Both the position numbers and the translations under genes were made by a program. A stretch of 34,782 bases of DNA, taken from a virus. Below the pieces are notes generated by a model. The model saw only the letters and a list, made by a program, of their open reading frames with translations. It searched no databases and had not been told where the DNA came from. Of the stretch, positions 1 through 34,782 are shown in pieces. The DNA lies in IMG/VR virus record IMGVR_UViG_3300026097_000055, positions 1 through 34,782 of that record, one strand, 5' to 3'. Every line of letters begins with the position of its first letter. The first letter of the stretch is position 1.

Positions 1-458
1 TCAACAACGATATCACGACCTGTTTCAGGATGTGTAATATCACCGTAATCAGGATCTGCGATATATCCAAGTAGTTGTTCATATACTTGTTTACCGAATC
101 CCCAATATTTGATACCCTCTCCTTCTTCACCACGAACTAAAACAGGAACAAATGTTCTCATCTTTGGTTCAAACTTTTTGGATTGGATATACGATTCACG
201 ATCACCTGTTTTTCGTAAATCTAATGCAAACTCATAAATCGGGTCTTGGTCACCAAACGACATAGGTGAAACAAAGTTCTTACCACCAAAATCATAATGG
301 AAGTAAAGTTCGATGAATGGGTTAGATGGGTTATCCTTATATGGAAGGATACGAACTGTTTGTGTACCAGGAGTTGGTTTCCACAAAAGGTTCTGTCGTG
401 TGTTTTTGTTTTGCAGCTTATCGAGTTTTGCCTTAATGGCAGAGATATCAAGAGACAT
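1..458 (-). CDS. 32: ssDNA-binding protein gp32, N-terminal part (cut by window edge)
   Basis: The reading frame opens at ATG 458-456 and runs off the left edge, giving 152 residues. It begins MSLDISAIKAKLDKLQ and continues with a basic segment (KNTRQNLLWKP), the strand-rich block TVRILPYK and GIKYWGFGKQVYEQLLGYI. This is the gp32 OB-fold pattern: RFLP-like strand, then W-FGK-W/Y helix. In T4-like phages gp32 coats single-stranded DNA at the fork and during recombination and represses its own translation. The visible part has no cysteine, so the structural zinc site of T4 gp32 is absent, as I recall for several marine relatives. An AAGGA ribosome site sits at 467-471. The gene has its own leader and a sigma70-like promoter, unlike its neighbours. 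Identification is by pattern, not search; confidence is good because the basic N-terminus, strand order and gene context agree. Confidence 0.8.
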   Translation of the reverse strand, partial: MSLDISAIKAKLDKLQNKNTRQNLLWKPTPGTQTVRILPYKDNPSNPFIELYFHYDFGGKNFVSPMSFGDQDPIYEFALDLRKTGDRESYIQSKKFEPKMRTFVPVLVRGEEGEGIKYWGFGKQVYEQLLGYIADPDYGDITHPETGRDIVV

Positions 459-467
459 AGTATGTTT

Positions 468-492
468 CCTTATTTGTTAATTGTTATTTGTT
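468..492 (-). promoter_or_regulatory. Heptad-repeat leader next to the gp32 ribosome site (putative autoregulatory operator)
   Basis: On the coding strand three 7-base units AACAAAT, AACAATT, AACAAAT follow each other without gap (492-472) and run directly into the AAGG ribosome site. The stretch is nearly free of G and cannot fold. T4 gp32 represses its mRNA by cooperative binding to an unstructured A/U-rich leader covering the ribosome site, so this is the expected kind of target. The role is inferred; the repeat is directly visible. Confidence 0.5.
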
Positions 493-506
493 ATTGCTCA
501 ATTACT

Positions 507-534
507 AATATACGAAGAATAACTACAAAGTCAA
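507..534 (-). promoter_or_regulatory. sigma70-like promoter for gp32
   Basis: On the coding strand TTGACT (534-529) is followed after 16 bases by TATATT (512-507), close to host consensus -35 and -10 boxes. Transcription would start near base 500 and give a leader of about 40 bases carrying the heptad repeats. The -35 box overlaps the last codons of the upstream 128-residue gene. None of the TATATTTAT motifs used elsewhere in the window is present here, which fits gp32 being needed earlier than structural genes. Confidence 0.55.
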
Positions 535-917
535 ATTTCTATGATTGTATCTAACTTCGTCGGTATTTGTCGTAATCCGTAATCATCCGTTAATAATAAC
601 GAATTTCTGTACTTATTCCAATTTAATTGATGGGTGGTATCCATAACACCAACTTCTTCTAATATTGCTGTGTTTACAGCGTTGATTGTATAGAGTGTGT
701 TGGTTTCTTTCTTCCGATGAACAAGGATTGTCCGTTCAGGTTTGATGGGATAGTGTTTTTTAATAATATTGTAAGTTAAGAACATCTCTCGTGGATTATC
801 ACCATTTCGTAAAACAAAGATACGATCATCTCTGAACTCATAGATGTTCTTTATATCTTGAATAGTTCTATGTAAAAACTTTTCGGTAGTAAAGGTGAGT
901 AAGAGTTGTGAGTTCAT
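531..917 (-). CDS. Conserved-looking small protein of unknown function (128 aa)
   Basis: I do not recognise this protein. It starts MNSQLLLTFTTEKFLHRTIQ and ends LDTIIEI. It alternates predicted strands and helices and has the block RTILVHRKKETNTLYTINAV and a C-terminal stretch WNKYRNSLLLTDDYGLRQIP. There is no signal peptide, membrane segment or cysteine pair. Its ATG shares one base with the TAA of the 555-residue gene (TAATG), so translation is probably coupled. It lies between that gene and gp32, a place where T4-like phages keep replication and late-transcription factors (gp33, gp59, RegA). Size and basic charge would suit a small nucleic-acid-binding factor, but no motif supports that. 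Confidence 0.6.
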   Translation of the reverse strand: MNSQLLLTFTTEKFLHRTIQDIKNIYEFRDDRIFVLRNGDNPREMFLTYNIIKKHYPIKPERTILVHRKKETNTLYTINAVNTAILEEVGVMDTTHQLNWNKYRNSLLLTDDYGLRQIPTKLDTIIEI

Positions 918-2584
918 TAATAAACTTGTTGATTTGCTTCTGAAAGTTTTTTAGCAAATCTATCATCCATTTGCATTTCAAATTTTATCTGGCCGCCATA
1001 TCCTCTACCATCTTCTCTAATTCCAATTTTGGCAATAGGTATTACTTCATCACCGACCTTCGCTCTATAACCAAGAAATGGTGGGTTGCCTGATACCGCG
1101 ACTAAACTTTCTTTTATCTTATCATAGTCAGATGTACCAAATATATTTTCCATCGTTTTTCTGTCAAGTGAATATTCACCGATTGCCATGGTTTCTTCAC
1201 CATCAGATATTGACTTTAAGGGGAACTCTTCACGTATTGAATTTAACATACCCTCACGCATGTTTGAATTTTCAGTAATCGCTTTAACTGATTTTTCTAC
1301 AAATTCCTCATGTGCTTTTTTATCTTGTTGTATTACTTTTTTAGCATCTTCATTTCCTTTAGATGCCATAACTTGTGCTATTGTAAATAATACTTTTTGT
1401 TTAGATCTACTATTACCCTGAAGTGCTTCTTCTAAACTAAGATTTTTACTATCTAATACTTTTTGTATTTTTTTACCATCTTCTGTTTTCAAAAAAGATT
1501 GAACTTCTTTTAAATTATCTTCTACAAAATTTATATTTCTTTGTCGTTGGTTGTCTCTGTATACATTTTGATTAATATCATCAGGTAAATTTTCATCCCA
1601 CTTAGAAAACTCCCCTGCACCTGAATTCAAAAAGTTAACTTTTGTAGATTTTTTAAGTGAAACTTCATCTAAGATTTCTCGCCCATCTTCAGTTTTTATT
1701 TTAAAGTAAACATCAGTAGAAAATCCTTTGTTAGTTTTGTAATCGGAGAGGCCAAGTGCAGAAACGTCATCTTCTGTATCCCACGCGGCTGCTATGATTT
1801 CGGCATTAGGATATTCATTACGAATTCTATTCAATATTGCTTTTCTATTATTTACAGCAGATTTAACCCAACTTTTGTCAACCGATCGAGTTGAAGGTTT
1901 TTTCAACTTAGGATTTTCCGACACTAAATTATCAATATATGTATTAAGTGATTGTTCAAAATTTGATACTTCTTCATCTGACATTGTTGTCATCATCATA
2001 GTCATTAACTCTCCTGCTTGTGCAGAAATACGACCTGCACCACCCGGTAAATCACTATAATGTCCCCACTTAGCAGCCTCACCCTTCGGTTGTGTGTTCA
2101 TAATTCTTTCAAACGCCGATAGATACTTTTTAGGGAATTTTGGATTGTTTGTTATACTATCAGGTAATTCATATGGAGGTGGTGGCGTGGGGTTTGCAAA
2201 TTTCTCATTTTTCGACTGAAATTCCTGGTCACTTGGTTGAATTTCACTTGTAAAGGTGTCAGATTGTAATGTATCAACATCAGACAATGTTTTGTCTTTT
2301 CCAGCAATCACTCTTTTTTCACGATCTGTATCTGTTTTTACATCTGGTTCATCGGTGGATACTCCCTTTTCTGCTTTTGATGCAGCGTCATCACCAAATC
2401 TAACACTAACGTGTTTTCTGGCAATGTCATATACTTGTGGGTCTCTTTCTTTATATCCCAAGGCAGATTTTACTTTGATTTTCTTACCAGTTTTTGGATT
2501 TATAAAACTTTTATTGAGGATAGTTTCCATATCCTCTTCTTCAGTCAGAAATAAACTAGTGATAAACTGCCTGTATAAATTCAT
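917..2584 (-). CDS. Putative head-packaged protein with a PD-(D/E)XK-like nuclease segment (555 aa)
   Basis: The N-terminus MNLYRQFITSLFLTEEED resembles the capsid-targeting peptides of T4 internal head proteins (MKTYQEFIAE) and contains FLTE, the same four residues at which T4 gp21 cuts gp23. Residues 24-56 carry a short phage module (NPKTGKKIKVKSALGY). Residues 80-150 are low-complexity, acidic and proline-rich. Residues 235-345 look like a compact alpha/beta domain with D291 in STDVYFKI and E307 to K311 in DEVSLKK, suggestive of a PD-(D/E)XK nuclease core, although spacing is not canonical. A strand-rich C-terminus (495-545) is unassigned. The gene is preceded by the TATATTTAT motif and coupled by TAATG to the next gene. 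CDS call is certain; nuclease and packaging roles are inferences. Confidence 0.6.
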   Translation of the reverse strand: MNLYRQFITSLFLTEEEDMETILNKSFINPKTGKKIKVKSALGYKERDPQVYDIARKHVSVRFGDDAASKAEKGVSTDEPDVKTDTDREKRVIAGKDKTLSDVDTLQSDTFTSEIQPSDQEFQSKNEKFANPTPPPPYELPDSITNNPKFPKKYLSAFERIMNTQPKGEAAKWGHYSDLPGGAGRISAQAGELMTMMMTTMSDEEVSNFEQSLNTYIDNLVSENPKLKKPSTRSVDKSWVKSAVNNRKAILNRIRNEYPNAEIIAAAWDTEDDVSALGLSDYKTNKGFSTDVYFKIKTEDGREILDEVSLKKSTKVNFLNSGAGEFSKWDENLPDDINQNVYRDNQRQRNINFVEDNLKEVQSFLKTEDGKKIQKVLDSKNLSLEEALQGNSRSKQKVLFTIAQVMASKGNEDAKKVIQQDKKAHEEFVEKSVKAITENSNMREGMLNSIREEFPLKSISDGEETMAIGEYSLDRKTMENIFGTSDYDKIKESLVAVSGNPPFLGYRAKVGDEVIPIAKIGIREDGRGYGGQIKFEMQMDDRFAKKLSEANQQVY

Positions 2585-2598
2585 ATCATAGATTTTTG

Positions 2599-2617
2599 TA
2601 TAAGTATAAATATAAAG
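2599..2617 (-). promoter_or_regulatory. TATATTTAT-type motif upstream of the 555-aa gene
   Basis: The coding strand reads CTTTATATTTATACTTATA, ending 14 bases before the ATG at 2584. It fills the gap between the polymerase-like gene and the next unit. It is one of the best copies of the motif repeated across the window. Confidence 0.5.
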
Positions 2618-3901
2618 TTATGAGATATCCTTCATATTTTTATAGTCATTTCCATACTTTACAGAAACTTTGAGTTGGTTTTTCTCTAATATGGATTTGA
2701 TGTCCGTTAAAACTGATTTAGGATCGTGTGGGGAATAATCAATTAAGAAGCTATCATATGTGTATAACACCATCTTACTCTTATATTCACGAAGATACTG
2801 ATTAAGTTCTCTCAATTTCATAAAGTTGATTTCACTTTCCAAATTTTGTAGGAAGTAGTTAAACATTTTGGTTTTGTTCATGCCTTCCGTTGGAATTGTT
2901 CGTTTCAGTATTGGTGTAATCATATGGTCTTTACCCTCAAAGGTATCAATGAACTCATTGACTTTGGAAAAGAACTCAATATCTTTAACTTCCGTCATAT
3001 CTCCATACAAATAGTAGAACGTTAGTTTCTTACTTTCTTCTAACTCTTCGTCCGTCAATTCATCTTTACCGAAGTATTGTTGTCCTAACCAATAGTGTGG
3101 TGAAATTCCCTCTGGTCGTTCGATCTTTAAGTAGTTGGATATCATAGTAGGGTGGAATGCTTCGTAGTCGTAGAGGAAGAGTTTGCCCCCCTCATAACGA
3201 GATGTGTAATGTGTTCGAGTATCATCACTTTTGTTGAGTGCAGCATAGTTGATTCCACCAAACCGATTGGATGGACGACCTGTTGTAGTGAATAAGTTGT
3301 ATTGTGTGTATTGTAGTCCGTTATCTTTGTGGTAAATACCTGATTTTTCTATGTCTGCAAATGTTTCAATCACTTTTTCGTATTGTGGGTATGATTTCTC
3401 TAATGTAGATTCACGATACTGATAGAAGGTCTCGCAGATATCATTTTGTTCTACCCATTTATTGACTTCATCAAATAGTCGTGGAAGTGGTATAATGGTG
3501 TTGATGTTAGAAAACCTTTCCCACTTATGGTAATATTGTTGGAATAAATGTGGTTCACTGTATGTAAATCCTTTGTAATAGGTAATGAGTTGTAAGTCGT
3601 ATAGTCCGTTGAGTTTGTTGGTATGGTGGATAAATGATTTCTTATCCCAAACATAGATGTTTTTATCTCTCATTATATTCTCAATATCAAATATCGTAAT
3701 ATCACCTGCTTTCTCACTATGATTGATTGGGATAATAAATCGATACCAACAATGTGTATCTAATATGTAGAGTGCACTGATTTCTTGTCGACAAGGATGA
3801 ACTCTGTTGTCTTTGTAGATAGGAAATAGTATGAAATCAAATAACGAATCGACCTTCTCTTTGAGAATCTCTTTATCGTCTATAATATGTGTTTCAGACA
3901 C
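2618..3901 (-). CDS. Divergent family-A DNA polymerase-like protein (427 aa)
   Basis: The C-terminal half shows the family-A polymerase motifs in correct order: TTTGRPSNRFGGINYAALNK (205-224, the TGRLSS...NLQNIP region), LYDYEAFHPTMIS (243-255, motif A with D245), ESKKLTFYYLYGD (289-301, finger O-helix with K291/K292, Y299 and G300), NKTKMFNYFLQNLESE (342-357, the N..Q helix) and VLYTYDSFLIDY (378-389, motif C with D383). Both catalytic aspartates are kept, while motif C has YDS where HDE is usual. Residues 40-95 may be a decayed 3'-5' exonuclease fold, but only one plausible metal-binding aspartate (D48) is seen. At 427 residues it is shorter than Pol I. T4-like phages normally replicate with family-B gp43, so a family-A enzyme inside a baseplate operon is odd. 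It overlaps the 104-aa gene by eight bases. Confidence 0.75.
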   Translation of the reverse strand: MSETHIIDDKEILKEKVDSLFDFILFPIYKDNRVHPCRQEISALYILDTHCWYRFIIPINHSEKAGDITIFDIENIMRDKNIYVWDKKSFIHHTNKLNGLYDLQLITYYKGFTYSEPHLFQQYYHKWERFSNINTIIPLPRLFDEVNKWVEQNDICETFYQYRESTLEKSYPQYEKVIETFADIEKSGIYHKDNGLQYTQYNLFTTTGRPSNRFGGINYAALNKSDDTRTHYTSRYEGGKLFLYDYEAFHPTMISNYLKIERPEGISPHYWLGQQYFGKDELTDEELEESKKLTFYYLYGDMTEVKDIEFFSKVNEFIDTFEGKDHMITPILKRTIPTEGMNKTKMFNYFLQNLESEINFMKLRELNQYLREYKSKMVLYTYDSFLIDYSPHDPKSVLTDIKSILEKNQLKVSVKYGNDYKNMKDIS

Positions 3902-4208
3902 CTTGATATAACTGAAGTGGGTTGACTATTAGGTTTTTGATTCCGTTGATTTTTTGTTCTGCTTTATCTAACTCTTTTTGGTTAGATGATCGAACAAAAT
4001 CTTCGGTTCCCCTAATATACCACTTTATAATCACTTTTTCAAAATATGGGTTGTCTTTGTATCTGTTGTAATCTCGTTGGGATACTTCTGTAAACTTTCC
4101 ATCGTATCGTCGGACAATATATCGTCGTAAAGAATCACCACTTAAGTTGTATTCAATCTTTTGAAACCGAACTTCTGGTAATGGTTGTTTTGGTATGTTT
4201 ACACTCAT
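3894..4208 (-). CDS. Small basic protein of unknown function (104 aa)
   Basis: This is not recognised. It is rich in arginine and lysine, with the blocks GDSLRRYIVRRYDGKFTEVS and FEKVIIKWYIRGTEDFV, then a helical C-terminal part. There is no membrane segment or cysteine. The start ATG overlaps the stop of the hub gene as ATGA (4205-4208), and its own end overlaps the polymerase-like gene by eight bases. It therefore bridges baseplate genes and the polymerase. It could be a polymerase accessory factor or a small baseplate protein; nothing in the sequence decides. Confidence 0.55.
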   Translation of the reverse strand: MSVNIPKQPLPEVRFQKIEYNLSGDSLRRYIVRRYDGKFTEVSQRDYNRYKDNPYFEKVIIKWYIRGTEDFVRSSNQKELDKAEQKINGIKNLIVNPLQLYQGV

Positions 4209-6796
4209 TCTGAATCTCCATCATCTTCACTTGGTTTAACTCTAAATCGAGCACCAAGTTCTGTTGTCCAATTATCACGAGTTAATGTATGAGTTACTGA
4301 ATAAATGACAAATTCACCTCTGTTATCATATACCGATGTAATACCTTTGGTTTTGAAAAACTCAAGTGGTTGAAATCCACCTAATCCAGGAAACTGAATG
4401 CTGATACCTGTTTCTGCTATTGGTGTAAACTTTGATGAACAAGGTTTGGGTTTTTCTTCTTTATCTGCTTTTTTCTCATCCGAATCAATAGCATCAAAAT
4501 ATAGATCTTTTTTATTATCTATGAGTTCTGCAGTTTCACCGCCCACAAGGTTCAAGAATCCACCAATATCATTTGAACCTGATTCAAAAGTTGCTATTTG
4601 TTCTGATTTATCATCAGGTAATCTACCTTTGTAAACACCAGTAGCTGCATTGACCGATAAACTACCTACTTCAATCCCCTGTTGTAAATCTTCAAAATTA
4701 AATACTTGTTCTAAATTAGATGATTTTACTAAATTTACAGTAAGATATTTTGTAGGGTCATCTTGATATACTTGACCTACAAAGCTTCCACTGGTAAATG
4801 TAGGGTCATTCGGTTGTTTTTTTGTTTTGGATTCTTTTGATGTTTCAATAGATTTAACTATTTCTTTAACTTTTTCATTTCTATAATCAGTTAATTGTAT
4901 ATTATTTTCTTGGTTTTCAAATAACATTAAAGAAAACTTTTTACCTGATTCATCATTGCTTCCAGCAGAAATACTATTAGCATAAACTTGGTCTTGAAAT
5001 AACCCATCTAATGCGAAATCAAAATTTAAATTGGTTACAATACTTTCTTTTTGATTAAACTTAAACGTATAAGTTTTTCGTTTATCATCTTGGTTGATAC
5101 AACGATTAGTGGGGTTTATAATTCTTGTCTTTTGTTTCTTTTCTTTTGTATCATATATTTCGGCAACAACATCACTATAAAAACCACCTGTCGCTGATGA
5201 TATTTTGTTTAACACAGATGTGAGAATATCTCGTTGACTTGCGTTTGGTTTGGTGTAATAACTACCAAACACTTCCAAATCAAAGTAAATATTACGAATA
5301 TCACCACGAACATCACCATTAAATTCTACATCAAATTTCTTTGGTTTGAATGCTTGAAATTCAACTCTTTTTATGAAATTAGCTTTGTTTGTATTTTCCG
5401 CACTATTAGTATATGATTTAAAAAAGTTTTTTATACCCTCACCAACTTCTGCTATAACATCACCAAAATTAACTTCGTTTGAAATCTTTATGTCTGTGAT
5501 TATCGTGTCATATGATTTATAATATGGTGAAAATCCAAGATTAAATTGTGTTAAATTAAATTGAATATCTCCCTCATCATTTATTAACAAGTATTTTGGT
5601 GAAGGAAACATTTCCCTAAACAATATAACCGATTCATCAAATGATTTAATATAAGGATTTATTTTTCGTATAGCACTTTTATCATCTAATTTGATACCTG
5701 CTATTGTAAATAACTCACCCAATCGAACATATCTTTTTAATCCTTTTTTTGTAGGAATTTTTATAACTTTATCAAAGTAATTACCAAAATTTATCGCATC
5801 GGGATTGAATATAGTATCGATTGAACGATATGTGTTTTGTGAAAATTTATCATCTACTTTACCATTTCTGTAATTCCACTTCTCTTTTTCAAAATCATCT
5901 ACATCAGTTTTTAATTTAATTTCTTTATCTTTTCTTAATTTTTCTACATCTTCATCTTCATCTTCTTGTTCTTCATTCTTATCTACTCCACCTGTATCAA
6001 TAGGTGATGCTATTTTTGTCTGTGAAATTGAAACAATATCAATTGATACATCATATCCAAAGTTATCATTTAAAGAAAAGTCAAAATTAGTTACTACGCC
6101 GGGCACATATTCGTAGTTTCCATTATTTTGTTTAATTCGTTGTTCTAACTCATCAAAGAATCCCACTTCTTTATCTTCAGTTTCTTCTTCACCATCTTCG
6201 ACCGTAACCGTTATATCCTCTAAAAAATTTTGTAAATCATCAAAACTCATTAGTGGCATATTCATCGTAGTATTTTTATCACTATACCCCCACTCACAAA
6301 ATATCGTATTACCTGGATGAAGTAAAAATGGTGTAAGAAATTCTAGTTGTTCTAAACTATGACAAGTGAATTGTAGTTTAGCTGTTGTAAAGAATCCAGC
6401 ATCAGCTCCATTCGTTGCTGTGAATCCTGTGAGTTGTGGTGGTGGAACTCGTCTTGGATTTGCAATAGTGATACTATCAAGTGTTTTGAGTTCCGTTCCA
6501 ATTTTTTGATTCTTTTGACTATACGATGAATCAAAGTCCTCTCTCATCTCAAATATAAATCCTTCAACAACAGATTTGTTACAACCTATTTTATCTTTAT
6601 ATGAAACAAGATTATTGGTCTGATCAGTTTTTGTGGATTCGTTAAGTGATAGTTTTTGTAGACAAGTTACTCGTAAAAATGGAAATCGGTTGATAACAGA
6701 ATTCTTACTACCTTCACGATCTTCTAATGCTTTTTTAACCACAGGATTTAGTGGTCGATATAGTAACTCCTCACCATCATTAATTGCCGTAATCAT
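4205..6796 (-). CDS. Large baseplate hub protein (gp27/GpD-like role), 863 aa
   Basis: The N-terminal part has structural features of hub proteins, including PPPQLTGFTATNGADAGFF and TPFLLHPGNTIFCEWGYS (about 117-180). The last 60 residues, with GEFVIYSVTHTLTRDNWTTE, match the usual end of hub/GpD-type proteins, where an SVTH strand precedes a threonine-rich strand. A strongly charged coiled segment (about 265-310, E/D/K rich) splits the protein. It follows the LysM wedge-type gene with one base of overlap and precedes small coupled genes. In phages with contractile tails such hubs join the tube tip to the baseplate and may carry the spike. No lysozyme motif is evident. The exact T4 counterpart (gp27 or another hub part) is uncertain; the baseplate role is inferred from C-terminus and position. 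Confidence 0.55.
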   Translation of the reverse strand: MITAINDGEELLYRPLNPVVKKALEDREGSKNSVINRFPFLRVTCLQKLSLNESTKTDQTNNLVSYKDKIGCNKSVVEGFIFEMREDFDSSYSQKNQKIGTELKTLDSITIANPRRVPPPQLTGFTATNGADAGFFTTAKLQFTCHSLEQLEFLTPFLLHPGNTIFCEWGYSDKNTTMNMPLMSFDDLQNFLEDITVTVEDGEEETEDKEVGFFDELEQRIKQNNGNYEYVPGVVTNFDFSLNDNFGYDVSIDIVSISQTKIASPIDTGGVDKNEEQEDEDEDVEKLRKDKEIKLKTDVDDFEKEKWNYRNGKVDDKFSQNTYRSIDTIFNPDAINFGNYFDKVIKIPTKKGLKRYVRLGELFTIAGIKLDDKSAIRKINPYIKSFDESVILFREMFPSPKYLLINDEGDIQFNLTQFNLGFSPYYKSYDTIITDIKISNEVNFGDVIAEVGEGIKNFFKSYTNSAENTNKANFIKRVEFQAFKPKKFDVEFNGDVRGDIRNIYFDLEVFGSYYTKPNASQRDILTSVLNKISSATGGFYSDVVAEIYDTKEKKQKTRIINPTNRCINQDDKRKTYTFKFNQKESIVTNLNFDFALDGLFQDQVYANSISAGSNDESGKKFSLMLFENQENNIQLTDYRNEKVKEIVKSIETSKESKTKKQPNDPTFTSGSFVGQVYQDDPTKYLTVNLVKSSNLEQVFNFEDLQQGIEVGSLSVNAATGVYKGRLPDDKSEQIATFESGSNDIGGFLNLVGGETAELIDNKKDLYFDAIDSDEKKADKEEKPKPCSSKFTPIAETGISIQFPGLGGFQPLEFFKTKGITSVYDNRGEFVIYSVTHTLTRDNWTTELGARFRVKPSEDDGDSE

Positions 6797-7089
6797 TAGT
6801 TTAAATCTTTAATTTTATTAAATACCGTTTGGATGTTATTTGGTATTCTCAAATTTTTCTTATCAGTAGTGTAAATACTATCAGCAGGTAATTGATTATA
6901 TGCTGATATTACCCACCATAGTGTAGCATCATTAAAAAATCTATTTGCTAATACATCTAATCGTGTATAATCATTTACTTCCACAATAATATCATCACTT
7001 CTTTCTTCAAAAATTGGAAGTATCAAACTTTGATATTGTTGTTTACTATCAAATCTCTTTTTCGTTTTTGTAAATCTTGTCCGACTCAT
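6796..7089 (-). CDS. 53: LysM-type baseplate wedge protein (gp53-like), 97 aa
   Basis: The protein consists of a basic N-terminus and a LysM-like unit. DDIIVEVNDYTRLDVLANRF gives the strand and first helix, FNDATLWWVISAYN the second, and NLRIPNNI the closing strand with its proline. Small LysM proteins with this WWVI/WW signature are baseplate wedge parts in T4 (gp53) and many contractile phages, where the fold holds sheath and baseplate together rather than binding peptidoglycan. It overlaps the preceding gene by four bases (ATGA) and the hub gene by one, consistent with stoichiometric, coupled expression. Length is shorter than T4 gp53, so it may be a minimal version. Confidence 0.65.
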   Translation of the reverse strand: MSRTRFTKTKKRFDSKQQYQSLILPIFEERSDDIIVEVNDYTRLDVLANRFFNDATLWWVISAYNQLPADSIYTTDKKNLRIPNNIQTVFNKIKDLN

Positions 7090-8153
7090 AACCGTGAATT
7101 TGGATTAAACGTTGATGAATTAACTTGATTCGATCTTCTTTCGTTAAAAAGTTTTTCCAATTTATTATTCACATACTGTGGAGCTACTTCAATTTTTTCG
7201 TATGTTGGTGTTTCTTTACTTTGAATAATATCACCTTGAACGGATACTGAAATAATTGATGGTTTACTATCATAAAAAACAACTTCATCTGATGCAGTAT
7301 ATGTAATCGTGCTTAAAAAGAACGGTTGTTTATAAAAATAATCACCAATAGTTAGTTTTAATATTGTCGGTTCAATCATATTTGAATCAGTATACGAAAA
7401 CGGATAAGCTAAACTTGTGAGTGTGTTTAATCGTGAGTATATGTTATTAACATCATTTACATCATTAACAACAACATCAAAGTTAAATGAAACATTTCTC
7501 GTTACACCAGTGTATAAATAAAATGGTTCAGGTCGACCAAAGTAATTTAAGGTATTTTTGTTTACCGTCAAACTATCTGTGAAACCTGTAAAGTTTGCCA
7601 TTCTAAAAATCAATGGTGGAGTTGGTTGTCCATCTGTTTCATTTGTAATATGAAATACAACTAAATGTTTTCTACCATTATCTTCACCAACATAATCTTC
7701 AACTGATTTATTTTGTCGTGTATAAAAGTTTTCAGGTTGAATTTTGGAAGGTGTTCCACCTCTTCTTTCTCTATTTCGTTGGAGAATACGATTAACTGCT
7801 ACACCTGGATTAGTTATTTTGTTTCGTATTTCCGTTTGAATATTTCTTCTAAAAATATCTTTTGCGTCACTCAAACTTCTTGGTAATCCAAGTGCACCTG
7901 AAATAGAGTTTGATATTTGTTTTATAATACCTTGTCGTGTCGGACTAGTTCGTTGTGGTGAGTTTGGTGATACTTCTTTTTCAGGAGTAAAACTGTTTAT
8001 TTGTGCGTTAATCTCTACTTTTTGTTGATTATTGAGATTATCGTAGTTTTGTTTGATGTAGTTTATATCCTCATCAAATGTTCCATCACTAATATCTTTC
8101 AAAAAAGCATCAAGATTTTTTTTATACTGAACTATTTGTTCTTCTATCTTCAT
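7086..8153 (-). CDS. Baseplate tube-initiator protein (gp48/gp54-like), 355 aa
   Basis: Residues 1-155 are helical and charged with no clear fold. From about 160 the protein becomes beta-rich: HLVVFHITNETDGQPTPPLI, YFGRPEPFYLYTGVTRNVSFNFDVVV, then IYSRLNTLTSLAYPFSY and a strand repeat ending with SVQGDII. The pattern of a tube-like beta domain with R-x-(V/I)-x-F-x-F-x-V, placed between tape measure and LysM protein, is that of baseplate tube-completion proteins from which the tail tube grows (T4 gp48 and gp54). It lies one base downstream of the tape-measure stop. A choice between gp48 and gp54 is not possible here. The assignment is by pattern and order only. Confidence 0.55.
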   Translation of the reverse strand: MKIEEQIVQYKKNLDAFLKDISDGTFDEDINYIKQNYDNLNNQQKVEINAQINSFTPEKEVSPNSPQRTSPTRQGIIKQISNSISGALGLPRSLSDAKDIFRRNIQTEIRNKITNPGVAVNRILQRNRERRGGTPSKIQPENFYTRQNKSVEDYVGEDNGRKHLVVFHITNETDGQPTPPLIFRMANFTGFTDSLTVNKNTLNYFGRPEPFYLYTGVTRNVSFNFDVVVNDVNDVNNIYSRLNTLTSLAYPFSYTDSNMIEPTILKLTIGDYFYKQPFFLSTITYTASDEVVFYDSKPSIISVSVQGDIIQSKETPTYEKIEVAPQYVNNKLEKLFNERRSNQVNSSTFNPNSRL

Positions 8154-8154
8154 A

Positions 8155-9948
8155 TTAATACCTATTAGATGATGCTAATTGTTTAGATACTTTCTTTCCA
8201 TCAAGATTCACTTCACTTCTAACTCCATTCTGTTTTAAGTCACGAAGTAATGATACCATTTCAGCCATCATTGCATCATTACCACCTGATGTAAGTTGTT
8301 GTGGGTTTTGTGTTGCAATAATAAAGTCACGAGGATTTGTTTTAACTACTTCACCTTGTGGTGTAATCACAGCATCATCGACTTCATCGGTAAAGCCTTG
8401 TCCAATAAGTGCTTTAAGTGGAGTAAATCTTCTTTCACCAGATACTAACTCTATAAGAGTATTTGCAATTCTTCCAAGCCCATCAACAAAGCCACCAAGT
8501 TTATTTGCTAAGAAATCAATACCACCATCACTTACAAAATCATTAATTTTCGTCAACACATTATCAAATGCTTTTTGTATTTCAGGACTTGCGAGAATCT
8601 TAAATAACTGACCTTGTAATCTTCTTTGTAATTGTTCTATTTGTCCTAACGCACTATCACGAGTTGCTTGTGTTATTCGATCTTGTGTTCCTATTTGTCT
8701 TCTTAAGTTAAGTTCTTTTTGTAGTTCAGATACACTTAATCCTGCGGCTTCCGCGAGTGCTTCTCGTTGAAATGTGTTGAGTTGTTCTAATCCACCTAAC
8801 TGTTCTACTTGATCTAATACTGCATTAGTTGCTCCTACAATATCACCTTCAAATGCTAATTGACGAGCTTTTTGTAAATTGATTTGTTGTCCAATCAAAG
8901 CAGATGCTCTAAATTCCGCTGAAATTGATGATTGGAAGTTGAGTAATTTTCTTGATACATCACCCGCTTTTGATAATTCAATACCAAGTCGTGTAGCTTG
9001 TCTTGTTTGTTCTACCAAAGAATCTAGTCCTATACCAAAACTATCTACTACACTATCATATGAGTCCGCTAAGTTTCTTGCGACTGCTGGCCCTAATCTT
9101 CCAAGTCCATCAACAATACCTTCAACTTGACCTGATGCTTCTTCAAATGTTGTATTAGTTAACTCGGAAACAATCTGTGTTAGTTTTCCTGCGTTTTCAG
9201 TGCTTAGCCCAAACCGCTCACCCACTTGAGCTACATTACCAACTAAATCACTTGTTAATGAAATAGCTGGACTTAAATTAGAAATAAGTGATGCAGCAAA
9301 TTCACCTGCTCGTTGAACATTACCACCTAAAAGTTCTGCATTTTCTGTTGCTTGTAATAATGTATTTGAAAATGATGCATCTAATACACCTGTGGTTTTG
9401 ATAAGTTGTGCTGATGCATTATCAACACCCACAACTAAATCAGCTATCTTTTTAAGAGCGAGAGTAATTCCAGCAATTAATGCACCTATACCCGCAGTTG
9501 CGATAGTGGTTGCTGTTAATCCTGCTATCCCAATTTGTGTGAATGCTCTTACGCCAGCTTTACCAAGTGCACCATAAGTTTTGATTGTTCCTCTCTGTCC
9601 AAGTTTTTGTTCTCTGAATATTTCTTGTGATTTTCCTCTGAAACTACTTACAGCGGCATCAATTTTTTCATTATCAAAAAACTTATTTAATGGAAACTTT
9701 TTAGTTAGTTCTGCAAACTTTTCAAACGGTTTAGTGATAAAATCAGCATTTTGTTTTGCTTTTGTATACGCTTCCGTAATTTCTTTGTTTGCTTTTTTAG
9801 ATGCTTCGGCTCTTTTCGATTCTATTTCATAGAAATCTTTAACTGATTCGTTCGCACTTTTTATGGCATCTTCGAGGCTTTGTGTAGCATCAACACTTTT
9901 TTTAGTGTTTTCTAAAAATTCCCGCATTCGTTTTGATTCATCAGCCAT
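8155..9948 (-). CDS. Tail tape measure protein (597 aa)
   Basis: The N-terminal 120 residues are a charged coiled coil. About residues 130-170 are a hydrophobic, glycine/alanine-rich segment (IAGLTATTIATAGIGALIAG) that can span a membrane. A long helical, Q/L/A-rich body with AQVGERFGLSTENAGKLTQI and FEGDIVGATNAVLDQV follows. The end (VSLLRDLKQNGVRSEVNLDG) is a typical tape-measure terminus: helix, then short strand with VxLDGxKV. Tape measures set tail length and may form the channel through the inner membrane. The gene starts a new unit after a terminator and directly precedes the baseplate set. It is encoded after the gp26/gp51-like chaperone pair, as in other tailed phages. Confidence 0.8.
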   Translation of the reverse strand: MADESKRMREFLENTKKSVDATQSLEDAIKSANESVKDFYEIESKRAEASKKANKEITEAYTKAKQNADFITKPFEKFAELTKKFPLNKFFDNEKIDAAVSSFRGKSQEIFREQKLGQRGTIKTYGALGKAGVRAFTQIGIAGLTATTIATAGIGALIAGITLALKKIADLVVGVDNASAQLIKTTGVLDASFSNTLLQATENAELLGGNVQRAGEFAASLISNLSPAISLTSDLVGNVAQVGERFGLSTENAGKLTQIVSELTNTTFEEASGQVEGIVDGLGRLGPAVARNLADSYDSVVDSFGIGLDSLVEQTRQATRLGIELSKAGDVSRKLLNFQSSISAEFRASALIGQQINLQKARQLAFEGDIVGATNAVLDQVEQLGGLEQLNTFQREALAEAAGLSVSELQKELNLRRQIGTQDRITQATRDSALGQIEQLQRRLQGQLFKILASPEIQKAFDNVLTKINDFVSDGGIDFLANKLGGFVDGLGRIANTLIELVSGERRFTPLKALIGQGFTDEVDDAVITPQGEVVKTNPRDFIIATQNPQQLTSGGNDAMMAEMVSLLRDLKQNGVRSEVNLDGKKVSKQLASSNRY

Positions 9949-9961
9949 AAAAATACTTTAT

Positions 9962-9970
9962 TATAAATAT
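9962..9970 (-). promoter_or_regulatory. Weak variant of the late-promoter-like motif before the tape measure
   Basis: The coding strand reads GATATTTATAATAAAG in the 31-base gap between terminator and tape-measure ATG. It shares ATATTTATA with the stronger copies but lacks the second TTATA half. Since a terminator lies just upstream, some promoter is needed here, and this is the only candidate visible. Confidence 0.3.
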
Positions 9971-9979
9971 CCAAAAACT

Positions 9980-10006
9980 AAAAAACCCACTACTTGTGGG
10001 CTTTTT
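9980..10006 (-). terminator. Intrinsic terminator after the gp51-like gene
   Basis: On the coding strand AAAAAGCCCAC, loop AAGTA, GTGGGTTTTTT forms an 11-pair hairpin (one G-U pair) that ends in a T run. The last codons and the stop codon of the gp51-like gene form the 5' arm and loop, so coding and termination share bases. Confidence 0.75.
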
Positions 10007-10178
10007 CTCTTTCTTTTTGTAATTTATTAAATTCACTGAATAACATTAATCTTTCACCCAAACTTAAGTTATACAAATCAGTGTAAGTATAACCATTAGA
10101 TTGTTGTAAAAAGTAAAAGAATTGTTTTCGAATTTCTATTCTATGATTTGAAGGAAGGGTAAAAAAAGTTAATCCCAA
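9990..10178 (-). CDS. 51: gp51-like baseplate hub assembly factor / tape-measure chaperone partner (62 aa)
   Basis: The small frame contains IEIRKQFFYFLQQSNGYTYT, then DLYNLSLGERLMLFSEFNKL and a lysine/glutamate tail. This follows the pattern of the short T4-like proteins between gp26 and the tape measure (helix, aromatic pair, GG/NG-x-T, Y-N-L/M, short helix), the place of T4 gp51. The start is not obvious. No ATG exists; GTG 10199 lies within a purine-rich box and has no upstream site. TTG 10178 has GGAGA six bases upstream and is chosen. The frame overlaps gp26-like by 38 bases from that start in the +1 (equivalently -2) frame, with a run of seven T at 10167-10161 in the overlap. Production by ribosomal frameshifting, as in lambda G/GT and Mu, is therefore an alternative. 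Confidence 0.6.
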   Translation of the reverse strand: MGLTFFTLPSNHRIEIRKQFFYFLQQSNGYTYTDLYNLSLGERLMLFSEFNKLQKEREKAHK

Positions 10179-10848
10179 TAGGGATCTCCACCTCCTCACC
10201 GTTTATATCTGTGGTGAAATCGATATCAGGTGTGATAGTTTCTAAAAATGTTCTGATTCCAAGTGATTCAATCGCAAGTAAATCTTCTTGAACATACTTT
10301 CTAATAAAATCTTTATCATCATTACCATCAATTTCTTGAATAATATAAGGTAATCTAATAGTGACTTCACCAATTTGTAGTCCCTTTGATTTATAAGATT
10401 CTATTTCTTGTGTTATTTTGTTTGATTCACCTGATGTTAATACTTTAAGTTTAACTTTCTTTTGTGATTTGGGAAGTTCGTAATCTATAAGTTGTGAATT
10501 GTTAAAGAATTCTGATTTTCCGATCTCACCAAGTGTTGATAAATCAATTGTATGTGTTTTACCGTCATACTTAATTTGATATTCATTACCATATCCTAAT
10601 ATACGAGTTTGTAATAGTAACGCTTGTTTATCACCGATTGTTAAATCATCAACATTTACTCCTTCGGTTACAATAACACTTTCAAGAAGTTTGTCTAACA
10701 CAATCCCTTTTTCGATATACGATTGTGTAGTGAGGATATCTTCCTCTTTTGTAGTCATATATTTGATTTCAACTTCACCTTTTGATAATGGTGAATCAAT
10801 AGGATATAAACGTCCTTTGGATGGTAGTGTAACAATTTCAGTAAGCAT
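10141..10848 (-). CDS. 26: gp26-like baseplate hub assembly protein (235 aa)
   Basis: The opening TEIVTLPSKGRLYPIDSPLS followed by VEIKYMTTKEEDILTTQSYI is the hallmark of the T4 gp26-type baseplate family (Pfam T4_baseplate): LPSxG..Y...PL..G.V.ir..T..EEd.L. The middle has a TRILGYGNEY strand pair like those expected in this family. The C-terminal motif IPIGINFFYPSF corresponds to the usual xFF(W/Y)P end, so the frame looks complete. In T4 the protein serves hub assembly. In gene position it equals the tail-assembly chaperone just before the tape measure. There is no clear ribosome site before the ATG. The 3' end overlaps the gp51-like frame across seven T. Confidence 0.75.
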   Translation of the reverse strand: MLTEIVTLPSKGRLYPIDSPLSKGEVEIKYMTTKEEDILTTQSYIEKGIVLDKLLESVIVTEGVNVDDLTIGDKQALLLQTRILGYGNEYQIKYDGKTHTIDLSTLGEIGKSEFFNNSQLIDYELPKSQKKVKLKVLTSGESNKITQEIESYKSKGLQIGEVTIRLPYIIQEIDGNDDKDFIRKYVQEDLLAIESLGIRTFLETITPDIDFTTDINGEEVEIPIGINFFYPSFKS

Positions 10849-10860
10849 ATAACGTATTTA

Positions 10861-11340
10861 TTAGAAGTTTAGTATTGCGTAATCGTATGATAGAGTAGCG
10901 GTAATATTTACTAAGTCGTCCGATGCGTAATCTAAATCTCCAAAGTTTGTTGATTGAATAAATGTACCTTTTAGTTTCCATTCTTCAACTTTTGTTCCAT
11001 CTGGCCCTAAAAGGTTAAGAGTAACATCTTTTTTGTAATTTGTTGCAAAACCTGCTACACCACTTGCAAACTCATAATGTTGTCTAAACCATTCCAATAC
11101 TTTTTGTGCTCCTGATGGTACGATGGGGTCATTGAATGTAACATCAATAGTTTCCCATGTGTACTTTCCAGCAACATATCGTTTAGTATTGACGTAATCG
11201 ATTTCTTTACGAGTACTTGTCAGATTTGGTCTCTGTGCAGTTCTAACAATATATGATGGAATACCATCAATATCAAGTACGAACCTATTTTGTAGTTTTG
11301 GTTCGTAATCAGTGTAGAATAAGTTTTCAAAAACTGCCAT
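10861..11340 (-). CDS. 19: Tail tube protein gp19 (159 aa)
   Basis: The protein is 159 residues long, close to T4 gp19 (163). It opens with a tube-type segment (FYTDYEPKLQNRFVLDIDGI), continues with VRTAQRPNLTSTRKEIDY and ITWETIDVTF-like strands (YTWETIDVTFNDPIVPSGAQ), and ends in alternating strands (VNITATLSYDYAIL). Such proteins stack as hexamers inside the sheath. A strong AGAGGA site precedes the ATG by eight bases. The gene follows the sheath gene after 44 bases, the usual gp18-gp19 pair. No anomaly was seen. Confidence 0.88.
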   Translation of the reverse strand: MAVFENLFYTDYEPKLQNRFVLDIDGIPSYIVRTAQRPNLTSTRKEIDYVNTKRYVAGKYTWETIDVTFNDPIVPSGAQKVLEWFRQHYEFASGVAGFATNYKKDVTLNLLGPDGTKVEEWKLKGTFIQSTNFGDLDYASDDLVNITATLSYDYAILNF

Positions 11341-11384
11341 TTAGATATTCCTCTTTTTTAATAAATATTTGTTCATCAAGTTTT

Positions 11385-13658
11385 TTATGCTGGAAACTCC
11401 GCTCCTGTTGGTAGTACATTGAAGTCAAGTACAATAAATTCAGCTGCTCTTGCTGGTTGAATGAATATCTTACCAACTAACTGATTTCTATCAATGACTT
11501 CTGGTGTGTTTACTGTTTCATCCACTACAACACGGTAAGCAAATAATCCTTGTTGTTGTTGAACATCATCTAAGTATGGTTCAACAAGTGATAAGAACTT
11601 ATTACGTGTTACAGAAGTGTTTTGTTCGAATACCAAGAATCTTGATGTTGAACTGATAAACTTCTTCAATGCGATTAGTAAACGACGAACATTGATTCTA
11701 TCAAGTGCTGATGCTCTTGTTTGTAGTGTTTTCTGTCCGTATGCTACAATACCTTGACCAGGAAACGATACAATTGGGTTTACTTTACCATTGTAAAGCC
11801 TATCCATATCTTCTCGTTTTAGTTTCTTATACAAGTTGATTGCTTCTGTAATTCCACCACGATTCAACCCTGCGGGTGCAAACCATTCAGCTGCGATACT
11901 ATCGTTGAATGCGTACACACCACTCATTACAACAGATGGTGGTACAAACAATGGTTTGTTTGTTGTGGAGTCGATCACCTGTACCCATGGGTAGTACGTA
12001 CCCATATAAGAAGAATCATATAGTGAAGCGTATTCTAAGTTTGTATCTAAACTATCGGTAATATGACCTAAGTCAGCGATATAAAATGCATCATTTCTAT
12101 CTTCTACGATTTCTCTTGCTCTACTGACTACGGATGAACCATATGTTTGTGATACACCTGGTGTGGTAAGAACATTGTAATCATATTCAAGTGGATTACT
12201 AATAGCGTTCAGTGCTCTAATAAATGCAACTGAACCACTTGATGTTGAATTTGTTAAGTCGATTCCACCAACATTAGATGCATCAGTGACTTGAGTTCCA
12301 ACTTTCTTCTCAATATTTGGAACACCTGCATCAAATCCACCTTGGAAACCAATAGTAAAGCGACGATTTGATTGATCGGTTGCTGATGTTGCTGATGTTG
12401 CGAACAAAGTAGATGGTAGTTGGAAGTTTGATGATGTTACAGGTGAAGCTAATATTGAATCATTGAGTGGAGCCATATAATGTTTCCAATCAAGTGAACT
12501 ATCAAAGTTGATTCCAAAGTGTATTTTTGTTGAACCTGTCACTGTGCTTCCATCACTATCTGTAAGAAGTGGTAAGTCAGGAATAAAAGTTGAATTTAGT
12601 GGTTTACTAAATCCTTTGAAGCCACCTGGTACTGCTGTTGTTGGAAGTGCATCTGAATTAGTTGCCATTTCCACACGGATATATTCCGACTTGTTTTCAA
12701 AAGAACCATTGATAGTAGTATCACCATCACTATCGACTTCTAAATACTTATCACCAATCTTTCTTGCGATATAGTTTGCTGATGATGGATCTAGTGTACA
12801 TCCCGTAAATGTTTCAACAACTGTTGGACGAGTATCTGTATCACCAAACTGACGAACTACCACGTCAAAAACACCGTATGTTCCACCTGTTTCTACTGGT
12901 CGTTTAACATTTTGAATAGATACTTTAACATCTGTGTTTGTATCTGTACCTGTGGATAGTCGGTGAAGTTTGAACAAGTCATAAATTGTTCCGTTCACAT
13001 CTTGTGATTGGATAAATGTTGTTGAACCGCCAACTGGTTCTGCGTTTGAACCACCGTCAAAATCAAATGTTTGAGAACCATTTAATAATTCACCACCTGA
13101 AATATTTTGGAAAGATGCGGAGTTCGTTGTTTCAAAGTGTGAATAAACATACGCTCCTTTTGTTCCCAATGGATTTGTGCCGAATACCTTTGTGATATAC
13201 GATTCTGATGTTGGATCAAATGATGCAGTTACAACACCGATACCTGAACCACTGATTTCAAATGTTGACCCATCGGATGCGGATACAAATGATCCTACGT
13301 CAATACTCTCTGCTCCATTTGAAGGTGCTAAGAATATAGAAGATGTTACACCCGATTTCTGTGCGGTTAATCGAACACCTGTATGTTCGTACCCACCTAA
13401 ATCACCAACGCGTACAACTGTAATAGTATTAGAGTTCTGTAAAATGTTGCGAACGGCGTAAGATGCATAATACTTTTCGTTCTCTCCACCGAACTTATCT
13501 CTAAACTCTTCTGTACTTCTAATTACCGTTGGGATGAATGCAGGGCCTTTGGAAAAAGTACCGACAACTGCGGAACCGATTTCTGCGATTCCTTGTGGTA
13601 AAAATGAAAGGTCGTTTTCTTGTGTGAAAACACCAGGTGATACAAACTTTTCAGCCAT
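11385..13658 (-). CDS. 18: Tail sheath protein gp18 (757 aa)
   Basis: The N-terminus EKFVSPGVFTQENDLSFL and the following IGSAVVGTFSKGPAFIPTVI are diagnostic of contractile sheath proteins, as are the C-terminal blocks EWFAPAGLNRGGI, FPGQGIVAYGQKTL, INVRRLLIALKKFI and FIQPARAAEFIVLDF. The middle, about 120-450, is a serine/threonine/glycine-rich variable surface domain of the kind inserted in sheath proteins. At 757 residues it is longer than T4 gp18 (659), the difference lying in that middle part. A GAGGAA site lies seven bases before ATG, and a double TATATTTAT motif stands upstream, consistent with high late expression. Confidence 0.93.
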   Translation of the reverse strand: MAEKFVSPGVFTQENDLSFLPQGIAEIGSAVVGTFSKGPAFIPTVIRSTEEFRDKFGGENEKYYASYAVRNILQNSNTITVVRVGDLGGYEHTGVRLTAQKSGVTSSIFLAPSNGAESIDVGSFVSASDGSTFEISGSGIGVVTASFDPTSESYITKVFGTNPLGTKGAYVYSHFETTNSASFQNISGGELLNGSQTFDFDGGSNAEPVGGSTTFIQSQDVNGTIYDLFKLHRLSTGTDTNTDVKVSIQNVKRPVETGGTYGVFDVVVRQFGDTDTRPTVVETFTGCTLDPSSANYIARKIGDKYLEVDSDGDTTINGSFENKSEYIRVEMATNSDALPTTAVPGGFKGFSKPLNSTFIPDLPLLTDSDGSTVTGSTKIHFGINFDSSLDWKHYMAPLNDSILASPVTSSNFQLPSTLFATSATSATDQSNRRFTIGFQGGFDAGVPNIEKKVGTQVTDASNVGGIDLTNSTSSGSVAFIRALNAISNPLEYDYNVLTTPGVSQTYGSSVVSRAREIVEDRNDAFYIADLGHITDSLDTNLEYASLYDSSYMGTYYPWVQVIDSTTNKPLFVPPSVVMSGVYAFNDSIAAEWFAPAGLNRGGITEAINLYKKLKREDMDRLYNGKVNPIVSFPGQGIVAYGQKTLQTRASALDRINVRRLLIALKKFISSTSRFLVFEQNTSVTRNKFLSLVEPYLDDVQQQQGLFAYRVVVDETVNTPEVIDRNQLVGKIFIQPARAAEFIVLDFNVLPTGAEFPA

Positions 13659-13682
13659 GTAAATTCCTCGAAGTTACTTTTT

Positions 13683-13702
13683 TATATAAATATAAATATA
13701 AG
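13683..13702 (-). promoter_or_regulatory. TATATTTAT-type motif upstream of the sheath gene
   Basis: The coding strand reads CTTATATTTATATTTATATA, a doubled copy of the core, 24 bases before the gp18 ATG. It is followed by an A run and the GAGGAA ribosome site. It starts the sheath-tube-chaperone unit. Confidence 0.5.
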
Positions 13703-13728
13703 AATACAAAAAAGAACTTTCTTTATTT

Positions 13729-14013
13729 TTAAGAGTTTGGAATAAACTCCCAAGTTTCTGTGTTTAAATTACCTTGTCCATACTTTTCGACAAGTGATTG
13801 AGTGTGTTGTTGTTGATTTTGTAGTGTTTCTTTATACAATTCAAGTAGTTGTTCTTTTCTACCACTTAGTGCTTGAAGTTGATTATCAAGATTATTAAGT
13901 GTGATTTCAATACTTCCAAGTTCCATCGAAACTTTATTTACTGTTTCTGTGGTATCAGTAAATACTTTGATTTCTTCGTCTGTGAGTTTTACTGTTTCTG
14001 GTTTTGTTGCCAT
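13729..14013 (-). CDS. Small coiled-coil protein of unknown function (94 aa)
   Basis: The protein is acidic at first (KLTDEEIKVFTDTTETVNKV), then a long heptad-patterned helix (LGSIEITLNNLDNQLQALSG) and a glutamine-rich end with a terminal WEFIPNS. No membrane segment or enzyme motif is visible. It is the last gene of the connector unit before the sheath. Similar short coiled-coil proteins with a C-terminal tryptophan are common in marine phage structural clusters, function unknown to me. No ribosome site is visible. Confidence 0.6.
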   Translation of the reverse strand: MATKPETVKLTDEEIKVFTDTTETVNKVSMELGSIEITLNNLDNQLQALSGRKEQLLELYKETLQNQQQHTQSLVEKYGQGNLNTETWEFIPNS

Positions 14014-14028
14014 TACTTAATTTTATAT

Positions 14029-14457
14029 TTAGTTAGTAAATTTACCAATAACTTCAATATCCATCGAATTATCGAGGATGTATCCTAATTGGTTTGTATT
14101 AAATGTAAGAAATAAATCAGGAGAAACAAAATTAAATGTAACTATCTCTCTATTGATTTGTACTCCGTTTATGTAGATATAAGTTACACTTGATTCTGTG
14201 AATATCCCATTAACATATGATTGTAAATTTGTATTATCAATTTTTGCTTCTGTTTCCGAAATAACAGTTGCTACTTTTGTTTGTTGTGAATCAACTTCAT
14301 TAACATTGTTTTGGATTTCTTTTTGTTTATCCTCTTCAATATATGGTCGTTGCTTTTCAAACGCACCTGTTCCTTCAACACGTGTTACTCTACCAAGTGT
14401 ACCTGAACTAACAATCTTTCGTATTACTTCTTCGTAATTTGAACCGTAATCACTCAT
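14029..14457 (-). CDS. Connector-region protein sharing its C-terminal domain with the gp15-like protein (142 aa)
   Basis: Residues 1-60 are polar with a basic/acidic mix. About residues 65-85 are helical. The last 50 residues (YIYINGVQINREIVTF, then LFLTFNTNQLGYILDNSMDI and EVIGKFTN) closely match the last 52 residues of the upstream gp15-like protein (YQIFINGIFIPPSIWSV, TFTFNTNLLNYEIESIDEI, RGIGKFIDS). This points to a duplicated small beta domain. The start overlaps the upstream stop as ATGA. It is probably a structural protein near the head-tail joint or tail terminator, but I cannot name it. Confidence 0.6.
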   Translation of the reverse strand: MSDYGSNYEEVIRKIVSSGTLGRVTRVEGTGAFEKQRPYIEEDKQKEIQNNVNEVDSQQTKVATVISETEAKIDNTNLQSYVNGIFTESSVTYIYINGVQINREIVTFNFVSPDLFLTFNTNQLGYILDNSMDIEVIGKFTN

Positions 14458-15656
14458 GAGTCAATAAATTTACCAATACCACGTATTTCATCAATTGATT
14501 CAATTTCGTAGTTAAGTAAGTTTGTATTGAATGTAAATGTTATATCAGTACCATCATCATTAACCGACCATATAGATGGTGGTATGAAGATACCGTTTAT
14601 AAATATTTGATACAAATCTTCATCTTGAAACACTAAATAATCAATATCAGGATAAGATTTAGTTGTTGTATTTTGAAACACTGCTGTATTAGATGATGTA
14701 ACGGTTGCTGTTCTTGTATCAAAATAGGAAACAAACTCTAATACTTCATCAAATTCGTTGTTTTTTGCTTCTTGAGTTGCGTTGTTACTAAATGCACCCA
14801 ACGGAAACAATGCACCAATTTGATTGACTTCCGAAAAGTTTCTGTCTTCACGTAATAACTCATCTAACTCTTCTGGTGTTGTTACTTTTGTAAGTTCGGT
14901 TTCAATCTCATCAAAAATAACGGTCTTTTGTGTTGTATAAGATTTAAGAACTTGTTCATCGTATCCATCATCTTTAAGTTCAGGTAGTAAATACGCTTTA
15001 ACACTTAATGTAAAGGTAGTCCGAACTAATCGATCAACATCAGTAGCGACTTCATTTTCTGTGGAAAAGGAATCAATAGATGACTTAAATTTTGGCCCTC
15101 CATCAACACCCCAATATTCATCACTATTCCAATTAAGTTGTTCAATCAACTCATTGGTATGTGATATAAACTCCGTCCAAACAATAAACTCATAATCCAT
15201 TTGAACAAAATCACCAACTCTTACTTTGTATACTTCTTGTGTTGGTTTTAAATCTATTTGTTGAGAAAACTTATCAAACCTATTTTTGTTACTGTATGCA
15301 GTTGTATATGTTACTCGTTGATTTTGGTTGAATCGATTAACAAGATCATCTCTTCGTCCCAAACTATTTCGTTTAAAAATAATGAGTGGGATTTGAACTT
15401 GACCTTTTTGGTCTTTGATGTACCCGTTTCTACCTGCTTGTTTCCACCGTTCAGGTGAACCATAAATAATAGGAACTTTTCTACTCTGTCCGTTTACTGA
15501 TACTGTTAAGTTCTTTTCTTCAAGGTATTGTAGTATTGCAGTATCTACATCAATGATACTGATATTCTTTGATTTGAAATCACTACCCACTTTACTTCGT
15601 TGTAATGCTTTGTTTGTAGTGTCCGTTGATTTTCTTCCTTGTTCTACATTTGCCAT
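14454..15656 (-). CDS. 15: Tail completion / sheath stabiliser protein (gp15-like), 400 aa
   Basis: Residues 35-110 hold a strand pair and VPIIYGSPERWKQAGRNGYI followed by IPLIIFKRNS, and residues 120-185 VTYTTAYSNKNRFDKFSQQI, DFVQMDYEFIVWTEFISHTN and ELIEQLNW. This order (vPi.YgsPERw, Ip.i...R.s, y.v.yd..vwt.....n.l.Eql) is that of gp15-type terminators, which cap the tube and sheath before head joining. T4 gp15 has 272 residues; the extra length here is a C-terminal extension (about 250-400) that ends in the domain repeated in the next gene. The gene is coupled to both neighbours (TAATG, ATGA). Confidence 0.6.
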   Translation of the reverse strand: MANVEQGRKSTDTTNKALQRSKVGSDFKSKNISIIDVDTAILQYLEEKNLTVSVNGQSRKVPIIYGSPERWKQAGRNGYIKDQKGQVQIPLIIFKRNSLGRRDDLVNRFNQNQRVTYTTAYSNKNRFDKFSQQIDLKPTQEVYKVRVGDFVQMDYEFIVWTEFISHTNELIEQLNWNSDEYWGVDGGPKFKSSIDSFSTENEVATDVDRLVRTTFTLSVKAYLLPELKDDGYDEQVLKSYTTQKTVIFDEIETELTKVTTPEELDELLREDRNFSEVNQIGALFPLGAFSNNATQEAKNNEFDEVLEFVSYFDTRTATVTSSNTAVFQNTTTKSYPDIDYLVFQDEDLYQIFINGIFIPPSIWSVNDDGTDITFTFNTNLLNYEIESIDEIRGIGKFIDS

Positions 15657-16108
15657 CAGTATAACTCCTCAATATTTAAACCACTTCGACGTTTCATCTG
15701 TGTAGATACAATAATGGAGTTACTAAACTCTGTGTTACCTGCTACAAGTTCGTTTTCAATAATACCATTGATTTCAAAGTATGCATCATTAAAATTGATA
15801 ATATCACCTATTTGTAATACAACATTTACGTCCACCAAAATACTACGTAAGAAACGGAATGTTACACTTTGTTTCACATCACTACCAAATGCTTCATAAT
15901 CCGTAACTTGATCTTCTCTATCAATATACGCGTTTACTTGTAATCCAGTCATATAAAATTTACCACCAACACTTTCACCATATACGTTTTCCGCAACATT
16001 ACCTTGTGATATTTTGTATACTATCACAGGTGTTTCAATAAAGTCATTTACTAATTCCTTATTGAAAGATTGGAATAAATCAAAATCTCTTTGTTTTACA
16101 AACGCCAT
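15656..16108 (-). CDS. Head completion / neck protein (gp14 or stopper-like), 150 aa
   Basis: After a short helix (RDFDLFQSFNKELVNDFIET) the protein is mostly beta: PVIVYKISQGNVAENVYGES, then VTFRFLRSILVDVNVVLQIG, GDIINFNDAYFEINGIIE. The string v.f.flr..l.D.nv.l.iGDii.....yfEI is that of small beta-barrel head-closure proteins. In T4-like order it sits between gp13-like and gp15-like genes, where gp14 belongs. T4 gp14 is longer (256). The stop overlaps the next ATG by one base. It probably seals the portal vertex after DNA filling. Confidence 0.5.
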   Translation of the reverse strand: MAFVKQRDFDLFQSFNKELVNDFIETPVIVYKISQGNVAENVYGESVGGKFYMTGLQVNAYIDREDQVTDYEAFGSDVKQSVTFRFLRSILVDVNVVLQIGDIINFNDAYFEINGIIENELVAGNTEFSNSIIVSTQMKRRSGLNIEELY

Positions 16109-16109
16109 G

Positions 16110-17282
16110 TTATCCTATGATTATAGGTGTCGGTATACGAGATAACTGATTATTCATTTTTTCAGAAATCTCTTCTTCAATCTCCATCTGTCGTCTACGT
16201 GATGTTTCTTCTAAGTTTTCACGTAACTGTTCTACTAATGCTTCTTTTTCCGAAACTGCTTCCGCTCGTAATGCAGCTCCATCCAAACTTACTTCTGAAC
16301 CAGGTATGGGAACTGAACTATACTTTTCACGGACTGCTCCTAATACTTCTTTGGCAATTGCTAATGTATATTTGCGTATCCACTGTTTTCCGACATCATT
16401 GATATCACTGTATGATATGTTTTGATATGGTGCGTTACTATAATCACTTACCACTCCACCTTGTGAACGTGCACCAATATTACTTCTATCATCTTTCTCA
16501 ATATAGTCAAAGTATATTCTAAATGTTGTCTGTGGAATAGGAAATACTGTGAGTTTATTGTTAATCAGTTTGAATGTAAACGCACTTCGTCGGACAGTAT
16601 CGTTGAGTTCAATTGCTTGTATTCTTAACAAATCTTCGTATATTGGATACATCACAAAGTTTACTGCTGGTGAATATGAACCAAAACCAAAGTCGTCAAT
16701 CAAATTTCTATATCCTGTCCCCGTCAATGCAAATGGGTCATAATATCGTGTGATAGCAGGATCAACATTATGGTATACTCGTTTAACTTCAACATTAGAT
16801 TGGTTGTTGATGAAAGTGGAAGCTGAACCACTGATAGATGAGGATGGGTGAGAGAGTAAATCATACTCTTGTGAACCACTACCTACTGTAATATATGCTT
16901 TTTTGTAATCAACTGAACCACCAACACCTACTTCACTTCCATAATCTTGTGCTAATGTAACTAAGTTGTTTACTTCTCCACCACCAACAAATGTGCTATT
17001 CAAGTTTGAACCTGTCGGACTTCCTTGAAGTTTCATCATATTTTGTCGGATATTAAACTGATGAACTTGTGCACTGTATTCAGTTACTGCTTCTTCAAAT
17101 GCAGCATAGAATTGTAAATCTTGTAGTTCAACATCAACGATAGGATATCCCAAACGACGAGCACACCAGTTTGCTACTTGTGGTGCTTGTGTTTGAAATG
17201 TTGTATCTGTGTCGTAAAATGCAAATGGAGTGTTTCCAACTACTGCACTACCACTGCCTGGCCACTTTGGTATATCCGCCAT
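16110..17282 (-). CDS. Neck / portal-connector protein (gp13 position), 390 aa
   Basis: The N-terminal segment has FAFYDTDTTFQTQAPQVANW, CARRLGYPIVDVELQDLQFY and AAFEEAVTEYSAQVHQFNIR, a helical block that I associate with head-tail connectors of marine far-T4 phages. The next 200 residues are serine/glycine-rich strands with a DYSNAPYQNISYSDIND loop, and the C-terminus is a long charged coil (EALVEQLRENLEETSRRRQM). It follows the capsid gene and precedes the gp14- and gp15-like genes. That is the place of T4 gp13, although T4 gp13 has 309 residues. A TATATTTATA motif lies 15 bases before the ATG and there is no strong ribosome site. Confidence 0.55.
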   Translation of the reverse strand: MADIPKWPGSGSAVVGNTPFAFYDTDTTFQTQAPQVANWCARRLGYPIVDVELQDLQFYAAFEEAVTEYSAQVHQFNIRQNMMKLQGSPTGSNLNSTFVGGGEVNNLVTLAQDYGSEVGVGGSVDYKKAYITVGSGSQEYDLLSHPSSSISGSASTFINNQSNVEVKRVYHNVDPAITRYYDPFALTGTGYRNLIDDFGFGSYSPAVNFVMYPIYEDLLRIQAIELNDTVRRSAFTFKLINNKLTVFPIPQTTFRIYFDYIEKDDRSNIGARSQGGVVSDYSNAPYQNISYSDINDVGKQWIRKYTLAIAKEVLGAVREKYSSVPIPGSEVSLDGAALRAEAVSEKEALVEQLRENLEETSRRRQMEIEEEISEKMNNQLSRIPTPIIIG

Positions 17283-17297
17283 AATCTATACTTTCTT

Positions 17298-17308
17298 TAT
17301 AAATATAT
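17298..17308 (-). promoter_or_regulatory. TATATTTAT-type motif upstream of the neck gene
   Basis: The coding strand reads ATATATTTATAAAGAAAG just downstream of the capsid terminator and 15 bases before the neck ATG. The position between terminator and start supports a promoter role. Confidence 0.5.
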
Positions 17309-17331
17309 TCTAAGTCTCATATCTTACGCAT

Positions 17332-17364
17332 AAAAAAAGGAAAGAACCGAAGTCCTTTCCTTTT
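17332..17364 (-). terminator. Strong intrinsic terminator after the major capsid gene
   Basis: On the coding strand AAAAGGAAAGGAC, loop TTCG, GTTCTTTCCTTTT forms a 13-pair stem (one G-U pair) closed by C(UUCG)G and followed by three more T. It lies 27 bases after the gp23 stop. It insulates the highly expressed scaffold-capsid message from the connector genes. Confidence 0.9.
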
Positions 17365-17390
17365 AGTGTCAAATGATTCGACTGTTACTC

Positions 17391-18998
17391 TTAGAGAGTT
17401 TCTAGACCTTCTACGCGGATTACCCCGTAAAATTCGTTCCGGGTCATCTCTTTTGCGTAACGCGTCATGATGCCCCGACGTGGTGTGAAGTTAGTCGGAT
17501 CGTATACCGTTGGTGTCATGATGAGTGGGATATATGGAGCGTAAACTGCACCTGACTCCAAGAAGTTATCACCTTTGTATCCTACGAGGATAGTGTTCTC
17601 TGTCATGTATGGGTTTTTGTATACTTGGTAACGCCCTGCAAGTGAACCAACTTGTGTTACACCTGCTGCAAATTGCATTGCGTCTTTTTCAGCTGATACT
17701 GTGAACGCTGGAATTGACTCAAGAATTGTACAAACGTCAGGAGATGCAACTAAGAAGTTAGCACCACCACGAAGTGTCAACTGATGTATCTTGTTAGATA
17801 CTTTGTTGATTTTCGTACCGAGTGTTTGGAACCAAGTGTTACGTTGATAAGCAAGTCCCGCACCATCGTTTCCTCCGATTACGAAAGAACCACTGTTTGC
17901 GTCATACTCATATCCAACACGTGCAGACCAGAAGTCAGTTGTCACTGCGTTTTGAATCAACATATCAAGGATTTCAAGATCTACTTCCATAGAGATGTAG
18001 TCAGAAAGTACTGATGTTAATTCAGCTTCAGCGTCAATTGCGTGGTATGCATTTAAATCTTGTGCAAGTTCAGGAGTCCATTGTGCTTTCAACTTACGTG
18101 TTTTCGCTACAATAGCCTTGGACTGTACATCAAGGTTTACTTCAGGGATGTCGATATCAGAACCGAATGCTCCGACTGCTCCATCCTCAAAGTCACCACG
18201 AGTTGAGTCTGTTGGTTGTCTGTGATATGCTACTTCGAAATCACCTTCGAGAGATGAAGAAGCACCTGCGGCAGCAGATACGAAAAGTACAATATCTGTA
18301 CCAGAAGTAGCGTTGAACGCGTTTAGGTTAGAAACAACTGCTGAACCAGAAGCTTGGAATGCACGTACACCTTCAAGGTCAGGACGTGTAAACTCTGATT
18401 GAGCGATTGTTACTTTTGTGATCTCTCCAGCTGCTTGGGAAGCAGATAGTGTAGTATCAAAGTTCAAATCTGCCATAGAAGCAGATGTGTAAGAAGTTGG
18501 AGCTACACCAGAAGTTACTACATCGTTGATAGAGTAACCGAAACGTCCTGCACCATAAAGACCGTTTTCTGCAACGTCTGTTGGAGCTTCTGTTTCTTGT
18601 GTACCGCTACCACCGTATAGTGATTTTCCGTTGAATGCTGGTTTTGCGTTTTGATTTGTTCCGTATTTGTAATCTAGATAGAATACAAGTCCAGAAGGTA
18701 GGTTCATCGGTTGTACAGAAACGAAGTTCTGTGCAGCGATTTCACCAAATACTCTACGAACAAGTGGAAGAGCTACACCCGCCCATTGTTCAGAGTTTGC
18801 TGTTGTACCAGTACGTGTCGCTTCGTCCAAAAGTTCTTTGGCTTGGTTTTCAAGAAGTTGAGCCATTGTGTGAGTTTGTTGCTCACTACCCATGCCTTCA
18901 AGAAGACCAGTGTTTTCCCACTTGGAAACAAGTTCCTTAGCCTTTTTATTTTGAACAAAACGCTCACTTGCTGATTCTAATAGGTTGTTGATTTCCAT
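17391..18998 (-). CDS. 23: Major capsid protein gp23 (535 aa)
   Basis: The protein fits T4 gp23 in length (521) and layout. An N-terminal scaffold-binding region includes LVSKWENTGLLEGMGS and TMAQLLENQAKELLDEATRT, aligning with the T4 KW..LLEG.G and IFENQEKD segments. It continues with GVALPLVRRVFGEIAAQNFV and QPMNLPSGLVFYLDYKYG, equal to the T4 VRRAIPNLIAFDICGVQPMN region, and ends with TRYAKEMTRNEFYGVIRVEG. A likely gp21 cleavage site is LDE|A after E59. Codon use differs from neighbours, with more C and G at third positions (acgtgtt, aacgtc) as expected of a highly expressed gene. The ATG is preceded by AGGAAAA, and a terminator follows. Confidence 0.93.
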   Translation of the reverse strand: MEINNLLESASERFVQNKKAKELVSKWENTGLLEGMGSEQQTHTMAQLLENQAKELLDEATRTGTTANSEQWAGVALPLVRRVFGEIAAQNFVSVQPMNLPSGLVFYLDYKYGTNQNAKPAFNGKSLYGGSGTQETEAPTDVAENGLYGAGRFGYSINDVVTSGVAPTSYTSASMADLNFDTTLSASQAAGEITKVTIAQSEFTRPDLEGVRAFQASGSAVVSNLNAFNATSGTDIVLFVSAAAGASSSLEGDFEVAYHRQPTDSTRGDFEDGAVGAFGSDIDIPEVNLDVQSKAIVAKTRKLKAQWTPELAQDLNAYHAIDAEAELTSVLSDYISMEVDLEILDMLIQNAVTTDFWSARVGYEYDANSGSFVIGGNDGAGLAYQRNTWFQTLGTKINKVSNKIHQLTLRGGANFLVASPDVCTILESIPAFTVSAEKDAMQFAAGVTQVGSLAGRYQVYKNPYMTENTILVGYKGDNFLESGAVYAPYIPLIMTPTVYDPTNFTPRRGIMTRYAKEMTRNEFYGVIRVEGLETL

Positions 18999-19021
18999 GA
19001 TTATTTTTCCTATATTGTGAG

Positions 19022-20110
19022 TTATTTGTTATATGAGATTAGTCGCTTAAACCTATCAGCCATTTCGTTTGATTCCGAAATGATTTCTTGTTTAGGTTTA
19101 GTTGACGTTGTAGGTTTTGAAGCAAATCCTTCAGTAATTGATGCACGTTTGTTATTTGATTTTTGTGTACCAATACTTAGTGATTCTGCTAATGTACTAT
19201 AAACCAACTTAGTTTCACGTACAGAGTTTGTACGATCGAAAGATTCAACTACTTTCATTTTTTGAGAGTTATTTAAGTTGTACTTTCTGAATAACTTAGT
19301 TGTGTATAGAAGTTTAGCGTTTAGGAGGTTTACTTCATTTAACTTACTACGTAGGATTTCTACTGCCTCACGATGTTCAGCTAATTCCGAAGCTAATCTT
19401 GTATTTTCCTGTGCTAACTCATCCATTTCTTCTTCTACTACTTCTTCCACTTCTTCATCTTCTTCTTCAGAAAGAGCAGATAAAAGTTCTTCAAGGTCGA
19501 TGATTTCATCATCTTCATCATCATCACTCATGTCCATGTCCATTTCTTCTTCATCAGAATCCATGTCCATATCCATTTCCTCTTCACCTTCCTCATCATC
19601 GAGTTCAGCTTCAAGTTCAGCGATTACAGATTCAAGATCTAAATCATCTTCTTCTTCATCATCCATCATTTCATCCATATCATCATCACCTTCGTATGTT
19701 TCTTCCATATCCTCATCTTCTTCACTCATTGTATGGGATGTGTCAGATGCATCATCAGATGGTTCTGAGTTATCAGATGAACCGATATCAGATGAATCTA
19801 ATTCTTCTTCCATTTCATCTTCCTCTTCACCAATAGTTGCATCGTCTGCATTAGTTGGGTCTTCGAGAGTTTCTTCCATGTCTTCGTCACGTTCTTCATC
19901 CATCTCATCACGTTCCTCATCCATTTCATCACGTTCTTCATCCATGTCTTCATCATCCATTTCAGATAGATGACGAGAAATCATAGATTTGATACGTGGT
20001 TCGAAAGCCTCTTCTAATGCGAGTTTTGCGTTGGCGAGAGCAGTTTCTCTTACTTGAAGGGCATCATCTAATACCTCATCAACAAGAGATTTCTTTGTTT
20101 CTTGTGCCAT
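19022..20110 (-). CDS. 22: Prohead core scaffold protein (gp22-like), 362 aa
   Basis: A helical N-terminus (VDEVLDDALQVRETALANAK) is followed by about 170 residues of nearly pure D/E/M/S, including three heptads of EMDEERD, then a coiled coil and a C-terminal block ending MADRFKRLIS. The latter region (NAKLLYTTKLFRKYNL) is found in T4-like scaffold proteins. It stands directly before gp23 and after the protease group, the T4 gp21-gp22-gp23 order. The C-terminal part carries ITE|G (E327), a good gp21 site, as expected for a core protein destroyed during maturation. The acidic tract would form the negatively charged core that is cleaved and expelled before DNA entry. Confidence 0.8.
   Translation of the reverse strand: MAQETKKSLVDEVLDDALQVRETALANAKLALEEAFEPRIKSMISRHLSEMDDEDMDEERDEMDEERDEMDEERDEDMEETLEDPTNADDATIGEEEDEMEEELDSSDIGSSDNSEPSDDASDTSHTMSEEDEDMEETYEGDDDMDEMMDDEEEDDLDLESVIAELEAELDDEEGEEEMDMDMDSDEEEMDMDMSDDDEDDEIIDLEELLSALSEEEDEEVEEVVEEEMDELAQENTRLASELAEHREAVEILRSKLNEVNLLNAKLLYTTKLFRKYNLNNSQKMKVVESFDRTNSVRETKLVYSTLAESLSIGTQKSNNKRASITEGFASKPTTSTKPKQEIISESNEMADRFKRLISYNK
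19888..19950 (-). repeat. Three 21-bp tandem repeats in the scaffold gene
   Basis: The units at 19888-19908, 19909-19929 and 19930-19950 begin with CACGTTCTTCATCCAT or one-base variants on the plus strand and encode the heptad DEMDEER on the other strand. Copy number may vary between related genomes through slippage. Confidence 0.8.
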
Positions 20111-20242
20111 CGTATTGTTCTCGTTTTTATTAATATTGTGGAGTCAATTGTTGCTCCAATCACATAAGTTTTGATACGTGACACTATATGAAAAGGATAG
20201 TGTATTCGTTATAAGGATAAATATAATCCTATAACTATTTTA
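20111..20242 (-). promoter_or_regulatory. 132-base leader of the scaffold-capsid unit, with two hairpins
   Basis: This is the longest gap in the window. It carries the promoter-like motif at its far end (20209-20229), a 7-pair hairpin ACACTAT / ATAGTGT at 20181-20203 with a 9-base loop, and a weaker hairpin TGGAG / CTCCA around 20143-20162. About 100 transcribed bases precede the gp22 ATG, while other units have 13-24. The strong hairpin near the 5' end could stabilise a highly used message. No coding frame is visible. Confidence 0.5.
20209..20229 (-). promoter_or_regulatory. TATATTTAT-type motif of the scaffold-capsid unit
   Basis: The coding strand reads GGATTATATTTATCCTTATA. The core is flanked by GGAT and ATCC, so this copy alone sits inside a short inverted repeat. 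It lies about 100 bases before the scaffold ATG. Confidence 0.5.
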
Positions 20243-20446
20243 TTACCAATTTTTTTCTTGGTCTTTTTTGGATTGATATTTAGCTTTTTTCAAAGCTAAT
20301 CTTTTTTTAGTCGAGGGTTTTTGATACTCTTGATTACTTTTGTATTCTTGTATAATCTCGTCTTGCTTTACCCTTTTTTTAAAAATAGACAACGCCTTTT
20401 CGACGTTGCCATTTCTTACCTTTACACCTAAATTTGTTTGTGCCAT
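20243..20446 (-). CDS. rpsU: Phage-encoded ribosomal protein bS21 (67 aa)
   Basis: The sequence has bS21 features in order: a short strand with VKVRNGNVEKAL, a helix with SIFKKRVKQDEIIQEYKSNQ, then EYQKPSTKKRLALKKAKYQS and a basic tail. Length matches the bacterial family (about 55-70). bS21 binds the small-subunit platform by the anti-Shine-Dalgarno end of 16S rRNA and helps start translation. Marine phages, including pelagiphages, are known to carry it. It is the last gene of the protease-DUF3008 unit and just precedes the scaffold-capsid unit, so it would be made with structural proteins. Its ATG has no Shine-Dalgarno site; a perfect hairpin stands in that place. Host origin cannot be inferred. 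Confidence 0.85.
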   Translation of the reverse strand: MAQTNLGVKVRNGNVEKALSIFKKRVKQDEIIQEYKSNQEYQKPSTKKRLALKKAKYQSKKDQEKNW

Positions 20447-20450
20447 AAAT

Positions 20451-20684
20451 TTAGATTCGATTGAATCTTTTTATTTCGTTCCGAACAATTTCTCTAAGTT
20501 TTTGTTCTACTTTCTTTGGAAGTCCTTTGTGTTCAGTGCCCGCATATTTTTCAATATCTTTTTCACTCATTCTATCAACAATATCTTTTATTTCATCACT
20601 GACTTCTGAACGAGGAGTATCACCACGTTTTACCGAAAGTGCTAATCCAAAAAGTTTTTGTTGTTGTTTAGAAAGTGCGGGCAT
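20451..20684 (-). CDS. DUF3008-type small protein (77 aa)
   Basis: The start MPALSKQQQKLFGLALSVKR and the segment MSEKDIEKYAGTEHKGLPKK match the family I know as DUF3008 (MPxxSKxQQxxxGxAL..kRG... MSEKDLEkfAxTkHKGLPxk), found in bacteria and in many T4-like marine phages. The biochemical function is unknown. The C-terminus REIVRNEIKRF resembles short amphipathic ends seen in other small proteins of this phage. It lies between a lysine-rich membrane-anchored protein and bS21, spaced four bases from each. In bacteria such proteins are abundant, small and highly charged; nothing more can be said. Confidence 0.7.
   Translation of the reverse strand: MPALSKQQQKLFGLALSVKRGDTPRSEVSDEIKDIVDRMSEKDIEKYAGTEHKGLPKKVEQKLREIVRNEIKRFNRI
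20453..20468 (-). promoter_or_regulatory. Perfect hairpin at the bS21 ribosome-binding position
   Basis: AGATTC, loop AATC, GAATCT on the coding strand ends six bases before the bS21 ATG and includes the last sense codons of the DUF3008 gene. No purine-rich ribosome site is present between the hairpin and the start. It may be an autoregulatory operator or may expose the start to coupled ribosomes; the role is unproven. Confidence 0.45.
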
Positions 20685-20688
20685 TTTG

Positions 20689-20967
20689 TTATCGCTTAGA
20701 TTTTACGTTCTTTGAACGTCCTGTTGATTTCTTTGCCGTAGATTTTTTAGGTGCTGCTTTTCTCGGTGTAGATTTACGAGGTTTTGCAGAACGAGTAGAT
20801 TTACTTACTCTTTTTTCAACTTTTTTCTCCACATCACGTTGTGGGTTCTTAGATTGTGTTCTTCCACCTACTGATGTTGATGGTTTACTTTGTTGTGATT
20901 GATATAGTTTATACCCCACAAATCCGAATACTAATAATCCTGCTGCAATTGCTATTACTGGTTCCAT
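20689..20967 (-). CDS. Membrane-anchored protein with histone-like basic tail (92 aa)
   Basis: One membrane helix lies at residues 3-22 (VIAIAAGLLVFGFVGYKLYQ). The remaining 70 residues are K/R/S/T/P-rich with repeats of the type KSTxRK, PRKAAPKKS, as in histone H1 tails or AlgP. Such a tail would bind DNA, RNA or the acidic scaffold at the inner face of the membrane. It sits between protease and scaffold genes, where T4 has the membrane-associated head initiator gp40 nearby. No homologue is recognised. The basic tail next to an extremely acidic gp22-like scaffold in the same late region suggests electrostatic pairing. Confidence 0.6.
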   Translation of the reverse strand: MEPVIAIAAGLLVFGFVGYKLYQSQQSKPSTSVGGRTQSKNPQRDVEKKVEKRVSKSTRSAKPRKSTPRKAAPKKSTAKKSTGRSKNVKSKR

Positions 20968-20977
20968 AACTTATGTT

Positions 20978-21268
20978 TTATTTTTTATTTTGTTTTTTAG
21001 TTTTTGGTTTTCTACCTTTTCGTTTTTCACCACGAGTTGCTTTTGAAACATCCCCTAATTGGTTTCCAACTTCTTTCATTGATTTACCTACGTCTGAAAG
21101 TTCTTCTTTGACTCGTTTTGCACGCCGTGAAGTTTCTGCTGCAACTTCTTCTACCTTATCAGGTATTCCATCGTTATCATCATCTCTAAAAACTCCAAAT
21201 TTAGTGAGTAGAAAAACTACCAATCCACTAAATCCCAATAACCCTAAAATAATTAATAATGTATTCAT
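20978..21268 (-). CDS. Membrane-anchored protein with Ca-binding-type loop and basic tail (96 aa)
   Basis: One membrane helix lies at residues 3-22 (TLLIILGLLGFSGLVVFLLT). It is followed by DDDNDGIPDKVEE (29-41), the DxDxDGxxD calcium loop typical of thrombospondin type-3 and dockerin-like repeats. A helical segment with AAETSRRAKRVKEELSDVGK follows, then a strongly basic end (GEKRKGRKPKTKKQNKK). It resembles the next gene in layout (membrane helix, basic tail), although sequences differ; the two may be an old duplication. The gene lies between a beta-rich protein and its partner, in the head-assembly cluster. Function unknown. Confidence 0.6.
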   Translation of the reverse strand: MNTLLIILGLLGFSGLVVFLLTKFGVFRDDDNDGIPDKVEEVAAETSRRAKRVKEELSDVGKSMKEVGNQLGDVSKATRGEKRKGRKPKTKKQNKK

Positions 21269-21287
21269 TGTAACTTTTTGTTTTTAT

Positions 21288-21554
21288 TTATTTTCGTTTT
21301 AGTAAGTAAACGTTTCCACCACCTACACCAGTAACTGATTCAGGCCCTAAATCGTGAACAATACCTGCATCTAAATCTTCTATGCTAATTGTTCCACCTG
21401 CTGATAAATTCAAACTACCACTTGCACCTGCACCACGAATAACTGCGGATACTCCGTAGTTAGAACCTGTTAATATAAGATCTCCACTTGAAACAGTAAT
21501 TGTTTCATTAAATTTTCCTTGATGACCTAATTTGTTATATTGTTCAAACGCCAT
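21288..21554 (-). CDS. Small beta-rich structural-type protein (88 aa)
   Basis: The protein begins MAFEQYNKLGHQGKFNETIT and consists of short strands and glycine/serine turns (YGVSAVIRGAGASGSLNLSA), ending with GGGNVYLLKRK. There is no membrane segment. It overlaps the protease stop by eleven bases and precedes the two membrane-anchored proteins. Composition suits a small virion surface or decoration protein, but I do not recognise a family. Confidence 0.6.
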   Translation of the reverse strand: MAFEQYNKLGHQGKFNETITVSSGDLILTGSNYGVSAVIRGAGASGSLNLSAGGTISIEDLDAGIVHDLGPESVTGVGGGNVYLLKRK

Positions 21555-22128
21555 ATTCTTGTCCTAATTCTAAGATGATTTTTCCGATAATATCTTCGGT
21601 CTTACAATAAGTATTACATACTTCCATATTCACACTTTCATTTACAGGTGATAAAAATGCTCCGTGTGTAGATGGATTTGATACAAAGTCAAATGCAATT
21701 AAATTAAAATCTTCTTGAACTTCTAATCCATCTGCTCCATCTTTTACTGAACCCATACCACGTGAAGAAATACCTAAACGAATACCACTTTTGAATAGTT
21801 CACGTAAAATATTTCCTGATGGGGTGGGGAGTATTTCTACTTTTCCAACTACATCATCTCCTTCCCATCCAATCTCTACTACATTGTGAGATACATTCTG
21901 TAAGTTTACAACAGAACTATCAGGGTGGTCTAATTCGCCAAGTGCTCTACGTTCATCAATTAATTGTTGATATTGTTTAACTTCACGTTGTAGAATATCT
22001 CTTGGATATACCCTTCCGTTTTGGTTCTTTGCACCTGCACGTTGAAGAACCCCACTAACAATCAGTTTACCGTCTTGTTCGTTAATCTTAGCTTCAAATA
22101 AGTTTGTTTCTATTAGAAGTTGGCTCAT
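21544..22128 (-). CDS. 21: Prohead maturation protease gp21 (194 aa)
   Basis: The serine protease pattern of T4-like prohead proteases is clear. RAGAKNQNGRVYPRDILQRE precedes LGELDHPDSS (catalytic H68), then VVGKVEILPTPSGNILRELF, GIRLGISSRGMGS (catalytic S121 or S122) and LIAFDFVSNPSTHGAF (D147). It cuts scaffold, capsid and internal proteins after (I/L/F)xE inside the prohead. The start is taken as ATG 22128, which overlaps the stop of the 50-residue gene (ATGA); a TTG two codons earlier has no advantage. Length is a little below T4 gp21 (212). It lies two genes upstream of membrane proteins and five upstream of the scaffold gene. Confidence 0.87.
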   Translation of the reverse strand: MSQLLIETNLFEAKINEQDGKLIVSGVLQRAGAKNQNGRVYPRDILQREVKQYQQLIDERRALGELDHPDSSVVNLQNVSHNVVEIGWEGDDVVGKVEILPTPSGNILRELFKSGIRLGISSRGMGSVKDGADGLEVQEDFNLIAFDFVSNPSTHGAFLSPVNESVNMEVCNTYCKTEDIIGKIILELGQEYGV

Positions 22129-22277
22129 ACCCAAACACCTCTCTTTTTGAATAAATCAAATAATACGTTTGCGATTTCAACACGAATCAATCTTCGTATC
22201 CGTTTCATATCGTTAGAATCAAGTTCTTCGTTGATATAACTCTCCAATAAAGTTTTTATTTGTTTTTCACTCTTCAT
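22125..22277 (-). CDS. Small helical protein coupled to the protease gene (50 aa)
   Basis: ATG 22277 to TGA 22125 encodes 50 residues: MKSEKQIKTLLESYINEELD, then SNDMKRIRRLIRVEIANVLF and DLFKKRGVWV. It starts inside the end of the preceding gene (11 bases) and its stop overlaps the protease ATG as ATGA. It therefore fills an otherwise 130-base gap exactly. The (I/L)RRLIR-EIANVLFDLF(K)KR end is a recurring feature of small phage proteins in such clusters. Function unknown; overlap geometry is the main evidence that it is real. Confidence 0.65.
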   Translation of the reverse strand: MKSEKQIKTLLESYINEELDSNDMKRIRRLIRVEIANVLFDLFKKRGVWV

Positions 22278-22695
22278 CGGAAGTAAGTTGTTCAATTTTT
22301 TGATTAATTCTAGCTGCTTGTTCTTTAATCTTATTCATATGATGTAAAGAACGTTTGTAATGTTTTTCTTGTGTGATATTACCTTCTTTTTTCAAACGAC
22401 CATACCAATTAAGGTATTTTTCGATTTCTGAAAGTTGGTTTCTTACGTGACGAACACCATCTAATATCTTTTTATTTTCCGAACGAGTTACATCTTTCTT
22501 AAGTTCTAACCATCTGTTTTCAACAATAGTATATCCTGTTCGCTCAATAGCTTTTTTCTTTTTTTCATCATCACCTTCACCAGAAAAAGCGTAAGGTGTT
22601 TGATATCCTGCAACATTACCAGTGGTAGTTGCTTCATTCATAGAACGAACTTTACGTAATACTTCTTTTACAATAATACGAATTGATTTATCCAT
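22267..22695 (-). CDS. Conserved head-cluster protein of unknown function (142 aa)
   Basis: The start is taken at ATG 22695 (MDKSIRIIVKEVLRKV) because GGAGA lies seven bases upstream; an earlier ATG at 22716 has no site. Residues 19-36 contain NEATTTGNVAGYQTPYAFSG, a segment I recall from marine T4-like phages just upstream of the protease. The rest is a charged helical bundle ending with EQLTSDEE. It overlaps the 288-residue gene by eight bases. In T4 this position holds small prohead core proteins (gp67, gp68), so a core role is plausible but unproven. Confidence 0.6.
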   Translation of the reverse strand: MDKSIRIIVKEVLRKVRSMNEATTTGNVAGYQTPYAFSGEGDDEKKKKAIERTGYTIVENRWLELKKDVTRSENKKILDGVRHVRNQLSEIEKYLNWYGRLKKEGNITQEKHYKRSLHHMNKIKEQAARINQKIEQLTSDEE

Positions 22696-23554
22696 TGACT
22701 TTCTCCAATTCTTCAACTAAATCGTAAAAATGTAACATAGATTTTAGTTGATGGTTTCTTACAACATTACCTTTTTTGACATGGTCAAGTAAACTAATAG
22801 TTTCTTTTAACTTGATTTGTGTGACTTCTGATGTTGTCTTTTCAAGTTGTTGTTCAAGTGTTTCTTTAATTGTATCAGCTTCTGTATTCATATACTCACG
22901 AAGTGAATTTGTATTAGAAACATTGTTTATAAATTCACGTAATAAGTTCTTTTGTTTTTTAGAAAGTGGTGAATACTTTTTGTTGAACTTTTCAATCATT
23001 AATTTGTATGCTAACAAACGAATATCTTTATCTTGTTCTTTATATCTTTCTAATAAATCTTGTGATTTCTGTTCAACTTGTTCTGTTTTTAAAATATAAT
23101 CTAAAATAGTATCATTACAAGATTTGTATTGTTGTAATGAATAATCTTCATTTAGTTTATTGATTTCAAACAATGTGTAAATAGAACCATATACTTTATA
23201 GTCATTTACTTGTGTAGAAAGTATTTGTTTGACATCGTAGTTTTCTTTGATATCTTTTACAAGATTATACTTTTCTGTTTTGAGTTTCTCTTCATTCAAT
23301 CGTGAACGAAGTTTTAAAACTTTATCAATAAATGTTTGTGCCCTTGTCTCGGATACAAACTTTCCTCCATTCATAACCGCATCATATAATGCGTATTCTT
23401 TGTAGAGTTCTGTTTCTTTACTGAAATACTTTTTAAGCATATCCAATGCTTTGGTTTCAGTAACTCCTTCTATTGTATCGACAGTAACTTGTCGTGTAAG
23501 TATCTCAAATAAGAAACCTGTATTCTTATATTTAGAATGGTTTACTTTTCGCAT
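22688..23554 (-). CDS. Conserved helical protein between portal and protease (288 aa)
   Basis: The protein opens with HSKYKNTGFLFEILTRQVTV and continues KALDMLKKYFSKETELYKEY, KYNLVKDIKENY, YKVYGSIYTLFEIN, and a C-terminal helix with LKSMLHFYDLVEELEKV. It is almost all helix, lysine/glutamate-rich, without membrane segment. I recognise the SKYKNTG-LFE-L-RQ opening from marine T4-like phages, function unknown. Its place matches T4 gp67/gp68 (prohead core), so a core or portal-associated role is possible. A TATATTTAT motif stands 20 bases upstream; no strong ribosome site is seen. Confidence 0.6.
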   Translation of the reverse strand: MRKVNHSKYKNTGFLFEILTRQVTVDTIEGVTETKALDMLKKYFSKETELYKEYALYDAVMNGGKFVSETRAQTFIDKVLKLRSRLNEEKLKTEKYNLVKDIKENYDVKQILSTQVNDYKVYGSIYTLFEINKLNEDYSLQQYKSCNDTILDYILKTEQVEQKSQDLLERYKEQDKDIRLLAYKLMIEKFNKKYSPLSKKQKNLLREFINNVSNTNSLREYMNTEADTIKETLEQQLEKTTSEVTQIKLKETISLLDHVKKGNVVRNHQLKSMLHFYDLVEELEKVNG

Positions 23555-23574
23555 GCGTTTTTATTTTGTATATC

Positions 23575-23592
23575 TATAAGTATAAATATAAA
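23575..23592 (-). promoter_or_regulatory. TATATTTAT-type motif upstream of the head-core/protease unit
   Basis: The coding strand reads TTTATATTTATACTTATA, 20 bases before the ATG at 23554 and immediately after the portal stop. It is nearly identical to the copy at 2599-2617. Confidence 0.5.
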
Positions 23593-23594
23593 GA

Positions 23595-25379
23595 TTATTC
23601 CTTATCTTCCATCAAATTATCTTCTGACAATATTGTTGTCATAGATTTAGATTTTGGTAGTCCCAATTTATCCAATATACCTTCATTACGTGCTCTTTCC
23701 ACACGGCCTAATGGATCACGTCCCATAGAATGGTCATCTTTTTCATATCGTGATACATCTTTTGGTCGACCACCTTGTTTTCCGTAGTTCTCAAAATCTT
23801 GTTTAGTGTAATACTTTTTATCAGTATCTTGTGAGTGTTCATCCGACGGGTCTTCATCACTATCAATCAGTGGTGGTAGTCCTGCTAGTTCAGGATTTTG
23901 TGATGCATCATCCTCACCACCTTGTGGTTGGTCTTCGGGATCTTGACCTTCACGTTCAATACTTTCGTATCTGAATGTTCGTTTCACATCATCAATAAGT
24001 TTTTCTCGTTGTTCTTCAATATCATCTTCTGTCATATCCAATATGTTATCATAAATCCAATCTTCGGATAACATTTTTTGGTCTTTGATATCACGAACAA
24101 GATTTAGTTTAGATGATAGAATTTCAATCTGTTCACGTGTATAAATGGTAGATGGGTTGTTTAGTTTGATACTAAAGTTTACTAAATCTTCATCAGTATA
24201 TCCTTGTGAGAATAAATGAACGATTGCTATCTTTGTCAACTCACTTTCTACAATACGTTGAATCCGTTCGATTGTCCGAGCAAATCGTATGTCTTCTTGT
24301 GCTAGTGTAGCCTTACCATTTAATCCTTCTTCGTATCCAAGATATGCTTTTGGTATTTTAAGTGCTGCTAATAGTTTGTTTTTAAGATACTCAATATCTT
24401 CGGTTCCATCATATTGTAATCCACTTAATTCATTGATTTCAGTATTTGAGTTTTGACCACGGGTAGGTAGATAAAAATCTTCGGTCATATTCTGAATATT
24501 GTATTTCAGATTATAATCACCAGTTTGTCTATCAATATGTGGTTCCTTCTTCATCTTACTGATAACCTGTTCCATGTAGTTTTCTACTTCATTTGGTGGA
24601 ATATTACCAATATCAATCTTGAATACTCGTTTGGACGGAGCTCTCATAATACGATGGATTAACATCGCATCTTCCATAAGTTGTAGTTGTTTGTGTATTC
24701 TTCTTCCGTTCTCAACCATTGATTTACCATATGGAATAAAGTTGGAATCACTCAACAAACGGAAGTGAGCCATCTCATAGTTTTCATATGATATATTCTT
24801 TTCTAATAAGTTCTCAAACTTAACATAGTATGGGTTTTCAGGGTCACTATCTTCTACACGTTCTATTTCGTGAACTGATAGTGGACTTGCATTTACAATA
24901 CCATACTTTTCATTAATATCTAAATGAAGAAAAAAATCACCATATTTTGCAAGATTCCTTACCCATGGCCATAAGTTAAAATCAAGATTCAATACATCGT
25001 AATATAGATTTTCTAATATCTGTTTGATATTATCATCCGATGAATAAATCTTAAGTAAATCACCATTTTCATTTCTCGTAGTTGATTCATCTGCATAAAT
25101 GTCAAGTGCAGATGCAATAATCGGGTCACTATCCATAATATCGTAATCACGATATAGCTGTTCCCTCATTGCAGAATAACCGGTGATTTGGTCACGTGAA
25201 TTATATGTTAGTGAACTTCTGTGTAATCTTGAGAACTTATCTTTGAGATAATCTTGATTGAATGCTTGAAGTTTGGATGTATCACGTACTTTAAGTCCTT
25301 TACCACCTGGTGACTTTCGTACAATAACATTCGTAGAAAATAGTCGTCGTAATGACGAACCTAATGAATTATCTGCCAT
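23595..25379 (-). CDS. 20: Portal protein gp20 (594 aa)
   Basis: Typical T4-like portal segments are present: YDIMDSDPIIASALDIYADE (about 75-94), RIMRAPSKRVFKIDIGNIPP (about 245), DFYLPTRGQNSNTEINELSG (about 300) and LKIPKAYLGYEEGLNGKATL (about 335), followed by QEDIRFARTIERIQRIVESE. The dodecameric portal initiates head assembly and is the packaging channel. The last 110 residues are an acidic, low-complexity tail (D/E/Q/P) absent or shorter in T4 gp20 (524). The ATG overlaps the end of the mini-cupin gene by 11 bases. A weaker ATATTTATAAAG element lies inside that gene (about 25443-25454), which may give the portal an internal start. Confidence 0.9.
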   Translation of the reverse strand: MADNSLGSSLRRLFSTNVIVRKSPGGKGLKVRDTSKLQAFNQDYLKDKFSRLHRSSLTYNSRDQITGYSAMREQLYRDYDIMDSDPIIASALDIYADESTTRNENGDLLKIYSSDDNIKQILENLYYDVLNLDFNLWPWVRNLAKYGDFFLHLDINEKYGIVNASPLSVHEIERVEDSDPENPYYVKFENLLEKNISYENYEMAHFRLLSDSNFIPYGKSMVENGRRIHKQLQLMEDAMLIHRIMRAPSKRVFKIDIGNIPPNEVENYMEQVISKMKKEPHIDRQTGDYNLKYNIQNMTEDFYLPTRGQNSNTEINELSGLQYDGTEDIEYLKNKLLAALKIPKAYLGYEEGLNGKATLAQEDIRFARTIERIQRIVESELTKIAIVHLFSQGYTDEDLVNFSIKLNNPSTIYTREQIEILSSKLNLVRDIKDQKMLSEDWIYDNILDMTEDDIEEQREKLIDDVKRTFRYESIEREGQDPEDQPQGGEDDASQNPELAGLPPLIDSDEDPSDEHSQDTDKKYYTKQDFENYGKQGGRPKDVSRYEKDDHSMGRDPLGRVERARNEGILDKLGLPKSKSMTTILSEDNLMEDKE

Positions 25380-25638
25380 ATTCTTTTATCTTTATCACAA
25401 GTGGTGTCGTTCCTTTTAGTACTCTATGAAAACGACCCTTCTTTATAAATATCGTTGTATCTTTATTTAGTTTCTGTGGTATTTCTTCATCAAATTGAAA
25501 CGACCAATCACTTTCATTCATCACAACAATTTCTCTGTCGTGTTCATCTTCATGCCATTCAAGTTCATTTTCATCTATGTCAGATTCAAATGTCCGTATA
25601 AATTCATCGTCTGAAATATACTGATTTTTATACAACAT
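25369..25638 (-). CDS. Mini-cupin-like protein (89 aa)
   Basis: The start is ATG 25638, sharing one base with the upstream TAA (TAATG); a longer frame to 25707 would overlap that gene by 70 bases and is not needed. Residues about 26-42 read NELEWHEDEHDREIVVM, matching cupin motif 1 (HxH..E), and FIKKGRFHRVLKGTTPLVIK matches motif 2 (P/K-x-G-x-x-H). The two histidine-containing strands would form a tiny beta-barrel with a metal site. I know similar short proteins beside portal genes of marine T4-like phages, with unknown role. Metal binding is inferred. Confidence 0.6.
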   Translation of the reverse strand: MLYKNQYISDDEFIRTFESDIDENELEWHEDEHDREIVVMNESDWSFQFDEEIPQKLNKDTTIFIKKGRFHRVLKGTTPLVIKIKEYGR

Positions 25639-26198
25639 TACCAAAATCTTCCTTTTGCCCCTTTCAATCCAAGTTGTTTTGCGTACCTTGGGAGAGCACA
25701 ACTCCAATATCCTGCTTTTGTTTTATCCTTTTTTTGGTCACAATTATGTCTTGATGCAAATGCTTTGCGTGCGGCGGGGTCTTTTAACTTGACTGCAAGT
25801 TTACCACCACCACCTTCTGCACCAAATGATACTTTTTTCACATTCTTTGTTTTTGGGTCACGGACATAGACATAAAACTTTTTATCTCCACCTCTTTTGG
25901 GTTTATTAAGTTCTACATCTTTTCCTTTGTATTCAGATTCATCAATTGGCATTGGAAAATCTAACATGACTTTTTTCCCTTCATACCATTCTAACTTTCC
26001 AATATCACTTTTCAAGAAAAATTCTTCGAGTTCATCAATAGGTTTTAGTTGTCCTTTTTCATACAGTGATCGAGCTTCATTGTATAATCTAAAAAACTTA
26101 GTGCTACCAAATCGAAACACATTTTCATCCAATGGAATTTCGTTTTCTAAATGATACTGTAATCCTTCTGTAATCGCTACTTGTTCTGTGAGAATCAT
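25638..26198 (-). CDS. Conserved marine-phage protein with RHNC...W motif (186 aa)
   Basis: The N-terminal half includes FRFGSTKFFRLYNEARSLYE and GKLEWYEGKKVMLDFPMPID. The C-terminal half carries the widespread phage module KKFYVYVRDPKTKNVKKVSF, followed by ARKAFASRHNCDQKKDKTKA and GYWSCALPRYAKQLGL. C and H residues in RHNC...YWSC could bind zinc. I recall this module from cyanophages and pelagiphages near terminase and portal, without a known function. A good AAGGA site and a TATATTTAT motif precede the ATG. It begins the unit with cupin and portal. Confidence 0.65.
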   Translation of the reverse strand: MILTEQVAITEGLQYHLENEIPLDENVFRFGSTKFFRLYNEARSLYEKGQLKPIDELEEFFLKSDIGKLEWYEGKKVMLDFPMPIDESEYKGKDVELNKPKRGGDKKFYVYVRDPKTKNVKKVSFGAEGGGGKLAVKLKDPAARKAFASRHNCDQKKDKTKAGYWSCALPRYAKQLGLKGAKGRFW

Positions 26199-26218
26199 AC
26201 CTACTTCCTTTAATTGTC

Positions 26219-26236
26219 TATAAAGATAAATATAAG
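26219..26236 (-). promoter_or_regulatory. TATATTTAT-type motif upstream of the portal unit
   Basis: The coding strand reads CTTATATTTATCTTTATA, 20 bases before the ATG at 26198 and directly after the terminase stop. Confidence 0.5.
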
Positions 26237-27814
26237 TTAATCAAATAACCAACGTAAGTCAATTTCTTCCCCATTTACTGTTTTCTTATAGGGGTCTTCA
26301 CCTCCGTAATTATTTGATGAAATAACGGTATCTGTTCGTCTCATATGATTGAGTGAAGCTTTGGTTAAATCAATTCCTTCTTGTCGTAACCTTAATGCTG
26401 TATCTCTAACCCACAATGCGATTGCGTAACTCATTACCAAGTCATCGTTATACCCTCTCATTGCTTCTGCACGTTGTCCTAACCAAATAAACGTAAATAG
26501 TTCATCAATCAATCGACTATCATAAATTTCTACTGACTTTTCACGTAAGTATTCATCTAATTTAGATATCAACATCGGTCGTGTTTTTGATGATGTTGTA
26601 AATCCTGGTATTGTTGGATTTTCTGGTGATTGTTTTTTATTGATATGTGTGTAGTGAACATCAACAACTTGTAAATCACGTGAAGAATAGAAGATGTTGG
26701 GATAATCCATATCAATAATTTCTTGCAAAACTGCCCATCCAACATTTGCGTTCTCAACTACGATTAGTGCGTTATTGTATTCACGTCCGATCGTATTGAG
26801 TAACCTTCCGTATTCTTTTGTATCTATCTTTCCCTTGTATGAACCTACTTGTTTCATACTCTCCACTTCCATAATATGAAACGCAGAATAATCTTTTCCA
26901 TCGCCACGAGCAACGTCAGCAGTTATTACATAATCTTTGCTGTAATCACAATACTCCCATATCCACAAGTTTCCATCTCTTCCACGTTTTTCTACGGGTT
27001 CTTTGACGAGCGTGTCTTGATACCATTTCAGTATTTGTGAATCGATGACTGTGTGACCGGATGAAATGAAGTCACAGTCGCATTCTTGGGCAGCCATCTT
27101 GGGGCCTAATACTTTATCTTGTTCATCCCTCCAACCTTGATCTCTATCAGGATGTAATGACCAGTGTAAGTTGATTGGGTTAAAGTAATTTTGTCCTTCT
27201 TTTGATCCTACCCACATTTGGTGAAACCAATTACCCATACCATTTGGTGTAGATAACGCAATACATTTACCACCTGTTGCTAATGTTTGTTGTGCTGAAC
27301 CCCATATCTCTTCAATATATTCAATAAATGCAGCTTCATCCAATATTAATAATGATAGAGATTCCGAACGACCTGCATCTGGTGATGATGATATTGCTTT
27401 GATTTCCGAACCATTCCCAAACTTCAATGATAGTTTGTTATCTTCTACTGTGGTGTTTTGTAACCACTTCGGTAAACTTTCATGTGCATATCTTACTTTT
27501 GTCACCAAGTTTTTTGCAACATCTTGTTTTGTTGCAATAACCAAAACTCGTTTATCTTTCTGAAATAACATCATCCATAATGCATATCCCGCAACAAGGG
27601 TTGATATACCCATCTGCCGTGCTTTGAGAATAATGTTGTAATCGTTGTCTGTAAGTTCTTTGAAAGCTAGTTCTTGAAATCTGTATAAATCGAACTTTAC
27701 TCTACCCTTTGTTGGGTGGGAAATATACATATACTTGCGAAAGAAATATACAGGATCAGTCGCACATTTTACATACTCTTTCTGTATGAGTTGTTTGTAA
27801 TCTACTTCCGCCAT
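26237..27814 (-). CDS. 17: Terminase large subunit gp17 (525 aa)
   Basis: The ATPase motifs are visible: adenine-side FDLYRFQELAFKEL, Walker A ARQMGIST (65-72), Walker B LLILDEAAF (155-163) and the LSTPNG coupling motif (187-192). The C-terminal RNase H-like nuclease has VITADVARGDGKDYS (D300), IVVENANVGWAVLQEI and GYNDDLVMSYAIALW as its acidic sites. It cuts and pumps DNA into the prohead through the portal. T4 gp17 has 610 residues, so this is shorter. No small terminase (gp16) is found in the window. The gene follows the membrane-anchored 228-residue gene by one base. Confidence 0.93.
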   Translation of the reverse strand: MAEVDYKQLIQKEYVKCATDPVYFFRKYMYISHPTKGRVKFDLYRFQELAFKELTDNDYNIILKARQMGISTLVAGYALWMMLFQKDKRVLVIATKQDVAKNLVTKVRYAHESLPKWLQNTTVEDNKLSLKFGNGSEIKAISSSPDAGRSESLSLLILDEAAFIEYIEEIWGSAQQTLATGGKCIALSTPNGMGNWFHQMWVGSKEGQNYFNPINLHWSLHPDRDQGWRDEQDKVLGPKMAAQECDCDFISSGHTVIDSQILKWYQDTLVKEPVEKRGRDGNLWIWEYCDYSKDYVITADVARGDGKDYSAFHIMEVESMKQVGSYKGKIDTKEYGRLLNTIGREYNNALIVVENANVGWAVLQEIIDMDYPNIFYSSRDLQVVDVHYTHINKKQSPENPTIPGFTTSSKTRPMLISKLDEYLREKSVEIYDSRLIDELFTFIWLGQRAEAMRGYNDDLVMSYAIALWVRDTALRLRQEGIDLTKASLNHMRRTDTVISSNNYGGEDPYKKTVNGEEIDLRWLFD

Positions 27815-27815
27815 T

Positions 27816-28502
27816 TTACTTACCGAGTTTTATGAAATACGATAATTCTAAATATGGGTTGTATTCAGTAAGTGTTCCATAGGTGTCGTTTGTAACTCCA
27901 CCTTCTAAAATCAATAATCTCTGCTTCTTCGTTTTCCAACCAAGTCCAAGTCCTGCTGAACCAAACACATCCTTTTCGTTATACCCAAATGAACCACCCA
28001 AGTAAAACTCGTTCTTTGGAAGTTCTTTGACGATAGTAGTGTTGTATATTGTTGGTATTTGGAATGTCCAATCTACTTTACGCGATTGTATTTTGTTCTG
28101 TGATAAAATATCAGTCAATACTCCGTATCCTAATGTAGATGGTTGTGTTCCACTTTCAGTTGTTACTCCATCGGGGAAATCATAATCCAATTTGAGTGTG
28201 TCTATAACAGTATAAGACGCGAAGTAATCTTCAAGGATTGCGGTTGTGTCCACATCACTTGGTATTTGAACTTGGACAGTATCTGTTCTATAAACGGTTT
28301 GTGGGACGTATTCAGTAACTGTTACTTCTTTTTCTACTACGACTGTATCAATTTGTTGTGATAGTAATTCATAGTCCTGTCCGTTTACTTTAATAGTTTC
28401 AATATCACCATACCCACCACTGAATACGTCTGCTAAGAAAAGACAGGTAATCGTAAGACCTACAATGAGAACTTCTCTCCAATATTTACGTATAAAGTTC
28501 AT
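27816..28502 (-). CDS. Membrane-anchored protein with beta-rich C-terminus (228 aa)
   Basis: A short basic N-terminus (MNFIRKYWR) precedes one membrane helix at residues 9-26. The following 100 residues are extracytoplasmic in type, with valine/threonine/aspartate repeats (DTVVVEKEVTVTEYVPQTVY). The last 70 residues alternate as in outer-membrane beta hairpins (NEFYLGGSFGYNEKDVFGSA, LEGGVTNDTYGTLTEY, PYLELSYFIKLGK). A protein that could span from inner to outer membrane might act as a spanin in lysis or in infection, but I recognise no family. It lies just upstream of terminase and two bases after a 22-residue frame. Confidence 0.6.
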   Translation of the reverse strand: MNFIRKYWREVLIVGLTITCLFLADVFSGGYGDIETIKVNGQDYELLSQQIDTVVVEKEVTVTEYVPQTVYRTDTVQVQIPSDVDTTAILEDYFASYTVIDTLKLDYDFPDGVTTESGTQPSTLGYGVLTDILSQNKIQSRKVDWTFQIPTIYNTTIVKELPKNEFYLGGSFGYNEKDVFGSAGLGLGWKTKKQRLLILEGGVTNDTYGTLTEYNPYLELSYFIKLGK

Positions 28503-28504
28503 AA

Positions 28505-28573
28505 CTAATTTGATTCAATAAATTCTTCGAGTTGTTTGACTAACTCTTCTTCTGTTATTTCTATATCACTCAT
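28505..28573 (-). CDS. Micro-protein (22 aa)
   Basis: ATG 28573 to TAG 28505 encodes MSDIEITEEELVKQLEEFIESN. The ATG overlaps the stop of the 92-residue gene as ATGA, and the stop lies two bases before the 228-residue gene. The peptide is an acidic amphipathic helix. The tight fit on both sides makes it likely to be translated. It may also act only to carry ribosomes from one gene to the next. No function can be given. Confidence 0.5.
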   Translation of the reverse strand: MSDIEITEEELVKQLEEFIESN

Positions 28574-28848
28574 TTATCTGATGACTGAAACAATCTTTCT
28601 TCTGCGTCCGCTTGGTTTGACGAACTGACTTTCATGTTATAACCATGTTTTTTCAATTCGTTTGATAACCATTTGTAATATTTAGAAGACCCCATATCAT
28701 CTTCAATATCTGATAATAAGTCGTAGAAAAATCTTTCGTTTCCACGACTTTGTTTATAGATATCCTTTGATTTCATTTCAAGAAGATGTTGTAATTCTTC
28801 TCTAATGATTTCTTGGAGTTTGTTTTTAGTCAGTTTCGTTTTCTGCAT
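28570..28848 (-). CDS. Small helical protein of unknown function (92 aa)
   Basis: The N-terminal helix KNKLQEIIREELQHLLEMKS has the pattern shared by several small proteins in this phage. A second part reads FFYDLLSDIEDDMGSSKYYK and WLSNELKKHGYNMKVSSSN. There is no membrane segment. It overlaps the 63-residue gene by 23 bases and the 22-residue frame by four. Function unknown; I would expect a cytoplasmic or core-associated protein. Confidence 0.55.
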   Translation of the reverse strand: MQKTKLTKNKLQEIIREELQHLLEMKSKDIYKQSRGNERFFYDLLSDIEDDMGSSKYYKWLSNELKKHGYNMKVSSSNQADAEERLFQSSDK

Positions 28849-29017
28849 CGTAGTTTTTGTCTACGTAGTTAAAAAATTCTTTTTTCTTATCACCTTTTAG
28901 TTCAGCTGGTGAAGATACACCAAACTTTTTTAAAGCTGATTGAAAGAACTTTTGATACTTAGTCATCTCTTCTTCAGTAATTTGAGATACTAATTCTTTG
29001 AGTTTTGTACGTTTCAT
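28826..29017 (-). CDS. Small conserved phage protein (63 aa)
   Basis: The N-terminus MKRTKLKELVSQITEEEM is followed by KYQKFFQSALKKFGVSSPAE and LKGDKKKEFFNYVDKNYDAE. I recall the KFFQSALKKFGVxSPxEL...KKEFFNYVDxN pattern from marine T4-like phages; its role is unknown. It is the first gene of the terminase unit, with the TATATTTAT motif 13 bases upstream, and lacks a strong ribosome site. The N-terminal (K/R)LKELV..I.EEE helix recalls other small proteins here. Confidence 0.6.
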   Translation of the reverse strand: MKRTKLKELVSQITEEEMTKYQKFFQSALKKFGVSSPAELKGDKKKEFFNYVDKNYDAENETD

Positions 29018-29030
29018 AGTATTGTTTTTA

Positions 29031-29042
29031 ATATAAATATAA
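29031..29042 (-). promoter_or_regulatory. TATATTTAT-type motif upstream of the terminase unit
   Basis: The coding strand reads AATTATATTTATATTAAAA in a 25-base gap, 13 bases before the ATG at 29017. Confidence 0.45.
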
Positions 29043-29429
29043 TTACGAATTTAATATTCGTTGCCACAACATTGTCATACTACCTACAATAGCTGATAGT
29101 ATAATCCACAAAAATTTTGTAATATTACTTTTAAATTTTTTAAGATCGTTGTGTTCTTCGATAATAGATGCTAATCGTTGTTCTTGTTCTTCTAATTCCA
29201 AACGATATTCAGTGTTTTTGTTTACACGAACAATAACACCATTTTCTGGATTTAGAAGCATTTTTTTGAGGTCAGCCATATCTTCATACATCTTTTCTTG
29301 GCGTTCCATCATTATTTCAAGTTGTGAAAGAATAACTTTTAATTCACCATTTGGCATATGAGTTTCTATTTCATCTAGCCTTTTGGATAACTGATTCAAT
29401 AACTCTTTACTCGTCAGTGAGCTTGCCAT
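29043..29429 (-). CDS. Coiled-coil protein with C-terminal membrane helix (128 aa)
   Basis: Residues 5-60 and 75-100 form coiled coils (LNQLSKRLDEIETHMPNGEL, MMERQEKMYEDMADLKKMLL, ELEEQEQRLASIIEEHNDLK). A membrane helix lies at residues 104-123 (TKFLWIILSAIVGSMTMLWQ). The layout equals the XhlA/DUF-type phage membrane proteins often found in lysis cassettes, though XhlA is shorter. It could be a holin helper or a head-assembly membrane anchor. GAGG stands six bases before the ATG, which lies inside the end of the zinc-ribbon gene. Confidence 0.6.
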   Translation of the reverse strand: MASSLTSKELLNQLSKRLDEIETHMPNGELKVILSQLEIMMERQEKMYEDMADLKKMLLNPENGVIVRVNKNTEYRLELEEQEQRLASIIEEHNDLKKFKSNITKFLWIILSAIVGSMTMLWQRILNS

Positions 29430-29964
29430 ATTTTTCCTCGTATGATTGTATTGAGTTATTTAGTTGTTCTTCGAACGTACCTAAATACTCTTTATAACTA
29501 TCAATTACGTCGGACAAATTTCCGTCAAATTCCCATTTTTCTATCCTTCCATCGGATAAAACATACTCTTGTTTACCATTAAAGTTATTTTTGAACTCAT
29601 CAAGTTGTGTTTTTTGTTCATCTAACCAACTTTGTGCGTTCAATAATCGTTTTTTGAACATAAACTGATCTAACTTCCCTTCTTTTCGTAGTTCATCGTG
29701 GTAATCAATCATACAATTAAGACAAGTTCCGTTGGAATAGAACGCGTCTGTATCACGTCGTGCTTTCATTACCTTTTCACACTTTGGACAGAACATGGGA
29801 ACACGGATATCATCAAACCTTGTTTTCTTTACTTTATACCCATTCTTTTGTTCGTATTCTTCACCAAACTCTTTTTTGGGGCCTGTATATCCAACAGATA
29901 TATTTTTCTCTGCTTCTTGCCCTGAAAGTATTGTTTTCAGAGCTTTAACGTTTTTTTCATTCAT
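29407..29964 (-). CDS. Zinc-ribbon protein of unknown function (185 aa)
   Basis: Cysteines C59, C62, C81 and C84 in VPMFCPKCEKVMKARRD and SNGTCLNCMIDYHDELRK form a four-cysteine zinc ribbon. A basic, disordered N-terminus precedes it, and about 95 residues of coiled coil follow (FKKRLLNAQSWLDEQKTQLD). I know the FCP-C-KVM...F--H--C--C-iD pattern from marine T4-like phages; its function has not been assigned. It overlaps the giant enzyme gene by eight bases and is probably coupled to it. Confidence 0.65.
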   Translation of the reverse strand: MNEKNVKALKTILSGQEAEKNISVGYTGPKKEFGEEYEQKNGYKVKKTRFDDIRVPMFCPKCEKVMKARRDTDAFYSNGTCLNCMIDYHDELRKEGKLDQFMFKKRLLNAQSWLDEQKTQLDEFKNNFNGKQEYVLSDGRIEKWEFDGNLSDVIDSYKEYLGTFEEQLNNSIQSYEEKYGKLTDE

Positions 29965-32900
29965 ATTTAAGTGAACCTAATAACTGATTAATTGGTGCAA
30001 ATAGACCTGTGAGTTTGTACGTCTTTCCTTTATATTGAAAGACAATACCTTCTGTTGGTACAAGTTTATCTAACCCACCTGCTGATTGTATTCTTTTGAG
30101 TTGTGTTTCTAATTGTTTGATTTTTGTAACATCATTTGTCTGCCGTAATTGTTTAACAGTATCTAATACATCTTTCCGTAACTTTTGTACTGCATCTTGT
30201 GGATTTGCAGTCAATAAGTCCGATACATTTTGTAATATCTCCGCACCAAGTTCCAAGAATAGTGACTCAAATGGTCTCATATTTTCTTTTACTTGGTTTG
30301 CATGATTTTGTTTATCATACTTTGTTACCCAATCCAAAAACTTTTCATCTCTTACATCTTTCTTTAAGTTACGAATTGCGTATGACTTATCAAAAAATGC
30401 CCATCGTTTCACCAATCCAATCAGTACATGATTAGGTATGGGGTATTTGTATTTCTTTGCATTCTGTCTAATAAACTTCTCCCACCACATTTGATGATAC
30501 ATTGAAACTTCATCATTATCTTTAAGACGAAACTCACTTTGTAATCGTTTCAATCTTCCAAAATACTTTTGTTTTGATTTAGAAAAATCCTTACTTTGTG
30601 GTAACTTTACAATCGGTGGGCCTTGTATCTTATATGTGTTTTGAACATCTTGGTTGACTTGTTTTATCATACCTGAAAGTATTCTTCCACTTTCTTTATC
30701 TTCACCAATAGGAGAACCTGTTTCATCGTATTCCATACTTCCGTGAAATACAAGTAGATTCAATCCGTATGGAATAACATTTTGAGTTGCGGGGTAAATG
30801 ACTTCCAATGCCATAAACTTCGTTCCATTTCCGAAGATTTTTTCAGTTTGTTTGTCCGATAATTTAGAGATTGCTTTATCTAAATCATCAATAGCAAATG
30901 AGAATGCTTTTTCTAACTCACCACGACCCTTAAACATTTGTTTTACACCATTAACATCAAGTGCGTTTATACCACTATCTTTGAGGTGTCCTTTGTTTCT
31001 TGCAGCAATCAACCCTCTATCATCTCTATAACTAATGGATAATGCTTGCCCATCCGTTTTTTCTGTTACTCCACTTTCAATATCAAGTTTTCCTTGCAAT
31101 CCAAGTTCAATCATCCGTTTGATATCACTGAACGTCAAGTCCATATCTTCAAATGGATGATTAAGATGTCCATATGCTCCGCCGCATAGAAGTAATATTC
31201 TACTATCTAATGGGTCGTTGGAGTTTTGGATATCTGTGATTAACTCATTTAATGTTAATGATGATTTTGTTCCCTTACTTTCATTCAATCTTCCATCAAG
31301 TATTTGCAAGTTCTTGTAATGTGATACAACTTCAACTGGTATGTTATTTTCAAATCCTGCCTTTATACTATATTTGTGGTCAAGATGAAAATCTCTACTT
31401 CGTTTTTTAGCATTATCTATTTCATTGAAAAACTTTTGGTAGTTTTCATTAGTTTTATTTCTAACATTTTCAGTATATAGCTGAAATGGGTGTTTTTCTT
31501 CTGGTTTAAGATATCCTCTGGTTTTTGCAATGGTTGCTTGAGTTTTTTTATTACCAAATCCATACTTTTTTCCATTCTCACGTCTACTTTCTAACAAGTC
31601 AGGATTATTACTATAAGATTTTTTTACACCACTACTTATTTTTTTACGAAAATCTTTATTTTTATTTTTTTCAACAACATCAGGTCTTTTATTTCCTTTA
31701 TTTTTACCCACCATTACTTCACTTATTTTTTTCTTGTATTCAGTTGTATTTACTGATTTTAAGTGATTTTTCTTAACATCATCATTTTTCATAGGATTTT
31801 TATCACCTATGTTTTTTGCATTTTCACAAACTAATGGTGCGGTAGGATATTTATTTTTATATTCATCAATTGTCATTTGATGTTTATACTTCAAGTGTCT
31901 ATATTGCACTTGTTTCAATTTTTCTCCACATTCACGACATATTACAAAATCTAATCCTTCAGTGATATTTTGATACTCTACTTTATCAAACTCTTTTGTA
32001 ACATCAATAAGGTTGTCAATGGATAACCCAACTTGTAACACATCAATATCTGACGAACTGTCAGTATTGAAAAGAGCGTTTGCTCTATGATGTCCGTCTA
32101 AAATGTAATAATCTTTGGAGATTATCACAGGTTTTGTCTTTATCTTTTCAGGATCATCAATAAACTTTTGAATATGTGAACGATTTAGTTGTGTCTGTGT
32201 GTTTTTGAGTTCTGACACTTTTACAGACAATGGAAATACAGATATCTCCTTATCTCGTAAGAAATCAATATAATCATCCATGTCTTTCCGACGAATTTGT
32301 GGCATATCTTCTCGTTGAATACCTTTGGAAAGTGGAAGAGTTTTGATGGTATCAATAATCACTTTACCATCTTCAACTTCTACGGTTTGATAATCAGGTG
32401 TTAGATTACGATAGTAGTTTTTTAGATACTCCGTTCTATCATAACTTTCGTTTATTTCACCTTCAATATCTTTTGCATCATCACCACTATCTTTTCGTTG
32501 CTCTTTTTCATCTCCTTTATCCATCACCCATTCCCAGCCAAGTAATTCAACAGATCGTAATATGTGTTTCTTCCATTTATCGTATGCATCTGCACTATAA
32601 ATATCTTGTTGGTTGTTTGGTGTGGTTACACCCAAATCACCTGCTGGGAAATAACTAACACTATCAACTGGCCCATTAGGGTATTCAGGATAGTTCAGTT
32701 TTTGCTCTAACTCATCATCTAATAGATACTTAACTATGTTCCACCCTGTTTCAAGAAAGTTCGTTAGACGTGATTTTTGAAGGCTTTTATGTGCTTCAAA
32801 GTTCTTTAACATAAACCCTGGCCCGTCATCAGGCCCTACATTACTTGTTGAACCTTCAAATAACTTCCCACCTTTTTCAATAACCCAATCTAATACAACA

Positions 32901-33505
32901 CTTTCTGTTAATCGATCCGTTATCAAATCAAATATTTTGTTATCTAACTTTCCGTAGATTTTTTTGAAGTTAAGTTGTTTAACATCTGTTGATAAAGATG
33001 GATCACCAAGTTTTTGGCGAACTTCAGTTCCTGATACTGATCCTGCCATTGGTGGTGCGATATAAATGTATCCTTTATCTTTATACCCCAATAAGTCCTT
33101 TGATTTATCGTATTTATCAAAGTAGTTTCCACCCAAACGAGATGCGTCTTTTTGTCCGACAACTGTAATGAATACAGTATCTTCATCAAACTTTTTTAAG
33201 ATTTCTGTTGGAGCGTATGGATTTTTGATTTGAACGATTTTATTCTTTGGAACACGAAACATCTTTGTCATCACTTCAACTTTTTCTTTAAAGTTTAGTG
33301 GTGACTTTGGTTTATCTACTTTGTTGGACGTTCCAATGAAAACATTATCTTTACCAAATGTTTTTACGAGGTGCTGATATACACCATAATGACCTGGATG
33401 GAATGGTTGAAACCGTCCTGAATAAACAACAACTTTTTTTGTGTTGTCTGTTGCTTCTAATATCTGTTTAGCAACATCTTTACCAAGTTCTTTGGGGTCT
33501 ATCAT
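29957..33505 (-). CDS. Multidomain enzyme: NMN-adenylyltransferase-like, ParB-like, HNH and ligase-like DUF6267 domains (1182 aa)
   Basis: Domain 1 (about 23-200) has YSGRFQPFHPGHYGVYQHL (HxGH at 36-39) and SVSGTEVRQKL (158-163), the signatures of NadM/NMNAT-type nucleotidyltransferases. Residues 202-350 are a conserved-looking spacer with GPDDGPGF and TPNNQQDIYSADAYDKW. Domain 3 (about 354-510) is ParB/sulfiredoxin-like with PVIISKDYYILDGHHR (GHHR 471-474). Domain 4 (517-742) is an HNH endonuclease module. Domain 5 (743-1182) fits DUF6267 and shows covalent ligase-type motifs: EKTDGQ (K816-x-D-G), FMALEVIYP (897-905), TEGIVF (1151-1156), YKLTG (K1164). The motifs suggest AMP transfer, so the protein may act in NAD or nucleic-acid end metabolism. 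Short (I/L)xE[A/S/G] sites mark most joints. It overlaps the fibre gene by four bases (ATGA). Confidence 0.7.
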   Translation of the reverse strand: MIDPKELGKDVAKQILEATDNTKKVVVYSGRFQPFHPGHYGVYQHLVKTFGKDNVFIGTSNKVDKPKSPLNFKEKVEVMTKMFRVPKNKIVQIKNPYAPTEILKKFDEDTVFITVVGQKDASRLGGNYFDKYDKSKDLLGYKDKGYIYIAPPMAGSVSGTEVRQKLGDPSLSTDVKQLNFKKIYGKLDNKIFDLITDRLTESVVLDWVIEKGGKLFEGSTSNVGPDDGPGFMLKNFEAHKSLQKSRLTNFLETGWNIVKYLLDDELEQKLNYPEYPNGPVDSVSYFPAGDLGVTTPNNQQDIYSADAYDKWKKHILRSVELLGWEWVMDKGDEKEQRKDSGDDAKDIEGEINESYDRTEYLKNYYRNLTPDYQTVEVEDGKVIIDTIKTLPLSKGIQREDMPQIRRKDMDDYIDFLRDKEISVFPLSVKVSELKNTQTQLNRSHIQKFIDDPEKIKTKPVIISKDYYILDGHHRANALFNTDSSSDIDVLQVGLSIDNLIDVTKEFDKVEYQNITEGLDFVICRECGEKLKQVQYRHLKYKHQMTIDEYKNKYPTAPLVCENAKNIGDKNPMKNDDVKKNHLKSVNTTEYKKKISEVMVGKNKGNKRPDVVEKNKNKDFRKKISSGVKKSYSNNPDLLESRRENGKKYGFGNKKTQATIAKTRGYLKPEEKHPFQLYTENVRNKTNENYQKFFNEIDNAKKRSRDFHLDHKYSIKAGFENNIPVEVVSHYKNLQILDGRLNESKGTKSSLTLNELITDIQNSNDPLDSRILLLCGGAYGHLNHPFEDMDLTFSDIKRMIELGLQGKLDIESGVTEKTDGQALSISYRDDRGLIAARNKGHLKDSGINALDVNGVKQMFKGRGELEKAFSFAIDDLDKAISKLSDKQTEKIFGNGTKFMALEVIYPATQNVIPYGLNLLVFHGSMEYDETGSPIGEDKESGRILSGMIKQVNQDVQNTYKIQGPPIVKLPQSKDFSKSKQKYFGRLKRLQSEFRLKDNDEVSMYHQMWWEKFIRQNAKKYKYPIPNHVLIGLVKRWAFFDKSYAIRNLKKDVRDEKFLDWVTKYDKQNHANQVKENMRPFESLFLELGAEILQNVSDLLTANPQDAVQKLRKDVLDTVKQLRQTNDVTKIKQLETQLKRIQSAGGLDKLVPTEGIVFQYKGKTYKLTGLFAPINQLLGSLKYE
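31280..31957 (-). mobile_element. In-frame HNH homing-type endonuclease module
   Basis: Residues 517-742 of the giant protein. ICRECGEKLKQVQYRHLKYK holds a C2H2 finger (C523, C526, H537, H542), followed by the MTIDEYKNKYPTAP segment of MucR-like fingers. Two NUMOD3-type DNA-binding stretches (GDKNPMKNDDVKKNHLKS and FRKKISSGVKKSYSNNP) follow. The HNH core is FHLDHKYSIKAGFENNIPVE and VVSHYKNLQIL (H707, H710, N732). The DNA is visibly more AT-rich than both sides, with long T runs on the plus strand and lysine/asparagine-rich product. No intein splice blocks and no frame break are seen, so it appears to be translated as part of the host protein. Confidence 0.65.
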
Positions 33506-34344
33506 AAACTTCCTGATTTTATGAGTTCTTTGAGTTCTTGTATCTCTTTGTCTTGGTCTTGAACTTTTTTGACTAAGAATGGAATAATCTTAGAATACTT
33601 CAATCCCTCTAATCCACCATCGTCATTTCTTGTAGTTAGTATAGGGTCTATATCATCTACTTCTTCCGCAATAAACCCATAATCTTTTGTCCCATCTCTT
33701 CTCCACTCAAACTCAACCGGTTTTAGTTGGTCAATAATATTATGACTATCTAACTCTATAATATTCTTTTTATATCGTCTAGCGGATGTTTGAGTAAGGC
33801 TTGTAACCGTCATATTACCCAATGGATCTATCGTTACAATAGAAGATGAAAGAATACCATTTGGTATATTATTTAGATTAGTGTAATCAACATTTGTTAT
33901 CTGTGAACCGTCCCCAAGAAAACTTGTTGCAGTTATTGTTCCATCAATCGTCGCTTCTTCTGCAAAAAGAGTAGAACCACTTAGTGGAAACTTTCCTTGT
34001 TCTTCACTATCAAAAATGATGGTTTCGCCATCATTACTTGTCATTACATCTCCACCCACAACATTAACCCCACCTACCATTGTAACGGAGTCGAATAAGT
34101 CCGCAAATGTTGTGATGGTTCTTGTGGGGTCATTTATTGATCCACTGACGGTCAATGAACCTGATACTTGTAAATCATTTGTAGTAGATTGGATAGAACC
34201 TGTTTCACTGAATATACCACCATTAATACCAGTCAAGTTAGACCCGTCCCCAACAAATGTAGACGCAGTTACTGCGTTACTAATAGTCAGTCCACTAAGT
34301 TCAGCGGTAGACCCCGATACGACGAGTTTTTTCCAGTCAGCCAT
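33502..34344 (-). CDS. Short tail-fibre/virion protein with S74 intramolecular chaperone (280 aa)
   Basis: The N-terminal 180 residues are repeating strands with two copies of a TAS/TSF(V/L)GDGS motif (TASTFVGDGSNLTGING; TATSFLGDGSQITNV), typical of trimeric fibre shafts. The C-terminal 95 residues are the peptidase S74 chaperone: TSARRYKKNIIELD (S187, K192), LKPVEFEWRRDGTKDYGFIA and KIIPFLVKKVQDQDKEIQEL. Such domains trimerise, help folding and then cut themselves off just before the serine. Mature protein would be about 186 residues. It starts after a double TATATTTAT motif and couples to the giant enzyme. The start MADWKKLVVSG also occurs in other marine phage fibres I recall. Confidence 0.8.
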   Translation of the reverse strand: MADWKKLVVSGSTAELSGLTISNAVTASTFVGDGSNLTGINGGIFSETGSIQSTTNDLQVSGSLTVSGSINDPTRTITTFADLFDSVTMVGGVNVVGGDVMTSNDGETIIFDSEEQGKFPLSGSTLFAEEATIDGTITATSFLGDGSQITNVDYTNLNNIPNGILSSSIVTIDPLGNMTVTSLTQTSARRYKKNIIELDSHNIIDQLKPVEFEWRRDGTKDYGFIAEEVDDIDPILTTRNDDGGLEGLKYSKIIPFLVKKVQDQDKEIQELKELIKSGSL

Positions 34345-34360
34345 TCTATACTATATTCTA

Positions 34361-34380
34361 ATATAAATATAAATATAACT
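34361..34380 (-). promoter_or_regulatory. TATATTTAT-type motif upstream of the fibre gene
   Basis: The coding strand reads AGTTATATTTATATTTATAT, a doubled core 16 bases before the ATG at 34344. It is the first unit start in the window. Confidence 0.5.
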
Positions 34381-34393
34381 CTATTCAGTATGT

Positions 34394-34405
34394 ATAGTAT
34401 ACTAT
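34394..34405. repeat. Perfect 12-bp palindrome at the end of the sulfotransferase gene
   Basis: ATAGTATACTAT spans the stop codon of the sulfotransferase gene. It is too short and AT-rich for a terminator. It could be a protein-binding site or chance. Confidence 0.3.
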
Positions 34406-34782
34406 TTATTATATCCAAAAACATCAAAATACCATTGATGTGTTTGATATATCCAATCACAAGTTTGTTCTCCTAAGACATCAAAAAAGTCATCAGGTTT
34501 TCTATCAAGAGTATTTCTAATAATATGGTCACCATATATTCCATGTACAGAGTCATCTTCCCATGTTATTTGTGGAATATGACCGAAGTTGTGTTGGAAA
34601 AAAGGTATTTCTAAATAGTTGTAAATACTTTCCATCATATTGTGTGGATTATCACACAAATCTTCATACTTTATAAATAGAAAGTTTTGTGCGGTTTTAT
34701 CAACAATAGATTGATAAAGTTTAGTGACAGCGTATCCAATAGGGTGTGTTTGTGACCAAGTTTCTACTCGTTGTTGAGTAGT
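34402..34782 (-). CDS. Sulfotransferase-like protein, C-terminal part (cut by window edge)
   Basis: The frame is open to the right edge and gives 126 residues. It contains THPIGYAVTKLYQSIVDKTA, NFLFIKYEDLCDNPHNMMES (the FIRYEDL...P motif of PAPS-dependent sulfotransferases, near the 3'-phosphate binding site), IYNYLEIPFF and VHGIYGDHIIRNTL. This end is close to the sulfotransferases I recall from cyanophages and other marine phages. The enzyme would move sulfate from PAPS to a carbohydrate, perhaps on host surface glycan or on a virion protein. The catalytic N-terminal part lies outside, so activity cannot be judged. It precedes the fibre gene by a gap with a promoter-like motif. Confidence 0.75.
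   Translation of the reverse strand, partial: TTQQRVETWSQTHPIGYAVTKLYQSIVDKTAQNFLFIKYEDLCDNPHNMMESIYNYLEIPFFQHNFGHIPQITWEDDSVHGIYGDHIIRNTLDRKPDDFFDVLGEQTCDWIYQTHQWYFDVFGYNK

Follow-up and report, generated by a model that had tools for sequence, protein, structure and literature searches.

The 1182-residue protein P0001, encoded on the minus strand at positions 29957-33505 of the window (the whole 34,782-nucleotide viral record IMGVR_UViG_3300026097_000055), comes from a T4-like marine myovirus and probably gives rise to several enzymes that are packed into the head and ejected together; we read it as a T4-type polyvalent protein, presumably cut by the prohead protease. It joins several domains of disparate activity in one polypeptide and, being a string of enzymes with head-protease-type cut sites, would therefore probably be packaged, cut and delivered to the next bacterium.

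The frame is single, uninterrupted and ATG-initiated, as the first-pass annotation had claimed, with stops throughout the plus strand across 29957-33505 and a coding-type composition (GC of 0.47, 0.29 and 0.23 at the three codon positions). It overlaps both neighbours by a few bases, the upstream gene ending with its stop at 33502 and the downstream one, a zinc-ribbon gene (29407-29964, minus strand) whose synteny is kept in most loci, starting with its ATG at 29964. The setting is that of late and virion genes, with the large terminase subunit (TerL; 26237-27814, minus strand; phrog_2, E 3e-51), a portal gene, a gp21-type prohead (head maturation) protease that we propose as the processing enzyme (21544-22134, minus strand; phrog_207, E 1.4e-55) and the major capsid protein (MCP; 17391-18998, minus strand; phrog_138, E 1e-79) adjacent. 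TerL lies downstream of the C-terminal core in 38 of the 39 relatives' loci with enough flanking sequence. T4 gp21 cuts after L/I-X-E (PMC9026906); the MCP of the window carries LLDE|A at residue 59, the position where T4 gp23 carries LTE|A, and the genome of P0001 has both a gp21-type protease and an L-x-E|A site in its MCP. A PADLOC search returned no matches.

Relatives of P0001 are encoded by 57 viral contigs, while among 84,980 species genomes of bacteria and archaea that were scanned, only five MAG contigs encode the family; it looks viral. Conservation among the relatives is limited to the two ends, an NMN-adenylyltransferase (NMNAT) type and a ligase type, which occur together in most full-length members. 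The N-terminal domain (residues 20-200; 32906-33448, minus strand) is a nucleotidyltransferase of the HIGH superfamily, and its HxGH motif (GRFQPFHPGH, residues 30-39) and SGTxxR motif are those proposed in the first-pass annotation, with H39 and S158-G159-T160/R163 invariant across the aligned relatives. It matches Pfam CTP_transf_like (PF01467, E 1.4e-7), and its best NCBIfam matches are NMN adenylyltransferases, under the cut-offs of those models. In an AF2 model of full-length P0001, built from the full-length alignment A4, the two ends are mostly at pLDDT 70-90, and the middle (residues ~201-780) is mostly below 50 and was left uninterpreted; with this model, Foldseek groups the N-terminal domain with NMNAT/NaMNAT (prob 1.0). 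VIA-align gives Z of about 10-11 to PPAT and NMNAT alike, and the substrate is therefore not fixed by the fold alone.

The C-terminal core (residues 775-1182; 29960-31183, minus strand) is of the RNA-ligase type, with K816 as the predicted catalytic lysine. The covalent nucleotidyltransferase series that had been read in this region, KxDG (I), LE (III), EG(I/V)xF (IV) and KxTG (V), holds across the family: E815-K816-x-D818-G819, R836-N837-K838, E901, E1152-G1153, K1164 and T1166-G1167 do not vary among 22 to 26 relatives. These include phages of jumbo size, one an uncultured phage of 462 kb, and a Microcystis phage isolate (no publication on Microcystis phage Mel-JY01 was found). In Foldseek the domain has weak matches to an archaeal RNA ligase, T4 RNA ligase 2 (Rnl2) and ASFV ligase (E 0.04-0.07), and six of the 22 C-terminal cores reach Pfam RNA_ligase below threshold (best E 0.008). 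Motifs and AF2/Foldseek comparison thus support the enzyme classes assigned to both ends, structure prediction placing the N-terminal one firmly and the C-terminal one weakly. The assignment of the C-terminus to DUF6267 (PF19782) had to be abandoned, as P0001 has no Pfam match to it at E<=1 and hhalign of its core against real DUF6267 proteins, with only two DUF6267 rows, gives a probability of 0.1%. DUF6267 forms a family of its own; two other polyproteins, L152 and L153, carry it at the C-terminus and served as positive controls for the Pfam search (E about 1e-96).

The first-pass annotation mentioned neither the variability of the middle, nor its module at residues 517-774, nor the cleavage motifs at the joints. 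P0001 begins with a putative capsid-targeting leader, MIDPKELGKDVAKQILE|A (residues 1-17; 33455-33505, minus strand), which ends in an [LI]xE site and recurs nearly identically (17 residues) on other modules, at the head of a polyprotein that has no NMNAT domain (L145). After the NMNAT-type domain, a linker (32855-32905, minus strand) carries RLTE|S (201) and KLFE|G (217), where relatives have IKE|A and similar. It is followed by the conserved DDGP module (residues 218-353; 32447-32854, minus strand), about 18-38% identical to its counterparts in relatives and ending INE|S. Next comes a module of the ParB/sulfiredoxin type (residues 354-516; 31958-32446, minus strand) with the motif ILDGHHR and the end NITE|G. 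For this module the earlier reading stands as to the motif (DGHHR is present), while the match to Pfam ParBc_2 falls short of the cut-off (E 0.0098). Homologous modules occur in other phages: four polyproteins contain one (L032, L062, L068 and L145), and phages of Aeromonas, Stenotrophomonas and Salmonella encode it as a gene of its own; clear homologues there lack annotation.

The last middle module (residues 517-774; 31184-31957, minus strand) combines a MucR zinc finger (ROS_MUCR, PF05443, E 2.6e-8) with NUMOD-like repeats and an HNH motif, the latter two recognised by eye; it matches the unnamed PHROGs phrog_5104/23051, and ends LLLC without a site. It is 71% identical to the corresponding module of L001 and related to a free-standing gp19.1-type gene beside gp19 in T4-like phages, annotated as hypothetical. 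An intein or intron around this module was considered and rejected: Rfam has no match in the window, inspection by eye showed no intein splicing motifs, and the start of the module directly follows the NITE| joint. An in-frame homing-endonuclease insertion is the preferred reading, as judged from these sequence features.

The lengths of the relatives, 637 to 1708 aa, vary with the set of modules that makes up their middle. The shortest (637-638 aa; L018, L026 and L031) have a short linker in its place, and the longest (L041, 1708 aa) has a middle of about 1000 aa or more. Modules found there, some recognised by eye, are ParB types, MucR-HNH, HD, zincin-like, zinc ribbon, Zeta-like kinase, DUF5661, minimal nucleotidyltransferase, cupin and C45/Ntn hydrolase. 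Their order changes too, being ParB-NMNAT-DDGP-C core in a 484-kb phage and NMNAT-DDGP-RelD-ParB-C core in L068, a member without N-terminal leader. The two cores are separate genes in L039, and the C core stands alone in L034, L054 and L063. Modules are also encoded singly, behind LxE leaders of their own, as in the split pair of L039, the C cores of L034, L054 and L063, and genes of HTVC008M.

The joints between modules follow a simple pattern. Near automatically found alignment-block boundaries of 24 non-redundant relatives, [LI]xE is the most enriched motif (1.89x, against 1.00x for the control [VMF]xE). Upstream contexts were compared for six module types with sharp starts: of 65 distinct ones, 61 have [LIVM]xE abutting the module start, as opposed to 1.4% at 60 neighbouring offsets. 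A context counted as distinct when no more than 6 of its 12 upstream residues matched, and the contexts retain some dependence on one another; tandem sites account for a secondary peak at -5. P0001 has joint sites at 17, 201, 217, 353 and 516, and none at 774. Its total of 11 [LI]xE motifs is no excess over shuffled sequence (10.7), and it is therefore the placement of the sites, not their number, that is informative: the NMNAT, DDGP and ParB modules contain none internally, the C core one and the HNH module five. At the C-core joint, P0001, L001, L003, L011, L068 and L078 have LLL[MC]|GG instead of xxE|GG. In P0001 the joint preceding the ligase domain reads LLLC|GG, and the HNH and ligase-like parts may stay joined because no site is present. 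T4 internal proteins have a leader of 10-19 residues that is removed by gp21 (PMC9026906), and 14 of 15 family N-termini have an [LI]xE with its E at position 6-20; since about 30% of other genes do as well, an N-terminal LxE is weak when taken alone.

One joint can be checked against function, that of the C45/Ntn-type hydrolase module found in relatives. Ntn hydrolases of the NAAA, acid ceramidase, PcAAT, bile salt hydrolase (BSH) and penicillin V acylase (PVA) type require their catalytic Cys to be N-terminal. The phage module matches NCBIfam C45 with E 3.5e-10, under that model's cut-off, and its structural model (pLDDT 79) aligns with NAAA, acid ceramidase, PcAAT, BSH and PVA at Z 16-20, residue 1 falling on their catalytic N-terminal Cys (126, 143, 103, 2 and 1, respectively). 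In eight of eight distinct contexts, [LIVM]xE ends exactly before this Cys. The same holds for two separate C45 genes, L094, which reads MKMPKNILNE|C, and that of the isolated Chryseobacterium phage MA9V-1, MTSANNNEFLNE|C, which lay outside the set from which the rule was derived. The phage module shares fold and N-terminal Cys with NAAA, acid ceramidase, PcAAT and bile salt hydrolase, but these have a long pro-region, whereas it is preceded by a leader of 10-12 aa or by another module ending in [LIVM]xE.

We suggest the following course of events. P0001 would be made late, together with the head genes, as its synteny indicates, and the N-terminal leader, by its likeness to those of T4 internal proteins, would bring it into the prohead core. 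The gp21-type protease would then cut after [LIV]-x-E at the joints, where the sites are present, giving NMNAT, DDGP, ParB and an HNH plus ligase-like piece, and these fragments would enter the host with the DNA. There, judging from the enzyme families, the NMNAT would probably make NAD from NMN and ATP, the C-terminal enzyme would probably self-adenylylate at K816 and seal or modify nucleic-acid ends, and the exchangeable middle modules may counter host- or strain-specific defences. A tentative extension, which we regard as possible but somewhat short of even likelihood, is that the head protease acts as an activation switch for stored effector enzymes, freed by cutting in the maturing head. 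The C45/Ntn hydrolase would be silent in the producing cell because its catalytic Cys is blocked behind [LIVM]xE, and enzymes freed inside the maturing head would therefore be active only in the next host.

Cleavage by the prohead protease has to be weighed against other ways of releasing the modules, and against no release at all. C45 enzymes can be autoproteolytic, and their Cys could therefore be freed without gp21; autoproteolysis is the main alternative for this module. More generally, the Ntn-type and other modules might be freed by autoproteolysis or by a zincin-like module such as the one with HELIHAKQ in L001, zincin processing having been proposed for polyvalent proteins (PMC5512222). 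However, modules that have no protease fold, and members that lack a zincin, follow the L/I-x-E rule as well, and the phage C45 module matches its profile from position 100 only, the 10-12 aa leader replacing the earlier part, which makes this route quite improbable. A chain packaged and ejected uncut, in the manner of the N4 virion RNA polymerase, which is packaged unprocessed (PMC5512222), would take the Glu-ending joints for a linker preference, and would suit the missing joint site of P0001. Such a chain is at odds with the exact position of Glu at -1 and of L/I/V/M at -3 across unrelated upstream sequences, and with the need of the Ntn module for a free N-terminal Cys; we consider it unlikely.

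An uncut chain could also be a large multidomain enzyme in which NMNAT, ParB and ligase act jointly on adenylylated intermediates, in end repair, NAD capping or NAD rebuilding, as the first-pass annotation had proposed. The two cores do stay together in most members, both intact by motif, and a pairing of NMNAT-like and DUF6267 proteins occurs elsewhere, fused (L152/L153) or as adjacent genes (Syn1). Yet the middle is exchangeable and often absent, ParB itself being missing in many relatives such as the 637-aa L018, L026 and L031; in L039, L034, L054-L056 and L063 the cores are found apart or alone; and the joints carry protease-type sites. The claim of a joint system is accordingly not borne out and we give it little credence: the survey of domain order keeps the NMNAT and ligase pair, ParB and the rest of the middle are, by their distribution in sequence, exchangeable cargo, and, since their joints resemble protease cut sites, the parts probably come apart. 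Compatible with the packaged and cut precursor, which we continue to prefer, is that P0001 is partly altered, the HNH module being a recent in-frame homing-endonuclease invader that disturbed the C-core joint. The low GC of the module (0.28, with GC3 of 0.17 against about 0.25 elsewhere) fits a recent arrival, and in both of the only two members that have it here, the C-core site is missing. LLLM|GG is, however, also found without an HNH module (L003, L011 and L068), and all catalytic motifs are intact; we consider this reading possible but less likely than not.

The family resembles several known systems. T4 IPI-IPIII and Alt (PMC9026906) likewise combine a short leader ending in L/I-X-E, an encoded prohead protease and a variable repertoire, but the T4 cargo consists of single genes, whereas in the P0001 family one frame strings many modules together, most joints carrying a site. 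With the polyvalent proteins of Iyer et al. 2017 (PMC5512222) it shares many unrelated enzymatic domains in one late chain, domain shuffling, ParB and zincin-like domains, and predicted injection with the DNA; it differs in its prohead-protease joints, its occurrence in T4-like myoviruses and its fixed NMNAT plus ligase-type frame. In that study, processing was proposed to be by zincin-like peptidases, and T4-type ARTs were placed outside genuine polyvalent proteins. The DUF6267 polyproteins of pelagiphages and cyanophages also pair a KxDG-type protein with an NMNAT-like domain and share middle modules (L152/L153), but their sequences show no recognisable kinship with the C core of P0001. In a limited literature search, covering few subscription journals, we found no description of polyproteins with prohead-protease joints in T4-like phages.

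NMNAT-like proteins have been detected by mass spectrometry in virions of the T4-like cyanophages S-SCSM1 and S-CREM2, and a cytidylyltransferase in those of S-SZBM1, with S-CBWM1 cited alongside (PMC9602691, PMC10665884, PMC9146016); the authors considered carry-over of the NMNAT possible. These proteins share the NMNAT-type domain with P0001 but are separate genes (about 290-410 aa where length is known), and the accessible portions of the reports do not discuss leaders or protease sites. The S-SCSM1 protein starts MKSFLQFLKE|A, i.e., with an LKE|A leader, and neighbouring genes are likewise labelled virion proteins. Our reading suggests that the NMNATs in virions belong to an arsenal for ejection and are not contaminants. 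If our reading is right, one gene is an exchangeable cassette of anti-defence or takeover enzymes, and looking next to TerL for genes with [LIVM]xE joints is a simple rule to find packaged effector enzymes in T4-like marine phages, where such proteins mostly carry hypothetical or metabolic annotations; the way in which a single T4-like head is filled with many different proteins would also become testable.

Further architectures were observed in other phages. L152:778-4734 and L153:734-3730 encode parallel polyproteins with a CTP_transf-like N-terminus, a RelD-type module and a true DUF6267 C-terminus, and one stretch resembles a HAD phosphatase by eye. In cyanophage Syn1 a DUF6267 gene adjoins a cytidyltransferase gene, and no [LI]xE leader was found on either of these standalone genes. 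A Zeta-toxin-like kinase module is fused ahead of the NMNAT in L006:3624-7271 and in L085, and a similar kinase is a separate gene in HTVC008M, with the leader MIPFILKE|G. The member encoded by L001:4917-9869, 1651 aa long, contains zincin-like, HD and MucR-HNH modules, and its LLLC|GG joint is that of P0001. A hydrophobic module (VIAGVLGVATGGLSHGILPFAQHLAVEFVPHIV...) lies inside the polyproteins of L041:2219-7342 and L179, and is possibly membrane-active. The protein of about 907 aa encoded by L192:1-2625 (Flavobacterium phage immuto), annotated as NadR, lies upstream of TerL and has LxE joints; it seems to combine an NMNAT-like domain with zincin-like motifs in a further architecture of the same kind.

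Two other genes of the window, both on the minus strand, show related features. A further short late gene (25638-26198) is rich in LxE, and its C-terminal module (KFYVYVRDP...RHNCD...YWSC) is found again in L077, where it follows LNE|A and closes a longer polyprotein. The gene at 917-2584 encodes a 555-aa protein without PHROG match that starts MNLYRQFITSLFLTE|E, a leader resembling those of the family, and by this resemblance is possibly another packaged protein.
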